Below are positions 1-64,000 of a stretch of DNA of 64,000 bases, piece by piece. Both the position numbers and the translations under genes were made by a program. Source of the DNA: Planctomycetota bacterium. Its GTDB lineage: Bacteria > Planctomycetota > Phycisphaerae > Phycisphaerales > Phycisphaeraceae. Location: assembly GCA_026386955.1 (NCBI GenBank), contig JAPLMQ010000163.1, forward strand, positions 1 through 64,000, written 5' to 3'. How positions within the stretch are numbered: position 1 is the first letter of the stretch; every line of letters begins with the position of its first letter. Below the pieces are notes generated by a model. That model was not told the origin of the DNA. It saw only the letters and a program-made list of their open reading frames with translations, and searched no databases.

Positions 1-228
1 GGGGTCGGGCCAGGACCAGAGGTCGCTCAAGTAAATCGAGCCGCGTCCCGTCGCCTCGCCCCCGGAAGCCCCCGCCACCGGAAAGCCCCCTCCCTCGATG
101 CGGACGCGGACCGTCGTCTGGGCCTCGGTCAGCTCGTGGATCGGCCCGGAGCTGAGCACCAGCGGGCGGGCGAGCCGACGGGGGACGAAGTCGACCGTGG
201 CGTCGAGGATGCGGGCGAGGAGGGGCAT
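1..228 (-). CDS. Partial N-terminus of an unrecognised protein (possibly enolase-superfamily-like)
   Basis: An open frame enters from the left edge. Read on the minus strand from the ATG at 228 it gives about 76 residues beginning MPLLARILDATVDFVPRRLA and containing GPIHELTEAQTTVRVRIEG and GRGSIYLSDLWSWPDP. The pattern of a short strand, 'R.LA.PL.LSSG.I.ELTEA', then a strand of alternating hydrophobic residues recalls the N-terminal capping domain of mandelate-racemase/enolase-superfamily proteins. That is a resemblance by eye, not a match I can verify. No strong Shine-Dalgarno sequence precedes the ATG. The catalytic barrel would lie outside the window. Confidence 0.5.
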   Translation of the reverse strand, partial: MPLLARILDATVDFVPRRLARPLVLSSGPIHELTEAQTTVRVRIEGGGFPVAGASGGEATGRGSIYLSDLWSWPDP

Positions 229-324
229 GAGCGGGATTCCGGGGTGCCGGGGGTACCGGGTGTTCGCGGACGAGGGCGCTGTGCGCCATCGTAATCGTGG
301 CGTCGGAACACGGCTCTGGGGTAT

Positions 325-387
325 GTAGTTCCGCGTTTGCGCGGTCTTCAAAACAAAATGCAAATGCCCGCCTGAAGGCGGAACTCC
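325..387. repeat. Inverted pair of 20-bp GTAGTTCCGC-type palindromes
   Basis: GTAGTTCCGCGTTTGCGCGG at 325-344 faces CCGCCTGAAGGCGGAACTCC at 368-387. The second is the reverse complement of a close variant of the first, and each half is itself a short hairpin. About 23 A-rich bases separate them. This resembles the small dispersed hairpin repeats found in other gaps of this window. Apart from this and the promoter candidate at 575-604, the gap 229-779 shows nothing I can name. Confidence 0.55.
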
Positions 388-574
388 GAACCTCAGACCC
401 GCACGGGCGGCGATTCCCGTGATCGGAATGCCGAACCGCAGGCTTGGGGTGAATCGCGAGTCGGGCGGCCGACCGGTCCTTTGGGGAATCGTGCGATGAC
501 CGCGAATCCCGCTTTATTCCCCGCCCGCGAAATCATTTTTATCCCGGGAATCCCCCTGTTTTCCCGCCAAATCC

Positions 575-604
575 TTGCAGCCGCCGCTTGTTCTGCGATA
601 TATT
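575..604 (+). promoter_or_regulatory. Candidate sigma-70 promoter for the RHS surface protein
   Basis: TTGCAG (575-580) and TATATT (599-604) are separated by 18 bp. This would start transcription near 611 and leave a leader of about 170 nt before the ATG at 780. The hexamers stand out in GC-rich DNA, but there is no independent support. Confidence 0.4.
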
Positions 605-779
605 GCCGGTTCAGGACTGGGGCAGAGATTCGAGAGATCACCGCTCGGAGGCGGGGCAGGGCATCACAAACACAATCCGATTCGGGCCGATTTTTTCGGC
701 GCGCGGGGCGTTGGCCTTGGCTCGCGCCGCTCGGCTTCGTCGCTTCCCGTGGGTTCGGCATTCAATTGGGAGAGAGACC

Positions 780-3700
780 ATGTCTGCAGCATCACGCCTT
801 TTCGAGCGCGCGACTTCGTTCCATCACCAGCTCCGCCAACGCGCCGCCTTCGCCGGGAAGCGGGTCCGCCCCGCGCGCCTCGCGGCGAACGCCCTCGAGC
901 CGCTCGAGCAGCGGATGATGCTCACCGCCGTCCACTGGACGGGCCTGGGCGACGGGACCTCCTGGTCCGACGGACAGAACTGGGACACGCTCGCCAAGCC
1001 GGGCAACGGCGACGACGTGACCATCAGCGTCGCAGCCGACCCGACGATCCTCTTCAACGCCGCCGCGGGGGCCGCGAACCTCAACAGCCTCGTCAGCGAC
1101 GAGGCGATCAACTTCACCGGCGGGACGTTCCACGCGACGACCTTCACCCAGAACGGCAAACCGATCTCGATCTCCAGCGGGACGATCCAGGGCGGGACGC
1201 TGACCCTCGCGGGCGGCGCGGCGATGCTCGTCAACGGCACGGCGGGCGTGCTCGACGGCGTGACCGTCAACGGCGACATCGACCTGGCGACCACCAACCT
1301 CGCGACGATCGACCTGCGCAACACCGTCACCGTCAACGGCAGGATCAGCATCGGCAATCTCGCCGGCACGACCCGCGGCAACCTCGCCTTCGGCGGGGTC
1401 GGCCTCACCGGCGGGACCCTCGCCGGCAACGCCGAAGTCCTCTTCGGCGCGAACGCCAGCAACTTCATCGGCAACTACAACGGCACGGGGGCCGCGACCG
1501 CCACGCTGGGCGCGAACGTCGTGATCCATGGCCATTCCGGGCAGATCTTCAACAACTACGCCGCGGGCGTCATCGTCAACCAGGGGCAGATCAACGCCGA
1601 CGTCTCGGGCGGCACGATCAGCTTCAACGGAGCCACCTTCACCAACAACGGCTCCATCTCCGCCGCCGCCGGGACGACCGTCTCGCTCACCAATTTCTGG
1701 ACCAACGCCGCCGCCGGCACGATCACCGCCACCGGCGCGACCCTCGCCCTGGGCTACAGTTTCAACCCCTGGTCCAACCCCGGCTCGATCACCGCCGCCA
1801 ATTCCACCGTCAACATCACCGGCAGCTACTCCAGCGACATCTTCCTCGCCGGCCACTTCACCCGCACCGGAGGAACCGTCAACGTCTCAGGAGCCCTCAA
1901 CAACGCCGGCAAGACGATCGCCCTCAACGCCGCGCTCGGCTCGTGGAACCTGGTGGGCGTGACCATCACCGGCGGGACGATCAACGCCAGCGCGGGCTCG
2001 ATGCTCGTCGCCACCGCCACCGACGCCACCTTCGACGGGCTGACCCTCAACGGCGACCTGGACATCGCCGCCAACCACCAGGCCGCGGTCGACATCAAGA
2101 ACACCGTCACGGTCAACGGCAAGATCAGCGTCGGCAATCTCGCCGGCACGACCCGCGGCATCCTCGAGTTCGGCGGCGCCGCCCTCACCGGCGGGACCCT
2201 CGCCGGCAACGCCGAAGTCCTCTTCGGCGGGCACGCCAGCAACCTCATCATCAACTACAACAACACCGCACCCGCCACCGCGACCCTCGGCCCCAACGTC
2301 GTCGTCCACGGCAAGAACGGCCAGATCAACAACAACTACGCCGGCGGCAACATCGTCAACCAGGGGCAGATCAACGCCGACGTCTCCGGCGGGCAGATCA
2401 GCTTCAGCGGAGCCACCTTCACCAACAACGGCTCCATCTCCGCCGCCGCCGGGACGACCGTCTCGCTCACCAATCTCTGGACCAACGCCGCCACCGGCAC
2501 GATCACCGCCTCCGGCGCGACCCTCGCCCTGGGCTACAGCTTCAACCTCTGGTCCAACCCCGGCTCGATCACCGCCAGCAATTCCACCGTCAACATCACC
2601 GGCACCTACTCCAGCGACGTCTTCCTCGCCGGCCACTTCACCCGCACCGGAGGAACCGTCAACGTCTCAGGCGCCCTCAACAACGCCGGCAAGACGATCG
2701 CCCTCAACGCCGCGCTCGGCTCGTGGAACCTGGTGGGCGTGACCATCACCGGCGGGACGATCGACGCCAGCGCGGGCTCGATGCTCGTCGCCACCGCCAC
2801 CGACGCCACCTTCGACGGGCTGACCCTCAACGGCGACCTGGACATCGCGAGCATCAGCCAGGCCGCGGTGGACATCAAGAACACCGTCACGGTCAACGGC
2901 AAGATCAGCGTGGGCAACCTGGCGGGCACGACGCGCGGCATCCTCGAATTCGGCGGGGCGGCGCTGACCGGCGGCACGCTCACGGGCAACGCCGAGGTGC
3001 TCTTCGGCGGCAACGTGAACAACATCATCATCAACTACAACAATACGCTGCCCGCGACGGCGACGCTGGGCCCCAACGTCGTCGTCCACGGCAAGAGCGG
3101 GCAGATCAACAACAACTACGCCAACGGCGTGATCGTCAACCAGGGGCAGATCAACGCCGACGTCTCCGGCGGGCAGATCAGCTTCAACGGCGCGACCTTC
3201 ATCAACAACGGCGCGATGACCGCCGCGGCGGGGACCACGCTGGGCTTCTACAACCTCTGGACCAACAACGGGACGATCGTCGCCAACGGGGCGACGCTGA
3301 ACCTGGGCCTCAGCACCTACGCGTGGGCCAACAACAACTCGATCGCCGCGAACAACACCACCGTCAACATCACCGGCTCCTACGCCGGCCCGGGCAACTT
3401 CGTCCGCACGGGCGGCGTGGTGAACCTCGCGGGCCTCTTCAACAACACGGGCAAGGTGCTCAACCTCAACGCGTCGCTGGGCTCATGGAACTTGGTGGGC
3501 GTGGCCATCACCGGCGGGACGATCAACGCCAGCGCGGGCTCGATGCTCGTCGCCACCGCGACAGACGCCACCTTCGACGGCCTGACCTACAACGGCGACC
3601 TGGACATCGCGACCAACAACCAGGCCGCGGTCGACATCAAGAACACCGTCACCATCAACGGGAAGATCACCGTCGGCAACGCCGCGGTAACGACGCGAGG

Positions 3701-6700
3701 CATCCTGGAGTTCGGCAGCGCCGCCCTCACGGGCGGGACGCTGACGGGCAACGCCGAGGTGCTCTTCGGGGGCAACGCCAACAACGTCATCATCAACTAC
3801 AACAACACCGGGGCGGCGACGGCCAACCTGGGCCCAAGCGTGCTGGTCCACGGCAAGTCCGGGCAGATCAACAACAACTACGCGGGGGGCACGATCGCCA
3901 GCCAGGCGACGATCAAGGCCGACGCGGCCGGCGCGGCCTTCAGCGTCAACGGCGGGAAGTTCAGCAGCGCGGGCTCGCTCATCTCGGGCCCGGGGGCGAA
4001 CTTCGCCGTCAACGTCGCCGCGACGCTGATCGACCTGGCTTCGCTCTCGGGCACGGGCTCGTTCAGCTTCGCCTCGAACGCGCTGGGCGACACCGACAAC
4101 GCCGGGCTCTTCAACCCGCAGGGCGCGACGACCCTCAACGCCCACGGCACGGCCCTCAACCCGCAGCAGTTCGAGGCGATGAGCGCCGACCTGGGCGCCG
4201 TGGCCGCGGGGCTCGTGGGCAACTTCGCCTACGGGACGATCAAGCTGGGCGGGACGAACTACGTCAAGCTCGTCGACCTCTCGAACAATGCCGCGGGCGC
4301 TGGCGCGGAAGCGGTCTACGCCGGGGCGGTGCTGGTGCCCACGGGCTCGACGCTAGACCTCAACGGGCTGCACCTCTACACGCGCTCGGCGACCGTCGCG
4401 GGGTCGGTGCTCAACGGCACGATCAGCATCATCCCCAGCGGGGGTGACTTGCCGCTCAACACGCCCACGACGGGCGTGCTGCTCATCTCGGGCGCGACCG
4501 ACCAATGGACCTTCTTCGGCCACGCGGGGCAGACGTTCACCATCGGCGTCAACCCCGGCGCGGGCTCGGGCCTCGCGCCGATCACCCCCCTGCTCAACTG
4601 GGCCGACGTCCAGCTCGTCGGCCCGGGCAGCCAGTTGCTCGCCTCGGGCTTCAGCGCCGCTTCGGGCGCGGGGGTCACGCTGCCCGCCACCGCGCTACCC
4701 AGCGACGGGACCTACACCGTCGTCGTCAAGGCCGCCGCCGGGCACACGGCGAGCGTCGGCAACTACGTGGTGACCGCGTATGACGTGAACCCGACGGTGC
4801 GCCCGCTGGCGCTCAACCAGGTGCTCTACGGCAACATCGCCTCGCCGCTCTCGACCGACCAGTGGTCCTTCTCCGCGCCGGCGGGCCTGCAGGTGCAGTT
4901 CCACCTCGCCAGCGCCGGGGCGACCGGCAAGGGCTTCACGCTCACCGGCCCGGGCGGGTACACCGGTTTCACCAACCTCGCGGGCGACTCGGGCATCGTC
5001 ACGCTCCCCACGGCGGGGACCTACACGCTCACGGCCCAGAGCCTCGACGGCTCGACCGGCGCGTACGCCTTCCAGCTCAACCAGGTGACGGTCAACACGC
5101 TGCCGCTCAACGGCTCGGTCGGGGGGACGCTCCCGGGCAGCGGGACCTCGCAGATCTACAAGGTCACGCTCCCGGTCGCCAAGCCGCTGGTGGTCACGCT
5201 CGACGACGCGAGCTCCGCCGACCGCGTCGAGGTCTACCTGAAGCAGGGCTCGCTGCCGACGCGCGGGTCGTACGACTACAAGTACGGCAGCGCGAATGCG
5301 GCCGACCAGAAGGTGCTGGTCCCGCGGGCCTCGGCGGGCGACTGGTACGTGCTGGTCTACGGCGACTTCGTCCCCGCGCCCAGCACCTTCACGCTCTCGA
5401 GCGCCGCGACGGACGTCCAGCTCACCGGCGTCACACCCGACAGCTACGGCGCCGCGGGCACGCTCAACATGACGCTCACCGGCAGCGGCTTCGTGCCCGG
5501 CGCGACCGTCCGGCTCGTCGCCGCGAACACGACGACCTACGCCCCGACGAACCTGGTGATCGACTCCTACACGCACGCCACGGCGACCTTCAACGCCGGC
5601 GCGATCCCCGTGGGCGTCTACTCCGTGCGGGTCACGCTCCCCAACGCCGACACCAGCACGCTCGCCGGCGCGCTGACGCTCACGCCCCCGGTCGCCGGCG
5701 GGCAACCCCGGCTCGAGACGCAGCTCATCATGCCCTCGGCCCTGGGCCGCCACGCCGCCGCGACGATCTACCTCGAGTACGCCAACACGGGCGACGTGGC
5801 GATGCCCGCGCCGATGATCCAGGTCGGGTCGGCCGACCCCAACGGCACAGACAAGCCGATGCTCACGCTCGACGCCAGCCGCATCCTCTACGGGCTCTAC
5901 ACCGCCGCCCTCCCCGAGGGGTACGGCACGTCGATCAACATCCTCGCCAGCGGCGAGCAGCCGGGCGTGCTCAACCCCGGCGAGCGCATCCGCGTGCCGA
6001 TCTACTACGCCGGCCTGCTGCGCCCGTGGGACTTCTCCGACACCAAGGTGGAGCTGGGCATGGCCGTGGTCCGCGCGAGCGACCTCACCCCGATGGACGG
6101 GCTTCGAGGTCCTGCAGGCCACGGGGCTGGGCCCGCAGCGCCTCCTGGGCTACTCGCTCGACGCGATGATGCCCGCCCCAGGCGTCGCCCTCTCGGCCTC
6201 GCGCGCGTTCATCAACACCATCAACGGCCGCTACCGCGTGGGCCTCTTCGGCCACGGGTGGGCCTTCGACTGGGACTCGCGCCTCAGCGTCGACGCCGCC
6301 GGCACAGCCGTGATCGACTACGGCGGCGACTGGCCCGCGCGCTACGACGCCGACACCCGCAGCGCCGGCAAGTTCCTCTCCCAGCCCGGCGACACCAGCA
6401 CGCTCGTCCGCTTGGGCTCGGGCGAGTTCGAGCTCACCGACACCGGCGGCACCGTCACCCGCTACGCCGCCGACGGCAAGCTCGCCTTCGTGCAGGACTC
6501 CAACGGCAACCGCGTCTCCGCGATCTACGACGCCCAGGGCCGGCTCGCGCTCCTCACGCACACCAGCGGCGCCACGCTCGCCTTCGCCTACAACGCCGGC
6601 GGGCGAGTCGCCTCCATCACCGACTCCGCCGGGCGCGCCACCACCTACGCCTACGACGCCACCAACGCCTACCTGCTGACCGTGACGACCTCCGACAACA

Positions 6701-7658
6701 AGACCGTCCAGTACACCTACAAGACCTCCGGCGGCGCCGCGGGCCTCTACGCCCTGACCTCCATCCAGATGCAGGGCGTCACCCAGAACTACGTCTACGA
6801 CAGCCTCGGCCGGCTCGACTCCACCGCGCTGGCCAGCGGCGCCCAGTTCATCGACTACGGCTACAACGACACCGGGCTGGTCACCGTCGCCACCGCCACC
6901 GGCACGGCCTCGATCGCCTACGACCAGCACGGCCTGCCCGTGAAGGTCACCGACCCGCTCGGCAACGCCACCAGCGCCGTCTACGACGCCAACCTGCGCA
7001 TCACCTCGCTCATCGAGCCCACCGGCGACCGCCAGTCGCTCACCTGGAACGGCAAGGGCGGCCTCACCAAGTACACCGACGAGCTTGGGCACACCGTCCA
7101 GTTCGCCTACGCCAACCCGCTCAACCGCCTGACGACCTTCACCGACGGCAACGGCAACGTCACCTCCTACGCATACGACTCGCACGGCAACCTGATCAAC
7201 ACCACCTTCGCCAACAACGCCTCGGAGGTCATCGCCGGCTACTCGCCCCAGGGCCTGCCCGGCAGCGTCCAGAACGCCCGCGGGCAGGTGACCGACATCA
7301 CGTACAACGCCGCGGGGCAGATCACCTCGCAGTCCTTCGCCGACGGCACGTCGAACACCTTCGCCTACGACGCCCGCGGCAACCTCACCTCCGCCACCGA
7401 CCCCAGCGGCACAACCACCTACGACTACAACTACGCCGTCGACGGCGACCGCCTCAAGAAGGTCACCTACCCCGGCGGGCGCTTCCTGCAGTACACCTAC
7501 GACGCCAACGGCCGGCGCATCCAGATGACCGACCAGGCAGGCCTGGCGACCAAGTACGACTACGACGTCAACGGCAAGCTCTTCCACATCCGCGACGCCG
7601 CGAACGTGCTCCTCGCGACCTACGCCTACAACCCCTCCGGGCAGCTCGGCCGCGTTGA
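780..7658 (+). CDS. Giant surface protein, N-terminal part (repeat stalk, PPC-like and TIG-like domains); frame broken near 6100
   Basis: The start at ATG 780 is preceded by GGGAGAGAG. Residues 39-48 are LEPLEQRMML, the planctomycete surface-protein signature that follows a basic N-terminus. Residues of about 60-1080 form Gly/Asn/Thr-rich repeats of about 260 residues, likely a beta-helix stalk of the autotransporter/adhesin kind. From about residue 1220 come PPC-like beta-sandwich segments (DQWTFFGHAGQTFTIGV, DQWSFSAPAGLQVQFHL), then a TIG/IPT-like domain (LTGSGFVPGATVRLV). Meaningful sequence stops at about 6098 (LTPMDG). Beyond that the frame, which runs to 7658, is an Arg-rich shadow, and the protein clearly continues in the +1 frame as the RHS part (second frame ending at 11100). 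Likely secreted and displayed on the cell surface; the ligand is unknown. Confidence 0.85.
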   Translation: MSAASRLFERATSFHHQLRQRAAFAGKRVRPARLAANALEPLEQRMMLTAVHWTGLGDGTSWSDGQNWDTLAKPGNGDDVTISVAADPTILFNAAAGAANLNSLVSDEAINFTGGTFHATTFTQNGKPISISSGTIQGGTLTLAGGAAMLVNGTAGVLDGVTVNGDIDLATTNLATIDLRNTVTVNGRISIGNLAGTTRGNLAFGGVGLTGGTLAGNAEVLFGANASNFIGNYNGTGAATATLGANVVIHGHSGQIFNNYAAGVIVNQGQINADVSGGTISFNGATFTNNGSISAAAGTTVSLTNFWTNAAAGTITATGATLALGYSFNPWSNPGSITAANSTVNITGSYSSDIFLAGHFTRTGGTVNVSGALNNAGKTIALNAALGSWNLVGVTITGGTINASAGSMLVATATDATFDGLTLNGDLDIAANHQAAVDIKNTVTVNGKISVGNLAGTTRGILEFGGAALTGGTLAGNAEVLFGGHASNLIINYNNTAPATATLGPNVVVHGKNGQINNNYAGGNIVNQGQINADVSGGQISFSGATFTNNGSISAAAGTTVSLTNLWTNAATGTITASGATLALGYSFNLWSNPGSITASNSTVNITGTYSSDVFLAGHFTRTGGTVNVSGALNNAGKTIALNAALGSWNLVGVTITGGTIDASAGSMLVATATDATFDGLTLNGDLDIASISQAAVDIKNTVTVNGKISVGNLAGTTRGILEFGGAALTGGTLTGNAEVLFGGNVNNIIINYNNTLPATATLGPNVVVHGKSGQINNNYANGVIVNQGQINADVSGGQISFNGATFINNGAMTAAAGTTLGFYNLWTNNGTIVANGATLNLGLSTYAWANNNSIAANNTTVNITGSYAGPGNFVRTGGVVNLAGLFNNTGKVLNLNASLGSWNLVGVAITGGTINASAGSMLVATATDATFDGLTYNGDLDIATNNQAAVDIKNTVTINGKITVGNAAVTTRGILEFGSAALTGGTLTGNAEVLFGGNANNVIINYNNTGAATANLGPSVLVHGKSGQINNNYAGGTIASQATIKADAAGAAFSVNGGKFSSAGSLISGPGANFAVNVAATLIDLASLSGTGSFSFASNALGDTDNAGLFNPQGATTLNAHGTALNPQQFEAMSADLGAVAAGLVGNFAYGTIKLGGTNYVKLVDLSNNAAGAGAEAVYAGAVLVPTGSTLDLNGLHLYTRSATVAGSVLNGTISIIPSGGDLPLNTPTTGVLLISGATDQWTFFGHAGQTFTIGVNPGAGSGLAPITPLLNWADVQLVGPGSQLLASGFSAASGAGVTLPATALPSDGTYTVVVKAAAGHTASVGNYVVTAYDVNPTVRPLALNQVLYGNIASPLSTDQWSFSAPAGLQVQFHLASAGATGKGFTLTGPGGYTGFTNLAGDSGIVTLPTAGTYTLTAQSLDGSTGAYAFQLNQVTVNTLPLNGSVGGTLPGSGTSQIYKVTLPVAKPLVVTLDDASSADRVEVYLKQGSLPTRGSYDYKYGSANAADQKVLVPRASAGDWYVLVYGDFVPAPSTFTLSSAATDVQLTGVTPDSYGAAGTLNMTLTGSGFVPGATVRLVAANTTTYAPTNLVIDSYTHATATFNAGAIPVGVYSVRVTLPNADTSTLAGALTLTPPVAGGQPRLETQLIMPSALGRHAAATIYLEYANTGDVAMPAPMIQVGSADPNGTDKPMLTLDASRILYGLYTAALPEGYGTSINILASGEQPGVLNPGERIRVPIYYAGLLRPWDFSDTKVELGMAVVRASDLTPMDGLRGPAGHGAGPAAPPGLLARRDDARPRRRPLGLARVHQHHQRPLPRGPLRPRVGLRLGLAPQRRRRRHSRDRLRRRLARALRRRHPQRRQVPLPARRHQHARPLGLGRVRAHRHRRHRHPLRRRRQARLRAGLQRQPRLRDLRRPGPARAPHAHQRRHARLRLQRRRASRLHHRLRRARHHLRLRRHQRLPADRDDLRQQDRPVHLQDLRRRRGPLRPDLHPDAGRHPELRLRQPRPARLHRAGQRRPVHRLRLQRHRAGHRRHRHRHGLDRLRPARPAREGHRPARQRHQRRLRRQPAHHLAHRAHRRPPVAHLERQGRPHQVHRRAWAHRPVRLRQPAQPPDDLHRRQRQRHLLRIRLARQPDQHHLRQQRLGGHRRLLAPGPARQRPERPRAGDRHHVQRRGADHLAVLRRRHVEHLRLRRPRQPHLRHRPQRHNHLRLQLRRRRRPPQEGHLPRRALPAVHLRRQRPAHPDDRPGRPGDQVRLRRQRQALPHPRRRERAPRDLRLQPLRAARPR
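1171..3960 (+). repeat. Coding tandem repeats, about 780 bp (260 residues) per unit
   Basis: Units are aligned by the recurring TITGGTINASAGSML-type motif, with nucleotide anchors near 1961, 2741 and 3502 and a diverged first unit near 1171. Units 2 and 3 are almost identical at DNA level over long stretches (1801-2250 compared with 2581-3030) and exactly 780 bp apart. The last unit is shorter by about 18 bp and more diverged. High nucleotide identity within a coding repeat implies recent duplication or gene conversion, and also a risk of assembly collapse. Confidence 0.9.
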
Positions 7659-10600
7659 CAAGGGCAACGGGACCTACACCACCTACGAGTACGACGCCGC
7701 GGGCGAGATGATCCACCTCATCAACCGCAACGCCGCCAACGCGATCCTCTCCCGCTACGACTACACCTACGACGCGCTCGGCCGGCGCACCACGATGTCG
7801 ACCCTCGACGGCGCGTGGACCTACACCTACGACGCCATCGGCGAGCTGACCCACGCCGTCTTCGCCTCCGCCAACGCGGCCGTCATCCCCAACCAGGACC
7901 TGCGCTACAACTACGACGCCGCGGGCAACCGCACCAGCACCGTCGTCAACGGCGTGACCACGACCTACAGCGTCAACAGCCTCAACCAGTACACCACCGT
8001 CGGCGGGACGCTCTTCACCTACGACGCCGACGGCAACCTCACCTCCGACGGCGTGAACACCTACGCCTACGACCAGCAGAACCACCTGCTCTCGCGCACC
8101 GGGCCCGGCGGCGTCACCGAGTACGAATACAACGCCTTGGGCGACCGCGTCGCCACCATCGTCAATGGCCAGCGGACGGAGTACCTGCTCGACCCGCTGG
8201 GCACCATCGACGCCACCGCCGAGTACGACGGCAGCGGCACGCTCACCGCCCGCAACGTCTTCGGCCGGGGCCTGCTCGCCCGCAGCGTGGGCTCCTCGGG
8301 GGCCGCAGGCTCGCTCAACTACTTCGACTTCGACGTCATCGGCTCGGCCGTGGGCCTCACCAACGCCGCCGGCTCGCAGGTCAACCGCTACGCCTACTCG
8401 CCCTTCGGCGCCACGCTCGTGGCCGTGCAGGGCGTCGCCAATCCGTTCCAGTTCGTCGGGCAGGCGGGCATCACCTCCGAGGGGGCCGGCGCCAGCGCCA
8501 TGCGCGACCGCACCTACCTGCAGGGCATCGGCCGCTTCACCTCGAACGACCCGCTGAACATGGCGGGCGGCAGCCTCTACCAATACACCTACGCCGCCAA
8601 CTCGCCCACGCAGTTCATCGACGCCACCGGCGGGCTCATCCAGATCCCGCTCATGGCCGCGGGCGCCGCCATCGGCGCCGTCGGCGGCGGCGTCTTCTAC
8701 GCCGCCAACTGGATCTCCACCGGCCAGGGCTCCTGGTGGGGGCTCACCGGCGCCACCGCGGGCGGCGCCGCCGCCGGCGCGCTCGCCGGCACCGGCCTGC
8801 CCCTGCTGGGCGCGCTGGGCGGGGCCTACGGCGCAGGCCTAGCCGAGCTGGGCGACCAGATCGGCAAGGGCCTCTACAGCGCCGAGCGCATGGGCTGGCA
8901 GGCCCTCACCGGCGCCGTCACCGGGCTCATCCCCGCCTCCTGGCTCGGCTACCACGGCGGCTGGGGCGCGGGCAGCCCCAAGTTCTGGAACCTTGTCAAC
9001 GGCAACCTCGGCCAGGGCAAGCTCCTCCACTACAGCCAGATCGCCGGAACCATCATCAGCGGCATCGTCGGCTTCTTCCTCCCCGAGGCCACCGAAACCG
9101 GCGTCGCCAACGCCTTCGACCCCAACGACAAGTTCGGCGCCCAGGGCTTCGGCCCCCAGGCCTGGATCCCCGGCACCCTCGTCATCCCCTACCACATCGA
9201 CTTCGAGAACATCGGCCCCGGCTCCATCAACCCCCAGACCGGACTGCCCTTCCCCACCCAAGCCACCGCCCCCGCCCAGCAGGTCACCATCTCCGACCCG
9301 CTCGACCCCGACCTCGACTGGAGCACCTTCCGCCTTTCGCAGCTCGCCTTCGGCGACACCATCATCACGATGCCCGCCGACAGCTCCTACTACAGCGGCT
9401 CCGTCTCCGTCACCCTCAACGGCCACACCTTCGACGTCCTGCTCGAGGCGGGCATCAACCTCGCCACCGGCAACGTCTTCGCCATCTTCCAGTCGATCGA
9501 TCCGCTCACCCAGCTTCCGCCCGACGTGCTCACCGGCTTCCTCCCGCCCGAGGACGGCTCGGGCGCCGGCAAGGGCTTCTTCGCCTTCACCGTCGCCCCC
9601 AAGGCCGCCCTGCCCACCGGGCGCGAGATCCGCAACGTCGCCCTCATCAGCTTCGACAAGCAGAAGCTCATCGCCACCAACCAGAGCGACCCCTTCGACT
9701 CCGCCTCGGTCGACCACAACCGCGAGGCCCTCAACACCATCGACAACGGCGCGCCCAGCAGCAGCATCGCCGCCCTGCCGGGCACCTCCTCCTCCGCGAC
9801 CTTCAACGTCTCCTGGTCCGGCGCCGACGACGCCACCCCCGGCCCCGCCGGCTCGGGCATCGACACCTACGACGTCTTCGTCTCCGACAACGGCGGGGTC
9901 TACACGCTCTGGCAGAACCATGTCGCCGCCACCTCCGCCTCCTATGCCGGCGCCGACGGCCACACCTACGCCTTCTACAGCGTCGCCCGCGACCACGTCG
10001 GCCACGTCGAGGCCGCGCCCGGCGCGGCCGACGCGAGCACGCACGTCGTCGTCGGCGTCACGCTCCCCGAGGTCTCGGGCGTGCGCCTCAAGGGCTCCGC
10101 GTGGACCGCGGGCTTCACGGGCCATCTCGCCACGGCTGGTCTCGGCGGCGCCGACGGCTACGCCATCCCCGCCGGCTCGGGCGCGCAGCTTGCCACGCTC
10201 CCCTGGACGAACCTCGACCAGATCACCTTGCGCTTCAACGAGCCAGTGACGATCCAGCAGGGCGACCTTATCGTCCGCGGCGTCAATGTCCCGGCCTACT
10301 CCACCGTCGGCTTCTCCACCGGCACCGCCAGCGACGGCGCGTTCGAGGCGACGTGGACCCTCTCGGCTCCCCTGGGCATCGACAAGGTCCTGCTGAGCCT
10401 CTCGGCCAACGTGACTGACGGCTCGGGGCACCACCTCGACGGCGAATGGGTCAACCCCACCTCGACCGCCACGCCCGTGGGCGGCTCGAGCTCCTTCGCC
10501 TCGGGCGACGGGGCCGAGGGCGGGGCCTTCACCTTCCGGTTCAACACCGCGCCAGGCGACGTGAACCAGAACGGCGGGATCAACGTGCAGGACGTCGTGC

Positions 10601-11100
10601 TCGTGCGCAACCGCCAGGGCAGCTCGACCGCCAGCCCGGCGAACTACTCGGTCTTCGCCGACGTCAATGGCAACGGCGGAATCAACGTGCAGGACGTGGT
10701 GCTCACCCGCAACCAGCAGGGCAAGAGCCTGCCCGCGGGCGAGCCGGCGCTGCCGGCCGGGGCGATGGCGGCGCTGGTGATCGCGGGCTCGGCGACGCAG
10801 GAGGCGCGGGGGCTCTTCATCGCGGCGTCGCCGAAGGCGCTGACGGTTGCGGGTTCGTCGGACGGTTCGTCCATCGGCCCGTCGATCGGGGATGTTTCGC
10901 GCTCCGCATTCGCCGCGTTCCCGCCTGCGGCGACGGGCGTGGAGCTGCGCCGCGCTGCCCCGACGCGCTGGACGCTCAACCCAATCGACGTCGACGCGGA
11001 TGGCGATTCAACGCTCCTGCGCAAGCTGCAGCGCCGGCTGCGCCTGGCTGCGCCGGTCGCCGAAGCCGGCGCAGCGGTGACGGACGTCAAGCGCGGGTGA
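6166..11100 (+). CDS. Giant surface protein, C-terminal part: RHS/YD repeats, RHS core, Ig-like domains, paired dockerin-like repeats
   Basis: This frame continues the protein that begins at 780. Similarity resumes already at about 6103 (FEVLQATGLGPQRLLGYSLD), ahead of the first ATG at 6166. YD repeats (YDAQGRL, YDSLGRL, YDALGRRT and others) fill about 6400-8160. The RHS core follows at about 8440-8625 (MRDRTYLQGIGRFTSNDPLN, then YQYTYAANSPTQFIDATGG). In RHS toxins a variable toxin tip would come next. Here there is a Gly/Ala-rich segment that could be membrane-associated, then a domain starting DPNDKFG that resembles the DPN-type beta-sandwich common in planctomycete RHS proteins, an Ig/FN3-like domain, and two dockerin-like Asn/Asp repeats (GDVNQNGGINVQDVVLVRN and ADVNGNGGINVQDVVLTRN) at about 10558-10735. 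No toxin or immunity gene is seen. Restoring frame gives about 3,440 residues in total. Confidence 0.9.
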   Translation: MMPAPGVALSASRAFINTINGRYRVGLFGHGWAFDWDSRLSVDAAGTAVIDYGGDWPARYDADTRSAGKFLSQPGDTSTLVRLGSGEFELTDTGGTVTRYAADGKLAFVQDSNGNRVSAIYDAQGRLALLTHTSGATLAFAYNAGGRVASITDSAGRATTYAYDATNAYLLTVTTSDNKTVQYTYKTSGGAAGLYALTSIQMQGVTQNYVYDSLGRLDSTALASGAQFIDYGYNDTGLVTVATATGTASIAYDQHGLPVKVTDPLGNATSAVYDANLRITSLIEPTGDRQSLTWNGKGGLTKYTDELGHTVQFAYANPLNRLTTFTDGNGNVTSYAYDSHGNLINTTFANNASEVIAGYSPQGLPGSVQNARGQVTDITYNAAGQITSQSFADGTSNTFAYDARGNLTSATDPSGTTTYDYNYAVDGDRLKKVTYPGGRFLQYTYDANGRRIQMTDQAGLATKYDYDVNGKLFHIRDAANVLLATYAYNPSGQLGRVDKGNGTYTTYEYDAAGEMIHLINRNAANAILSRYDYTYDALGRRTTMSTLDGAWTYTYDAIGELTHAVFASANAAVIPNQDLRYNYDAAGNRTSTVVNGVTTTYSVNSLNQYTTVGGTLFTYDADGNLTSDGVNTYAYDQQNHLLSRTGPGGVTEYEYNALGDRVATIVNGQRTEYLLDPLGTIDATAEYDGSGTLTARNVFGRGLLARSVGSSGAAGSLNYFDFDVIGSAVGLTNAAGSQVNRYAYSPFGATLVAVQGVANPFQFVGQAGITSEGAGASAMRDRTYLQGIGRFTSNDPLNMAGGSLYQYTYAANSPTQFIDATGGLIQIPLMAAGAAIGAVGGGVFYAANWISTGQGSWWGLTGATAGGAAAGALAGTGLPLLGALGGAYGAGLAELGDQIGKGLYSAERMGWQALTGAVTGLIPASWLGYHGGWGAGSPKFWNLVNGNLGQGKLLHYSQIAGTIISGIVGFFLPEATETGVANAFDPNDKFGAQGFGPQAWIPGTLVIPYHIDFENIGPGSINPQTGLPFPTQATAPAQQVTISDPLDPDLDWSTFRLSQLAFGDTIITMPADSSYYSGSVSVTLNGHTFDVLLEAGINLATGNVFAIFQSIDPLTQLPPDVLTGFLPPEDGSGAGKGFFAFTVAPKAALPTGREIRNVALISFDKQKLIATNQSDPFDSASVDHNREALNTIDNGAPSSSIAALPGTSSSATFNVSWSGADDATPGPAGSGIDTYDVFVSDNGGVYTLWQNHVAATSASYAGADGHTYAFYSVARDHVGHVEAAPGAADASTHVVVGVTLPEVSGVRLKGSAWTAGFTGHLATAGLGGADGYAIPAGSGAQLATLPWTNLDQITLRFNEPVTIQQGDLIVRGVNVPAYSTVGFSTGTASDGAFEATWTLSAPLGIDKVLLSLSANVTDGSGHHLDGEWVNPTSTATPVGGSSSFASGDGAEGGAFTFRFNTAPGDVNQNGGINVQDVVLVRNRQGSSTASPANYSVFADVNGNGGINVQDVVLTRNQQGKSLPAGEPALPAGAMAALVIAGSATQEARGLFIAASPKALTVAGSSDGSSIGPSIGDVSRSAFAAFPPAATGVELRRAAPTRWTLNPIDVDADGDSTLLRKLQRRLRLAAPVAEAGAAVTDVKRG

Positions 11101-11131
11101 GGCATGCTCACGTTGGCGACGAGCCTTCGGG

Positions 11132-11318
11132 GTCTGGTGCCACATGTCACCGTACTCGTGACATGTGCCCGTCAACGGACGGCTCGCGGCATCCCGACGA
11201 TCTCGTCATGCCCGCGCTGAATCCGCATGATTCAGTGGGTTTCTGATCTTCGGCTTGACGTGGAGTTTCTCGTCACCCAAGACACATGTCACGAGTACGG
11301 TGACATGTGGCACCAGAC
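11132..11318. repeat. MITE-like element, family R1, copy A (187 bp with 36-bp terminal inverted repeats)
   Basis: The ends 11132-11167 and 11283-11318 are perfect 36-bp inverted repeats containing CACATGTCACCGTACTCGTG. Each end is itself an imperfect palindrome (ACATGTCAC...GTGACATGT). The 115-bp interior has no coding potential. Its ends match the interior of the second copy at 20526-20705 when that one is reverse-complemented. It lies between the tail of the RHS gene and the convergent STAS gene. Confidence 0.85.
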
Positions 11319-11326
11319 AACTCGCC

Positions 11327-11815
11327 TCACGCCGCGTTGGGGCCGACTTCGAGCAGCACGTTGTCGAGCCGGCAGATGTGGATCTCCTGCCTGAGGTTCG
11401 GCGCGACGTTGGTCAGCAGCACCTTGCCGCCCTTGAGCCTCGCCCGGCGGTTGAGCACCGCGAGCGCCCCGAGCAGGGCCGGGGAGAGGTAGGTCACCTT
11501 GATCAGGTCGACCACGACCTCGGGCTTGGGCAGGGCGCGGACCAGGCTCTCCAGCTCCGACTCGAGTTCCTGTTCGCGGCGCTCGTCGAGGCCGAGGATC
11601 TCCGAGTCGATCATCTCCAGGCGGACGAGCCCGCGCGAGCGCTTGACGTTGACGTGGACGTCGTGCCCGCGCTCGCCGCGGAGGATCGCCTCGGCCATCA
11701 GCCAGTGGTCGAGGCTGCGGCCGGCGGGCCTGCCCTCCTCGACGTAAAGCTCGTGGGCGAGGGCGGCGACCTCGTGGTGCGGAAGCGGCGGATGCGGGCG
11801 GCGGGGCGACGACAT
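11327..11815 (-). CDS. DUF2934-STAS fusion protein (anti-sigma-factor-antagonist-like)
   Basis: ATG at 11815 is preceded by AAGGAG at good spacing, giving 162 residues. Residues of about 12-45 (EVAALAHELYVEEGRPAGRS then LDHWLMAEAIL) fit the DUF2934 helical motif, which usually ends in 'GRP.G...DWL.AE..L'. Residues of about 85-160 fit a STAS domain (VVVDLIKVTYLSPALLGALA, then RRARLKGGKVLLTNV and ICRLDNVLLEV). SpoIIAA-type antagonists have DSSG at the phosphorylation site; here the stretch is LSPA, so the usual phosphoserine position is Pro. This suggests a STAS fold working as a scaffold or sensor rather than a classic phospho-switch. No partner kinase or phosphatase lies nearby. Confidence 0.85.
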   Translation of the reverse strand: MSSPRRPHPPLPHHEVAALAHELYVEEGRPAGRSLDHWLMAEAILRGERGHDVHVNVKRSRGLVRLEMIDSEILGLDERREQELESELESLVRALPKPEVVVDLIKVTYLSPALLGALAVLNRRARLKGGKVLLTNVAPNLRQEIHICRLDNVLLEVGPNAA

Positions 11816-12085
11816 CAGGACGACTCCTTGCCGGCGGGCGCCGCGCCTCGGACAACGTGAGGCGGACTCCGCCGGACCCGACATCGGACCCAACCACAGT
11901 ACCCCCGCACCCCGCGCCGGCACAAGAGCCATTGCGGCGGAACGATGAAGTTTCGGCGGCATCGCGCGCGGCTTGCTGGGCCTGCCCCTCTCCCTCCGGG
12001 AGAGGAGCAATGCCGCAGACCTCACCGCAATCCGTATAAGATGACGCCGATGCCGCGGGCAAGCCGGCGCCGCGCCGGCCTGTGT

Positions 12086-12140
12086 TCGCCCCGCTCCTCG
12101 CTCGCCCCGCTCCTCGCTCGCCCCGCTCCTCGCTCGCCCC
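12086..12140. repeat. Three 16-bp tandem repeats upstream of the FAD oxidoreductase
   Basis: TCGCCCCGCTCCTCGC occurs three times head to tail (12086-12133) with a partial fourth. It ends 19 bp before the ATG at 12159. The rest of the gap 11816-12158 holds one short CTCTCCC...GGGAGAG hairpin (near 11987) related to the arms of family R2, and nothing else recognisable. Confidence 0.8.
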
Positions 12141-12158
12141 CTCTCGCGGGAACCTCGC

Positions 12159-13493
12159 ATGCCCTCCCCCATCCCCCACGGGCCCTACGCCGGCTTCGGC
12201 CTGTCCTACTGGCTCGACTTCGAGCGCCCCCGCTTCGGCCCGCTCGAGGGCGACATCTCCGCCGACGTCGCCATCGTCGGCGCCGGGATTTCCGGCGTGA
12301 AGCTCGCCCATTACCTCGGCAAGCTCGGCGTCCGTTCCGTCGTCCTCGAAGGCGGCGTCGTCGGCGACGGCGCGTCGGGGCGCAACCAGGGCAGCATGAA
12401 CCACGGCACCTCCATCGGCTACACCGAGTGCATCAACCAGGTCGGGCGCGAGAACGCCCGGGCCCTGTGGAACCTGGGCCTCGAGAACCAGCGGCTGGCA
12501 GTGGCGATGATCAACGAGCTGGGCGTGAAATGCTCCTACGAGGCCCTGGGCTTCGTCTTCATGGCCCGCAGCGACGAGCCCGGCTTCGAGGAGGAGGACC
12601 GCGGCTACCGTTCCGACGCCGTGCTGCTCAACGCCGACGGGTTCCACGCCGAATATCTCTCCGCCGACGACCTGCGCGCCGACGGGCAGCACCCGCTCTT
12701 CGTCGGCGGGCTGCGCATCCCCTCCGACTCGCAGTTCCACTCGGGGCGCTACGTGGCGGGCATGGCCCAGAGCGTCGCCCGGGCCGGGCACGCGAGGATC
12801 TTCGACGAGACGCGCGTGCTGGCCCTCGACCCCGACGGGCCGAACGCCGTGCGCGTGACGACCTCGCGCGGCGTGGTCCGCGCCGCCCGCGCGTTCCTGC
12901 TCACCAACGCGCTCGTCCCCCAGTTCGTCCCGGGCTTGGCCCGCGGGATCCTCGGCGAGCGCGGGCAGGTCCTGGTCACCGAGCCGTTGAGCCAGCGCCC
13001 CTGCCGCGGCTCGTACGGCGCGGCCATGGCCTGGTGGCGCGAGATCCCCGAGCCCGACGGCCGCTGGCGGCTGCTCTTCGGCGGCGGTCGCAAGCGCGAC
13101 GAGCCCGACAGCCTCTTCCGCGCCTTCGACGAGAAGGGCGCCGCCAACCCCGAGATGGAGTCCGAGGGCTTCAGCGCCTCCGACGCGCACCAGCGTCGGC
13201 TCGACGCCCAGTTCCACCTGCTCTTCCCGCAACTGAAATCCGCCCGCGTCACCCACCGCTGGGGCGGCCTGCAGGGCTTCACCGCCGACTCGCTCCCGGT
13301 GATCGGCGAGTTCGACCCCAAGCGGCGGATCCACGGCATGGCCGCCTTCTGCGGGCGCGGCAACGCCTACACCGACGTCGGCGCGCAATACCTCGCGGGC
13401 AAGGTCGCGGGCGTGGCGGGCAGCGTCGAGAAGCAGTTCGAGCCCGTGATCCGCGAGTGCCTCACGCCCGGCCGCGGCAGCGCCAATTGGTGA
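12159..13493 (+). CDS. FAD-dependent amino-acid/amine oxidoreductase (DAO family)
   Basis: 444 residues, matching the usual length of the D-amino-acid-oxidase-like (DadA/PuuB/glycine-oxidase) superfamily. The Rossmann FAD motif VAIVGAGISG is at residues 37-46 with the Glu ending strand 2 in VVLEGG, and GASGRNQGSMNHG at about 71-83 is the second FAD contact typical of the gamma-glutamylputrescine oxidase branch (GRNGG). The C-terminal half contains the family's HRWGGLQGFTADSLPVIG and FCGRGNAYTDVGAQYLAGK, the substrate- and FAD-closing segments. Substrate is not deducible; an amine or amino acid with release of H2O2 or transfer of electrons is likely. Cytoplasmic, with no signal peptide. Confidence 0.9.
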   Translation: MPSPIPHGPYAGFGLSYWLDFERPRFGPLEGDISADVAIVGAGISGVKLAHYLGKLGVRSVVLEGGVVGDGASGRNQGSMNHGTSIGYTECINQVGRENARALWNLGLENQRLAVAMINELGVKCSYEALGFVFMARSDEPGFEEEDRGYRSDAVLLNADGFHAEYLSADDLRADGQHPLFVGGLRIPSDSQFHSGRYVAGMAQSVARAGHARIFDETRVLALDPDGPNAVRVTTSRGVVRAARAFLLTNALVPQFVPGLARGILGERGQVLVTEPLSQRPCRGSYGAAMAWWREIPEPDGRWRLLFGGGRKRDEPDSLFRAFDEKGAANPEMESEGFSASDAHQRRLDAQFHLLFPQLKSARVTHRWGGLQGFTADSLPVIGEFDPKRRIHGMAAFCGRGNAYTDVGAQYLAGKVAGVAGSVEKQFEPVIRECLTPGRGSANW

Positions 13494-13570
13494 GCCAACT
13501 GGTGAATCGTTTGGCCGCAATTCCCCCGTTCCCTAAACCCCGGGCCCCCGCCCGCCGGAGTCGAACCGCC

Positions 13571-14485
13571 TTGACCCTCCGCCCCATCCCGCACACGTCG
13601 CTGCGCGTCTCGCCCCTCTGCCTCGGGACGATGACCTTCGGCACGCCCGTCGCCGAGGCCGACGCCATCCGCATCGTGCACCGCGCGCTCGACCAAGGGA
13701 TCAACTTCTTCGACACGGCCGACATCTACGAAGGCTACGCACGGGTGCTGGGCTCGCCGGGCGGCGTGGCGGAGACGATCCTGGGCAAGGCCCTCGCGGG
13801 GCGGCGCGATCGCGCGGTCGTCACCACCAAGGTCGGCAACCCCGTCGGGGCCGGGCCCGACGACACGGGCCTGGGGCGCAGGCACATCCAGCACCAGATC
13901 GACGCGAGCCTCCGCCGGCTGCAGATGGACTGCATCGACCTCTATGAATTGCACAAGCCCGACCCACAAACCCCGTTGGAGGAATCGATCGGCGCGCTGG
14001 TGGAGGCGATCCGCGCGGGGAAGATCCGCCACTGGGGCTTCTCGAACTTCGACGCCCCGGCGATCCGCCAGATGATCGCGGTCTGCGACGCCCACGGCTG
14101 GCCGCGCCCCGTCGTCAGCCAGCCGAAGTACAACTGGCTCGACCGCGAGCTTGAGGCGGCCCACCTGCCGGCCTGCCGCGAATTCGCGATCGCGGTGACG
14201 CCGTATCAGCCGCTTCAGGCGGGCCTGCTCACCGGCCGGTACCGCCGCGGCGCGCCGGCCCCGGCGGGGACGCGGGCCGCGGAGCACGCCCGCTGGCTGC
14301 CGGAGATCTCGCCGGAGATGTTCGACCGGATCGAGGCCTTCGAGCGCGAGGCCGCGGGGGCGGGGCGGTCGCCGCTGTCGCACGCGATGAAGTGGGTGCT
14401 CGAACGGCCGGGGGTGACGTCGATCGTCGTGGGATGCAAAAGCGTCGGGCAATTGGACACGCTGCTGTACGAAGCCCGCGAGTGA
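13571..14485 (+). CDS. Aldo/keto reductase
   Basis: Start chosen at TTG 13571 because the conserved N-terminal beta strand (LRPIPHTSLRVSPLCLGTM) begins there and GGAG lies about 10 bp upstream; a GTG at 13490 would add a non-conserved leader. About 304 residues. The aldo/keto reductase tetrad is visible: Asp and Tyr in FFDTADIYEG, Lys in VVTTKVG, His in YELHKPD. SNFDAPAIRQM and the late GVTSIVVGCKSVGQL form the NADP(H) site. It probably interconverts a sugar-type aldehyde or ketone and alcohol. It follows the FAD oxidoreductase by 77 bp, so the two may be co-transcribed. Confidence 0.9.
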   Translation: MTLRPIPHTSLRVSPLCLGTMTFGTPVAEADAIRIVHRALDQGINFFDTADIYEGYARVLGSPGGVAETILGKALAGRRDRAVVTTKVGNPVGAGPDDTGLGRRHIQHQIDASLRRLQMDCIDLYELHKPDPQTPLEESIGALVEAIRAGKIRHWGFSNFDAPAIRQMIAVCDAHGWPRPVVSQPKYNWLDRELEAAHLPACREFAIAVTPYQPLQAGLLTGRYRRGAPAPAGTRAAEHARWLPEISPEMFDRIEAFEREAAGAGRSPLSHAMKWVLERPGVTSIVVGCKSVGQLDTLLYEARE

Positions 14486-14525
14486 CGCCGCCGAACTTGC
14501 GAAGCCTTGAACTGCCTTGCGCCCC

Positions 14526-14675
14526 AAGCCCACGGATCGCGACGGTACGCCGTCGTGTTCCGTGGGGTCTTTGATGTCGTTGAGAGAGGAACGAACGATT
14601 GCTTCAAGGCGGCACGGCATTTCGGACGCCCAACCCCACCGAACCCGACGGGGTGCCGTCGGGATCAGTGGGCTT
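14526..14675. repeat. Family R3 inverted pair (43-bp palindromic units)
   Basis: Unit 1 (14526-14568) has the core GATCGCGACGGTACGCCGTC. Unit 2 (14633-14675) is the same sequence reversed, with core GAACCCGACGGGGTGCCGTC. Each is a hairpin around a CCGACGG..CCGTCGG stem, with outer AAGCCCA.../...TGGGGT arms. About 64 bp separate them. Copies recur at 41059-41154 (pair) and 47887-47929 (single). Confidence 0.8.
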
Positions 14676-14696
14676 GATTCAGTCGTTCAGAGGGTT

Positions 14697-14737
14697 CACA
14701 TGCCACGAGTACGCCCCTGGAATAGCATGTGGCACCC
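14697..14737. repeat. Degenerate single end of family R1
   Basis: CACATGCCACGAGTACG followed after a diverged stretch by GCATGTGGCACCC matches one terminal repeat of the R1 elements at 11132 and 20526, with several substitutions. It sits 21 bp beyond an R3 pair and 30 bp before the next gene start, so the gap 14486-14766 is entirely repeat-derived. Confidence 0.6.
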
Positions 14738-14766
14738 GAAATCGTCATCTAGCTGAAAGCTCCGTC

Positions 14767-17700
14767 ATGACCATCCGTCTCCTCGCCCGCGCCGCGGCGC
14801 GTCCCATGCGCATCCTTCTCGCCGCCCTCGCGCTCGCCGCAATCCCCTTCCCCGCCCACGCGACGGAGACCGAGAACCACGGCCTGCGCGTCCTGCCCGC
14901 GCCGTCCAAGATGACCATCGACGCCGACGACTCCGACTGGGACCTCTCGGGGAGCGTCTTCGCCTGCGGCGACGCCGAGACCCAGCGCGACCGCTTCGCC
15001 GTCTGGTTCTCCGCGATGTACGACGAGACGAACCTCTACTTCCTTCTCCGCTGGACCGACGACACGCCGATGAGCAACCCCGGGTCGACCGCGGGCAACT
15101 TCGGGTGGGACGGCGACTGCGTGCAGATCCGCGTCGTGGCGAACTACAACTCGCCCGCCGAGCAGCTCAACGTCTTCAACTGCTGGCGCGGCGCCGACGG
15201 GAAGGACGTCGTCGAGCGCGACACGAAGGGCAAGACCAAGAACACGCCCAAGGGCGACGACGTCAAGCCCCAGGGCGCCCAGCAAGCCTTCAAGGAGAAC
15301 CCCGACCACAAGGGCTACGTGCAGGAGATCGCGATCCCTTGGGCGTTGATCACGTCGGACGGCAAGCCTCGCCACGCGGGCGAGGAGCTGTCGCTGACGA
15401 TCGAGCCGAACTTCACCGCGGGCCCGACCAACGGGCGCATGAGCATCAAGGACATCTTCCGCCCGGGCGTGACGATCGACCGGGTCTTCACCTTCGGGAA
15501 CAAGACGATCTGGGGCGTGGCGACGCTCGAGGCCAAGGGGGCCGTGGCCCCGCGCCCGGTGCGACTCGCCGACGGGCGCGAGTTCAAGACGACCCTGGTG
15601 AAGCGCGTGCCCACGGTGGATTGGACGGGGATCGACGGCGAGACCGCGACGGTGGCCGTGAAGTCGATCCCGTTCAAGATGCCCGAGGCGGGCTACGTCT
15701 CGATGCAGGTGCTCAACGGGAAAGGCGAGATCGTCCGCCACCTGCTCACCGCCGAGCGCCGCGAGAAGGGGCCGCAGGAGGCCGCGTGGGACGGGCTCAC
15801 CACGCCGATGTTCCGCACGCCAGGCACGCCGGTCGACGCGGGCAAGTACACCTGGCGGGCAATCTGGCACAAGGGCATCGGCATGCGCCTGCGCGGGTGG
15901 GCCTCGAACTCGGGCACGGCCCCGTGGGACGGCACCAACCCCAGCGACAACTGGGGCGGGGACATGGGCGGTCCCGCCGCCGCCGCTTGCGACGGCGAGC
16001 GCATGTATCTGGGCTGGAGCGTCTCCGAGGCGGGCAAGGCCCTGGTCGTCACCGACTTCGACGGCAAGCCGCTGTGGCACCACAAGCGCGGCGGTTTCGG
16101 CGGCGCGGGCTTCGTCGCCGTCGACGGCGGCGCGGCCTACGTCTACGACGGGCAGGACAAGTCGCTCTACAGCGTCAGCACCGCGACGGGCATCTACACC
16201 CCTTGGCCCGGCGGCACCAGCGCCGACGTGCGCGTCGACTCGCTCTGGCCCGCGGGCGGGACCGTGCCCGAGAACCTCACCGGGCTCGACGCGAAGAACG
16301 GCAAGCTCTATCTCGCGGGGGCCAAGGGGCCCGCGGGGTTGGTCGTCGTGCTCGACACGAAGACGGGCAAACTGATCCGCACGATCGAGGTCCCCGCGCC
16401 AGGCGCGATGCGGGCCGTGTCGGACGAGCTGCTCTACGTCGTCTCGGGCGGGGTGGGCGTGCTGGCGGTCAACCCGCAGACAGGGGCGACCAAGCCGGTC
16501 GTCGCCGGCCTCGTCAACGCGACCGGCCTCGCGGTCGGCGCGGAGGGCGAGCTCTTCGTGGGCGTGAACGAACCTGATTTCCAGGTGAAGGTCTTCTCGG
16601 CCGAGGGCAAGCCGCTGCGCGTGATCGGCGCCAAGGGTGGCCGGCCGGTGCTCGGCCCGTGGCAGTCGGGCGGCATGCGGGCCATCGCCGGCATCGCCGT
16701 CGACCCGCGCGGGCAACTCTGGGTCACGGAGGGCACGCTCTACCCCCGTCGCATCTCCGTCTGGAACGCCAAGACCGGCTCGCTCGTCCGCGAGCTCTTC
16801 GGCCCGACGCACTACGGCGCCTCCGGCGGCGCGATCCATCCCAACGACCCCGACGTCATGGTCGGCGAGGGCTGCGAGTGGAAGCTCGACCCCAAGACCG
16901 GCATGGCCTCCTGCGCGGGCGTCTTCGACGCCAACGGCGGCGGCTTCCTGGGCGGCAACAGCTTCGCCCGCTTCTGCACCGGCAAGAACGGCAAGGACTA
17001 CCTGGCCGTCGCGAACCTCTCGGCCGGGAACATCGTGGTCTACCAGCGCCTCGCCCCGGGCAAGTACGCTCGCCGCTCGTCCATCACCTCGGACCCCAAG
17101 GCCAAGACGACTACCTTCTGGGCCGACGCCAACGGCGACGAACAGGTCCAGGAGAACGAGACGGCCACGCTGGCCAAGGCGCTCACCCTGGGCGGGTACT
17201 ACTTCTGGTCGATGAACCTGAACACCGACATGACGCTCTACGGCGGTGAGGGGCGCATCCGCGTCGCCGACTTCACCTCCTGCGCCGCGCCGCGGTACGA
17301 CCCCGCGAAGTTCGAGGCCGTCGCCGGCCTGCCCTACGGCCTCTCCTCGCTCGACAACGAGCTGCTGCTATCCTGCGGCGTGGAGCAGACCTCCTTCTTC
17401 CAGTGCTTCGATGCCGCGAGCGGCAAGGTGCTTTGGCAATACCCCAACCTCTGGGCCGGCGTCCACGGCTCGCACAATGCCCCCGCCCCCGCGCTGGGCC
17501 TCCTCCGCGGCGCGTTCGGCCCCATCGGCTGCTTCAAGGCCAAGAACGCCGGCTACGTCTGGGCGATCAACACCAACGTCGGCGAGTGGCATCTGCTCAC
17601 CCAGGACGGCTACTACCTCTCGTGCCTCTTCGAGGCCGACGCGCTCAAGCAGGAGTACCCCGTCGCCAAGCCCGGCGCGGTGATGGACCGCATGCCCTGC

Positions 17701-18609
17701 GGGCTGGGCGGCGAGGACTTCGGCGGCTCGGTCGTGCAGGGCGACGACGGCAACGTCTATGTCCAAGCCGGGAAGACGGCCGACTGGAACATCCAGATGA
17801 CCGGGCTCGACACCATCCACAAGCTCGGCTCGGGCTCCGTCGAGATCGACGCGAACGACGTGCGCAAGGCGACGGGCGTGCGCGAGGCGGCCCTGCAGCA
17901 GGCGGTCGGAAAGCAGCGGATGGCGGTCCACAAGCTGACGCCCACCTTCACGGGCGATCTGGCGAAGGACTTCGCCGGCGCGCAGGTCGTCTCCTACAAG
18001 AAGCAGGACGACGCGGCGATCAAGTCGGCGGTGGCGTGGGACGACAAGAACTTCTACGTCGCGTGGGACGTGGCCGACAAGACGCCGTGGGCCAACGGCG
18101 CGACGGAGCCGGCGATGCTCTACCTCGGCGGCGACACGGTCGACCTGCAACTCGGGACCGACCCCGCGGCAGCGCCCAAGCGGGGCGAGCCGGTGGCGGG
18201 CGACCTGCGCGTCTCGATCGGCAACTTCCAGGGCACGCCCACCGCGGTGCTCTTCCGCAAGGTCGTCGCGGGGAGCGGGGCCAAGCAGCCCAAGTCGTTC
18301 TCCTCGGGCGTGGTGAAGGACTACAAGATGGACTTCGCCGCGCCGATCGCCGGCGCGGTGGTGAAGGTCACGCCGCGCCCCGGGGCGGGCTATTTGGTCG
18401 AGGCCTCCCTGCCGCTGGCCGACCTGGGCCTCGCGGCCAAGCCCGGGCTGACGATCCACGGCGATCTGGGCGCGACGCACGGCGACGCGGCAGGCCAGCG
18501 CACGCGCCTCCGCACCTACTGGTCGAACCAGCACACCGGCATCGTCGACGACGCGGTCTTCGAGCTGATGATGGAGCCGGCGAATTGGGGGGAGTGGAAG
18601 TTGGAGTAG
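14767..18609 (+). CDS. Large secreted protein with CBM9-like domains at both ends and a central beta-propeller
   Basis: ATG 14767 gives 1,280 residues with a signal peptide (MTIRLLARAA...IPFPAHA). Residues of about 35-250 look like a carbohydrate-binding family 9-like domain (MTIDADDSDWDLSG, TNLYFLLRWTDDTPM, WDGDCVQIRV, YVQEIAIPWALI). A FlgD-like Ig segment follows (AGYVSMQVLNGKGEIVRHLL). Then comes a long propeller region of NHL/PQQ-type blades (LVVLDTKTGKLIRTIEV, GIAVDPRGQLWVTEGTLYPR). A second CBM9-like module lies near the C-terminus (AAIKSAVAWDDKNFYVAWDV, GGDTVDLQLGTDP). Such proteins are usual in planctomycetes and probably bind or process glycans outside the cytoplasm. I see no catalytic residues I can name. 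Confidence 0.88.
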   Translation: MTIRLLARAAARPMRILLAALALAAIPFPAHATETENHGLRVLPAPSKMTIDADDSDWDLSGSVFACGDAETQRDRFAVWFSAMYDETNLYFLLRWTDDTPMSNPGSTAGNFGWDGDCVQIRVVANYNSPAEQLNVFNCWRGADGKDVVERDTKGKTKNTPKGDDVKPQGAQQAFKENPDHKGYVQEIAIPWALITSDGKPRHAGEELSLTIEPNFTAGPTNGRMSIKDIFRPGVTIDRVFTFGNKTIWGVATLEAKGAVAPRPVRLADGREFKTTLVKRVPTVDWTGIDGETATVAVKSIPFKMPEAGYVSMQVLNGKGEIVRHLLTAERREKGPQEAAWDGLTTPMFRTPGTPVDAGKYTWRAIWHKGIGMRLRGWASNSGTAPWDGTNPSDNWGGDMGGPAAAACDGERMYLGWSVSEAGKALVVTDFDGKPLWHHKRGGFGGAGFVAVDGGAAYVYDGQDKSLYSVSTATGIYTPWPGGTSADVRVDSLWPAGGTVPENLTGLDAKNGKLYLAGAKGPAGLVVVLDTKTGKLIRTIEVPAPGAMRAVSDELLYVVSGGVGVLAVNPQTGATKPVVAGLVNATGLAVGAEGELFVGVNEPDFQVKVFSAEGKPLRVIGAKGGRPVLGPWQSGGMRAIAGIAVDPRGQLWVTEGTLYPRRISVWNAKTGSLVRELFGPTHYGASGGAIHPNDPDVMVGEGCEWKLDPKTGMASCAGVFDANGGGFLGGNSFARFCTGKNGKDYLAVANLSAGNIVVYQRLAPGKYARRSSITSDPKAKTTTFWADANGDEQVQENETATLAKALTLGGYYFWSMNLNTDMTLYGGEGRIRVADFTSCAAPRYDPAKFEAVAGLPYGLSSLDNELLLSCGVEQTSFFQCFDAASGKVLWQYPNLWAGVHGSHNAPAPALGLLRGAFGPIGCFKAKNAGYVWAINTNVGEWHLLTQDGYYLSCLFEADALKQEYPVAKPGAVMDRMPCGLGGEDFGGSVVQGDDGNVYVQAGKTADWNIQMTGLDTIHKLGSGSVEIDANDVRKATGVREAALQQAVGKQRMAVHKLTPTFTGDLAKDFAGAQVVSYKKQDDAAIKSAVAWDDKNFYVAWDVADKTPWANGATEPAMLYLGGDTVDLQLGTDPAAAPKRGEPVAGDLRVSIGNFQGTPTAVLFRKVVAGSGAKQPKSFSSGVVKDYKMDFAAPIAGAVVKVTPRPGAGYLVEASLPLADLGLAAKPGLTIHGDLGATHGDAAGQRTRLRTYWSNQHTGIVDDAVFELMMEPANWGEWKLE

Positions 18610-18678
18610 GGTTGCCGCGCCGACGGAATCGGACTCGCGCTCTTGCACCGCCCTGATGCCCGGGAACATGCGTCCGCT

Positions 18679-18866
18679 CTTGTAGGGTGGCGTTGAGCGG
18701 TACTCCGCGAAGCCCACCGTTTGGGCGCCCGCACTTGCGAAGGTCGACGGGAGGCGCAAACGGCATGGAGCGATCGGCGGAGCTCGCGCCGATGATTGTG
18801 ACGCCCCACGGCCACACACGCCGCGCCGGTGGGCTTCGCGGGGTACCGCTCAACCCACCCTACAAG
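18679..18866. repeat. MITE-like element, family R4 (188 bp, about 40-bp inverted ends)
   Basis: The left end (18679-18719) contains TGTAGGGTGGCGTTGAGCGG then TACTCCGCGAAGCCCACCG; the right end (18827-18866) is its inverted copy with a few changes. The end sequence resembles the GTAGGGTGGGTT...AACCCACC palindromes dispersed in many bacterial genomes. A right-end fragment with matching interior sequence occurs at 20791-20854. The gap 18610-18976 holds this element and the promoter-operator of the next gene. Confidence 0.8.
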
Positions 18867-18900
18867 ATGACGCTTCTCCGCGCGGACCTTCGCATTTCCC

Positions 18901-18929
18901 TTGACCCCGCCCGCTTCCGGTCGTACACT
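18901..18929 (+). promoter_or_regulatory. Sigma-70-type promoter of the GbsR/MarR-like regulator
   Basis: TTGACC (18901-18906) and TACACT (18924-18929) are spaced by exactly 17 bp. The expected start point, near 18936, falls inside the palindrome at 18931-18950, a layout suited to repression. Confidence 0.7.
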
Positions 18930-18930
18930 T

Positions 18931-18950
18931 ATTTCAGTCCTAACAGAAAT
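18931..18950. promoter_or_regulatory. Probable operator palindrome over the transcription start
   Basis: ATTTCAGTCCTAACAGAAAT is an imperfect 20-bp dyad: ATTTC.GT on the left mirrors AC.GAAAT on the right. It is AT-rich against its surroundings. Being placed directly downstream of the -10 box of a MarR-like regulator gene suggests autoregulation. Confidence 0.65.
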
Positions 18951-18976
18951 GACTGACCTTCCAGCCGGAGCTGGCC

Positions 18977-19507
18977 ATGACGCTCTCCCCCGCCGTCGAG
19001 AAGTTCGTGCTGCACTGGGGCGAGATGGGCGCGAGCTGGGGCATCAACCGCACCGTCGCGCAGATCCACGCCCTGCTCTACGTCTCCCCCCGCCCGCTCA
19101 ACGCCGAGGAGATCGCCCAGACCCTCCGCGTCGCGCGGTCGAACGTCTCGACCAGCCTGCGCGAGCTGCAGGGCTGGGGCATCATCCGCCCCGTCCACGT
19201 GCTGGGCGACCGGCGGGACCACTTCGAGTCGATGCGCGACGTCTGGGAGATGTTCCAGATCGTGCTCACCGAGCGCAAGCGGCGCGAGATCGACCCCACC
19301 ATCGCCCTCCTGCGCGAGTGCGTCGCCGAGGCCGAGCGGGCCGAGCCCGAGGACCGGCTGACGCGCGAGCGGCTGGCGGAGCTGCTGGGCTTCTTCGAGG
19401 CGATCAGCAACTGGTACGACCAGATCCGTGTCCTGCCCACCAAGGCGGTGATCCGGTTCGTCTCGCTGGGCGGGAAGGTCCGGCGGCTGCTGGGCATCGC
19501 CTCGTGA
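18977..19507 (+). CDS. GbsR/MarR-family transcriptional regulator
   Basis: 176 residues; GGAG precedes the ATG. A winged helix-turn-helix lies at about 20-75 (WGINRTVAQIHALLYVSPRP, then LNAEEIAQTLRVARSNVSTS and LRELQGWGIIRPVHVLGDRR). The 'WGI.R..AQ..ALLY...RPL..EEIA..L..SR.NVS..L.EL..W' pattern is that of the GbsR group, whose founding member represses glycine-betaine synthesis genes in Bacillus. The C-terminal half is helical, probably the dimer or effector domain (MWEMFQIVLTERKRREIDPT-like stretch at about 90-110). The upstream palindrome suggests it represses itself. The gene 52 bp downstream is probably in the same transcript. The effector is unknown. Confidence 0.9.
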   Translation: MTLSPAVEKFVLHWGEMGASWGINRTVAQIHALLYVSPRPLNAEEIAQTLRVARSNVSTSLRELQGWGIIRPVHVLGDRRDHFESMRDVWEMFQIVLTERKRREIDPTIALLRECVAEAERAEPEDRLTRERLAELLGFFEAISNWYDQIRVLPTKAVIRFVSLGGKVRRLLGIAS

Positions 19508-19559
19508 CTTCGCCCCCGGGGCCCCCCGGGCCCCCGGACCCTCGGGCTTGGAGCCGGCC

Positions 19560-20465
19560 ATGGCACCTTTGATTCAATCCAAACGCACCCGCGCCGAGGC
19601 CGCCCTGCAGCGGCTCGAGGCCACCGAGGGCGGCCCCTTCACGGTCGTCGACCAGGCCGACGTCGCGGCGTTTCACTTCGACCTACCCGCGGCGGCGCTG
19701 CGGATCGATCCCCGCCTGGAACTCGACGCGGATCGCCACGGCGATGCGCCGCAGGACTCGGAACGGGAATCGGCGCGGGCCGTCGCCCGCGTGCTCGCCT
19801 ACACCGTCGTCCGCGTGCGCTCGGGGCTCGAGGGCCGGATGACGGAGCGGGCCGGCAGCCCGTGGGTGGGCCGGACGATCTTCGAGATCGGGCTCTGCGT
19901 GCGCCACGCGGGTGAGCCGGGCGTGCTGCTGCTGGCGCAGGTCTGTCCGGAGGCGCTGGAGGGGGCGGTGGGTGATCGCCGCTTCGGCAAGCCGGTGCGG
20001 TTCGGGACGACATCACTGCAATTCGACGCGTCGCGAGGCACGCTCGACTGCGGCGTGGCCTTGCCCGGCAGCAAATCCTTCATGGATCGGCCGAGGCTGG
20101 CGCTCGCCGGCCAAGTCAGCGACGAGCCACGGCAAGAGGGCGAGACCACGGGTGAAGAGTTCCTGCTCGAGCGATACACGAACTTCACCGTCGAGCGCGG
20201 GCTGCTGCGGCTGGAGCGCTGCTGGCGATCGCCGACCGCGGCGTTGCCCGTCGCGATGCGGGGGGAGGAGTCGCAGGCAGCCTTGGTTGACGTGCTGGGC
20301 ATCGCCCCTGCCGCTGCGGCCGAGGTGACGCTCGTGGGCGGGTACGTCTTGCCCGGCGTGAGCGAGTGCCGCATCGGCCGGCCTCGCTGTATGCAGGGGC
20401 CCGCGTGCGCGACGCGCTGGCCGATCGAGGTGCGGCAGGCGACACGGGCGGAGAAGGATGATTGA
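19560..20465 (+). CDS. Conserved-looking hypothetical protein, weakly DUF2071/YqjF-like
   Basis: Start taken at ATG 19560, which has GGAG 4-7 bases upstream; a TTG at 19548 would destroy that spacing. About 301 residues, no signal peptide and no clear membrane segment. The stretch EEFLLERYTNFTVERGLLRL resembles the 'FL.ERY.LYT...G.L.R' strand of the DUF2071 (acetoacetate-decarboxylase-like fold) family, but other landmarks are diverged and I regard this as weak. A Cys-containing tail (SECRIGRPRCMQGPAC) is unusual. Its position behind the GbsR-like gene makes it a likely target of that regulator. Confidence 0.7.
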   Translation: MAPLIQSKRTRAEAALQRLEATEGGPFTVVDQADVAAFHFDLPAAALRIDPRLELDADRHGDAPQDSERESARAVARVLAYTVVRVRSGLEGRMTERAGSPWVGRTIFEIGLCVRHAGEPGVLLLAQVCPEALEGAVGDRRFGKPVRFGTTSLQFDASRGTLDCGVALPGSKSFMDRPRLALAGQVSDEPRQEGETTGEEFLLERYTNFTVERGLLRLERCWRSPTAALPVAMRGEESQAALVDVLGIAPAAAAEVTLVGGYVLPGVSECRIGRPRCMQGPACATRWPIEVRQATRAEKDD

Positions 20466-20525
20466 AGCGGCAGGACGATGCGGAATTGTCGGCGAACTCG
20501 CAAGCGACGGATCGGCATCTTTTCG

Positions 20526-20705
20526 GGTGCCACATGTCATCGTATTCGTGACATGTGTCTTGGGAGGCCGTGCGATTCACGACCACCCAAGGCGCCGACA
20601 TTCCCTTGAATTCCGCAGTTTCCGGGGTGGAGGGGCGGGATCGTCGAGGCAAACTGAGCCAGCCGTGGACCGGCACATGTCACGAGTACGATGACATGTG
20701 GCACC
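20526..20705. repeat. MITE-like element, family R1, copy B (180 bp)
   Basis: The ends 20526-20557 and 20674-20705 are 32-bp inverted repeats with one mismatch, sharing CACATGTCA and CGTGACATGTG with copy A. The interior next to each end matches copy A in the opposite orientation (TGTCTTGGG next to one end, a GATCGTCG...GAGCC...GG block near the other), so this is a true second copy and not two chance palindromes. Confidence 0.85.
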
Positions 20706-20736
20706 AGGCCTTGCGGGTTCCGACGACACGCGAACA

Positions 20737-20762
20737 TCCGTCGCTTGCGCGTCCGGCCAACA
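20737..20762. repeat. Solo end of family R5
   Basis: TCCGTCGCTTGCGCGTCCGG followed by CCAACA matches the right-hand end of the R5 elements at 28126, 29412 and 40001. No left partner is present. It lies between an R1 element and an R4 fragment. Confidence 0.75.
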
Positions 20763-20790
20763 AAACGCGGGGCACGCTGGTTGTTTCGGG

Positions 20791-20854
20791 GACGCACGGC
20801 CACACGCATCGCGCCGGTGGGTTTCGCGGAGTACCGCTCTACGCCACCCTACAA
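20791..20854. repeat. Right-end fragment of family R4
   Basis: CGGTGGGTTTCGCGGAGTAC and the following CGCTCT...CCACCCTACAA match the right end of the element at 18679-18866, including interior sequence (GACGCACGGCCACACGC). Left half missing. The gap 20466-20868 is therefore a composite of three repeat families. Confidence 0.75.
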
Positions 20855-20868
20855 ATGCGAGTCTTCGC

Positions 20869-22296
20869 TCAGGAGTTTGAATCGGCCGGGGTCGGCGTCG
20901 CCACGCCCGTCGCTTCATCGACGTTGTGGGCGTAGCCCTGCAGCGACTGGAAGATCGCGTCGACGTTCGCGTCCTCGCCGCCCGTCTTGAGCTCGGTCGC
21001 GAGGCCCGAGCCCTGCCCGACGGCCTCGCGGGCGGAGATCGCCAGCTTGCCCGCCGAGTCGGCCGCCTTCTGCTGGGCGTCGGAGAAGCTCGTCTCCGAG
21101 GGCATCACGCGCTTGAGCTCCTTGGCCAGCATGCCCAGCGTCTTGCCGTAGCCCGCCGCGGCCGTGAGGTGCTGCGTGTAGACGCTCGCCCGCACCGCGT
21201 GCTTGCTGAGCAGGTCGAGCTGGTAGGCCTTCTTGTCGGCGCCGCGGGCCTGGCTCACGCCGTCGGCCAAGGCCTTGATCGACTTGTCGGCGTACTCGCC
21301 CGCCTGGGCCAGCTTGGCGTCGACAAGCTTGTCGTAGTCCGCGGCGATCTTGACCAGCGACTCCTTGAGCTCCGAGACGGCCTTCTCCTTCTGGTTGGCC
21401 GCGGAGTCGCGCTCGTCGTGGTTCTTCTTCTGCCGCTGCTCGACGCCGGCGATCTGGTCCTGCAGCGAAGTGACGTTGCTCTTGCGCAGCTCGAGCTGCT
21501 GCTTGACCACCGCCAACTCGCCCTGCACGACGTCGAGCTCGGCGGTGAGCTTCTGGGCGACCGCGCGGGTCGTCGCCGCGGCGCCCTCGAGGCCCGAGGC
21601 CTTGCCGTAGAGCGCGTCCTGCGCCTTGCTGTCCTTCACGAACGCCTCGCTGCGCAGCTTGGAGATCTGCCCCACCGCCGCGTCGCTCTCGGCGCGGGCC
21701 TTCTCGATCGACTTCGTGAGCTCGTTGCCGCGCGCGACCAGGCCCGAGGCCTCCTTCTCGAAGCCGACGATCGCCGTCTGGGCCTCCTGCTGCTGCTCCT
21801 TGAGCTTGGCGACCAGCGGGGAATCGTCGATGTCGAAGGCCTTGGAGCGGGCGTCGTCGCGGTCGATCAGGAGCGTCTTGTTGACGAGGCTGGCCGACTG
21901 GCGGGAGATGTCGACCCAATCGGACATGGCCGCGCGGGCGACCTGGTCCGCGGCGGTCGCGTAGGCGTCGGCGACCAGGCGGCGGGCCTGGAGCTTGTCG
22001 GATTCGGAGGCGGAGCCGATGGTCGCCTCAAGCGATTTGGCGGCCTGCAGCAACGCCTTGGTGCGGTAGGCCTGGAGGTCGACCGTGGGCTGGCCGTCGC
22101 CGTTGGGCGCGTCCTCGCCCTTGGGAACGAAACCGTCCTGCGCCGCCTGGAAACCGTTCAGGGCCTTCACGAACTGGCCGTGGGTCTTGGCCTGCTCGGC
22201 CGACTGCCTGTCGGAGCAGCCGACGAGGGGCGAAAGGGAGAAGGCCAGGCAGACGGCGACGGGAAGGGTTCGGCGCAAAGGGAGAGTCCTTTCCAA
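20869..22296 (-). CDS. Lipoprotein with a long coiled-coil domain
   Basis: 475 residues. The N-terminus is a lipoprotein signal (SLSPLVGC, lipid Cys at about residue 27). The middle (about 160-330) is Gln/Glu/Lys/Ala-rich and strongly helical, with stretches such as KLKEQQQEAQTAIVGFEKEA and VVQGELAVVKQQLELRKSNV that should form coiled coils. Charged helices continue to the C-terminus, which ends in a Thr/Pro/Asp-rich tail. No enzymatic motif. It is likely anchored in a membrane facing the periplasm, acting as a spacer or structural element. The function is unknown to me. Confidence 0.85.
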   Translation of the reverse strand: MERTLPLRRTLPVAVCLAFSLSPLVGCSDRQSAEQAKTHGQFVKALNGFQAAQDGFVPKGEDAPNGDGQPTVDLQAYRTKALLQAAKSLEATIGSASESDKLQARRLVADAYATAADQVARAAMSDWVDISRQSASLVNKTLLIDRDDARSKAFDIDDSPLVAKLKEQQQEAQTAIVGFEKEASGLVARGNELTKSIEKARAESDAAVGQISKLRSEAFVKDSKAQDALYGKASGLEGAAATTRAVAQKLTAELDVVQGELAVVKQQLELRKSNVTSLQDQIAGVEQRQKKNHDERDSAANQKEKAVSELKESLVKIAADYDKLVDAKLAQAGEYADKSIKALADGVSQARGADKKAYQLDLLSKHAVRASVYTQHLTAAAGYGKTLGMLAKELKRVMPSETSFSDAQQKAADSAGKLAISAREAVGQGSGLATELKTGGEDANVDAIFQSLQGYAHNVDEATGVATPTPADSNS

Positions 22297-22396
22297 GGCC
22301 TGCGGGTCGGCGACCTAAGGTCCACAGCCGCTACAGCTTAAGCATACCGCCAAGGATGGCGGGCGGAAAGCCCCCCGGAGACCCCAGAGCCGCGGC

Positions 22397-23104
22397 TCAT
22401 GGCGTCTCGAACGACATCCGCCCCGCCCAGACGTTGTTGAAGAGGTTCCGCTTCTCCGTGCCGTACCAGTAGCCCTGGGCCTGGATCTCGACCTTCACGA
22501 CGGCCTTCGCCGAGGAGCCGCTGCTGAGCTCGAGGTCGTTCCAGAAGACGACGACCTTCTCGCCCCGGCGGCGCACGGAGACGACGCCCTCGCCTTCGAA
22601 GGGCTGGGTGGGCAGTTCGTCGGTTTTCACGGCCGCGCCGATCCGCGCCTCGCGCCGGCCGGGGCCGCCGATGTGCCCGTCGTAGTAACCGGCCGCGACG
22701 ATCTCCTTGCCCTCGTCGTCGAGCAGGCGCAGGCGGATGTATTGGATCGGGTCGAACTCGTTGGGCGCGCCCTTCGAGGACCACCCGACCGTGAGTTGGG
22801 AGTCGAAGTCGCCGGCGATGGGCTTTGGCAGCTTGCGCGAGAGGGCGAGGGTCGGATAGATGTCGCCGGACGGATCGGCCTCGACGTAGGTGAGCTTGGA
22901 GACGTTGAGCTTGCCGTCCTTGATCGCGAAGGCGGCGACGCCCTTCGACCCGAGCTTCTCCTTGGTCACGACCCAGGCCTTGTCGAGCTCCGGCTTCTCG
23001 AAGCGCTCGTCGATGAGCGATTCGGCGCGGGCGGCGGGGGCGAGGGACAGGAGGGAGGCGATCGTCAGCAGCAAGGTGGAGCGATGGAGACGAGAGCTTT
23101 TCAT
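22397..23104 (-). CDS. Secreted jelly-roll-like hypothetical protein
   Basis: ATG 23104 starts a 235-residue protein with a clean signal peptide (MKSSRLHRSTLLLTIASLLS, cleavage after APAARA). The mature part begins ESLIDERFEKPELDKAWVV, a lead-in seen in secreted concanavalin-like or laminin-G-like domains where a 'DxF..P.L...W' strand opens the sandwich. Later strands alternate polar and hydrophobic residues (VVSVRRRGEKVVVFWNDLEL). No catalytic residues are identifiable. It may bind a carbohydrate. It follows the coiled-coil lipoprotein gene's start by 100 bp on the same strand. Confidence 0.8.
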   Translation of the reverse strand: MKSSRLHRSTLLLTIASLLSLAPAARAESLIDERFEKPELDKAWVVTKEKLGSKGVAAFAIKDGKLNVSKLTYVEADPSGDIYPTLALSRKLPKPIAGDFDSQLTVGWSSKGAPNEFDPIQYIRLRLLDDEGKEIVAAGYYDGHIGGPGRREARIGAAVKTDELPTQPFEGEGVVSVRRRGEKVVVFWNDLELSSGSSAKAVVKVEIQAQGYWYGTEKRNLFNNVWAGRMSFETP

Positions 23105-23224
23105 CTGCGATTTCCAAGTGACATGGACTTCACGGCGCGAGCGCGTCGACCAAGACCATGATACTCGCGCCGCACGCGCGAAAAGCACAGGCGCAACACG
23201 GCGCAGGCACGACGATCGGAGCGC

Positions 23225-23259
23225 AAGAAAAACCCAGGCACGCAGTGCCTGGGCTTTGG
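23225..23259 (-). terminator. Intrinsic terminator of the Gfo/Idh-aldo/keto reductase fusion gene (family R6 hairpin)
   Basis: On the minus strand CCCAGGCACTGCGTGCCTGG forms a GC stem followed by TTTTTCTT. The same stem recurs at 29537, 38774 and 38854, so this organism reuses one hairpin sequence as a terminator module. Confidence 0.8.
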
Positions 23260-23324
23260 GGGTTCATTCGTGATTTGTGGTTCGTGGCGCGGTTGACCCG
23301 CTCACGAGCCACTCGCCCGCGATC

Positions 23325-25328
23325 TCAGGACTCGAGGTTCAGCCACTTCACCTCGTCGGCGGTCAGCTCCACGTCGAGCGCGGGCCAAGTCGTCCGCGTC
23401 TCCTCAAGCGTGCGCGGGCCGACCAGCGGGAAGGTCGGGAACGGCTGGCAGAGCACGTAGGCCAGGGCGATGTTGATCGGCAGGACGTTCTTCTTCTTCG
23501 CCAGCTCGATGGCGCGGTCGCGGCGGCGGAAGTTGTCCTCGCTGTACCAGCAGCGCACCAGCTCGCCGTCGGACTTCTTGTCCGGGCCGGCGCGGTCGGT
23601 GAAGAACCCGCGGGCCTGGCTGGACCAAGGCATCAGCGGGAGCTGGCTCTTGGTGTGCCACGCCCGGCTGGCGGGGTCGGACGAGGCGATGCACCCGGCC
23701 CAGACGGCATCAATCATCCGCGCGAGGCTGAAGTTGTTGCTGGCGGCGGAGAAGCCCTGCAGCCCCTTCTTCTTGGCGTACTCGTTGCCGGCCTCGATGC
23801 GCGAGGTCGCCCAGTTCGAGCCGCCGAAGGCCTTGATGCTGCCCTTCTTCACCAGCTCGTTGAGCACGTCGATGAACTCGCCGACGGGGATCTCGGGGTT
23901 GTCGCGGTGCATCATGTAGATGTCGACGTAGTTGGTCCGCAGGCGCTCGAGGCTCTCCTTGTGCTGCGTGACCAGGTCCTTGGGGTTGCAGAACGGCGTG
24001 TGGGCGCCCTTGTCGAGGATGACCACCTGCTCGCGCACGCCGCGTTTCTCGACCCACCGGCCGAGGTTGCCCTCGTTGTTGGGGCCGTAGATGTGGGCGG
24101 TGTCGAACGTGTTCCCGCCGCGCTCGAAGTAGTCGTCGAACATCACGTCGGCGTGGGGCATGAAGGTCTGGTTGTCGACGCCCAGGACGAGGCGCGAGAC
24201 CTTCTTGTCGAGGTGGGCGATCTTGCCGTACTTCATCTTGTTGTTCGGGCGGAGCTTCAGAGGCTGGCCCGAGAGCGGGCCTCGCTTGGCGTCGGGCTTC
24301 TCGATGTCGTAGAGCAGCCCGATGGAGCTGCGCCACTGGTCGAGCGTGCGCATGTTGCCCAGCGAGTCGTCCCAGGTCATGGCGGGGAAGACGCCCTGCC
24401 GGCGGGCGATGTTGCGCCCGACCATGTCGGCCTCGAGGGCGTAGAGCCAGTCGGTGGTGTCGACCTCGATGACCTCGGCGGGCTTGCCGTTGACGTTGAG
24501 GTTGATGACGGTCTTGCCGCCCTCCTTCGCGGGGATCCAGGGCCAGGGGACGACGATGTTGCCGCCCGTGCCGTAGATGCGGGCGGAGTTGTCCTGGTTG
24601 ACGCCCACGCCGGTGGCGACCTGGGCGACGATGTCGCCGGGGAACTTGAGGATGCCCACGGCGTAGTCGTCCGCGCCGGTGGGGGCGAGCCTGCCCGCGC
24701 CCGAGACGGAGATCGGCTCGGCCGAGCCCTCAAGGCCCAAGGCGATGCCCGCGACCATGCGCGAGAAGGAGACTGCATAGCAGCCGACGTCAAGGATGCC
24801 GCCGCCGCCCAGTTCGTTCGCCCAGATGCGGCTGGTGGGGTTGTAGCCGGCGTGGAAGCTGAAGGTCGCTTGGATGATGCGGATGTCGCCGATGGCCTTG
24901 TTGCGGAGCAGCTCGACGAGCTTGCCGATCAGCGGGCTGCAGCGGTACATGAACGCCTCCATGAGGAAGACGTCGTGCCGGCGGGCGGCCTCGATGATCG
25001 CCTGCGTCTCGAACTGGTTCATGCCGATGGGCTTCTCGCACAGGATGTGCTTGCCGGCCTGGGCGGCCTTGATCGCCCACTCGGCGTGCATCGGGTGCGG
25101 CGTGGCGATGTAGACCGCCTCGACCGACTTGTCGGCGAGCAGGGCCTCGTACGAGCCGTGGCAGCCGGACTGGGGGAGGTTGAACTCCTTGCCGAACTTG
25201 TCGGCCGACTCCTGCGTGCGCGAGCCGATGGCGACGAACTTGCCGGTCTTGGAGTGGGCGAGGCCCTTGGCGAAGGTGCGGGCGATGCCGCCGGCGCCGA
25301 TGATGCCCCAGGCGATCGGGTTGGACAT
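23325..25328 (-). CDS. Bifunctional Gfo/Idh/MocA oxidoreductase - aldo/keto reductase fusion
   Basis: 667 residues. Residues 1 to about 340 are a Gfo/Idh/MocA dehydrogenase: NAD(P) motif GIIGAGGIA (8-16), the lysine motif CEKPIG (97-102), and an LDVGCYAVSFSR segment in the C-terminal sheet. From about 355 an aldo/keto reductase domain follows with FDTAHIYGPN, VVILDKGAH and YMMHRDNPE supplying Asp, Tyr, Lys and His. Both halves keep their key residues, so both should be active. Fusion suggests substrate passing between a sugar oxidation and a carbonyl reduction, a pairing known from planctomycetes and verrucomicrobia. GAGGATCC precedes the ATG. Confidence 0.92.
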   Translation of the reverse strand: MSNPIAWGIIGAGGIARTFAKGLAHSKTGKFVAIGSRTQESADKFGKEFNLPQSGCHGSYEALLADKSVEAVYIATPHPMHAEWAIKAAQAGKHILCEKPIGMNQFETQAIIEAARRHDVFLMEAFMYRCSPLIGKLVELLRNKAIGDIRIIQATFSFHAGYNPTSRIWANELGGGGILDVGCYAVSFSRMVAGIALGLEGSAEPISVSGAGRLAPTGADDYAVGILKFPGDIVAQVATGVGVNQDNSARIYGTGGNIVVPWPWIPAKEGGKTVINLNVNGKPAEVIEVDTTDWLYALEADMVGRNIARRQGVFPAMTWDDSLGNMRTLDQWRSSIGLLYDIEKPDAKRGPLSGQPLKLRPNNKMKYGKIAHLDKKVSRLVLGVDNQTFMPHADVMFDDYFERGGNTFDTAHIYGPNNEGNLGRWVEKRGVREQVVILDKGAHTPFCNPKDLVTQHKESLERLRTNYVDIYMMHRDNPEIPVGEFIDVLNELVKKGSIKAFGGSNWATSRIEAGNEYAKKKGLQGFSAASNNFSLARMIDAVWAGCIASSDPASRAWHTKSQLPLMPWSSQARGFFTDRAGPDKKSDGELVRCWYSEDNFRRRDRAIELAKKKNVLPINIALAYVLCQPFPTFPLVGPRTLEETRTTWPALDVELTADEVKWLNLES

Positions 25329-25568
25329 GGGAGAGGATCCTCAGAGGGTAAAAAGGCGGGGGAATTCCGGGGGAATTCGGGTTGGTGCTCGAGGCGAGCG
25401 CCGGCCGCGGGCACAAGCGCCGCGGGGCCGGGGGCATGAAGAGTAACCAAAGGGGGATGGGTGTCCAGCGCGGGCGGAGGCGAGGGCTGACGTTCGATCG
25501 CGAGGAAGCGATCGCACTTACGTTTGCCGTGGGATCACGCGCCGTCGCGGGCGGGAGTTATCCCCATC

Positions 25569-25750
25569 TTGATTCTTGATTCTGAATCAGAATCAAACTC
25601 ACGTCTGGGGATCATGGTGAATCAAAGGCCATGGTGTAGCCGTGTAAATAATTATTATATAATGATTTATATTTTATATGCGTTTCTCCGCCCTGCCGAG
25701 ACAATGCATGGCGATGCTAAAAAACGACTTTTGATTCAGGCGTGAATCAA
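25569..25750. promoter_or_regulatory. AT-rich control region with repeated TTGATTC/GAATCAA palindromes
   Basis: TTGATTCTGAATCAGAATCAA (21-bp dyad, 10-bp arms) occupies 25576-25596 with an extra direct TTGATTC at 25569-25575. TTGATTCAGGCGTGAATCAA (8-bp arms) occupies 25731-25750, and a lone GAATCAA sits at 25620-25626. Between the dyads (about 25645-25680) lies a run almost free of G and C, with TATAAT on both strands (25654-25663). The gap 25329-25818 has no credible gene. It lies upstream of the Gfo/Idh fusion gene, so it probably holds that gene's promoter and operators. Confidence 0.6.
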
Positions 25751-25818
25751 ACATCCACAAGGCCGATTTCGGCTTGAGGAATCGCCCTACGCGCAAGTGT
25801 CCGACCCGCGCGCCGCCA

Positions 25819-26364
25819 TCACTCGCGGACCGTTTTCTCGCCGACTGCCAAGCCCACTGGCCGCTTCGCCCCGCACTCTGGGCAGTCGCCCTCCGCCGGG
25901 CTGCCGCGCAGGTCGTAGCCGCACGACGTGCAGCAGCTGACGAGCGCGCGGCGGCGGCGGAAATCACGCACCCACAGCACCGGCAGCGGGATCGACAACA
26001 GGATGAGGAACCAGCATGGAATCAAGGCCAGGAACTTCGGCCCGCCATCCCTGTGGACATGCAGAAAACCAAGCGATTGGACCCACGGAGGCGTCATGAA
26101 CCCCCAGTACGCCATGATCTCGCGACGACTCACCGGCGGCTCCATGAAAAACAAGAACTCGCTCGACGTTGGGCCGAAGGCGTCCCCTGAATCGAACCCC
26201 ACAAAGGCTCCTCCGGCGACTAGGAACAACTTCACGTCATGGTGCCCGAGCCCTCTCCAAACCACGCCCACGCCTGTGAAACAACTGGCGACCCATCCCG
26301 TCGCCGCGACAACGACGACGAACAGAGACATGGCCGCGGCGAGGTTGAAGAGCATCCGTCTCAT
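25819..26364 (-). CDS. Two-TM zinc-ribbon paralogue 1
   Basis: ATG 26364 overlaps the stop of the upstream paralogue as ATGA. 181 residues: TM1 near the N-terminus (MRRMLFNLAAAMSLFVVVVA), an exported domain of about 90 residues (about 30-120), TM2 (FLALIPCWFLILLSIPLPVL), a basic patch (RDFRRRRALVS) and a Cys4 ribbon (CTSCGYDLRGS then CPECGAKRP). By the positive-inside rule the ribbon should be cytoplasmic. This ribbon tail is common in planctomycete proteins but I know no assigned function. It is the last gene of a coupled run of four. Confidence 0.85.
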   Translation of the reverse strand: MRRMLFNLAAAMSLFVVVVAATGWVASCFTGVGVVWRGLGHHDVKLFLVAGGAFVGFDSGDAFGPTSSEFLFFMEPPVSRREIMAYWGFMTPPWVQSLGFLHVHRDGGPKFLALIPCWFLILLSIPLPVLWVRDFRRRRALVSCCTSCGYDLRGSPAEGDCPECGAKRPVGLAVGEKTVRE

Positions 26365-26921
26365 GGCGCGCCCTTGGAATACGCGGACACGCTCGTCGCA
26401 TTGCCGGCCGTCGCCCCGCACTCCGGGCAGTCTCCCCCCGGCGGGCTGCCGCGCAGGTCGTAGCCGCAGGCGGGGCAGCAGCCCGGGCCGAATCTCCGGC
26501 GTCGGCGCCACGCGCGGAACCAAGCAATCGGCATGGGCAGCGACGCGAGAATGACGAACCAGAACGGAACCATCAGAAACGTGCCGTCGCCGCCGAGCCC
26601 AGGCGTGATGATGAAGCCGGCGGAACAGATCAATGCGTGCCCCTTGTAATAATCGAGCTGGCCTCCGAAGACTTCAACGAACAGGCCTTCATCGATGCGT
26701 ATCTCCGGAAGCCCGTAACCATGGGGGTCATCCTCCGGCGACGCCCATCCAATCTCCATGGCCAATCCGCCCGCTGCGCACCCGAATGCCAAGACATCGG
26801 TCTTGGGCGTGCAGAAATGGATGAACACCGAGTGCTGGACGCTCACTGCCCACCCCACCGCCGCCGCGAGGCCAATGAGCAGCGATGCCAGGGCCGCGAA
26901 GTTGAAAATCGACCGCTTCAT
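26361..26921 (-). CDS. Two-TM zinc-ribbon paralogue 2
   Basis: Start at ATG 26921, which overlaps the preceding paralogue's stop by four bases. 186 residues with the same plan: TM1 (MKRSIFNFAALASLLIGLAA), a divergent exported middle part (HSVFIHFCTPKTDVLAFGCA onward), TM2 (FLMVPFWFVILASLPMPIAW), an Arg run (RAWRRRRRFG), then CPACGYDLRGS and CPECGATAG. The exported part shares almost nothing with paralogue 1, whereas both TM segments and the ribbon are conserved, a pattern of one constant frame carrying variable outside domains. Confidence 0.85.
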   Translation of the reverse strand: MKRSIFNFAALASLLIGLAAAVGWAVSVQHSVFIHFCTPKTDVLAFGCAAGGLAMEIGWASPEDDPHGYGLPEIRIDEGLFVEVFGGQLDYYKGHALICSAGFIITPGLGGDGTFLMVPFWFVILASLPMPIAWFRAWRRRRRFGPGCCPACGYDLRGSPPGGDCPECGATAGNATSVSAYSKGAP

Positions 26922-27508
26922 GACGGGCCCTTGGTGGCCAATGGCGATTCCACCCCCGCCGGCCTCGTCGCCCCGCACTCCGGGCAGTCGCCCTCCGGCG
27001 GGCTGCCGCGGAGGTCGTAACCGCACGACGTGCAGCAGCCCGAGGCGATCGCGCGCCGGCGGGTCCAGAGGCCGCGAGCCCAGATCAACGGGAGCGGCAA
27101 AGACAACAGCAAGACGAGCCAACAGGGGACAAGCACGAAGCTCCGGATGGTGGTCCCCGTTCCGAGAGGCAAGACGACCAGGCCACGAGACGGCTTCCAA
27201 ACGATAGCCTCGTTCACAAGCTCAATGACATCGATTTCGTCCAAGTAGGGATCGGACCCGACTCGTCCATCCATGAAGCAGCTGAAGCGGAGCCGCTTGA
27301 TGGGCGGCTCAAAAATCACATTCGGTTGCCATACCACCAAACGCAGCCCCGAGGTGCCGAGACTTGATGAGGCCATTCCTTGCGATGGTCCCCTGACATG
27401 GACACGGACTTCTGCCCTCATGAAATGACTCGCGACCCACCCCAACGCCGACGCGAGGGCGATGGCGAGTGAAAACATGCAAGCGAACTTGTAGAGGCGG
27501 CGCTTCAT
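26918..27508 (-). CDS. Two-TM zinc-ribbon paralogue 3
   Basis: ATG 27508, 196 residues, coupled to its neighbours by ATGA overlaps on both sides. TM1 MKRRLYKFACMFSLAIALAS; exported domain with RGPSQGMASSSLGTSGLRLV and a predicted strand-rich character; TM2 FVLVPCWLVLLLSLPLPLIW; ribbon CTSCGYDLRGS and CPECGATRP. Its exported domain is recognisably related to that of paralogue 5 (shared GTSGLR and a following QP motif), and the ribbon-coding DNA of the two is almost identical over about 85 bp. Confidence 0.85.
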   Translation of the reverse strand: MKRRLYKFACMFSLAIALASALGWVASHFMRAEVRVHVRGPSQGMASSSLGTSGLRLVVWQPNVIFEPPIKRLRFSCFMDGRVGSDPYLDEIDVIELVNEAIVWKPSRGLVVLPLGTGTTIRSFVLVPCWLVLLLSLPLPLIWARGLWTRRRAIASGCCTSCGYDLRGSPPEGDCPECGATRPAGVESPLATKGPS

Positions 27509-28059
27509 CCCGGAGCCTTGGCCTCGTGTGCCGACTCCGTCTCCGCCGCCCGCTTCGCCCCGCACTCGGGGCAGTCGCCACCTGCAGGGCTGCCGCGGAG
27601 GTCGTAGCCGCAGGAGGGGCAGCAGCCCGGGCCTATCGATCGGCGTCGGAGCCAAGCGCGCAGCCAGAGGATGGGCAGAGGCAGCGCCGCAAGGAGGAGG
27701 AACCAGCACGGAACGATGACGTCAACCCCGCTACGGCCCAGATGTTCGCTTCGCGTCACGAAAAATCCGCCCCCGGAAAACCCGTGTTGCGCTTGGAAGT
27801 TTCGTTCGGACTCGAAATCCCTGAAGTTCGCGGCGGGCTTGAGAACAATCCCACGATAGCCCCACGCATCGGCGCCAGGGGACGTATTTGCGAATACGCC
27901 CACACAGCCGGCGCACAGCCCCACGCCGGAATCTTCGAACCGCGGCACATTGACGACGACAGACGCCGTCAAGAACAGGCTTGTCGCCCACGCGGCCGCC
28001 GTGGCAAGGGCGAGGAGCAGGGAGAGGAAGGCTGCGAGGGTGAAGAGCCAGCGTTTCAC
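27505..28059 (-). CDS. Two-TM zinc-ribbon paralogue 4
   Basis: The start is best placed at GTG 28059, where the family N-terminus (VKRWLFTLAAFLSLLLALAT) begins; an ATG 36 bp upstream adds a leader absent from the paralogues. 184 residues. The exported domain has two Cys (GLCAGCVG). TM2 VIVPCWFLLLAALPLPILWL; ribbon CPSCGYDLRGS and CPECGAKRA. It is the first gene of the four-gene coupled run 28059 to 25819; an R5 repeat element separates it from paralogue 5. Confidence 0.82.
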   Translation of the reverse strand: MKRWLFTLAAFLSLLLALATAAAWATSLFLTASVVVNVPRFEDSGVGLCAGCVGVFANTSPGADAWGYRGIVLKPAANFRDFESERNFQAQHGFSGGGFFVTRSEHLGRSGVDVIVPCWFLLLAALPLPILWLRAWLRRRSIGPGCCPSCGYDLRGSPAGGDCPECGAKRAAETESAHEAKAPG

Positions 28060-28125
28060 GCCGCAATCGTACCTATGGCAGCGCTCGGCACGCACGGCGA
28101 TCGAGGTGATTGGTTGACGCCTCCC

Positions 28126-28224
28126 GTTAGCCGGACGCGCAAGCGACGCCGTTGGGCGTCCGGCGTGACGTTGCGTTCTCGGTTGACCGGACGGTCCTCG
28201 CCGTCGCTTGCGCGTCCGGCTAAC
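28126..28224. repeat. Family R5 element (99 bp) between paralogues 4 and 5
   Basis: GTTAGCCGGACGCGCAAGCG (from 28126) is mirrored by CGCTTGCGCGTCCGGCTAAC (ending 28224), a 23-bp perfect inverted repeat. The interior is GC-rich and non-coding. The right end overlaps the 3' end of paralogue 5 and provides its TAG stop. Confidence 0.85.
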
Positions 28225-28792
28225 AAGACTCGCCTTTCAGCGCCTCCGCCGCCCTCTTCGCCCCGCACTCCGGGCAGTCGCCCTCCGGCGGGCTGCCGCG
28301 GAGGTCGTAGCCGCACGACGTGCAGCAGCCCGAGGCGATTGCGCGCCGGCGGCCACGCCACCCGCGAGCACAAAGCAACGGGAGCGGCAGGAACAACAAC
28401 AGGATGAGCCAGCAGGGGATGAGAATGACCCTATCGAGGAGCAACCCAACTCCGTGAGGCAGGATGATCAGGCCCAAGGCTTGATTCAAGATGATTGCCC
28501 CCGGCTCAGGGAACATGAATTCGTCGAAGCAAGGATCAGGCCCGACCTGCCTATCGTCAAAGCCATCGAATCCAAATCCCCTCATGGTCGGCCCAAAATC
28601 CACGCCCGGCTGGTAGGTCAACACCCGCAGGCCCGAGGTGCCGAGAGTCAAGAAGACCATCCCACGCGTCGGCACCCTGAAATGGACGCCGACGCCGCCC
28701 CCCATGAAACAACTCGTCACCCACCCCACCGCCGCCGCGAGGGCGATGAGGAGCGACAGCGTGGCGGCGAAGTTGAAGAGCCTGCGTTTCAT
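28220..28792 (-). CDS. Two-TM zinc-ribbon paralogue 5
   Basis: ATG 28792 follows the TAG stop of paralogue 6 directly (TAGATG). 190 residues: TM1 MKRRLFNFAATLSLLIALAA, exported domain related to that of paralogue 3, TM2 VILIPCWLILLLFLPLPLLC, ribbon CTSCGYDLRGS and CPECGAKRA. The C-terminal GESC and the stop codon are encoded by the inverted end of an R5 repeat, so element insertion has reset the gene's end. Confidence 0.87.
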   Translation of the reverse strand: MKRRLFNFAATLSLLIALAAAVGWVTSCFMGGGVGVHFRVPTRGMVFLTLGTSGLRVLTYQPGVDFGPTMRGFGFDGFDDRQVGPDPCFDEFMFPEPGAIILNQALGLIILPHGVGLLLDRVILIPCWLILLLFLPLPLLCARGWRGRRRAIASGCCTSCGYDLRGSPPEGDCPECGAKRAAEALKGESC

Positions 28793-29347
28793 CTAAGGAG
28801 CCTTGGCGTCCAGCACAGTCCCCGCCTCCGCAGCCCTCTTCGCCCCGCATTCCGGGCAGTCGCCCCCCGGCGGGCTGCCGCGGAGGTCGTAGCCACAGGC
28901 CTTGCAGCAGCCCACGAGCGAGCGGCGGCGGACGCGACGAGCGCGGACCCACAGGGCCGGCAGCGGGATCGAGAGAAGGATGATGAACCAGCACGGGAGC
29001 ATGACGACCGCGTAGTGGTCCGTCCGATTGAGATGCACGACGAAACCCCGGCGAATGAAAATGATCTCGCTGCGGACATCGTCGTAGTTGGGATCCGCTA
29101 TCGAGTTGAAACTCCTGGGCGGAGAGACCTGCAAATGCGGTTCTTCCCACGCGGTCATTCCGGTCATGGTCTCCCACTCGACGCCCAATGAGACCCCGCC
29201 CGCCACGAGGTTGGCGTGAATGGTATTTCTTGGCCCGATCTGCAAGACACTGAACGACCAAAATGCAGTGGCCACCCAGCCCACCAACGCCGCGACGGCG
29301 ATCAGCATCGACACGGCGGCTGCGAAGGTGAGGAGCCTTTGCATCAT
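28793..29347 (-). CDS. Two-TM zinc-ribbon paralogue 6
   Basis: First gene of the pair 6-5. 184 residues: TM1 MMQRLLTFAAAVSMLIAVAA, exported domain of about 85 residues (NTIHANLVAGGVSLGVEWET onward) unlike the others, TM2 YAVVMLPCWFIILLSIPLPA, basic linker RARRVRRRSLVG, ribbon CKACGYDLRGS and CPECGAKRA. A double ATG starts the gene. The upstream gap 29348-29688 contains an R5 pair, an R6 hairpin and, further on, the leader of the divergent dioxygenase gene. Confidence 0.87.
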   Translation of the reverse strand: MMQRLLTFAAAVSMLIAVAALVGWVATAFWSFSVLQIGPRNTIHANLVAGGVSLGVEWETMTGMTAWEEPHLQVSPPRSFNSIADPNYDDVRSEIIFIRRGFVVHLNRTDHYAVVMLPCWFIILLSIPLPALWVRARRVRRRSLVGCCKACGYDLRGSPPGGDCPECGAKRAAEAGTVLDAKAP

Positions 29348-29411
29348 GGTTCAATCGTAACGGCGACGGGTGTTGGTTGGCGCGGGAATCGAGGTTGGGG
29401 TGATGGGGTTT

Positions 29412-29520
29412 GTTTGCCGGAAGCGCAAGCGACGGAGGTTTGCTTGGTTTTTCCGCGAGCATCAGGCGATGTCGGTCATCTCAAGCGAACCAACATCCGT
29501 CGCTTGCGCGTCCGGCTAAC
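29412..29520. repeat. Family R5 element (109 bp)
   Basis: GCCGGAAGCGCAAGCGACGG near 29416-29435 pairs with CCGTCGCTTGCGCGTCCGGC near 29497-29516 (ends 29412 and 29520). The interior is unrelated to that of the copy at 28126, so the ends move or duplicate independently of the middle. Confidence 0.8.
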
Positions 29521-29536
29521 AAGACCATGAAATCTG

Positions 29537-29566
29537 AAAGCCCAGGCACCGCAGCGCCTGGGCTTT
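29537..29566. repeat. Family R6 hairpin not placed behind a gene
   Basis: CCCAGGCACCGCAGCGCCTG with its GGGCTTT tail is the same stem used as a terminator at 23225 and 38774, but here both flanking genes point away from it. It is followed by T-rich sequence on the plus strand (to 29580). It may insulate the two divergent units or may simply be a dispersed repeat. Confidence 0.65.
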
Positions 29567-29688
29567 GGGTGTTTGTTTTTTGAAACAGATCGGCGCGCGG
29601 CGCGTCTTGACTTTCAAGGGGGTCTCACGGACTTTAGCGTCCTCCTCGACGTGATTTTCTCGATCTTTTCCTCCTGGATTTCTCCGTC

Positions 29689-30540
29689 ATGGCTGAACCA
29701 CAAGGCGACCCGCGGCTGCTGCGTTTCTTCCCCGCCTCGGGCGAGAACCTCCGCCGGCTGACGCGCGAGCAGGTGCGCCACTACAACGTGCGCGGGTACG
29801 TCAAGCCGCTCTCGATCTACACGCCCGAGCAGGCCGACTTCAACCGCGCCCGGTTCGACACGCTGCTCGACGAGATCGCGCGGGCCAACGACGGGCGCGA
29901 CGCCTACTCCATCAACGGCTACCAGGCCCAGGTCGCCAGCATCTGGGACATCATCGTCCACCCGGTGATCCTCGACTTCGTGCAGGACATCCTCGGCCCC
30001 GACTTCGTGGCGTGGGGCACGCACTACTTCTGCAAGATGCCCGGCGACCCGCGCCACGTGCCCTGGCACCAAGACGCCTCGTACTGGCCCTTGACGCCCT
30101 CGCGCACCGTCACCGCCTGGCTGGCGATCGACGACGCCGACGCCGACAACGGCGCGATGAAGGTCATCCCCGGGACGCACGTGCACGGGCACCTGCCCTT
30201 CGAGAACGCCAAGCCCGACGAGAAGGTCGTGCTGCACCAGAAGGTGCTGGGCGTCGAGCGGTTCGATCCGCCGGAGTACATCGACCTCAAGGCCGGGCAG
30301 ATCTCGCTCCACTCCGACATGCTGGTGCACGGGTCGGACCCGAACCTGTCGAGCCGGAGGCGTTGCGGGCTGACGATCCGCTACGCGGCCTGCGACGTGC
30401 GCTCGACCGCGGGGTGGAACAAGAACGCGATCATCTGCCGCGGGACCGATCCCTCGGGGCATTGGGGGAACATCCCCCGGCCCACGACCGACTCGTCGAT
30501 GGCGATGGCGTGGCAGAAGAAGGTGGCGGTGGAGACGTGA
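29689..30540 (+). CDS. Phytanoyl-CoA dioxygenase family protein (Fe(II)/2-oxoglutarate type)
   Basis: 283 residues. The iron-binding facial triad is visible: H127 and D129 in VPWHQDASYW, and the later His in MLVHGSDPN. The 2-oxoglutarate-binding Arg is probably in SRRRCGLTIRYA. AVKVIPGTH-like sequence (NGAMKVIPGTHVHGHL) is the conserved strand before the second His. These enzymes hydroxylate or halogenate small molecules; the substrate cannot be read here. Planctomycetes carry many such genes. A second, distinct copy lies at 40275. Confidence 0.9.
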   Translation: MAEPQGDPRLLRFFPASGENLRRLTREQVRHYNVRGYVKPLSIYTPEQADFNRARFDTLLDEIARANDGRDAYSINGYQAQVASIWDIIVHPVILDFVQDILGPDFVAWGTHYFCKMPGDPRHVPWHQDASYWPLTPSRTVTAWLAIDDADADNGAMKVIPGTHVHGHLPFENAKPDEKVVLHQKVLGVERFDPPEYIDLKAGQISLHSDMLVHGSDPNLSSRRRCGLTIRYAACDVRSTAGWNKNAIICRGTDPSGHWGNIPRPTTDSSMAMAWQKKVAVET

Positions 30541-30597
30541 GGGGCGGGCAGAGAGTCGAGGGGAGAGAGTGGAAAGCAGAGAAGGAAATGCGGGGGA

Positions 30598-31024
30598 CGT
30601 GCCACATCGCAGCCGAAGGCTGCTATGTGCGAGTGGACGGGTGGGTCATGTTGCATGAGGTGAGCCTGAACCCTGCCGCGCGTTGAGGCGAACTGCGTCC
30701 TTAGCGAATCATGCTGCCCCATTGAAATCAGAGGTGCGACGCCGATCAGCCCCTCTCCCTCCGGGAGAGGGTGGCGGGTACTCCCGCCGGGTGAGGGCGT
30801 GGGCAACCGGATGCTCCCAGCCAATACAGCAGACGCAAGCGTATTTTCCGGGCTTTTTGTCGACCCACGCCCTCACCCGTCACGGATGAGTACATCCGTG
30901 CCACCCTCTCCCGAAGGGAGAGGGGCAGACGAGCCGCCGCACAATCGCAGGATTTCAGCAGAGTAGAGCCTTTGCGCGTGCATGTTCACCGGCACACAGC
31001 AGCCTTCGGCTGCGGTGTGGCACG
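30598..31024. repeat. Nested inverted-repeat element, family R2, copy A (427 bp)
   Basis: The outer hairpins are at 30598-30631 (GTGCCACATCGCAGCC core) and 30992-31024 (inverted counterpart ending GGTGTGGCACG). The inner arms are about 63 bp each, 30750-30812 (CCCTCTCCCTCCGGGAGAGG, then GTGGCGGGTACTCCCGCCGG) and 30864-30926 (inverted, with CACGGATGAGTACATCCGTG). The centre includes a CAGACGCAAGCGTATTTTCC block that recurs in copy B. A 118-bp spacer between the left outer and inner parts is longer than in copy B. This accounts for most of the gap 30541-31137. Confidence 0.85.
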
Positions 31025-31137
31025 GGGCAAACTCCCTCCCCCCGCGCGTGCCCGGCTGACCATTTCCCGCCCGTCGCCGCGGCTTCGTTTATGATGCTCC
31101 GCGCGTTTTCCCGCATCTTGCCTCGGAGACTCCCCTG

Positions 31138-32418
31138 ATGTCCGCTTTCCCCGTCCCCCTCGGGCTCAAGCCCAGCTTCGGATTCGGCGACCGCCTCGGC
31201 ACCGCGACGCCCGGGCACATCGCGGCCCTCGCCGCCAAGGGCGGGCCGATCCTGCCTATCTTCGCCCAGCAGTCGATCCGCGAGATGACGCGCACGCAGC
31301 GCACGCCCACGCAGGTGATGACGGCGGCGACCGAGGCGATCGCCCGCTCCTCCTATAAAGGGATCTGGGGCGCCGACGCCGACCATCTCAAGCACGAGGC
31401 CGACGTCGACTACACCGCGGCGGCGGGCTTCGTCTTCTTCACCATCGACCCCTCCGAGCACGTCGACGCGCAGGCGGACAACTACGACGCCGCGACGTTG
31501 GCGGCCAAGTTCAAGGCCGTCGAGGGCGAGACGCCGTGGATCGGGCAGTACCTCGGGAAGACCATCCGCGTCGAGGGCGGGCCGACGATTTTGATGGACG
31601 CCCAGGCGGTGCAGCGGGCGGCGGTGAAGTACGGGCGGGCGATCGCCCACACGCTCAAGCTCTCGGCCTACATCGACAAGGTGATGAAGTCGCGCCCCGA
31701 AGGCCGGCAGGCGTACGAGATCGAGCTGAGCGTCGACGAGACGCCCCAGCCCACGACGCTGGCGGAGCACTACATCATCGCCGACCAATGCCGGCAGGCG
31801 AAGATGAAGCTGGTCAGCTTGGCCCCGCGCTACATCGGCGACTTCGAGAAAGGCGTCGACTACAAGGGGAACCTGGGCGCGTTCGAGCGCTCGCTGGCCG
31901 ACCATGCGGCGATCGCGCGGGCCCTGGGGCCTTACAAGCTGAGCCTGCACTCGGGCTCGGACAAGGTCTCGATCTACCCCGCCTTCGCGCGGATCACCCG
32001 CGGGATGTTCCACGTGAAGACCGCGGGGACGAGCTACCTCGAGGCCCTGCGCGTGGTCGCCCGGCACGACGCGGCCTTGTTCCGCCGGATCGTCGACTTC
32101 GCCCGCGGGCGGTACGACACCGACAAGGCGACCTACCACGTCTCAGCCACGCTCGCGGCAGTCCCCGCCCCGGCCCAGGTCGCCCAGACCCCCGACCTCG
32201 AGCGGCTCTACCTGCAGGACTGGACCAGCGTGGCGGTGGGCAAGGGCTTCACCAACCCCGGCCGGCAGATCCTCCATTGCACGTTCGGCTCGGTGCTGAC
32301 CAACGCCGACCTGGGCGCCGCGGTGAAGGCGGTCCTCGACGCGAACCCCAAGACGCACGAGGCGGTGCTGGCGGACCACTTTGGGAGGCATCTGGCGTCT
32401 CTGAGGAGCGGGATGTGA
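31138..32418 (+). CDS. uxaE: Tagaturonate epimerase (UxaE) family protein
   Basis: 426 residues. The N-terminal signature (LGLKPSFGFGDRLGTATPGH, then PIFAQQSIREMTRTQRTP), the GIWGADADHLKHEADVDYTA segment with probable metal ligands, and FFTIDPSEHVD are those of the tagaturonate/fructuronate epimerase family. That family interconverts D-tagaturonate and D-fructuronate in galacturonate catabolism. Length fits. No other uronate genes flank it, so the exact ketose acid is uncertain. A TATGAT hexamer at 31090-31095 could be its -10 box, but I see no matching -35. Confidence 0.85.
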   Translation: MSAFPVPLGLKPSFGFGDRLGTATPGHIAALAAKGGPILPIFAQQSIREMTRTQRTPTQVMTAATEAIARSSYKGIWGADADHLKHEADVDYTAAAGFVFFTIDPSEHVDAQADNYDAATLAAKFKAVEGETPWIGQYLGKTIRVEGGPTILMDAQAVQRAAVKYGRAIAHTLKLSAYIDKVMKSRPEGRQAYEIELSVDETPQPTTLAEHYIIADQCRQAKMKLVSLAPRYIGDFEKGVDYKGNLGAFERSLADHAAIARALGPYKLSLHSGSDKVSIYPAFARITRGMFHVKTAGTSYLEALRVVARHDAALFRRIVDFARGRYDTDKATYHVSATLAAVPAPAQVAQTPDLERLYLQDWTSVAVGKGFTNPGRQILHCTFGSVLTNADLGAAVKAVLDANPKTHEAVLADHFGRHLASLRSGM

Positions 32419-32466
32419 AGTTGGGTGCTCTGGTTGGTTGAGGCCCCGACCCCGATGCGTGCTTTC

Positions 32467-32495
32467 TTGACGATTCGGGCCGTTCCTTGTAGCCT
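32467..32495 (+). promoter_or_regulatory. Promoter of the rpmF-plsX-fab operon
   Basis: TTGACG (32467-32472) and TAGCCT (32490-32495) are 17 bp apart, placing the start about 40 bp before rpmF. The -35 is strong, the -10 weak. Confidence 0.55.
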
Positions 32496-32543
32496 TGACG
32501 GACTCAATCCTGCCCGAAGGGCGGGCGAAAAAGGTGATTTGCC

Positions 32544-32726
32544 ATGAACCCGGTCCAAAGAAAGTCCCGTTCGCAGAGCAAGATGCGCCGCTCGCATCAG
32601 CATCTGAAGCCCATCGGCTCGGTCCGCTGCCCCAACTGCGGCGCCGCCAAGCTGCCCCACTGCGCCTGCAATGACTGCGGCTACGTGCGTCCCGGCCTGA
32701 AGCTCTCGCTGTCCAAGGACGAGTAA
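32544..32726 (+). CDS. rpmF: 50S ribosomal protein L32
   Basis: 60 residues, the normal size. It begins NPVQRKSRSQSKMRRSHQ, the typical 'P..K.S.S....R.H' start of L32. Four Cys/His-like ligands form a zinc knuckle (CPNCG...HCACNDCGY, roughly residues 28-46). AAAGGTG precedes the ATG. It leads the fatty-acid cluster; rpmF-plsX linkage is widespread in bacteria and couples ribosome and membrane synthesis. Confidence 0.97.
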   Translation: MNPVQRKSRSQSKMRRSHQHLKPIGSVRCPNCGAAKLPHCACNDCGYVRPGLKLSLSKDE

Positions 32727-32736
32727 GGACGAGCCA

Positions 32737-33768
32737 GTGCGCATCGGCATTGACGTCATGGGGGGCGACCACGCCCCGGACGCGATCCTGGCGGGTTGCC
32801 TCGACGCGGTCAAGCTCCTCTCGGCCGACGATCGGCTGGTCCTGATCGGGGATGAGTCCATCATCCGCGAAGGGATCGTCGAAAAGGGCCTGCAGGGGGA
32901 GTCTCGGCTGCTCATCGAGCCGACCACGCAGGTGATCGGCATGGCCGAGTCGCCCGTCAGCGCCCTGCGCGAAAAGGCCGACAGCTCGCTGGTCCGCATG
33001 GGCTGGCTCGGCGGGCACCGCTCGGGCGAGAAGCGCTGCGACATCATCATCAGCGCCGGCAACACCGGGGCCTGCGTCGCCTCCGCCCAGATGGCGATGC
33101 GCCGCCTCCCGGGCGTCATCCGCCCCGGCATCGCCGTCACCATCCCGACCTTCTTCGGCCCGATCGTCGTCTGCGACGTCGGCGCCAACCCCGAGCCCAA
33201 GCCCAACCACCTCTACCAATACGGCCACATGGCCTCGGTCTATTGCCGCAAGATCGTCGGCAAGGAGAACCCGCGCGTCGCCCTGCTCTCCTTCGGCGGC
33301 GAGGAGGCCAAGGGCACTCCGCTGATCAAGGACGCGGCGAAGCTGATGCGGGCCGACTCCACGCTCAACTTCGTCGGCAACGTCGAGGGGCGCGACCTCT
33401 TCGACGGCAAGACCGACGTGGTGATCACCGAGGGCTTCGCCGGCAACGTCGTGCTCAAACTGGCCGAGGGGCTCTCGACGGGCCTCTTCAAGATGATCGC
33501 CCACGAGATCTTCGAGATCGACCCCGACCTGGCGGTGAAGTTCGAGCCGGTGGTCAAGAGCATCTACAAGAAGCACGACCACCACGAATACGGCGGCGCC
33601 CCCCTCTTGGGCGCGAACGGCATCTTCTTCAAGTGCCACGGCTCGAGCGAGGCCCGCACGATCGTCGCCGCGGTGCGCAACTCGATGCAGTACGCCCGTC
33701 TGGGCGTCAACGCCGCGATCATCGAGGCGCTCGCCCAATCCCAGCCCATCACCGAGGACGCGGCATGA
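32737..33768 (+). CDS. plsX: Phosphate acyltransferase PlsX
   Basis: A GTG start at 32737, ten bases after rpmF, gives 343 residues, the usual length. MRIGIDVMGGDHAP is the family hallmark, followed by SAGNTGACVASAQM, CDVGANPEPKP and the C-terminal EGFAGNVVLKLAEG and GGAPLLGANGIFFKCHGSS. It converts acyl-ACP to acyl-phosphate for phospholipid synthesis, as a peripheral membrane enzyme. The stop overlaps the fabH start (ATGA). Confidence 0.97.
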   Translation: MRIGIDVMGGDHAPDAILAGCLDAVKLLSADDRLVLIGDESIIREGIVEKGLQGESRLLIEPTTQVIGMAESPVSALREKADSSLVRMGWLGGHRSGEKRCDIIISAGNTGACVASAQMAMRRLPGVIRPGIAVTIPTFFGPIVVCDVGANPEPKPNHLYQYGHMASVYCRKIVGKENPRVALLSFGGEEAKGTPLIKDAAKLMRADSTLNFVGNVEGRDLFDGKTDVVITEGFAGNVVLKLAEGLSTGLFKMIAHEIFEIDPDLAVKFEPVVKSIYKKHDHHEYGGAPLLGANGIFFKCHGSSEARTIVAAVRNSMQYARLGVNAAIIEALAQSQPITEDAA

Positions 33769-34790
33769 CGGCTGCCACCAGCGTCACCGGGCGCCGCAAG
33801 GTCGGTCGCCCGGCCGGAGTCCGGCTCGCCGGCACCGGCATGGCTGTCCCCGCCAAGGTCCTGACCAACCAGGAGCTCGCGACCCGCGTCGACACCAGCG
33901 ACGAGTGGATCACGCAGCGCACCGGCATCCGCCAGCGCCACGCCGCCGCGAAGGGCGAGGACGTCCGCACGCTCTCGACCGCCGCCGTGCGCCAGGCGCT
34001 GGGCGAGGCCGGGATGGAGCCCAAGCAACTCGATTTCCTCATCGTCGGCACGCTCACGCCCGAGATGGTCTGCCCCTCGAGCGCCGCCCGCGTGGTGGCC
34101 GACCTGGGCGCGGTGCCCGCCGGCGCGGTCGACATCAGCGCCGCCTGCAGCGGGTTCGTCTACGGGATGAACATGGCCGCGGGGCTGATCGAATCGGGCT
34201 TCTACAAGACCGTCGCGGTCGTGGGGGCGGAGGTCCTCACGCGTCTGGTCGACTGGAAGGACCGCCGGACCTGCGTGCTCTTCGGCGACGGTGCTGGGGC
34301 CGCGATCCTCACCGCCTCCGACGACGACCAGCAGGGCCTGCTCTACCAGACGATGGCGAGCAACGGCGACGGGTGGCAGGAGCTCTACGTCCCGCGCGAG
34401 GAGAGCGACATCCCGCCCAAGGCCGAGTTCAGCGGGGCCTACAACACCCTGCAGATGAACGGGCGCGAGGTCTACAAGTTCGCCGTCCACACGCTCGAGA
34501 AGACCATCGACGACGCCCTCAACGCCCACGGGCTCAAGGCCAGCGACCTCGCGGCGATCATCCCGCACCAATCCAACGCCCGCATCCTCGAGTCGGCCCG
34601 CGAGCGGCTGGGCTTGCCTCCCGAGAAGCTCTACATCAATATTGACCGCTACGGGAACACTTCCGCCGCGAGCGTCCCGATCTGCCTGCACGAGCTGCGC
34701 TCGGCGGGGCGGCTCAAGCAGGGCGAGTTGGTGCTCTTCGTCGCCTGGGGCGGCGGGCTCACTTGGTCATCGAGCCTCTGGAGGCTTTGA
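33765..34790 (+). CDS. fabH: 3-oxoacyl-ACP synthase III
   Basis: ATG 33765, 341 residues. The catalytic triad is visible: Cys128 in ISAACSGFVYG, His in AIIPHQSNARI, Asn in YGNTSAASV. It condenses acetyl-CoA with malonyl-ACP to start chains. The C-terminus (GGGLTWSSSLWRL) is where FabH normally ends, so the gene looks complete. A GGAGG Shine-Dalgarno (34780-34784) sits in its last codons, evidently meant for the following fabD, whose own start is missing. Confidence 0.96.
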   Translation: MTAATSVTGRRKVGRPAGVRLAGTGMAVPAKVLTNQELATRVDTSDEWITQRTGIRQRHAAAKGEDVRTLSTAAVRQALGEAGMEPKQLDFLIVGTLTPEMVCPSSAARVVADLGAVPAGAVDISAACSGFVYGMNMAAGLIESGFYKTVAVVGAEVLTRLVDWKDRRTCVLFGDGAGAAILTASDDDQQGLLYQTMASNGDGWQELYVPREESDIPPKAEFSGAYNTLQMNGREVYKFAVHTLEKTIDDALNAHGLKASDLAAIIPHQSNARILESARERLGLPPEKLYINIDRYGNTSAASVPICLHELRSAGRLKQGELVLFVAWGGGLTWSSSLWRL

Positions 34791-34797
34791 GATCGCC

Positions 34798-35625
34798 TTG
34801 GGCTTTCCCCTGAGCAAGCTCTGCTTCGAGGGGCCCGAGGAGAAGCTCAACGGCACCGACATGGCGCAGCTGGCGATCTACGTCACCTCCGTCGCCTGCT
34901 ACCAGGCGCTGGCCCACGCGGGCGTCGTCGGCCCCGTGGCCGCCACCGCGGGGCTTAGCCTCGGGGAGTTCACCGCGCTGCATCTCGCCGGCGCGTTCGA
35001 CTTCGTCACCGGGCTCAACCTGGTTCGCCTGCGCGGCGAGGCGATGCAGGAGGCCGCGGTCGCCTCGCCCAGCGGGATGGTCGCCCTCATCGGCGCCGAC
35101 GAGGCCCAGTCGCAGAAGCTCTGCGCCGACGTCCTCGCCGACGCCGTCGCCCGCCCGGGCGAGGTGCTGGTGCCCGCGAACTTCAACTGCCCCGGGCAGG
35201 TGGTGATCTCCGGCAGCCTCGCCGCCTGCGAGCGCTCGCTGCAGATGGCCGAGAAGGCGGGGCTCAAGGCCACGGCGCTCAAGGTCGCCGGGGCGTTCCA
35301 CTCGCCGCTGATGCAGCCCGCCGCCGACCGCCTCGCGGCAGCGCTCGACAAGGCCAACTGGAACACCCCGCGGCTGACGGTGCTCTCCAACGTCACCGCC
35401 CACCCGCACGACGCGGGCGACGTCGGCTCGATCAAGAAGCGCCTCGTCGACCAGCTCACCAAGCCCGTCCGCTGGTCCGACTGCGTCAAGCACCTGCTCC
35501 TGCATCCGCCCGGCGGGGCCACCCGCTTCGTCGAGCTCGCGCCCAACAAGGTCCTCTCGGGCCTGATGCGCCGGATCGACCGCAACGTGAAGGTCGAGAA
35601 CTTCGCGGAGCCCTCGGCCCCATGA
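34798..35625 (+). CDS. fabD: Malonyl-CoA:ACP transacylase, missing about 38 N-terminal residues
   Basis: The FabD match starts abruptly at ALGFPLSKLCFEGPEEKLNG, which corresponds to about residue 38 of normal FabD. The leading strand with the GQGxQ oxyanion motif is absent from all three plus frames. What remains is well conserved: the nucleophile Ser in TAGLSLGEFTAL, Arg in VRLRGEAMQ, His in AGAFHSPLM. The best start left is TTG 34798, 13 bp after GGAGG; ATG 34861 is another. Loss of the oxyanion loop should cripple the transacylase, yet FabD is essential. So either the assembly lost about 115-125 bp, a second fabD exists elsewhere, or this gene is truly degenerate. The stop overlaps the next gene (ATGA). 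Confidence 0.85.
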   Translation: MGFPLSKLCFEGPEEKLNGTDMAQLAIYVTSVACYQALAHAGVVGPVAATAGLSLGEFTALHLAGAFDFVTGLNLVRLRGEAMQEAAVASPSGMVALIGADEAQSQKLCADVLADAVARPGEVLVPANFNCPGQVVISGSLAACERSLQMAEKAGLKATALKVAGAFHSPLMQPAADRLAAALDKANWNTPRLTVLSNVTAHPHDAGDVGSIKKRLVDQLTKPVRWSDCVKHLLLHPPGGATRFVELAPNKVLSGLMRRIDRNVKVENFAEPSAP

Positions 35626-36050
35626 GGATCGCCCGGCTGATCTTCATCCTCGTCGCCGTCACGCTCGCCTGCGGGGTGCTCGGCGGCTCCGTGGGCGGAT
35701 TGGTCGCCTTCGCCGTGCCCGCGACCATCGTCGCGGTGCTCGACGTCGACCTCGGCCCGGGGACCCCCGCCACTTCCGGCCGAAACGCGCTCTCCGCGAC
35801 GCACCCCGCCGATCCGGTCGCCCTCGCGCCCGAGTCGGCCTTCGGCGTCCCGCGCAACGTCCTGACCCGCGGGGCCGCGATCGGCGCCGCCGCCGGCCTG
35901 CTGCTCGGCACGCTCCTGGGCTTCGTCGTCGCCCTGGTCGACCAAGTCATGCTCTTCTCCCGCTCCGCGATGTCGGCGATCTCCATGACGAACGCCGGCA
36001 CCCGTCGGGGCCCCTCCTCGTTCACCCCCCCTCCCTCGGTGGAAATATGA
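35622..36050 (+). CDS. Small two-TM membrane protein of the fab operon
   Basis: 142 residues, overlapping fabD by ATGA upstream and fabG by ATGA downstream, which argues strongly that it is translated. TM1 is at the N-terminus (LIFILVAVTLACGVLGGSVG, to about residue 40) and TM2 at about 85-108 (AAIGAAAGLLLGTLLGFVVA). The linker is Pro/Ala-rich, and the tail Ser/Thr/Pro-rich. I do not recognise the family. The position suggests a link to lipid synthesis, but that is inference only. Confidence 0.8.
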   Translation: MRIARLIFILVAVTLACGVLGGSVGGLVAFAVPATIVAVLDVDLGPGTPATSGRNALSATHPADPVALAPESAFGVPRNVLTRGAAIGAAAGLLLGTLLGFVVALVDQVMLFSRSAMSAISMTNAGTRRGPSSFTPPPSVEI

Positions 36051-36796
36051 CCCAAGCCATTCCCGTTCGCGTCGCCCTGGTGACCGGGGCCTCCCGCGGC
36101 ATCGGCGCCGCCATCGCCCAGTCGCTCGCGCGGCAGGGCCGCCACGTCGTGCTCGTCGCCCGCGACGCCGCCAAGCTCGCCGAGGTCGAGAAGTCGATCC
36201 TCGACGCCGGCGGCAAGGCCTCCGTCCACGCCTGCGACATCTCCGACACCGCCGCGGTCGAGAAGCTCGTCGACGACGTCGCCACCGCCCAGGGCCGGCT
36301 CGACATCCTGGTCAACAACGCCGGCATCACCCGCGACGGGCTGATCCTCCGCATGACCGACGAGCAGTTCGACGAGGTCATCCGCGTCAACCTGAAGAGC
36401 GCCTTCGTCGCCTGCCGCACCGCCCTGCGGCCGATGATGCGGAACAAGTGGGGCCGGATCATCAACATCGGCTCGGTCTCGGGCCTGGTGGGCAACGCGG
36501 GGCAGTCCAACTACGCCACCGCCAAGGCGGGCCTGGTCGGGCTGACCAAGAGCATCGCCAAGGAGATGGCCGCGAAGAACATCACCGCGAACGTGGTGGC
36601 GCCCGGCTTCATCGAGACCGACATGACCGGCGTGCTGCCCCAGCAGGTGAAGGACTACGCCGTCGCGGCGACACCGCTCAAGCGCATGGGCAGCGCGGCG
36701 GAGATCGCCGGGGCGGTGGCCTACTTCGCGTCGGAGGAGGCCAGCTACACCACCGGGCAAGTCCTCGCCGTGGACGGCGGGATGACCATGTATTGA
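36047..36796 (+). CDS. fabG: 3-oxoacyl-ACP reductase
   Basis: 249 residues, standard for FabG. NADPH motif TGASRGIGAAIA at about residues 12-23; NNAGITRDGLILRM; catalytic Ser in IGSVSGLVG, Tyr and Lys in QSNYATAKAGL; the C-terminal TTGQVLAVDGGMTMY ending is typical. It reduces 3-oxoacyl-ACP in each elongation round. Coupled to the small membrane protein by a four-base overlap. A gap of about 270 bp with a new promoter then precedes acpP. Confidence 0.97.
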   Translation: MTQAIPVRVALVTGASRGIGAAIAQSLARQGRHVVLVARDAAKLAEVEKSILDAGGKASVHACDISDTAAVEKLVDDVATAQGRLDILVNNAGITRDGLILRMTDEQFDEVIRVNLKSAFVACRTALRPMMRNKWGRIINIGSVSGLVGNAGQSNYATAKAGLVGLTKSIAKEMAAKNITANVVAPGFIETDMTGVLPQQVKDYAVAATPLKRMGSAAEIAGAVAYFASEEASYTTGQVLAVDGGMTMY

Positions 36797-36935
36797 GGCG
36801 GAGCATTGAGGCGAACCGCCCCGCCGTCCGGGTCCACCGGCGGGGCGAGGTTCACCGCGGCGTGTCGCGGGGAACGGGAGAAAGGCCCCTGCCGGGCGGA
36901 TCGGGGAGTCGTTTGGGGGCGAAGGCTCCATCGGC

Positions 36936-36964
36936 TTGGCAGGGGTGGACGCGGACGCTATATT
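36936..36964 (+). promoter_or_regulatory. Strong promoter of acpP
   Basis: TTGGCA (36936-36941) and TATATT (36959-36964) are 17 bp apart, about 105 bp upstream of the acpP start. A dedicated strong promoter agrees with the high ACP level cells need. Confidence 0.75.
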
Positions 36965-37070
36965 CTGCCGGTATTCGGTCCGGCCAACTCACCCGCCGCC
37001 GTCCTTGTTCGACTAGCCTAAACAGGCGAAATAGGCGAATGGACCGGCCGCATCTATGGAGAAGTCGTCA

Positions 37071-37340
37071 ATGGATGATAAAGAAAAGACGGAAGTTCAA
37101 GAGAAGGTGATCGCCATCGTCGCCGAGCAGATGGGCGTCGACAAGGGTGAGATCAACCGCGACACCCACTTCGTCAACGACCTCAACGCCGACAGCCTCG
37201 ACACCGTCGAGCTCATCATGGAGTTCGAGGACGAGTTCGAGACCTCGATCCCCGACGAGCAGGCGGAGAAGATCCAGACCGTCGGCCAGGCGATCGACTT
37301 CATCGTCGAGCACATCAAGTCCAAGCCCCAGCAGAGCTGA
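37071..37340 (+). CDS. acpP: Acyl carrier protein
   Basis: The start at ATG 37071 is preferred over ATG 37056 because GGAG (37058-37061) is well spaced for it and the shorter form has the usual length (89 residues). Ser42 in [16 protein letters not shown] is the 4'-phosphopantetheine site. The protein is acidic as expected. It carries growing acyl chains to FabD, FabH, FabG, FabF and PlsX, most of them encoded next to it. Confidence 0.97.
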
Positions 37341-37496
37341 GCGGCGCTGGGGAACAGCGCCGGGCCCGGCGCCATCATGCTTCGCTGGGCCGTCCACCCG
37401 CCTTCCTCCGCCTTCCTTCAGTAGTCGGCGCGCCTCCCGGCCCGCGTGTTCACACGATGCGGTCCGGGGGCGCCGCCCGCCCGCGAGACCGTCTTC

Positions 37497-38735
37497 ATGG
37501 AAAAACGCCGCGTCGTCGTCACAGGCCTCGGGTGGGTCACCAGCCTGGGGTTGTCCGTCCCCCAGGTGTGGGAGGACTTGCTCAAGGGCAAGAGCGGGAT
37601 CTCATCGATCACCCGCTTCGACACTGCCGCCTACTCCACCAAGTTCGGCGGGGAGGTCCCCAACTGGACCGGCGGGCCCAACATCGACAAGCGCGACGCC
37701 AAGCGCCTCGACCGCTTCGCCCAGTTCGCCCTCAACGCCGCCATCGACGCCGTCAAGGACGCCGGGATCGACTTCTCCAAGGAGGACCCCTGGCGCTGCG
37801 GGGCGATCGTGGGCTCGGGCGTGGGCGGCATCGAGGAGTTCGCCGAGGGGCACCAGAAGCTCCTGGAGAAGGGGCCGAGCCGGGTCAGCCCGTTCATGGT
37901 CCCCAAGCTGATGTGCAACGCCGGGTCGGGCAACATCTCGATCCACTACCACATCCACGGGCCCAACTCCGCCATCGCCACCGCCTGCGCCAGCGCGGCC
38001 CACGCCATCGGCGAGGCCGCCAACTCCATCAAGTTCAACCAGGCCGACGTGATGATCACCGGCGGGTCCGAGGCCGCCCTGACGCCCCTGGGCCTCGCCT
38101 GCTTCATCGCCCTCCGCGCCCTCTCCGAGCGGAACGACGCGCCGGCCAAGGCGTCGCGCCCGTTCGACAAGGACCGCGACGGGTTCATCCTCTCCGAGGG
38201 CTCGGGCATCGTCGTCCTCGAGGAGTACGAGCGGGCCAAGAAGCGTGGGGCCCGGATCTACGCCGAGGTGGTGGGCTACGGCCAGTCGGCCGACGGCTCG
38301 CACATCACCGCCCCGGACGAGCAGGGGCGCGGCGCCGCCTACGCCATGGAGTCCTCCCTCCGCGACGCGGGGCTCAACACCACGCAGATCGACTACATCA
38401 ACGCCCACGGGACGAGCACGCCCCTGGGCGACGCCGCCGAGACCCGCGCGGTCAAGCGCCTCTTCGGCGAGCAGGCCTACAAGGTCCCCATCAGCTCGAC
38501 CAAGAGCATGACCGGGCACCTGCTGGGCGCCTCGGGCGGCATCGAGGCGATCATCGCCGCGAAGAGCATCGAGACCGGCAAGATCCCCCCGACGATCAAC
38601 CTCGACAACCCCAGCGAGGACTGCGACCTGGACTTCGTCCCCAACGTCGCCCGCGAGAAGAAGGTCAACGTCGCAATGAGCAACTCCTTCGGCTTCGGCG
38701 GGCACAACGTGTCGTTGGTGCTGTCGAAGATCTGA
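37497..38735 (+). CDS. fabF: 3-oxoacyl-ACP synthase II
   Basis: ATG 37497, 412 residues, starting EKRRVVVTGLGWVTSLG. The condensing-enzyme triad is Cys (ATACASAAHAIG), His (NAHGTSTPLGD), His (MTGHLLGASG), with the closing NSFGFGGHNVSLVL loop. It elongates acyl-ACP chains. It ends the cluster and is followed by an intrinsic terminator. Confidence 0.97.
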   Translation: MEKRRVVVTGLGWVTSLGLSVPQVWEDLLKGKSGISSITRFDTAAYSTKFGGEVPNWTGGPNIDKRDAKRLDRFAQFALNAAIDAVKDAGIDFSKEDPWRCGAIVGSGVGGIEEFAEGHQKLLEKGPSRVSPFMVPKLMCNAGSGNISIHYHIHGPNSAIATACASAAHAIGEAANSIKFNQADVMITGGSEAALTPLGLACFIALRALSERNDAPAKASRPFDKDRDGFILSEGSGIVVLEEYERAKKRGARIYAEVVGYGQSADGSHITAPDEQGRGAAYAMESSLRDAGLNTTQIDYINAHGTSTPLGDAAETRAVKRLFGEQAYKVPISSTKSMTGHLLGASGGIEAIIAAKSIETGKIPPTINLDNPSEDCDLDFVPNVAREKKVNVAMSNSFGFGGHNVSLVLSKI

Positions 38736-38773
38736 GCGCGGACGACGATCCTCTCGATTCCACGAAGAACCCC

Positions 38774-38804
38774 AAAGCCCAGGCCCTGCGTGCCTGGGCT
38801 TTTT
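38774..38804 (+). terminator. Intrinsic terminator behind fabF (family R6)
   Basis: GCCCAGGC and GCCTGGGC pair around a 7-base loop and are followed by TTTTT. It lies 38 bp after the fabF stop. Confidence 0.85.
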
Positions 38805-38853
38805 AGTGCGCTCAATCCCCTTCACATCCACGCTCGAACGGGAATCACGGAGT

Positions 38854-38880
38854 CCCAGGCACCGCAGTGCCTGGGCTTTG
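38854..38880. repeat. Second R6 hairpin
   Basis: CCCAGGCACCGCAGTGCCTG with GGGCTTTG repeats the stem of the terminator 50 bp before it. It may act as a back-up terminator or is a duplicated module. Confidence 0.7.
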
Positions 38881-38985
38881 TTGGTGCTCAACATCGGCGC
38901 TCGACGTTGTGCTCGACTCCGACTCGTTAAAATCCCCTTCGACCTTCCCTCGTTCCGTCCCCTCGTCCTTGGAGCGCCCCTCATC

Positions 38986-39993
38986 GTGACGAACCTCCTC
39001 CGTGCCTTCCGCGTCGCATCGCTCCTCCTGCTCACAAGCGCCCTCGCCTGCTGCGCCTCGCACAAGCCCGCGCCCGACCCGGTCGTCCCCCCCACCGCCG
39101 CCGACGCCGCCCTCATGGCCGACTGGGACAAGACCGTCGCCGCGGCCGCGCCCGACAAGGTCCGCGAGGTCGTCAACCACACCCGCTCCGAGACCTGGGC
39201 CCCGCGCCTGCTCATGCTCCGCGGCTCCCAGCCCGCCACCGCGGGCCAGCTCAACGAAGCCCGCGGCTACTTGAACGGCCAGCTCCGCCAGGCCCACGCC
39301 GCCCTCGATTGGCCGACGCCCGTGACCCTCGCCGCCAAGCGAGCCCCCAAGCCGATCCAAATCACAGGCTTGGGCGACGACCAGGCATGGGCCTCCGCCA
39401 AGGCGATCCCGATCCTCTACCCCGCCGCGAACAAGGGGGCGATCACCCAGCCGCCCGCGACCTGCAAGCTCCTCTGGGACGAACAGTTCCTCTACGCGTT
39501 CTACGATGTGCCCGACGCCGACGTGCAGTCGCCGTACACCAAGCGCGACGAATCCGTCTCGCAGGCCGACGCCGTCGAGCTCTTCATCCTCCCCGACATG
39601 CACTTCGCGCAGTATTGGGAAATCAATGTCAGCCCGACCGGCGTGGTCTACGACTGCCTCATGGCCAAGCAGACCGACGGCTGGGGCGGCATGGCACGCA
39701 TCGGCGAGAACATCGAGGGCATGAAGGTCGCCACGCATGTCCGCGGGACGTTCAACAAGTCGGACGACGTCGACCAGGGCTACACCGTGGAGATCGCCGT
39801 GCCTTGGACGCAGGTCCCCGGCTACGCCCGCCCCGGCACGGGCCCGAAGGCGGGCGACCATCTCTGGACACTCATCGGCCAGGCCGACCGCACGGGCGTG
39901 GCCCCCAACAGCCGTCTGGCCTACCGGGCCCACCTGCCCATCCTGGGGTGGTTCCACAATGTCTGGAATTACAGCCCGTTGGTGCTGGAGTAG
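38986..39993 (+). CDS. Secreted CBM9-like protein, probable lipoprotein
   Basis: The start at GTG 38986 is chosen because the signal peptide begins there and GGAG lies 11 bp upstream; 335 residues. The N-terminus (MTNLLRAFRVASLLLLTSAL, then ACCAS) is hydrophobic and ends in two Cys compatible with lipidation, though the lipobox is imperfect. From about residue 120 a CBM9-like fold follows: ITGLGDDQAWASAKAIPILY, LLWDEQFLYAFYDVPDADVQ, DAVELFILPDMHFAQYWEIN, YTVEIAVPWTQV. Such domains bind sugars or occur in outer-surface redox proteins. No catalytic domain is present. Confidence 0.85.
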   Translation: MTNLLRAFRVASLLLLTSALACCASHKPAPDPVVPPTAADAALMADWDKTVAAAAPDKVREVVNHTRSETWAPRLLMLRGSQPATAGQLNEARGYLNGQLRQAHAALDWPTPVTLAAKRAPKPIQITGLGDDQAWASAKAIPILYPAANKGAITQPPATCKLLWDEQFLYAFYDVPDADVQSPYTKRDESVSQADAVELFILPDMHFAQYWEINVSPTGVVYDCLMAKQTDGWGGMARIGENIEGMKVATHVRGTFNKSDDVDQGYTVEIAVPWTQVPGYARPGTGPKAGDHLWTLIGQADRTGVAPNSRLAYRAHLPILGWFHNVWNYSPLVLE

Positions 39994-40000
39994 ACGCGTC

Positions 40001-40183
40001 TTGTTAGCCGGAAGCGCAAGCGACGGGACGGGGGTCGTTCAATCGACAGCCCGGATGTGTTCCCAAAGATCGCACGATCAACGAGCGACTCATGCCCGCC
40101 ATGGCAGGTTGACGTCCGCATATCCTTGGCGCGGCCGTTGATTGGTCAACCCCCGTCCCGTCGCTTGCGCTTCCGGCTAACAA
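40001..40183. repeat. Family R5 element with perfect 35-bp inverted ends (183 bp)
   Basis: TTGTTAGCCGGAAGCGCAAG begins the left end at 40001, and CTTGCGCTTCCGGCTAACAA closes the right end at 40183; the 35-bp arms match exactly. This is the best-preserved R5 copy in the window. The interior has no coding potential. Confidence 0.9.
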
Positions 40184-40274
40184 TTGCCCCAGAACCCGGA
40201 AAATCCCTGGTATCATGGGTGTTTCCATCAAGACCGTCCGTCCGGACCGGCTTGCCCCTCTCCCGGAGCCTCCC

Positions 40275-41003
40275 ATGCGGTACACCGCCCAGCAGATCGC
40301 GACCTACCAACGTGATGGCGTCCTCCCCTTGGGCAAGGTGCTCACCGACGCACAGATCCAGGGCGCCCGCGAGCACATCGAGACGCTCATCGCCGAGAAC
40401 AAGGTCGACCGCCCCGAGAGCGCGCCGGGCAAGCACGCCATCCGCCGGCTCGAGGTCAGCCAGCACGACCCGTGGTTCATGGGGATCGTGCGGTCCGACG
40501 CGATCGTCGACGCCGGCGAGGCCGCGATCGGGCCCAACGTGCAGATGTTCCAGGACAACATCTTCTACAAGCCCGCGTCGGTCGGGGGCAGCACGCCCTT
40601 CCACCAGGACAACATCTGGTGGAACGTCAATCCGCCCGCGATCATGACCATCTGGATCGCGCTCGACGAGGTCGACGAGACCAACGGACCTGTGCAGTAC
40701 GTCCGCGGGAGCAACACGCACCTTCGCGACCATACCCTGCCGGTCAACGACCCCTGCGGCGCGAAATACAACGTCATCGACCCGGCGACCATCGATCGGA
40801 GCAAGATCGTCACCTTCAAGCTCCAGCCCGGCGAGGCGGTGATGCACCACTGCCTGACCATCCACGGCGCGCCCGAGAACCAGTCGCCCCGGCCCCGGCG
40901 GGCCTACACGGTCCACCTCATGCAGGCGGGCCTCTCGCCCCGCGAGCTCGACAAATACCCGCTGCTCCGCGGGAGCATGCCGCTCGCCGCGGCGGCGGTG
41001 TGA
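40275..41003 (+). CDS. Phytanoyl-CoA dioxygenase family protein
   Basis: The start at ATG 40275 has CGGAG six bases upstream; an ATG at 40215 would add a 20-residue leader not typical of the family. 242 residues. Iron ligands H110 and D112 in STPFHQDNIWW and H197 in CLTIHGAPEN; the 2-oxoglutarate Arg is likely in RPRRAYTVHL. NGPVQYVRGSNTHL is the conserved pre-His strand. Substrate unknown. An RraA-like gene follows on the same strand after a repeat pair. Confidence 0.9.
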   Translation: MRYTAQQIATYQRDGVLPLGKVLTDAQIQGAREHIETLIAENKVDRPESAPGKHAIRRLEVSQHDPWFMGIVRSDAIVDAGEAAIGPNVQMFQDNIFYKPASVGGSTPFHQDNIWWNVNPPAIMTIWIALDEVDETNGPVQYVRGSNTHLRDHTLPVNDPCGAKYNVIDPATIDRSKIVTFKLQPGEAVMHHCLTIHGAPENQSPRPRRAYTVHLMQAGLSPRELDKYPLLRGSMPLAAAAV

Positions 41004-41058
41004 GCGTGGTGGAACTCCACGCGGGCCCGTTGAACGACTCATGAATGAGGCGAACGAC

Positions 41059-41154
41059 AAGCCCATCGATCCCGACGGTACTCCGTCGGGTTCGGTGGGG
41101 TCTGTCGCCGAACCCCACGGAACGCGACGGGGTACCATCGCGATCCGTGGGCTT
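41059..41154. repeat. Family R3 inverted pair, close spacing
   Basis: Unit 41059-41101 has core GATCCCGACGGTACTCCGTC. The inverted unit at 41112-41154 has core GAACGCGACGGGGTACCATC. Only 10 bp separate them, so the 96 bp could form one long cruciform. It fills the gap between the dioxygenase and the RraA-like gene. Confidence 0.8.
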
Positions 41155-41189
41155 TGGGCCCACGAGTCTCCCCTCTCCTGGATTTCCCC

Positions 41190-41948
<759 letters not shown>

Positions 41949-41974
41949 GCCGGGAGATCCGGCGTGCGAAAAGC

Positions 41975-42296
41975 CGTGCCACATCGCAGCCGTAGGCTGC
42001 GATGTGCGGATGACGGAAGGCGTCACTTTCTCCCCGCGCGGGATCGCCTCCCTGCCCTTCTCCCTCCGGGAGAAGGTGGCCGGTACTCCGGCCGGATGAG
42101 GGCGTGGGCCACAGAAAACTCTCGGGCAGCAACGGCATACGCAAGCGGAATATTCAGGCGTTTGCTGTTCACTCACGCCCTCACCCGTCACGGATGAGTA
42201 CATCCGTGCCACCCTCCCGGAGGGAGAGGGGCTCGCGACACGGCACGCGCCTGCCGTTGGCCGGCACACAGCAGACTTCGTCTGCGGTGTGGCACG
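41975..42296. repeat. Nested inverted-repeat element, family R2, copy B (322 bp)
   Basis: Outer hairpins at 41975-42008 (GTGCCACATCGCAGCC core) and 42263-42296; inner arms at 42055-42108 (CTTCTCCCTCCGGGAGAAGG, GGTACTCCGGCCGGATGAGG) and 42171-42232 (inverted). The centre retains the GCATACGCAAGCGGAATATT block related to copy A. The spacer between the left outer and inner parts is 46 bp compared with 118 bp in copy A. It accounts for most of the gap 41949-42349. Confidence 0.85.
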
Positions 42297-42349
42297 TCCC
42301 AGTGTCGCGCGTCGCAGGGTTGATCGAGCGTCGCGGCCGAGTTCCCACC

Positions 42350-42781
42350 TCACGGCACGGGCTTGACCTTCACGCCGCGGGTGTCGGTGCGCGTCAGCGC
42401 GTCGGCCAGGAAGAGCTTGGCCGTGACCAGGTACTCGCCGGGCTTGTCGAACTTCACCCGCGCCACCCGGTTCTCGTCCTCGGTCGTGAGCGTCCCGCCG
42501 TTGGTCGACCATTCGACGCGCGGGTTCCGCCCGATCACGTTCGCGGAGCTCAGAGTGAACGTCGCGGTCTCGCCCGCGAGCAGCTCGCTCCGGCTCGAGA
42601 GCACGGCGAACTTCACGCGGTCATCCGGCGTGGCCTGCGCCCACTTCGCGTCCTGGCAGGCCGCGCCCAACAGCCCCGCGCCGACGATCGCCAGCATCAT
42701 CGCCGCCCGGCCCATCCTGGGAAGCAAGGCTGATCCGCCTGACTGACTGGTCATCTTGAGTGGCATCGCCATTCCCTTCAT
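42350..42781 (-). CDS. Small exported protein with a PKD/Ig-like domain
   Basis: ATG 42781 (143 residues); ATG 42769 or 42766-region alternatives are possible. A hydrophobic segment (MMLAIVGAGLLGAACQD) looks like a signal peptide with a possible lipid Cys, though GAAC is not a textbook lipobox. The remaining 100 residues (VKFAVLSSRSELLAGETATF, VEWSTNGGTLTTEDENRVAR, PGEYLVTAKLF) have the strand pattern of PKD-like beta sandwiches. Probably a small surface or periplasmic adhesive module. Confidence 0.8.
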   Translation of the reverse strand: MKGMAMPLKMTSQSGGSALLPRMGRAAMMLAIVGAGLLGAACQDAKWAQATPDDRVKFAVLSSRSELLAGETATFTLSSANVIGRNPRVEWSTNGGTLTTEDENRVARVKFDKPGEYLVTAKLFLADALTRTDTRGVKVKPVP

Positions 42782-43035
42782 GTTGATGAATTCGGCCCTG
42801 ATCGATCGAACCATCGCAACCAAGTCTCCCAGACCCGGTCGTGTTTCGCGGGAATCATAGGAACAACGGAGCATGAATCACTCCAGGGCAATGGCGTTGC
42901 CTGGGGAGGTCGCCTTCGGCAATCCCGCCCCGGGGTTTCACCTATCGCAGCCCTTTCAGGCGCCTTCAGGCCAAGTGGGGTTGCTGGGAGTCGACGCGGA
43001 TGTCGCCCACACCGTGATGTGCAACGCCGCGCGCA
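42782..43035. other. Gap without a gene
   Basis: The stretch between the PKD-like gene and the rplL terminator contains no conserved frame, RNA signature or repeat that I can identify. The promoter of the PKD-like gene should lie here, but I find no convincing hexamers. Confidence 0.5.
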
Positions 43036-43066
43036 ACAAAAAACCCCGGACATCGCTGTCCGGGGC
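43036..43066 (-). terminator. Intrinsic terminator behind rplL
   Basis: On the minus strand GCCCCGGACA and TGTCCGGGG pair around a four-base loop and are followed by TTTTTTG. It closes the rplK-rplA-rplJ-rplL operon before any rpoB. Confidence 0.9.
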
Positions 43067-43108
43067 TTGATGATTCAGATTGCTCGGCGGAGGCCGGGCG
43101 GGCTCAAA

Positions 43109-43498
<390 letters not shown>

Positions 43499-43617
43499 GG
43501 GATGCTCTTCTTTCGTCTGCTGCGGAATACTCCGAAAGGTCTCGGCACACGCCGGGATTTAACCCCGAGGGGCCCGTCGGAGACGGTGTCAAAATCGGAC
43601 ATTCAAAATCGGATCGA

Positions 43618-44169
43618 TCAGGCGCTGGCCGCGGGAGCCTCGGTCGGCGCTTCCTTTTCCTTCTTGACCTCGATCGCCTTGACGATCGCAGCCAGCTTGC
43701 GGCCGGGGCCGAGGATCTGGCCGGCGAGCTTGCGGCCGGGGCTGACCACGAGGGTGATCGCCTGGGCCTGGGCCTCGCGCCGGGTCGGGTACTTGCTCAG
43801 GACCTCGATCTGGTTGGCCGGGAAGACCAGGCCGTCGAGGATCGCGCCGGTGACCTTGACCGACTCCATGCCCTTGATGGCGGCCAGGAGGTCGCGGGCC
43901 ACGTTGACGACGCTCTCGCCGCCGTAGACCAGGGCCGTGGGGCCCTCGATCAGGTCGGTGAGCGCCTTGAGCTTGGTGTCGCCCAGGGCCTTGCGGGCCA
44001 GGGTGTTCTTCACCACCGTGACCTTCACCTTCTTGCCGGCGAGGTTCTGGCGGAGCTTGTTGTTGTCGTTGCTCGACAGGCCGCGGATGTTGATCAACAC
44101 CGCGCCTTCGAGTTCGCCGAAGCGCTTCTTGTAGGAAGCGGAGATCAGATTCTTGACGGGCTTGCTCAT
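43618..44169 (-). CDS. rplJ: 50S ribosomal protein L10
   Basis: 183 residues, starting SKPVKNLISASYKKRFGELE. The N-terminal rRNA-binding domain contains GLSSNDNNKLRQNL and VTVVKNTLARKAL. The C-terminal helix that holds L12 dimers is followed by an unusual Lys/Glu/Ala tail (KKEKEAPTEAPAASA). Gap of 120 bp to rplL. Confidence 0.97.
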   Translation of the reverse strand: MSKPVKNLISASYKKRFGELEGAVLINIRGLSSNDNNKLRQNLAGKKVKVTVVKNTLARKALGDTKLKALTDLIEGPTALVYGGESVVNVARDLLAAIKGMESVKVTGAILDGLVFPANQIEVLSKYPTRREAQAQAITLVVSPGRKLAGQILGPGRKLAAIVKAIEVKKEKEAPTEAPAASA

Positions 44170-44269
44170 GGGAGACCCTGTCGGTGACCGGTCGCGGGGT
44201 TGGATCCATCCGCGGCCGGAGTTGTTGCTTGTGCGGCGGTCCGCCCCGGAGGGCGGTGGCCGGCGGGGT

Positions 44270-44953
44270 TCAGATCTTCACCTGCACGCCGGGGGTCATG
44301 GTCCCCGAGAGCGTGATGCGTTTGATGTAGACGCCCTTGGTCGCGGCGGGCTTCATGCGCGTGATCGTGTCGATGAACGCCTGGGCGTTGTCGACCAGTT
44401 TCTGCGCGTCGAAGCTCTGCTTGCCGATGACGGCCTGGACGTTGCCGCCCGTGTCGTTGCGGAACTCGACCTTGCCGGCCGAGTACTCGCGCACGGCCTT
44501 CTCGATCTCGGGCGTCACGGTGCCGCTCTTGGGCGAGGGCATCAGCCCCTTGGGGCCGAGCACCTTGCCGAGCTTGCTGACGACGCGCATCATGTCGGGC
44601 GAGGAGATGGCGACGTCGAAGTCCATCCAGCCGCCCTCGATCTTCTTCACGAGGTCGTCGCCGCCGGCCTCGATCGCGCCCGCGGCCTTGGCGGGAGCCA
44701 CAAGGTCGTCGCGGCAGAACGCGATCACCTTCTTGCTCGCGCCGATGCCGTGGGGCATGGCGATGGCGCCGCGGATGTTCTGGTCGGCCTGCTTCTGGTC
44801 GACGCCCAGATGCATGCAGAGCTCGATCGACTGGTCGAACTTGGCCTTCTTGAAGGTCTTGAGGCGGGCGACCGCGTCGGGCAGGGCCACTGCCGCTTCA
44901 CGATCCCAACCCTCGATGTCGGCGCGGTAGCGCTTCCCGGGGCGACGAGACAT
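44270..44953 (-). CDS. rplA: 50S ribosomal protein L1
   Basis: ATG 44953, 227 residues. VLGPKGLMPSPKSGTVT and the later GNVQAVIGKQSFD are L1 signatures; VELCMHLGVDQKQADQNIRG (as IELCMHLGVDQ...) is the conserved N-terminal strand. It binds 23S rRNA at the E-site stalk and often represses its own operon. A GTP-like RNA site in the leader could not be recognised by eye. Confidence 0.97.
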   Translation of the reverse strand: MSRRPGKRYRADIEGWDREAAVALPDAVARLKTFKKAKFDQSIELCMHLGVDQKQADQNIRGAIAMPHGIGASKKVIAFCRDDLVAPAKAAGAIEAGGDDLVKKIEGGWMDFDVAISSPDMMRVVSKLGKVLGPKGLMPSPKSGTVTPEIEKAVREYSAGKVEFRNDTGGNVQAVIGKQSFDAQKLVDNAQAFIDTITRMKPAATKGVYIKRITLSGTMTPGVQVKI

Positions 44954-45176
44954 GGTCTTCCTTTCGATGAACCCCACATCGGGGTCGATCTCCCACGGTC
45001 ACAGCCCGTGGTTGGCCGGGCGGCGAGCGCCGCCATTCCTTCTCCGACTCCGATTCTCCTCCGGCTCCGAATCTCAAATTGATCCGAAACCGGCCCTCTC
45101 CCTACTCATGCCCTTCTCCGACTCCGCCTTCTCGCGGCCCCGGCCCATTCGCCGGCGCCGCCTCTGCCGATCCGGC

Positions 45177-45605
45177 TCAGCCCTCGATCGTGATGCCCAT
45201 CGAGCGGGCGGTGCCCGCGATGGTGCGCATCGCCGACTCGAGCGTGTGGCCGGTCATTTCCTTCATCTTCTCTTTGGTGATCACCTCGAGCTGGGCCTTG
45301 GTGATCTTGCCGATCTTCTCCTTGTTCGGCACGCCCGAGCCCTTCTCGACCTTCAGGATGTCCTTGAGGAGGACGGCCGCCGGGGGCTGCTTGACCTCGA
45401 ACTCGAACGAACGGTCCTTGTAGACCGTGATGACGCAGCCGACGACCTTGCCGGCGAGCGCCTTGGTGCGCTCGTTGAACTGGCTGATGAACTGGCCGGG
45501 GTTGACGCCGTTCTGGCCCAGCGCGGGGCCGATCGGCGGCGCGGGGGTCGCCTGGCCGCCGGGCGCCTGGATCTTGAAGACGGTCGTGATCTCTTTCTTG
45601 GCCAT
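45177..45605 (-). CDS. rplK: 50S ribosomal protein L11
   Basis: 142 residues, exactly typical. GGQATPAPPIGPALGQNGVN is the L11 signature, with the C-terminal rRNA-binding domain ending TIAGTARSMGITIEG. First gene of the operon; nusG, which precedes rplK in most bacteria, is absent. The spacer to rplA is 223 bp, long for this operon. Confidence 0.98.
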   Translation of the reverse strand: MAKKEITTVFKIQAPGGQATPAPPIGPALGQNGVNPGQFISQFNERTKALAGKVVGCVITVYKDRSFEFEVKQPPAAVLLKDILKVEKGSGVPNKEKIGKITKAQLEVITKEKMKEMTGHTLESAMRTIAGTARSMGITIEG

Positions 45606-45727
45606 GATCGAATCTCCTTCGCTTTCGTCCGGGCGTCACCCGCGGTCTTGTTCCGCGGGCCGCTCCGGAAATCCCGGCCCCTGCGGCGGCCTTGGGGGCC
45701 GTGCGGGAAAACCGGTCGAGTCAAGCA

Positions 45728-45736
45728 CTATAACAC
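45728..45736 (-). promoter_or_regulatory. Extended -10 promoter of the rplK operon
   Basis: The minus strand reads TGTTATAGT, a TGn-extended -10 (TATAGT), about 120 bp upstream of rplK. The -35 region (TAGCGT at 17 bp) is weak, as expected for extended -10 promoters. Confidence 0.6.
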
Positions 45737-45803
45737 GTTTCGCCGGCGAACGCTAATGCCGCCGGCAGGGGTGGGGTCAACACGGGTCGACGCGGCCGCC
45801 GGA

Positions 45804-46418
45804 TCAGGCCTTGGGGGCTTCGGGGGCAGCCTCGGCCTTGGGAGCCTTCTCCGACTTCTTCCGCTTGGGCTTCTCGCCCTCCTCGGCGGCAGTCGGGGCG
45901 GCGGCCTCGGCCGGGGCCTGCGCGGCGGGCTCGCCTTGGTTGCCGAGCTGGTCGGAGGGCTTGTCGGAGACGACCCAGAGCTTGATCTCGGTCTTCATGT
46001 CCGACGCCAGGACGATCGGGATCTGGTACGAGTCGAGCCGCTTGATCTGCTGCCCGATGCGGACCATCCGGTCGTCGATGATGGTGAAGCCGTCGGCCTT
46101 GAGGGCGTCGGCGATCTCGTGCTGCGAGACGCCGCCGAAGAGCACGCCCTGCTCGTTGGCGGAGCGCTGGACGGTGATCTCGTGGCCTTGGAGCTTCTCG
46201 AAGATGCCTTCCAGAATCGCGCGGCGGGCCTTGAGCTCGCGCTCGACCTCGGCGCGGCGCTCGGCGAGCCGCTTGATGGCGCCGGGGGTCGGCTTGGTCG
46301 CCAGGGCGCGGGGCAGGAGGAAGTTGCGGGCGTAGCCGGAGCGGACCTTCACGACGTCGCCCACGATGCCCAGGTTGTCCACGGTTTCGGTCAGAAGCAG
46401 TTCAATCGACTTCGACAT
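45804..46418 (-). CDS. rplI: 50S ribosomal protein L9 with a C-terminal extension
   Basis: 204 residues. The N-terminal domain has the L9 signature (GDVVKVRSGYARNFLLPRAL), then the long helix and the C-terminal rRNA-binding domain. Normal L9 ends near residue 150; here about 50 extra residues rich in Ala, Glu, Pro and Lys follow (GEKPKRKKSEKAPKAEAAPE). L10 and S6 in this window carry similar tails, so this is a lineage habit. Confidence 0.96.
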   Translation of the reverse strand: MSKSIELLLTETVDNLGIVGDVVKVRSGYARNFLLPRALATKPTPGAIKRLAERRAEVERELKARRAILEGIFEKLQGHEITVQRSANEQGVLFGGVSQHEIADALKADGFTIIDDRMVRIGQQIKRLDSYQIPIVLASDMKTEIKLWVVSDKPSDQLGNQGEPAAQAPAEAAAPTAAEEGEKPKRKKSEKAPKAEAAPEAPKA

Positions 46419-46575
46419 GTTGTCCTTCCGTTGCCCTTGGCAACTGGTGGGGAGTTAGGCGTCGGCCCGGGGCTCGACATGAGCCGCGGCGGTACACCAG
46501 CATGGGTCGCGGCTTCGATGCACTCGAAGGCCGCGACGGAACCGGCCGGGGTCTTGGCCCGGCCGGGATGTTGAC

Positions 46576-47142
46576 TCAGAACGGGATGTCGTCCTCCTGG
46601 ACGGGTTGGTGCGGGTCGCCGGCGTTGTCGTTCCCGCCGCCTTGCCCGCCGCCGCCTTGGTTTCCGCGCGGGGCGTTGCCGCCGCCGGAGGGAGGCCGAG
46701 GACTGGAGCTGCGCGGAGCGCTCTGCTGACGCGGGCCGCCGCGGAAGCCACCTTCGCCGCCCATCTCGCCTCCGTCACCGCCTTCGCCGCCCTCACCACC
46801 GCCTCCGCCACGGGAGTCGATGAACTGGAACGTGTCGATGACGACTTTCATCTTGGAGCGAGCGTTGCCTTCCTTGTCCTTCCACTGGTCGAGCTTGAGC
46901 CGGCCTTCGAGATAGACGGGGCGGCCCTTCTTGAGGTACTGGTTCAGCACCTCGGCAGTACGGCCGAAAGCCTCACAGTCGACGAAGGTCGTGTCTTCCT
47001 TGCTCTCGCCCTGCTGGTTCTTCCAACGATGGTTGATCGCCAGGCCCAGGCCGACGACCGCCATGTTGGTGTTCGGCAGATAGCGCAGCTCGGGGTCGCG
47101 CGTGAGGTTGCCCATGAGCATGACGCGGTTGAGATTGGGCAT
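46576..47142 (-). CDS. ssb: Single-stranded DNA-binding protein
   Basis: 188 residues. The OB fold is recognisable (LNRVMLMGNLTRDPELRYLP, FVDCEAFGRTAEVLNQYLKK, GRPVYLEGRLKLDQWKDKEG). A Gly-rich disordered linker leads to the acidic partner-binding tip EDDIPF. Located between rpsF and rplI as in many bacteria, but the usual rpsR is missing from the 157-bp space to rplI. Confidence 0.97.
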   Translation of the reverse strand: MPNLNRVMLMGNLTRDPELRYLPNTNMAVVGLGLAINHRWKNQQGESKEDTTFVDCEAFGRTAEVLNQYLKKGRPVYLEGRLKLDQWKDKEGNARSKMKVVIDTFQFIDSRGGGGGEGGEGGDGGEMGGEGGFRGGPRQQSAPRSSSPRPPSGGGNAPRGNQGGGGQGGGNDNAGDPHQPVQEDDIPF

Positions 47143-47224
47143 GGGGCGTGCTCGCGATGGAGGCGAAGGCCACGGGACCGGAATGAGGGCTCACGCGACG
47201 AGGGCGGGCGTCGCGGTGGGATGA

Positions 47225-47704
47225 TCAGGCGTTGGCGACCGGGGCAGCGACGGCCGGAGCGGCGGCGACGGGAGCCGCAACGGGGGTAGCGGCGGGAGCG
47301 GCCTCGCCGGCGGGACGGGGAGCGTCCTCGCGGGGAGAACGCAGCTTGGCCTCGAGCGACAGCTCGGCGTCCTTCTTGACGACCTCGAGCTCGATGTCGC
47401 CGACGTGGTCGGCCCGGAGGATCAGGCAGCGGATCACCTGCTCGGAGAGGTTGCAGTCGCGCTCGATGTTGGCGATCTGGGTGCCGCGGGCCTTGAAGTA
47501 GGCCAAGAGGTAGACGCCGCGCTTCTGGCCGCGGATTTCGTAGGCGAGCTTGCGCTCCTCCCACTTGCGGAGGACGATGACCTCGGCCTCGGCGCGGCGG
47601 AAGACTTCGCGCATGAACTCCACGGTCGCGCCGAAGTCGGCCGCCACGGAGTGCTGGTTGAGCAGGAAAAGACCTTCGTAGAGTGCGACACGAGCCTCGG
47701 CCAT
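47225..47704 (-). CDS. rpsF: 30S ribosomal protein S6
   Basis: ATG 47704, 159 residues. ALYEGLFLLNQHSVAADFGA is the first strand and helix of S6; VIVLRKWEERKLAYEIRGQK and GVYLLAYFKARGTQIANIER complete the ferredoxin-like fold. An Ala/Pro/Val tail of about 35 residues replaces the short acidic tail of other bacteria. Leads the rpsF-ssb-rplI operon. Confidence 0.96.
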   Translation of the reverse strand: MAEARVALYEGLFLLNQHSVAADFGATVEFMREVFRRAEAEVIVLRKWEERKLAYEIRGQKRGVYLLAYFKARGTQIANIERDCNLSEQVIRCLILRADHVGDIELEVVKKDAELSLEAKLRSPREDAPRPAGEAAPAATPVAAPVAAAPAVAAPVANA

Positions 47705-47830
47705 GGGAACCGTCTCCATACACCACACCGCTCGGTGGCCGCCTGTCCGACGTGGACGCGGCTCCGGACCTCGACGGACGAATTCAACGGAATCCGCCAC
47801 GGGAAGGCCGAACGGCAGTGAAGGGGAACA

Positions 47831-47859
47831 ATGTTACCGGAAACACGGTGGGCAAGCAA
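47831..47859 (-). promoter_or_regulatory. Promoter of rpsF-ssb-rplI
   Basis: On the minus strand TTGCTT (47859-47854) and TAACAT (47836-47831) are 17 bp apart, giving a leader of about 120 nt before rpsF. Confidence 0.6.
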
Positions 47860-47886
47860 TCGAAGGGAATCCGAGGGAACGAACTC

Positions 47887-47929
47887 AAGCCCATCGATCC
47901 CGACGGTACTCCGTTGGGTTCGGTGGGGT
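47887..47929. repeat. Single unit of family R3
   Basis: AAGCCCATCGATCCCGACGG, then TACTCCGTTGGGTTCGGTGG, is nearly identical to the first unit of the pair at 41059. No inverted partner is present. It lies between the rpsF promoter and the end of the ABC permease gene, which reads towards it. Confidence 0.8.
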
Positions 47930-47953
47930 CGATCGCCCGATGACCAGACCCCC

Positions 47954-49720
47954 TCACGCCCTGAAGATCGCCCCCATCCTCTTCCCCAGCATCAGCGACG
48001 CCCCCGCCAGCGTCGTCGTCAGCAGCACCATCGCCCAGACCCCCATCGCGCTGGCGATGAAAGGCCCGTCGCCCAGCCGGTTGAACAGCTCGAAGATGGC
48101 CTTGGTGATCGGGTAGTGCCGCTCCTTCTGGGCCAGCACCAGCGAGTCGCTCACCTCCAGCATGGCGAAGCTGAAGGCCAGGATCGCCCCCGCGATGACG
48201 TTGGCCATGATGAGCGGGATGACCACCCGGCGGAGCGCCATCGCGGTCGAGGCACCGAGGTTCAGGGCCGCCTCCTCGAGCTGGCCGGAGGTCTGCTCGA
48301 GCCCCGCGGAGATGGAGCGGACGACATAGGGCAGTCGGCGGACGGCATAGGCGACGACGAGGATCGGGATCGGGTTGGGCGTGGGGCCGACGATGTCCGC
48401 CCAGCCGTCGAGCGGACCGCCCTTGAAGGGCCAGGCGAGCGACATCGCGACGTAGCCGAAGGCCAGCACGAGCCCGGGCACCGCGAGCGGGAGCATCGCG
48501 AGGCCGTCGAGGATCCACCCGCCGCGGATCTTGGCCCGAACGACCAGGTAGCTGATGGCCATGCCCAGCGCGACGCTCAGCGACATCGCGGCCGCGGCGT
48601 AGCCCAGGCTGTTGCGGATCGAGCCCATCGCCAGTGGGTGTTTCAGCGCCCCCTCGTAGTGGGCGATCGTCCAGGCCTGCGGGAGGGCGGAGCGGTACCA
48701 CGACCCGGGCGGGCTGAAGGAGGAGAGGACCACGCCGATGTGCGGGAGAACCGCCAGCGAGGTCAGCCCCAGGAAAAGGCAGGTGACGGCGAGCCCCTTG
48801 ACGCCGCGGAGCCGGGGCGTGACCGCGGCGATCGAGGCCTTGGACTGCATCTCATAGGCCCGCCTCGCGAAGGCGAACCGCCCGAGGAAGTAGAGCCCCA
48901 CCGCCACGACCAGCAGCACGATCACCAGCGCGAACGGCCTCGGGTTGTCGGCCACCTCGTTTAGGCCGTAATAAATCTGCACGGGAGTGACCGTGTAGAA
49001 GTCGAACATCAGCGGCGTGCCCAGTTCGGTCAGCGACCAGATGAAGACGATGGTCGCGCCGGCGAAGACGCCCGGGACGATCAGCGGGAGCATGACCTGC
49101 GTGAACCGCCGCCAGCGCCCCGCGCCCAGGCCCAAGGCCGCCTCGTCGAGCGCGGGATCGATGTTCGCCATGGCGGCGACGATGTTGAGGTAAAGCACGG
49201 GGTAGAGGTGGAGCGACTCGATGAGCACGACGCCCCAGAAGCGCCCGCCGAAGCCTTCGCCGGCGAGGAAGTCGATGCCCGGGCGGTGCGGGTCGATGAT
49301 GCCCAGTTGGCCCAGCAGCGCGTTGATCGCCCCGAAGCGCCCGAGGATCGCCCGCATGCCGATCGCGCCGACGAACGGCGGGAGGATCAGCGGGACGAGC
49401 AGGACCGCGGAGACGATCGCCTTGCCCGGAAAGTCGTAGCGCGAGGCGAGCAGCGCCAGGGGCAGCGTGAAGGCGAGGCAGACCGCGGTGGTGCAGGTCG
49501 CGATGAGCAGGCTGTTGCCCAGCCCGGCCATCCAGACGGGGTCGGCGAAGACGCTCTGCACATGCCGGAAGGTGAACGAGCCGTCGGCCTCGCGGAAGCC
49601 GCCGTTGATGGTCAGCAACATCGGCCAGATGAGGAAAGCCAGCAGGACCGCCAGCAGCAGCCCGAAGAGGCCGTAGCGGTAGACATCACGAGCGCGGGGG
49701 GCCTGCGGCATGGCCGCCAA
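47954..49720 (-). CDS. ABC transporter permease with two fused MetI-type domains (FbpB/ThiP-like)
   Basis: 588 residues with about 12 membrane segments. Each half ends with an ABC-docking EAA loop: DEAALGLGAGRWRRFTQVML and EEAALNLGASTAMALRRVVI. This tandem architecture is that of iron(III) (FbpB/SfuB), thiamine (ThiP) and related permeases. No substrate-binding protein or ATPase gene is adjacent, so the cargo is unknown. Start at ATG 49720; a second ATG nine bases later is equally possible. Confidence 0.92.
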   Translation of the reverse strand: MAAMPQAPRARDVYRYGLFGLLLAVLLAFLIWPMLLTINGGFREADGSFTFRHVQSVFADPVWMAGLGNSLLIATCTTAVCLAFTLPLALLASRYDFPGKAIVSAVLLVPLILPPFVGAIGMRAILGRFGAINALLGQLGIIDPHRPGIDFLAGEGFGGRFWGVVLIESLHLYPVLYLNIVAAMANIDPALDEAALGLGAGRWRRFTQVMLPLIVPGVFAGATIVFIWSLTELGTPLMFDFYTVTPVQIYYGLNEVADNPRPFALVIVLLVVAVGLYFLGRFAFARRAYEMQSKASIAAVTPRLRGVKGLAVTCLFLGLTSLAVLPHIGVVLSSFSPPGSWYRSALPQAWTIAHYEGALKHPLAMGSIRNSLGYAAAAMSLSVALGMAISYLVVRAKIRGGWILDGLAMLPLAVPGLVLAFGYVAMSLAWPFKGGPLDGWADIVGPTPNPIPILVVAYAVRRLPYVVRSISAGLEQTSGQLEEAALNLGASTAMALRRVVIPLIMANVIAGAILAFSFAMLEVSDSLVLAQKERHYPITKAIFELFNRLGDGPFIASAMGVWAMVLLTTTLAGASLMLGKRMGAIFRA

Positions 49721-49857
49721 TGTAACGGGTCGGGGTCATGGAAGAAATTTCCCTGCCCGTGAAACCGGGATATCCCCTAGACGCACTTATGAGGTGCCAG
49801 CCAGGGTGGGTCCGCGGCCGGGCCCAAAGAACTCCTGCCTTCTTCAAGGAGCCGCGC

Positions 49858-52203
49858 ATGTTGAGCAACCGGTGGGTCCAACGTCTTCCGGGCGTCCGTC
49901 GATGGATGCGGTCCACGCGGTCGTCCGCCCTGCGAGCCGTCCCCGCGCAGGCCCACCGCCTCTGCGAAGCGCTCGAATCGCGCGTCATGCCCTCCGTCGC
50001 CGTGCCCTCCATCAACGGCACCGGCAACAACGTCGACCACCCCGAATGGGGCTCGGTCGGCGTCGACCTGATCCGCACCGCTCCCGCAGCTTACGCAGAC
50101 GGCGCATCCACCCCCGCCGGAGCCGACCGCCCCAGCGCCCGCGCGATCAGCAACGCCCTCGCGGCCCAAGGCGAAAGCATTCCCAACGACCGCGACATGT
50201 CCGACTACGTCTACGCCTGGGGCCAGTTCCTCGACCACGACCTCGACCTGACCACCACCGCGGCCTCGCCCTCCCAGCCGTTCAACATCGCCGTCCCCAC
50301 CGGCGACCCCTCCTTCGACCCCGCCTCCACCGGCACGAAGGTCATCCCGCTCAACCGCTCGTCGTCCGACCCCGCGACCGGCACGTCGGCCTCCAACCCG
50401 CGCCAGCAGGTCAACACCGTCACCGCCTTCATCGACGGCTCGCAGATCTACGGCTCCGACAGCGTCCGCGCCGCGGCGCTGCGCACCTTCTCGGGCGGGC
50501 TGCTCAAGACCAGCGCCGACAACCTCCTGCCCGTCAACGACGTCGGCCTGCCCAACGCCAACGACGCCCACATCGCGGCCGACAACACGCTCTTCCTCGC
50601 CGGCGACGTCCGCGCCAACGAGAACGTCGAGCTCACCGCGATGCAGACGCTCTTCGTCCGCGAGCACAACCGCCTCGCGGGGATCATCGCCGCCGCCCAC
50701 GCCGACTGGACCGACGAGCAGGTCTTCCAGCACGCGCGGTCGATGGTCGTCGGCGAGCTGCAGGCGATCACCTACAACGAGTTCCTCCCCGCGATCCTCG
50801 GCCCCGCCTCGCTGGGCCCCTACCGCGGCTACAACCCCGACGTGAACCCCGGCATCGCCAACGAATTCTCCACCGCCGCCTTCCGCTTCGGGCACAGCCT
50901 GCTCAACGACGACGTCGAGTTCCTCGACAACCAGGGCAACGACGTCCACGACGAGATCGCGCTTGCCCAGGCCTTCTTCAATCCCGATGTCCTGCGCCAG
51001 ACCGGGATCGACCCGGTCCTGAAATACCTCGCCTCCGACGAGGCCCAAGAGATCGACAACAAGGTCATCGACGGGCTGCGCAACTTCCTCTTCGGCCCGC
51101 CCGGCGCCGGCGGGCTCGACCTCGCCGCCCTCAACATCCAGCGCGGGCGTGACCACGGCCTGGCCGACTACAACACCACCCGCGCCGCCTACGGCCTGCC
51201 CAAGATCACCTCCTTCGCCCAGCTCACCAGCGACGCCAACCTCCAGGCCGCCCTCGCCTCCACCTACGGGAGCGTCGACAAGATCGACCTCTGGGTCGGC
51301 CTGCTGGCCGAGGACCACCTGCCCGGAGCCAGCGTCGGGGCGCTCGAGCGGCGGATCCTCGCCAGCCAGTTCCGCCGCCTGCGCGACGGCGACCGCTTCT
51401 GGTACCAGGCCACGCTCTCGCGTGCAGAGCAGCAGGTCGTCGAGAACACCAAGCTCAGCGACATCATCCGCCTCAACACCACCACGAAGAACATCCAGGA
51501 CAACGTCTTCTTCTTCAAGACCGCGGTCTACGGGCAGGTCTACGCCGACACCAACGCCGACGGAAAGCGCCAGCCCGGCGAGGCCGGCGCTCCGAAAGTC
51601 ACGCTCAACCTCGTCGACGAGGACGGCCTCGTCGTGCAGACCACGAAGACTGACCCACGCGGGCAATTCGAGTTCGAGGGCGTCGGCCTGGGCACCTACA
51701 AGCTCGTGGTGGTCCCCGACGCCGGGTGGACGGTCAGCGGCAAGGCGCCCGACCCGATCACCTTCACGCGCGGCATGGAGATCCGCGGCCTGATGTACAG
51801 CGTCGTCCCGCCCGCAGGCACGCAGACCCCCGCCCCGCCCACCACGCCCGACCGTCCGCATCGGCCGCCGCCGCGCGACGGAGGCGGGTTCGTCCAGCAG
51901 ACCACCACGAACGGCACGACGCCCCCGCCCCCCGGAAACAACAACCTGCCCCCTGGCACGCCGCCGGGAAATCACCCCGGAACGCCGCCCGGAACACAGC
52001 CGGGAACGCAGACCGGGCAGACCCCTCCGGGCCAGCCGCCCACGGGCCACGAGAACGCGCCGCCCCCGCCGCCCCAGACTCCGCCCACCGGCGGCACGAC
52101 GCTGGGAATCCATCCGCCCGTGCGGGCCGACAACTTCCACCTGACGCTCGAGACGGATGACGACGACGACATGCTCGGGCTGAGGACCCTCACCCGCGCC
52201 TGA
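49858..52203 (+). CDS. Surface-displayed animal-type heme peroxidase with SdrD/Cna-like and Pro-rich tail
   Basis: ATG 49858 with AAGGA upstream; 781 residues. CEALESRVMP (36-45) is the planctomycete surface signature. The peroxidase domain (about 55-560) has the heme motif WGQFLDHDLD with Asp126 (heme ester), distal His127 and calcium-binding Asp128, then FVREHNRLAG, the proximal His in AFRFGHSLLND, and NIQRGRDHGLADYN. A Cna/SdrD-like domain (VYGQVYADTNADGKRQPGEA, with an Asp-rich calcium loop) follows at about 560-640, then about 100 residues of Pro/Gly/Thr repeats and an acidic patch (DDDDDM). Probably oxidises halides or phenols at the cell surface. Confidence 0.93.
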   Translation: MLSNRWVQRLPGVRRWMRSTRSSALRAVPAQAHRLCEALESRVMPSVAVPSINGTGNNVDHPEWGSVGVDLIRTAPAAYADGASTPAGADRPSARAISNALAAQGESIPNDRDMSDYVYAWGQFLDHDLDLTTTAASPSQPFNIAVPTGDPSFDPASTGTKVIPLNRSSSDPATGTSASNPRQQVNTVTAFIDGSQIYGSDSVRAAALRTFSGGLLKTSADNLLPVNDVGLPNANDAHIAADNTLFLAGDVRANENVELTAMQTLFVREHNRLAGIIAAAHADWTDEQVFQHARSMVVGELQAITYNEFLPAILGPASLGPYRGYNPDVNPGIANEFSTAAFRFGHSLLNDDVEFLDNQGNDVHDEIALAQAFFNPDVLRQTGIDPVLKYLASDEAQEIDNKVIDGLRNFLFGPPGAGGLDLAALNIQRGRDHGLADYNTTRAAYGLPKITSFAQLTSDANLQAALASTYGSVDKIDLWVGLLAEDHLPGASVGALERRILASQFRRLRDGDRFWYQATLSRAEQQVVENTKLSDIIRLNTTTKNIQDNVFFFKTAVYGQVYADTNADGKRQPGEAGAPKVTLNLVDEDGLVVQTTKTDPRGQFEFEGVGLGTYKLVVVPDAGWTVSGKAPDPITFTRGMEIRGLMYSVVPPAGTQTPAPPTTPDRPHRPPPRDGGGFVQQTTTNGTTPPPPGNNNLPPGTPPGNHPGTPPGTQPGTQTGQTPPGQPPTGHENAPPPPPQTPPTGGTTLGIHPPVRADNFHLTLETDDDDDMLGLRTLTRA

Positions 52204-52248
52204 TCACTCGGGCCCGGGCAAGCACCAGGCCCGGAGCCTGCAATCCCG

Positions 52249-52284
52249 CCCCCGCGTTGGCTGAGCGGCCTCCGCGGGGGTTTT
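52249..52284 (+). terminator. Intrinsic terminator of the peroxidase gene
   Basis: CCCCCGCG (52249-52256) pairs with CGCGGGGG (52273-52280), followed by TTTT. It lies 46 bp behind the stop codon. Confidence 0.75.
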
Positions 52285-52324
52285 GATTTGGGGGTCGCGG
52301 GAGATCCCGGAAGGCGGCGTCCGA

Positions 52325-53092
52325 TCACCGCGCCCCGCCGAAGATCAACCTCCGCGGCGCGTCGATCGTGAGCATGTCCAACGTCCGCGCCCCGAACTCC
52401 GCCTGCAGCTTCTTCAGCCCCTCGAGCCGGCTCTCGAGCGTCTTGAGCCGATGCATGTCGAGCCCCGCGAGGTGGTAGCCCGACACCTTCAGCAGCGACC
52501 GCGCCACCGACAGCGCCGTCGGCCCCTCCATCCCCGCGACGCTGTTGGCGTTGCACTGCAGCCAGACGCCCATCTTCGAGACCGCGACGAGCCGGTCCAT
52601 CAACTCGTCGTTCCACTTCATCCGCTCGGGGTGGGCCATGATCGGCTGGTAGCCGCGGTCGATCATGGCCTTGAACGTCGGCAGCACCCAACTCGGCCAG
52701 CGGTCGACCCAGAAGTCGACCAGCAGGCAGCGCGAGCCGGCGAGCGTCGGCGCGCCGTGCTCCTCGATCCAATCCTCGACTCCCTCGAACAGCCGCAGCT
52801 CGCCCCCGGGCCAGACGCGGTATTTCAGCCCCGCGGCGTCGAGCCTTTGCTGCAGCTCGGCCGTCCAACGATGGATGTTGGCCGGGACATTCTCGGGCAT
52901 CTCCTCGGCCCAGACGTGCGGCGTGCAGACCGTCCCCGAATAGCCGGCCTCGATCAGTCGCCGCACGCAGGCGAACGACTCCTCGATGTCGGCGCAGCCG
53001 TCGTCGATGCCGGGCAGCAGGTGGCTGTGGATGTCGATCCGCCCCGTTTCCGGGGGCGGGGGCGTTTCGGTTTCGCGTCCTGCTTCACTCAT
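52325..53092 (-). CDS. CpsB/CapC-type PHP-domain phosphotyrosine phosphatase
   Basis: ATG 53092, 255 residues. PHP metal motifs are in order: DIHSHLLPGIDDG (H22, H24), CTPHVW, PIMAHPERMKW, and DMH near residue 218 in place of the usual SDAH. CpsB/YwqE enzymes are manganese-dependent and dephosphorylate tyrosine kinases of exopolysaccharide export. No kinase or capsule genes are adjacent, so the role is inferred from family only. Last of three minus-strand genes, 23 bp behind cinA. Confidence 0.88.
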   Translation of the reverse strand: MSEAGRETETPPPPETGRIDIHSHLLPGIDDGCADIEESFACVRRLIEAGYSGTVCTPHVWAEEMPENVPANIHRWTAELQQRLDAAGLKYRVWPGGELRLFEGVEDWIEEHGAPTLAGSRCLLVDFWVDRWPSWVLPTFKAMIDRGYQPIMAHPERMKWNDELMDRLVAVSKMGVWLQCNANSVAGMEGPTALSVARSLLKVSGYHLAGLDMHRLKTLESRLEGLKKLQAEFGARTLDMLTIDAPRRLIFGGAR

Positions 53093-53115
53093 GGGATTCC
53101 CCTCGCTCGCCCGGG

Positions 53116-54411
53116 TCACTCCGCCACGCGCTTGCCGAAGCTGAACTGGTCCAGCGGCATGCCCAGCAGTTGGAAGCGGAGCAACTGCATCGCACTCTTG
53201 GTCGCGCGGTCGCGCACCATCTCGCGCCCCGAGCCGAACTCGCAGCGGAGCGCGTCGGTCTGCGTGCGCCCGGCCTTGTCCTTGAAGGCCAGGGCGATCC
53301 AGACCAGGCCCACCGGCTTCTCGGGCGTGCCGCCGTCGGGCCCGGCCACGCCGGTGATCGCCAGCGCCACGTCGGCCCCGCCGCGCTCCAGCGCCCCCGC
53401 CGCCATCGCCCGCGCCACCGGCTGGCTCACCGCGCCGTGCGCCTTGAGCATCGCCTCGGGCACGCCGAGCTGGCTCTGCTTCATCGCGTTGGCGTAGGTG
53501 ACCCACCCACCGACATAGGCCGCGCTCGACCCCGCGACATCGGTGACCATCTTCCCCAGCGCCCCGCCCGTGCAGCTCTCCGCCGTCGCCAGCTTGAGCC
53601 CCTTGGCCTTGAGCAGCGCGACCAAGCTCTCCTGCAGCCGCTGGGCGTCGCGCCCGAAGACGATCGAACCGAGCCGGGCCTCGACCTGCGCCAGCGTGTC
53701 GTCCAGCTCCGCCTGGGCCTTCGCGGCGTCGGGGAATTCGCTGCGCACGCGCACGCTCACGAAGCCGTCGGCGACGGTCGTCCCGACCTTGGGGTTGCGC
53801 GTGCGGTTCATCAGCTCGCCGAGCTTCTCGCCCACGGTGCTCTCGCCCATGCCGAAGGTGTTGACCTTGGCGGTGAGGATGACGTCGCGCGTGCCGGTGT
53901 GCTTCTGCAGGTCGGGCAGGACCGACTTCTGGAACATCGCGAACATCTCGCTGGGCACGCCGGGCATGACGTAGATCGCCGCCTGGTGCAGCCGGGCGTG
54001 GATGCCCGGAGCCGTCCCGCAGGAGTTGGGGATCATCTGGCTGCCGGCGGGGTGCATCGCCTGGACCTTGTTGCGTTCGGGCATTTCGCGCCCGCGCTTG
54101 CCGAACATCGCGCGGATCACCTCGACGCTCGGCTCATGCAACACCAGTTCCTCGCCCATCGCGTCGGCGAGCGCCTGGCGTGTCAGGTCGTCTTCGGTGG
54201 GGCCGAGCCCGCCGGAGATCAGGATCAGGTCGACCGTCTTGGAGGCGCGGATGACCGCCTCGGTGGTCGCCGCCTGGTCGTCGGCGATGGTCTGGTGGAA
54301 GAGGGTTGGGATGCCCAGCCGGACGAGCTGGTCGCTGAGGTAGGCGCTGTTGGTGTCGACGGTCTGGCCCAGGACCAGCTCGTCGCCGATGGAGAGGATG
54401 GCTGCTTTCAT
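53116..54411 (-). CDS. cinA: CinA-family competence/damage protein (nicotinamide-nucleotide amidase)
   Basis: ATG 54411, 431 residues. The N-terminal MoCF-like domain carries SIGDELVLGQTVDTNSAYLS and ISGGLGPTEDDLTR (ADP-ribose pyrophosphatase activity in homologues). The C-terminal PncC domain has TAESCTGGALGKMVTDVAGS and ITGVAGPDGGTPEKPVGLVW, the amidase active site. It recycles or repairs NAD by-products. Both domains look intact. 54 bp behind the ceramidase-like gene. Confidence 0.95.
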   Translation of the reverse strand: MKAAILSIGDELVLGQTVDTNSAYLSDQLVRLGIPTLFHQTIADDQAATTEAVIRASKTVDLILISGGLGPTEDDLTRQALADAMGEELVLHEPSVEVIRAMFGKRGREMPERNKVQAMHPAGSQMIPNSCGTAPGIHARLHQAAIYVMPGVPSEMFAMFQKSVLPDLQKHTGTRDVILTAKVNTFGMGESTVGEKLGELMNRTRNPKVGTTVADGFVSVRVRSEFPDAAKAQAELDDTLAQVEARLGSIVFGRDAQRLQESLVALLKAKGLKLATAESCTGGALGKMVTDVAGSSAAYVGGWVTYANAMKQSQLGVPEAMLKAHGAVSQPVARAMAAGALERGGADVALAITGVAGPDGGTPEKPVGLVWIALAFKDKAGRTQTDALRCEFGSGREMVRDRATKSAMQLLRFQLLGMPLDQFSFGKRVAE

Positions 54412-54465
54412 GGGCGGGATTGTAAGGTCTCGCCCGCGGTCTGCAGCGACACCCAACGCCAGCGT

Positions 54466-55779
54466 TCAACCACGCCACAGCTCGTGCAGCAGCTTGGCGG
54501 AGGCGTCGACGATCCGCTGCCCGACCTCGGGCCCGAGGCGGGACCAATAGAAGGCGTCGCCCGAGTAGCCGCCGCCCATCTGCCCCGCGAGCGTGGGGCA
54601 GTAGCCGTGCAAGCCGTCGGCGATGCCCAGGACCGCGGTCTGCGTCGCGGGGCTGCGGCGCTTGATGTCGAGGGCGAACTGGCAGTAGAGCTCGACGGGT
54701 TGGGTGAGGACCGCGAGTTGGCCCAGCCGCAGCGCGTGGAGCGAGAGCGTGTCGACCGGGTGCTCGCCGAAGCGGTCCTGCAGTAACTTCGGGCCGTGGG
54801 CGAACATGATCTTCCACGCGTCGATCTTCTCGCCTGCGTCGACGCGGGCGAGGAGGGCCCGCGCCTCGGCGACGCGCTCGGGCGTGGGCAGACGCACCGG
54901 GACCTCGAGGTCGACCTGCCGATGGGCGAAGGCCGGCTCGGCCTCGAACCTCGCCTCGTGCAGGAGGCGCAGCGTCTCCCCCGCGCTGATGCTCCCGGCC
55001 CGGGTGATCTTCTGCACGATCGTCTCGCGCCAGCGCGGGTCGGCCTGCTGGTCCTCCAGGCTGATGTCGCCCTGGGCCCCGTTGAAGAAGAGCACGGGGA
55101 TCGGCCCGAGCGCCTCGCGCAGCAGCCGGCGGGCGACGCCGGGGTAGTCGGCCGAGAGCACGTCGCCGCCGTAGAAAGCCGTGGGGTGCGACGAATTGTG
55201 GTGCAGCACGGCGATGAGCTTGCCTTCGAGGTCGCGGGCGAAGATCGCCATGTGCTGCGGGTCGACGGGCCCCTCGAGCCCGGTGTATTCAGGTCGCCTC
55301 GTGTCGCCGAGCATCGAGTGCGTCCCGTCGGCCCAGCAGACCCGGCGGTTGTAGCCCACCCTGGCCGTGCCGATCCCCGTGCCGACCAGCGCCGGCCGCG
55401 CGGCGGCGACCGCCTCGGCGCAGACCTTTGCCAGCCACGCGCCGAGGCGCTCGTGGTAGGCCTTGTCGACCGACTTCACGTAGTTCGTCGGGAGCATCGA
55501 CGGCCCGCCGTGGGTGTGCGTCCCGGCGATGATCACCGCCCGCGCCGGCACGCCCGTCGCCTGGGCGACCTGCTCGCGGAATCGCACCGCGTCATCGGGC
55601 TCGATGCCCACCACATCGCAGCTCACCAGCAGCACCCGAACGTCCCCGCGGCGGAAGTAGAGCGCGTTGGCCTCGAGGTCGTCGCGGACGGCCCGCACCA
55701 CTTGGTTGACGCTCGCCCCCTGGATCGGGGTGCCCAGTTCGTTGTTGATGACGATCGATGCGGCGCCGACTTCGATCAT
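54466..55779 (-). CDS. Neutral/alkaline ceramidase-like protein (N-terminal domain family)
   Basis: ATG 55779 with GGGAGGAACG upstream; 437 residues. ARAVIIAGTHTHGGPSMLPT contains the zinc ligand His pair of neutral ceramidases, and LHHNSSHPTAFYGGDVLSAD and PVLFFNGAQGDISLEDQQAD are later family blocks. The C-terminal immunoglobulin-like domain of true ceramidases is absent. Unlike secreted ceramidases there is no signal peptide. Planctomycetes hold many short relatives whose substrates are unknown. Confidence 0.88.
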   Translation of the reverse strand: MIEVGAASIVINNELGTPIQGASVNQVVRAVRDDLEANALYFRRGDVRVLLVSCDVVGIEPDDAVRFREQVAQATGVPARAVIIAGTHTHGGPSMLPTNYVKSVDKAYHERLGAWLAKVCAEAVAAARPALVGTGIGTARVGYNRRVCWADGTHSMLGDTRRPEYTGLEGPVDPQHMAIFARDLEGKLIAVLHHNSSHPTAFYGGDVLSADYPGVARRLLREALGPIPVLFFNGAQGDISLEDQQADPRWRETIVQKITRAGSISAGETLRLLHEARFEAEPAFAHRQVDLEVPVRLPTPERVAEARALLARVDAGEKIDAWKIMFAHGPKLLQDRFGEHPVDTLSLHALRLGQLAVLTQPVELYCQFALDIKRRSPATQTAVLGIADGLHGYCPTLAGQMGGGYSGDAFYWSRLGPEVGQRIVDASAKLLHELWRG

Positions 55780-55885
55780 GGTCGTTCCTCCCGATGGGGA
55801 TGCAATCGTTCCGCTCGCCCGGCCGTTCATCCGGGGCGGCCCCGCCCGATGTTATCGCGCGACGCGCCAGCTCGACGCACGGAAG

Positions 55886-55914
55886 TTTGGTCCAAACCCG
55901 GAATCGAGGATAAT
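55886..55914 (+). promoter_or_regulatory. Promoter of the PQQ/methyltransferase-like gene
   Basis: TTTGGT (55886-55891) and GATAAT (55909-55914) are 17 bp apart and end 48 bp before the ATG at 55962. Confidence 0.6.
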
Positions 55915-55961
55915 CAAAGGTCCGCTCCGCCCCACCTCCACCGCCCGCCATCGGAACACGC

Positions 55962-58847
55962 ATGCATCGTCTCCTGACCCTCTTCGCGGCGATCCTCCTG
56001 ATCCACGCCTCCGCCATCGTCCAAGCCGCCCCCGCGTCCCCCGCGGGCAACGACTGGCCGACCTACATGCACGACAACTCTCGCAGCGGCGTGACGCGCG
56101 AAGCCCTGCCCTTCCCGCTGAGCGAGCGGTGGACCTACCGCTCCCCCGCCCCGCCGAAGACCGCCTGGCCTGAGTCGCAGGGCAACGTCGAACGCCGGCA
56201 GCAGAACTTCGACGACGCCCTCTACACCGTGGCCGTGGGCGAGAGCGTCTACTTCGGCTCGTCGGTCGACCATCAGGTCTACGCCCTCGACGCCGCGACG
56301 GGCATGATCCGCTGGCGCTTCTTCGCCGACGGCCCGGTCCGCCTCGCCCCCACCGTCGCCCAAGGGCGCGTCCACTTCGGCTCGGACGACGGCGTCGCCT
56401 ACTGCCTCGACGCCGCGGACGGCAAGCCGCTCTGGACCCTCAACGCCGCGCCCGACGACCGGCGCGTCGTCGGCAACGGGCGGATCATCTCCCTCTGGCC
56501 CGTGCGCACCGACCTGATGGTCGACGGCGACAAGGTCTTCTTCGGCTCGGGCATCTTCCCTTACCACTCGCCCGCCCTCTTCGCCGCCGACGCCAAGACG
56601 GGCAAGCAGATCCCGTGGGCGGGCCTCACCCCCAAGGCCTGGCTGGGGCTCTCGCCGCAGGGCTACCTCCTGCGCCACGCCCGCGGGCTGGTCATCCCCA
56701 ACGGGCGATCGGTGCCCATCGTGGTCGACGCCCTCTCGGGCAACCCGCCCTATGAAAAGGCCCGGCTGCCCACCCATCAGAAATTCGGCGGGGGCGACTA
56801 CGGCTTCATCGCCGAGGACATCCTCTACTACGGCTCGCAGAACTCGCTCTACACCTACGACCTCAAGACCGGCGCGGACCACGGAGAATGGCTGGCGGCC
56901 CATCGGTTGATCGTCGCGCCCGACGCCTGCTACGCCTTGAGCATCCCCCCGCTGCTGCCGCCCCTGCCAAGCAAGCCCGCCCCGCCTCCAACCGGAATCA
57001 CCGCCTACTCGCGCGACGGGTTCGACCTCAACAAGGCCGTCGACAACGACGCCATCGCCGCCCGCATGCGCTGGCGCAACGACAAACCCGGCGCGGTGGC
57101 GATGATCCTCGCGGGCGACCACCTGATCGTCGGCTATCCCAACGAGGTCGCGAGCGTCGACACCCGTACAGGGAAAGAGGACTGGAGCGCCAAGGTCGAC
57201 GGCGACGCCGTGGGGCTGACCGTCGCCCGCGGGCGGCTGCTGGTCAGCACGACGCGCGGGGTGATCCACTGCTTCTCTGAAGGCGCCCCCGGAAAGGTCA
57301 CAAAAGCCACGGCGGCTTCCGCGCCTCCATCGCCCGCGGACAACGCAGCAACCGTGACGCCCTCGGCGGAAACCCAGGCGCTCGCCGCCGCGATCCTGCG
57401 CGACGCCGCCGCCCACAAGGGCTTCGCGTTGATCACCTCGCCCGGCTCGGCAGCGCTCGCCTGCGAACTGGCCCGCAAGTCGGAGCTGCACGTCACCTGC
57501 CTCGAGCCCGACGCCGAGCAGCGCCGCCTCGCCCGGCTCGCGGTCGACGCCGCGGGGCTCTACGGCCACCGCGTCAGCGTCGACGCCGGCACACCCGACC
57601 GCCTTCCCTATCCCGACTACGCCGCGAACCTCATCGTCCACCTCGAGCGCCCCGGCCAACCCGCGCCCGCTGCCCCGGAAATACTGCGCGTGCTCAAGCC
57701 CTGCGGCGGGGTGCTCCTCGTCGGACATCCGGCCAGCGAATCGCCCGCCAAAGGACTCGCGGCGAGCGTGAACGAACTCGACGCGAAGGCCGGCGTGTGG
57801 TCGCATGATCTGACGATTGTTCCCGGCGCGCAGCCCTGGTCCCGCCTCCTCCGCGGCCAACTCCCCGGCTCGGGCTGGTGGACGCACAACCTGGGCGACT
57901 CGGGCAACACCGGCTCCTCCGGCGACCAACTCGTCAAGGGCCCGCTGAGCGTCCTCTGGTTCGGCGAGCCCGGCCCGGGCGAGGCGCCCGACCGCCACAT
58001 GCGCTCCGTCGCCCCCCTCGCGAACAACGGGCGCGTCTTCATGCAGGGCTGGACCTACAGCCCCCGCCGCAACATCATCCTCTGCTTCGACGCCTACAAC
58101 GGCGTGCGCCTCTGGGAGCGCGAGATCCCCGACGCCCTCCGCATGAGCCTCCCGGGCGTCGCGGGCAACCTCGCCTGCTCCGACGACAGCCTCTTCGTCG
58201 CCGCCGGCCCCAAGTGCCACCGCCTCGACGCCGTCACCGGCGAGACCAAGGCGATCTACGAGACGCCCGCCGAGGCGGACGGCAGCCACCTCGGCTGGAA
58301 CTACCTCGCGGTGAGCGGCGGCCTGCTCGTCGGCTCCACCGTCATGCCCGACTTCACGCCCGATCCCTACGGCAGGCGCCGGACGGAGCTCTACGGCGGG
58401 CAGAACAGCGGCTCGCGCTACAGCGGCTCGCTCTTCGCCATCGACCTCGCCACCGGAAAGCCGCGCTGGGCCTACAAGGGCAAGGAGATCCGCGACACCA
58501 CGATCGCCTTCGCCGCGGGGAAGGTCCTCTTCGCCGAGAACCGCGGAAGCCCGACCACCCGCCCGTCGCTCACGGCCCTCACCGACGAGGAGGCGAGCTG
58601 GCACGAAGGCCCCGAGCCGGATGACGAGCCCGCCCCCGACGCGAAGTTCAACCGCCTCGGCGCGCCCATCCAGCCCGACAAGATCTCCAAGCTGGTCCGC
58701 TTCGTCGTCGCCCTCGACGCCGCGACGGGCAAACCCGCGTGGGAGAAGGAGGTCGACCTCACCGGCTGCGGACGCTGGGAGGCCTCGTCGCCCTCGCTGC
58801 ACCAAGCCGAGGGCTACCGCGAGCTCCAGGCGCTGAGCAACGGCTAA
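55962..58847 (+). CDS. Secreted PQQ-type beta-propeller protein with embedded methyltransferase-like domain, ended early by TAA
   Basis: 961 residues to the TAA at 58845-58847. Signal peptide MHRLLTLFAAILLIHASAIV (cleavage after QA). Residues of about 25-440 are propeller blades (VYALDAATGMIRWRFFADGP, AYCLDAADGKPLWTLNAAPD). Residues of about 465-610 look like a Rossmann methyltransferase (KGFALITSPGSAALACELAR, LHVTCLEPDAEQRRLARLAV, EILRVLKPCGGVLLVGHP). More blades follow (ILCFDAYNGVRLWEREIP, LFAIDLATGKPRWAYKGKEI). The protein breaks off inside a strand (LQALSNG then stop), yet the same frame continues with blade sequence to 59378. Confidence 0.9.
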   Translation: MHRLLTLFAAILLIHASAIVQAAPASPAGNDWPTYMHDNSRSGVTREALPFPLSERWTYRSPAPPKTAWPESQGNVERRQQNFDDALYTVAVGESVYFGSSVDHQVYALDAATGMIRWRFFADGPVRLAPTVAQGRVHFGSDDGVAYCLDAADGKPLWTLNAAPDDRRVVGNGRIISLWPVRTDLMVDGDKVFFGSGIFPYHSPALFAADAKTGKQIPWAGLTPKAWLGLSPQGYLLRHARGLVIPNGRSVPIVVDALSGNPPYEKARLPTHQKFGGGDYGFIAEDILYYGSQNSLYTYDLKTGADHGEWLAAHRLIVAPDACYALSIPPLLPPLPSKPAPPPTGITAYSRDGFDLNKAVDNDAIAARMRWRNDKPGAVAMILAGDHLIVGYPNEVASVDTRTGKEDWSAKVDGDAVGLTVARGRLLVSTTRGVIHCFSEGAPGKVTKATAASAPPSPADNAATVTPSAETQALAAAILRDAAAHKGFALITSPGSAALACELARKSELHVTCLEPDAEQRRLARLAVDAAGLYGHRVSVDAGTPDRLPYPDYAANLIVHLERPGQPAPAAPEILRVLKPCGGVLLVGHPASESPAKGLAASVNELDAKAGVWSHDLTIVPGAQPWSRLLRGQLPGSGWWTHNLGDSGNTGSSGDQLVKGPLSVLWFGEPGPGEAPDRHMRSVAPLANNGRVFMQGWTYSPRRNIILCFDAYNGVRLWEREIPDALRMSLPGVAGNLACSDDSLFVAAGPKCHRLDAVTGETKAIYETPAEADGSHLGWNYLAVSGGLLVGSTVMPDFTPDPYGRRRTELYGGQNSGSRYSGSLFAIDLATGKPRWAYKGKEIRDTTIAFAAGKVLFAENRGSPTTRPSLTALTDEEASWHEGPEPDDEPAPDAKFNRLGAPIQPDKISKLVRFVVALDAATGKPAWEKEVDLTGCGRWEASSPSLHQAEGYRELQALSNG

Positions 58848-59378
58848 CTGCTCATCTTCGCCGGCGCCTACCACCAGCACGACCGCGCCGACCCGCTCGA
58901 CAAGGCCCGCCGCCGCGCCACCGCCCTCTATGTGCGCGACGGCAGCGTCGCCTGGACCACCATCGTGGGCAACCTCAACCGCCCCATCCTGCTCCGCGAC
59001 TCGCTCCTCGCGGGCAACGTCCTGCGCGACCTCGCCACCGGCCTCCCGCTCGAGAAGAAGGACCCCAAATCCGGCAAGGACTTGCCGTGGACCGTCTACA
59101 ACGGCGCCGCCTGCGGCACGCCCTCGGCCTGCGACAACACCGTCTTCTGGCGGGCAGGCTCCACCGGCTGGCGCGACATCCGCGACGGCACGCTCTCGCA
59201 GTTCCTGGGCGTCCGCGCGGGCTGCTTCATCAACATCCTCCCCGTCGGCGGCGTCGTCGTGGAGCCCGAGGCCAGCTCGGGCTGCAACTGCAGCTACGGC
59301 TACGGCTACTCGCTCAAGTGCAGCGTCGCCTACAGCCCCGCCCCGCCGGCGAAGCGCGTCGTGCCGACCATGCCCTGA
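58848..59378 (+). pseudogene. C-terminal remainder of the PQQ/methyltransferase-like protein behind an in-frame stop
   Basis: The frame of the upstream gene goes on without a further stop: LLIFAGAYHQHDRADPLDKA, then ALYVRDGSVAWTTIVGNLNR and VVEPEASSGCNCSYGYGYSL, ending at 59378. It completes the propeller and a Cys-rich closing segment. Replacing TAA by a Tyr codon (one base) would restore 1,138 residues. A restart at ATG 58932 is conceivable but has no good ribosome site. Confidence 0.85.
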
Positions 59379-59390
59379 GCCCCTCCGCGC

Positions 59391-60512
59391 TCAGAACGTC
59401 CGCACCTCGTCGCCCGCGAGCGAGCCGACGTTGTCCTTGATGATCACCGACGCGTCGTTGTCGCCCAGGTCGACGAGGAACTGCCTGCGCACGCCCATCT
59501 CGAACGTGTTGTCCTTGATGACGCAGTTGCGCAGCGATTGATAGACGATGCCGTAGGAGGGCGAGTGCTGCCCGTTCCCGCCGTCGTTCACGCCGGTGGT
59601 CATCGTGTTGCCCGAGCAGACCACGCCCGCCTGGTGCTCGAGCCAGATGTGGCAGTTGTCGTGGCTTTCGAGCGGGACGCGGGCCCCGCTGCGGTGGATG
59701 ACGTTGCCGCTGATGCTCACCGACCGCCTGCGCCCGTAGGTGCGGTCGACCTCGTTGCCCGGGTCGAGGCGGATGCCCGGCCCGCCGGAGCGGTCGATGT
59801 AGTTGTCGTTGAGGCTGACCATCCCGCTCGCCCCCAGGCGGACGCCGCCCGCCTGGTTCCACTCGATGCGGTTGCCCAGGATCGTCAGCGCGCCGTTCCA
59901 CGGGCGGGCGTGGATGCCCCAGCCCTCGTTGTTGTTGAAGATGTTGTCGTTGATCCAGCCGTCGCAGCGGTTGAAGTTCAGCCCGTCGCCCTTGTTGAAG
60001 ATGAACATGTTGGAGCGGACGGTGAAGCCCCAGACGCAGAAGAGGTGGGCCGCGTCGCCGGTGAAGCCGCTGACCCTGCAGTGCTCGATGAAGAGCGTCT
60101 CCTCCTGGTTGTGCGTCTGCCCGTCGAGGAAGATGCCGCGCACGCCCTGCCCGAGGTTCTGCCCGTCGAGGCCCAGGCCCGAGATGCGCACGCCGTAGGC
60201 CGCGGTGATGTCGATGAGCTGCGGGGCCTGCGGGTCGAGCAGCGCGAGGCGAGTCCCGCCGAAGTTGTGGTACGACCAGGTCGGGTGCGCGAAGAGCCCG
60301 ACGTAGGGGCGCAGCCGGAGCATCGCGGTCATGTAGCGCCCCGGGGGGAACCAGACGCCTCCGCCGCCCGCCTCGGCCTCGGCGTCGATCGCCTTCTGGA
60401 TCGCGGCGGTGTCGTCGGCCTTGCCGTCGCCCTTCGCGCCGAAGCGGTGGACGGAATAAGGCGTGTCGGAGGCGGGAGCAGGCGACGGATGGGACGGACG
60501 CGGATGGGTCAT
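59391..60512 (-). CDS. Right-handed parallel beta-helix protein (pectate-lyase superfamily fold)
   Basis: 373 residues. YSVHRFGAKGDGKADDTAAI followed by QKAIDAEAEAGGGGVWFPPG is the N-terminal cap of the pectate-lyase-3/pectin-degrading group. The remainder consists of beta-helix rungs rich in Asn and Gly (GWINDNIFNNNEGWGIHARP, MVSLNDNYIDRSGGPGIRLD). No signal peptide is evident, unlike most polysaccharide lyases. No catalytic residues can be assigned by eye, so lyase, hydrolase or binding roles all remain open. Confidence 0.87.
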   Translation of the reverse strand: MTHPRPSHPSPAPASDTPYSVHRFGAKGDGKADDTAAIQKAIDAEAEAGGGGVWFPPGRYMTAMLRLRPYVGLFAHPTWSYHNFGGTRLALLDPQAPQLIDITAAYGVRISGLGLDGQNLGQGVRGIFLDGQTHNQEETLFIEHCRVSGFTGDAAHLFCVWGFTVRSNMFIFNKGDGLNFNRCDGWINDNIFNNNEGWGIHARPWNGALTILGNRIEWNQAGGVRLGASGMVSLNDNYIDRSGGPGIRLDPGNEVDRTYGRRRSVSISGNVIHRSGARVPLESHDNCHIWLEHQAGVVCSGNTMTTGVNDGGNGQHSPSYGIVYQSLRNCVIKDNTFEMGVRRQFLVDLGDNDASVIIKDNVGSLAGDEVRTF

Positions 60513-60842
60513 GGCCAGATTCCTGTCACAAACCTGATTCGAGCGGCGATCTGGGCCCGGACATCTTCCCCCGCCACGGCGGGTTCCGCCACCGTTGGGG
60601 GCCGGCGTGTGTAAAAACGCCTCGGATACGCGAAAAACGTGGGTTTTCAGGGGTGCAATCGCCCGTGCAATAAGCCCGCCCCCGCCGCGTTCATCTCTCT
60701 AGAGCCGTGCGGCCGAACCCGCCAGGGACCCACCCCGGCCGCCCAAGGCAAACCCAAGAGTCAACGCCCCGTCCGGTCGGTTTTCGTGAACCAGGGTCGA
60801 TCAGTCTGCGCGTCCCCAACCCGTTTGAAGAGGAGACCAGTC
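60513..60842. other. Gap without a gene
   Basis: About 330 bp between divergent genes. There is an A-rich patch around 60612-60640 (GTAAAAACGCC, GCGAAAAACG) but no clear promoter pair, repeat or RNA structure. It must contain the promoters for both flanking genes. Confidence 0.5.
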
Positions 60843-61379
60843 ATGTTCACCACCGCTCGTCTGCTCGCCGTCGTCTTCGCCAGCGCCTTGGCCGCCGCAC
60901 CTGCGATGGCGTGGGACCGTGATGACCGCCGAGACGACCACCGCGACAACTGGGACCGCCATGACCGCCGCGAGGTCGTCGTCCGCGACCGTCATGACGA
61001 CCGCTACGACCGGCGCGATGACCGCCATGACGACCGCTTCCGCCACGACGGCGGACGCGTCGGCTTCGGGGTGCAGATCTACTCCGCCCCGACGATCGTC
61101 CGCAGCGTGCAGTCCTGCGAGACCGTCGTCGTCGCGCCCCCGCCGGTCTGTGCACCGGTCTGCGCGCCGGTTTGCGAACCGGTTTGCGAACCGGCCGCAC
61201 AGGTCTTCTACACGGCCCCGCCCACCTGCGCCCCGCAACAGACCGTGGTCTACCAACCCGCCCCGCAGGTGATCTACCAGCCCGCCCCGCGCGTCGTCTA
61301 CCGTCCCGCCCCCGTGGTCTACTGCCCGCCGCCCCAGCCGAGCTTCAACATCAACTTCGGCTTCCGCATCGGCCGCTGA
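60843..61379 (+). CDS. Small secreted protein of low complexity (Asp/Arg-rich, Cys-Pro and Tyr-Pro repeats)
   Basis: ATG 60843 with GAGGAG upstream; 178 residues. Signal peptide MFTTARLLAVVFASALAAAP ending AMA. Three zones follow: Asp/Arg/His repeats (RDDRRDDHRDNWDRHDRR), a Cys zone of four-residue repeats (VCAPVCAPVCEPVCEP), and Tyr-Pro repeats (VYQPAPQVIYQPAPRVVYRP). The four-residue zone reflects a 12-bp DNA repeat. Resembles envelope or matrix proteins with zwitterionic repeats. The role is unknown; the Cys repeats could crosslink or bind metal. Confidence 0.85.
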   Translation: MFTTARLLAVVFASALAAAPAMAWDRDDRRDDHRDNWDRHDRREVVVRDRHDDRYDRRDDRHDDRFRHDGGRVGFGVQIYSAPTIVRSVQSCETVVVAPPPVCAPVCAPVCEPVCEPAAQVFYTAPPTCAPQQTVVYQPAPQVIYQPAPRVVYRPAPVVYCPPPQPSFNINFGFRIGR

Positions 61380-61468
61380 CCTCCTCCTCCCCGCGGCGTG
61401 CGCGGCAGCAACGAGCCGCGCCCGCAGCACGTTCTCCGGCCCCCCCCCCAACCCCGCTCCCCTCCCGT

Positions 61469-61508
61469 CCGCGGCCGGCGCTTCCAGCGCCGACCGCGGC
61501 GTTTTTTT
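61469..61508 (+). terminator. Intrinsic terminator of the low-complexity secreted protein gene
   Basis: CCGCGGCCGGCGCT pairs with AGCGCCGACCGCGG (one bulge) around a TCC loop, followed by CG and seven T (61502-61508). Confidence 0.85.
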
Positions 61509-61642
61509 CGTTCGCGTCCCACGCGCCGACCTTGAATCGGCGCTTCGTTTAGAATACCCCGCCCCTCTCGCGAGTACGATGACATGGGGGATCGCCCAAG
61601 CGATAGACTGGGGCCCGCGCCTCCCGGCCCACGGAGCCCGGC

Positions 61643-62848
61643 ATGTCCGAACACCACCACGAAGAATCCCGCCAGCGGCTGCAGACCGCCTGCCTGCTCA
61701 TCCTCACCTTCCTCGCCCTGGGCGTGGTGCTCAACGTCCTGCGCCCCGTGATCGTCCCCTTCGTCTTCGCGCTGCTCTTCACCTACTGCCTCACCCCGAT
61801 CATCGATTTCCAGGTTCGCAGGCTGAAGCTCCCCTGGGTCGTGGCCGTGCTCTCCACGGCCCTGCTGGGCTTCGTGCTCCTGCTGGGCGCGGGCATCATC
61901 GTCGCGATGTCGGTCTCGGAGATGACCAGCAACCTGGGCGCCTACAAGGCCAAGCTCACCGAGTTCACCACCTGGGCCCTGCACCACCCGCTCCTGCAGC
62001 GCCTGGGCGTCAACCCCGACACCGCCCCCGAGGAGCTCTTCAACGTCCCGCGCGACACGGTCACCGCGCTGCTGGGCGGCGTGCTCGCCGAGGGGGCTCG
62101 CCAGGTCTCCAACGGGCTGCTGGTGATGGTCTTCGTGCTCTTCCTGATCATGGGGCGCGGCGCGTCGGCGGCGGAGGCCTCGCGCCCCGGCGTCCTGCGC
62201 GAGATCGAGCTGCAGATGCGGCTCTACCTCATCCAGCTCGTGCTCTTCTCGGGCGTCACCGCCCTCCTCGTCGGTTTCGTGCTGATGCTCCTGGGCGTGC
62301 CCTTCGCCTGGGTCTTCGCCTTCCTGACCTTCCTGCTCAACTTCATCCCCAACGTCGGCTCGGTCGTCGCCACGCTGCTCCCGCTCCCGGTGGTGCTGCT
62401 CAGCCCCGAGCTCTCCACGTTCGCCAAGATCACGGCGATCGCGGTGCCCGGGGCGATCCAGGCCGTGCTGGGCGCGGTGGTCCAGCCGCGCATCCAGGGC
62501 AAGTCGTTCGACCTGCACCCGGTGACGGTGCTGCTCTCGCTGCTCTTCTTCAGCATGATCTGGGGCTTAGCCGGCGCGTTCCTCGCCACCCCGATGACGG
62601 TGGTGACCAAGATCATCCTGAGCAAGATCCCCGCGACACGCCCGCTCGCCGCCATCCTCGCGGGCAAGCTCGACTCCTTCGACAGCCCCGAGGGCGAAGT
62701 GCCGCCCTGCCCGACGCTCGCCGACGGCGGCGCGCCGATCAGCCCTCCGGCCCAGCCTCCCGCGCCTCAGCCCTCCGCCGCGACTCCCGCCGCCTCCACC
62801 ACCCAAGGCGCGACCACGCAGCGCCCCTCCTCCTCGAACTTCAAGTAG
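61643..62848 (+). CDS. AI-2E family transporter (PerM/TqsA-like)
   Basis: 401 residues with about eight membrane segments. LLFTYCLTPIIDFQVRRLKL and the later ALLVGFVLMLLGVPFAWVFA, LNFIPNVGSVVATLLPLP are characteristic AI-2E-transporter blocks; the C-terminal IQGKSFDLHPVTVLLSLLFF segment is also conserved. Members export small molecules or ions; autoinducer-2 export is known for few. The tail of about 50 residues is Pro/Ala/Thr/Ser-rich and its gene end overlaps the convergent gene by 82 bp. A fragment of R1 (CGAGTACGATGACATGGGG, near 61570) lies upstream. Confidence 0.92.
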   Translation: MSEHHHEESRQRLQTACLLILTFLALGVVLNVLRPVIVPFVFALLFTYCLTPIIDFQVRRLKLPWVVAVLSTALLGFVLLLGAGIIVAMSVSEMTSNLGAYKAKLTEFTTWALHHPLLQRLGVNPDTAPEELFNVPRDTVTALLGGVLAEGARQVSNGLLVMVFVLFLIMGRGASAAEASRPGVLREIELQMRLYLIQLVLFSGVTALLVGFVLMLLGVPFAWVFAFLTFLLNFIPNVGSVVATLLPLPVVLLSPELSTFAKITAIAVPGAIQAVLGAVVQPRIQGKSFDLHPVTVLLSLLFFSMIWGLAGAFLATPMTVVTKIILSKIPATRPLAAILAGKLDSFDSPEGEVPPCPTLADGGAPISPPAQPPAPQPSAATPAASTTQGATTQRPSSSNFK

Positions 62849-64000
62849 TCCGACACCTCGTAGAAGATGAACCCGCCCAGCCGGGCGTCGGCCCGCACGT
62901 GGCGCACCTCCTCGCTGAGGCGCTCCTTCCCCGCGCCGTTGACGTAGCGGTTCACCGCCACCGGCAGCCCCGCGGCCACGCTCGCCTCGATCATCGCGTG
63001 CGCGATCGGGTCGAGCAGGACCTCCTGCAACGGCGCGCTGTAGCTGCGACCCGGGAGGCTGTAGGAGCGCAGGATCACCCCGTCGAGCAGGCCCTCGTCG
63101 ATCCACCGCCTCCACTGGAAATCGATGTTGAGCGGATAGGCAAGCAGGCGCTCGGCCGGGGGATCGGGGCGGAAGAAGTCGGCCTGCAGGTTGTAGCGCA
63201 TCGCCTTGCCCGCGCGGGAGAGCCGGCTCTTGCAGGCACGGAGGAACTCCGTGTAGGCGTCACCGCGGACGGCCGCGACCTTCTGGCGCAGGGCCTCGCC
63301 CTTGAGGCTGCCGCACTGCGCGAGCACGACGTCGTTGAAGCCGTATTCCTCGGGGTAGTCGGTGTGCGTCCCGTGGTTCTCCTCCCGGAGGTCGACGCCG
63401 TCGACGCCCGCCTCGATGATCTCCTCCAAGCAGGCGAGCCAGTAGGCCTGCACCGCGGGCTCCGTCTCGCACAGCGGCCCGGGCAGGAATTCATTGCGCC
63501 CGCGCGCGAAGGCGATGAATCCCTGCTGCCACCCCTTGTCGCCGGAGTTGAGCTTGTCGAGCGTGACGACCAGCCGCCCCCAGCCGAAGTCGTAGGTCAG
63601 CCCGCGCTCGCGGAAGTCGATGAGCGACCGGCAATAGACCGTCCCGCCCGTCGCGGTCACGCCCTCGATCGCGCGCCCCTGGGCGTCGAGCGCCTCGATC
63701 ATCGAGGCCCCGGAGTTTGAGAAGTCGCCCGAGGCGTCGGTGAAGTCGGTCGTGACCAGCACGTACTTGTCGCGCAGCGAGAAGCCCGAGAGCGTGAGCA
63801 CGCGCACCGGCGCGCCCTTGGCGGTGACGAGCCGGCCCGTGTGGTCGCGCACTTCCTTCGCCGAGGGCTCGACCGACTGCGTCATCTCGAATGAAACGTC
63901 CTTGCGCTGGTATTGCCAATTGCGCTCGCTGGTCCAGATCTGCAGATGCTCGCGCGTGATCCGCGTGGGCTTGTCGTCGCTCTTGACGAGGCGGATCGCA
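62767..64000 (-). CDS. Partial protein, possibly a TIM-barrel glycosidase-like enzyme
   Basis: The frame is open through the right edge. Upstream of the internal Met at 63885 it continues with sensible sequence (RITREHLQIWTSERNWQYQR), so the true start lies outside. About 410 residues are visible. Motifs such as GWQQGFIAFARGRNEFLPG, AGVDGVDLREENHGTHTDYP and LNIDFQWRRWIDEGLLDGVI alternate strands and helices as in a (beta/alpha) barrel, with acidic residues at strand ends (DGVDLREE). That fits a glycoside-hydrolase-like fold, but I do not recognise a family. The 3' end overlaps the transporter gene. Confidence 0.8.
   Translation of the reverse strand, partial: AIRLVKSDDKPTRITREHLQIWTSERNWQYQRKDVSFEMTQSVEPSAKEVRDHTGRLVTAKGAPVRVLTLSGFSLRDKYVLVTTDFTDASGDFSNSGASMIEALDAQGRAIEGVTATGGTVYCRSLIDFRERGLTYDFGWGRLVVTLDKLNSGDKGWQQGFIAFARGRNEFLPGPLCETEPAVQAYWLACLEEIIEAGVDGVDLREENHGTHTDYPEEYGFNDVVLAQCGSLKGEALRQKVAAVRGDAYTEFLRACKSRLSRAGKAMRYNLQADFFRPDPPAERLLAYPLNIDFQWRRWIDEGLLDGVILRSYSLPGRSYSAPLQEVLLDPIAHAMIEASVAAGLPVAVNRYVNGAGKERLSEEVRHVRADARLGGFIFYEVSDYLKFEEEGRCVVAPWVVEAAGVAAEG

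Follow-up and report, generated by a model that had tools for sequence, protein, structure and literature searches.

How does one bacterium come to encode, in a row, six small membrane proteins that end in one and the same putative zinc ribbon and present mostly unrelated domains to the outside? The window analyzed here is a stretch of 64,000 nucleotides (contig C240) from a draft planctomycete genome of 6.47 Mb, and the tandem array occupies positions 25819-29347 as six intact minus-strand genes, each encoding 181-196 amino acids. The answer that we consider somewhat probable is that the proteins belong to an inner-membrane family with a constant frame and exchangeable heads, of which the array would be a small recognition repertoire wired to one output. 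Along the direction of transcription the order is p6, p5, an intergenic gap of 160 bp containing an inverted repeat, p4, p3, p2 and p1. The first gene, p6 (28793-29347, 184 aa), abuts p5 (28220-28792, 190 aa) at a TAGATG junction, and p4 (27505-28059, 184 aa, with a GTG start), p3 (26918-27508, 196 aa), p2 (26361-26921, 186 aa) and p1 (25819-26364, 181 aa) are linked one to the next by ATGA overlaps. The initial annotation had all genes joined by such overlaps or by abutment, which is right for these junctions but not for p5-p4. The inverted repeat in that gap (28126-28224) is built from the genome's dispersed palindrome, and a second one (29410-29522) lies upstream of p6.

All six proteins consist of a first transmembrane helix (TM1), an exported head of 83-97 residues, a second helix (TM2), a basic patch and a four-cysteine ribbon. 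Hydropathy detected both helices in six of six, and the string CxxCGYDLRGSP..GDCPECGA is identical throughout the array, so that the shared frame is present in every paralogue as first described. The four ribbon cysteines are invariant and zinc binding is putative. All six proteins fall under the curated cut-offs of the Pfam zinc-ribbon families. In this analysis we defined a two-TM CGYDLRG-tailed family by TM1, a head, TM2, a basic patch and CxxCGYDLRG...CPECG, and the array genes fit this definition in six of six cases. According to the positive-inside rule, the termini of a membrane protein can be placed by charge. Since the first six residues of the array proteins include 1-3 basic and no acidic ones, and the loop past TM2 carries 4-6 basic and 0-1 acidic ones, an N-in/C-in topology with the ribbon in the cytosol is predicted, which agrees, from charge alone, with the cytoplasmic ribbon proposed at the outset.

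The array is one part of a large family whose center is one planctomycete order. A profile of the six proteins gave 58 matches in their own genome and matches in 45 of the 51 genomes of the same taxonomic family, the own genome included. When 41 two-TM members were combined into a profile, it matched at E 1e-6 in 41 of the 294 phylum genomes (38 of 44 in the order and 3 of 250 elsewhere), some of these matches covering the ribbon only. Among 17 loci confirmed in named genomes, 16 are, by title, planctomycete and one is from Vicinamibacteraceae. Tandem copies recur: genome G033 has five full genes and a fragment on contig C107, four genes on C521 and three on C211, and a related genus, g291, has three per species. 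Tails of the CGYDLRG type also terminate membrane proteins with three TM helices and larger ones. Pfam zinc ribbons were recognized at E 0.01 or better in a portion of the 41 members (DZR in 14, Zn_Ribbon_1 in 8 and Zn_ribbon_3 in 4), and PDB sequences offered no usable relative, the best whole-ribbon alignment being to bL32 (E 0.031). Such proteins fill a bacterial order, and our searches returned no named head family and no motif paper: the motif strings retrieved 0 papers, and, by their titles and the opening lines of their abstracts, none of the papers found describes the family.

The heads of the array had been described as mostly unrelated, and by sequence this holds for 13 of the 15 pairs. 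Amino acid identity is 11-29% in 14 pairs and 41% between p3 and p5; the shuffle z is 17.1 for p3/p5, 4.8 for p4/p6 and between -0.7 and 3.3 for the remaining 13, so p3/p5 and, weakly, p4/p6 are related. At the DNA level the heads of p3 and p5 are likewise related (z 32.9), and the other pairs in the window reach 3.5 at most. An AlphaFold2 model of p6 (mean pLDDT 80.4) predicts an all-beta head with seven strands between the helices. The p5 model is weaker (69.6) and has a similar strand order, which we dropped as independent evidence since both models used the same 13 sequences. Structure prediction, suggested earlier for the exported parts, gave a predicted fold for p6, but the fold search was uninformative: Foldseek found 0 matches at E 0.001 (best E 0.016, TM 0.21), and in a second fold comparison the best Z was 5.7 to CcmF, with sliding-clamp rows near 4 and no fold assigned. 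Against Pfam the heads gave no zinc-ribbon or other convincing family match. Of the six array heads, none beat all shuffles against an HMM of 35 other heads; the reverse profile comparison recovered 1 of the 35, and hhalign of array heads against family heads gave a probability of 0.3%. Two conserved glycine columns were discarded because shuffled heads give columns equally conserved. Sequence profiles thus give no sign of one common ancestor for all heads, which is neither shown nor excluded, and the absence of any retained head feature would stand against an enzyme or structural role.

Because the genus of the window holds one genome, head variation was tested on relatives. In g291, three species have the same arrangement, in which a TruA gene (Pfam PseudoU_synth_1) and a gene for a glycosyltransferase enclose three members of the family. 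Between species these flanks are close, with 88% amino acid identity and pS 0.27-0.34 for TruA and 91-92% and pS 0.22-0.36 for the glycosyltransferase. The inter-species heads are at most 34% identical in 27 of 27 pairs, a set that includes the protein G584.3 (CPECA instead of CPECG), which the first comparison had left out. TM1 keeps pS of 0.18-0.34 in 7 of these 27 pairs, and among 21 inter-species pairs the head DNA gave one z of 3.5 and none higher. No displaced array was found genus-wide with a profile that included the heads of two species. A second genus, g16, presents the same picture at its locus 2: among genomes G023, G027 and G024 the Pyr_redox_2 flank is 89-90% identical (pS 0.28-0.38), identity falls to 15-24% in the heads, both helices are saturated, and the ribbons (79-96% identity, pS 0.19-0.30) are at about the level of the flank. 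At locus 1, G028 and G027 have a 90% flank (pS 0.33), heads of 18% and a ribbon pS of 0.34, and G028 and G026 have an 86% flank and heads of 42%. G028 and G023, on the other hand, keep an orthologous head with 77% identity, pS 0.27 and pN 0.13 (G588 locus-1 or flank data are missing for G023 in the g16 flank comparison). As a control, a headless three-TM ribbon protein shows 66% identity next to a flank with 76%.

With flanks this close, point mutation cannot erase similarity at both the synonymous and the other sites in the heads alone, and either the heads must have been replaced in g291 and g16 or entire variants must have been lost and gained along with tail conversion. For the six g16 pairs with full replacement, the DNA of the heads is dissimilar on both strands (z -1.2 to 0.7), and the pS values of such heads, coming from alignments of unrelated sequence, signify only this absence. 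The same both-strand values speak, in these six pairs, against an invertible or frameshifted variable gene, and a donor search for one replaced head gave none (best non-self E 0.08). As judged from these comparisons, the heads in the related genera are replaced rather than mutated, and such wholesale replacement does not look like the point changes in the target of a diversity-generating retroelement. The hypervariability that the initial annotation ascribed to the heads is thus borne out at syntenic loci of related genera and limited by the head kept between G028 and G023; conservation of heads across orthologues, which would speak against it, was seen in that one pair, and replacement at two loci and, beside that pair, at a third. 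Differential loss of old tandem paralogues combined with concerted evolution of the tails could also mimic replacement.

An ordinary birth-and-death family is a serious rival to selected recognition, and we regard it as quite possible, though on the unlikely side. Duplicates would then be gained and lost quickly, the heads would be weakly constrained and the tails would evolve in concert, all neutrally. The 58 matches in the own genome agree with this, as does the lack, for most two-TM members, of an orthologue in other species of the genus, g16 providing one orthologue set. The GC3 of family genes is 0.62-0.75 versus 0.90-0.98 in their neighbors (own-genome loci L217 and L221), as expected from weak codon selection on this reading, and pN/pS of the heads is below one both for p3/p5 (0.35/0.43) and for G028/G023 (0.13/0.27). 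However, all six reading frames are intact and a fold is predicted for the p6 head, and the g291 loci, which keep three copies with heads of at most 34% identity, could be explained by birth and death only with numerous ancient paralogues and losses that match.

Exported domains that vary on a constant frame, stand in tandem copies and are replaced between species would also be expected of an immunity or defense array, in which the heads would act in the periplasm, neutralizing or sensing phage proteins or the toxins of rivals, and the heads of the array are low in GC (0.57-0.61 versus 0.685 for the window). The neighborhoods do not fit this well: the array is flanked at 23325-25328 by a gene for a GFO/IDH/MocA and aldo/keto reductase protein and at 29689-30540 by a gene of the PhyH family, with UxaE and FA_synthesis as further neighbors, these flanks being metabolic, and the g291 loci are flanked by TruA and the glycosyltransferase. 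A PADLOC search of the 41 members was nearly empty, giving ThsA1 for one (E 5.5e-4) and DrmB for one (E 7.8e-3) as isolated weak matches, and 47 pattern matches in viral contigs contained no confirmed relative. We therefore consider a defense role unlikely.

Within the array, the ribbons are far more alike than the heads. Near-identity of the ribbon DNA of p3 and p5 had been noted from the start, and over the p3 interval then given (about 26970-27055) 84 of 86 bases are indeed identical. In the same ungapped register, 91 of 95 bases agree over the minus-strand ribbon and basic-patch DNA at 26970-27064 in p3 and 28260-28354 in p5, followed by 49 of 66 and 59 of 110 toward TM2 and the head. Across the array, the ribbons use the same codon at 261 of 309 sites with identical amino acids (0.845), as compared with 0.700 expected from the codon usage of four Pfam-verified neighboring genes (GC3 0.964) and 0.669 from a GC3-matched null, and 0 of 2000 shuffles reached 0.845 under either. 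These four genes replaced an earlier reference of 12 window ORFs, several of which were without Pfam support (GC3 0.77), and the conclusion for the ribbon was unchanged. Segment limits were set by hand, and the protein G463_4, which lies outside the array, was excluded from the rows. Neither the heads (0.426) nor TM2 (0.434) exceed expectation; TM1 and the basic patch stay within the plain null (866 and 651 of 2000) and exceed the GC3-matched one (10 and 32 of 2000). On 15 ribbon codons, 30 dispersed members of the same genome share 0.575 versus 0.830 in the array, a value that 0 of 2000 random sixes reached.

Elsewhere the degree of homogenization varies. A pair on C304 of the own genome shares 21 of 23 codons in TM1 and 21 of 21 in the ribbon with heads 27% identical, and ribbon homogenization is strong on C211 of G033 (39/51, expected 0.51) and C49 of G009 (16/18, expected 0.56), weak on C107 of G033 (85/161, expected 0.43) and absent on C521 of G033 (26/72, expected 0.44) and C26 of G000 (9/19, expected 0.42); in all, three of seven multi-copy sets show little or none of it, the window array being one of the seven. 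In G034, dispersed genes have the same TM1 codon at 105 of 161 sites (expected 0.32). A breakpoint scan found 0 of 60 triplets beyond the Bonferroni threshold (lowest p 0.005). Because the synonymous sites of the array ribbons are too alike while TM2 and the heads are saturated, gene conversion of the constant part fits, and the codon comparisons with the nulls and with the dispersed paralogues support the conversion that the initial annotation suggested. A constraint at the nucleic acid level, in DNA or RNA, acting without conversion, would agree with an effect limited to the ribbon and, less so, to TM1 and the basic patch, but it is very improbable, as the same residues in the 30 dispersed genes show no excess (0.575, and 0.58 in a 9-codon version) and neither equally constrained codons in dispersed members nor a conserved structure was seen.

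The reading that we favor, a constant frame with exchangeable heads, starts from the layout of the array, the family, the homogenized ribbon DNA of the array and the head replacement at loci of related genera. The conserved frame DNA would supply the homology at which copies recombine, and this recombination would homogenize the frame while heads are swapped or gained. Less certainly, each head might bind a different partner, one that changes and lies outside the inner membrane; the common ribbon and basic patch might dock all copies onto one cytosolic partner, or the ribbon might report to it. A receptor or recognition role fits this arrangement, and a constant frame with exchangeable heads is characteristic of proteins of recognition or conflict; the wholesale exchange of heads in related bacteria hints at a fast-changing recognition system. 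That the whole order maintains a repertoire on one frame with one ribbon output, its heads being swapped between close species so that every species has a head set of its own for rivals, phages or self and nonself, is a more speculative extension that we hold to be doubtful. The syntenic loci of sister species make the claim testable, since they locate the replacement and offer head pairs matched on a common frame.

Several known systems resemble parts of this arrangement. The Pfam families DZR, Zn_Ribbon_1 and Zn_ribbon_3 share the CxxC...CxxC ribbon, although the six array members fall below all their cut-offs. Polymorphic toxin systems combine a constant part with exchangeable domains and occur as tandem variants, as the present proteins do, but here the exchangeable segment lies inside the protein, flanked by two transmembrane helices, and no toxin, trafficking or immunity domain was found by Pfam among the 41 members. 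The SHOCT domain is described as a short C-terminal module of unknown role on many different proteins, widespread in bacteria (PMC3581485); the likeness lies in such a module on varied proteins, whereas here it is a four-cysteine ribbon, mostly of one order and on membrane proteins. The VARTIG modules of Thermococcales are described as large secreted immunoglobulin-domain proteins of shuffled archaeal gene islands, with an outer domain hypervariable by recombination, a conserved remainder and an unknown function (PMC8416519). No immunoglobulin family was among the Pfam matches of the 41 members at E 0.01, and the proteins here are small, and have two transmembrane helices and a ribbon predicted to be cytosolic; their genes, of which a genome has many copies, lie among ordinary ones. 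As lineage-restricted exported proteins with a hypervariable outer domain and a conserved remainder, the VARTIG modules, so far as that source describes them, would nevertheless be the nearest in working principle.

The REP-like palindrome GCCGGACGCGCAAGCGACG occurs seven times in the window (at 20739, 28130, 28202, 29416, 29498, 40007 and 40159) against an expectation of 0.02, and a search of the whole genome tolerating at most one mismatch recovered 427 copies, while the reversed sequence, used as a control, gave none. A frequent arrangement of the palindrome is the inverted pair, with a spacing of about 70 bp.

At two further loci of the same genome, L217 (contig C304) and L221 (contig C206), GC3 is 0.62–0.72 in the family genes but 0.90–0.98 in most of their neighbours, so that the family genes there can be distinguished by codon usage alone.

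The family member at L195:1411-2007 (genome G331), from outside the order, has TM1, the head and TM2, with a further hydrophobic segment in place of the ribbon, and the member at L111:1301-2428 extends about 200 residues beyond its ribbon, including an additional hydrophobic stretch. A ribbon-tailed protein with three TMs and without an exported head, its tail reading CFYDLR or CLYDLR, was observed at loci L160, L175 and L169 and is kept across species of another genus, g13.
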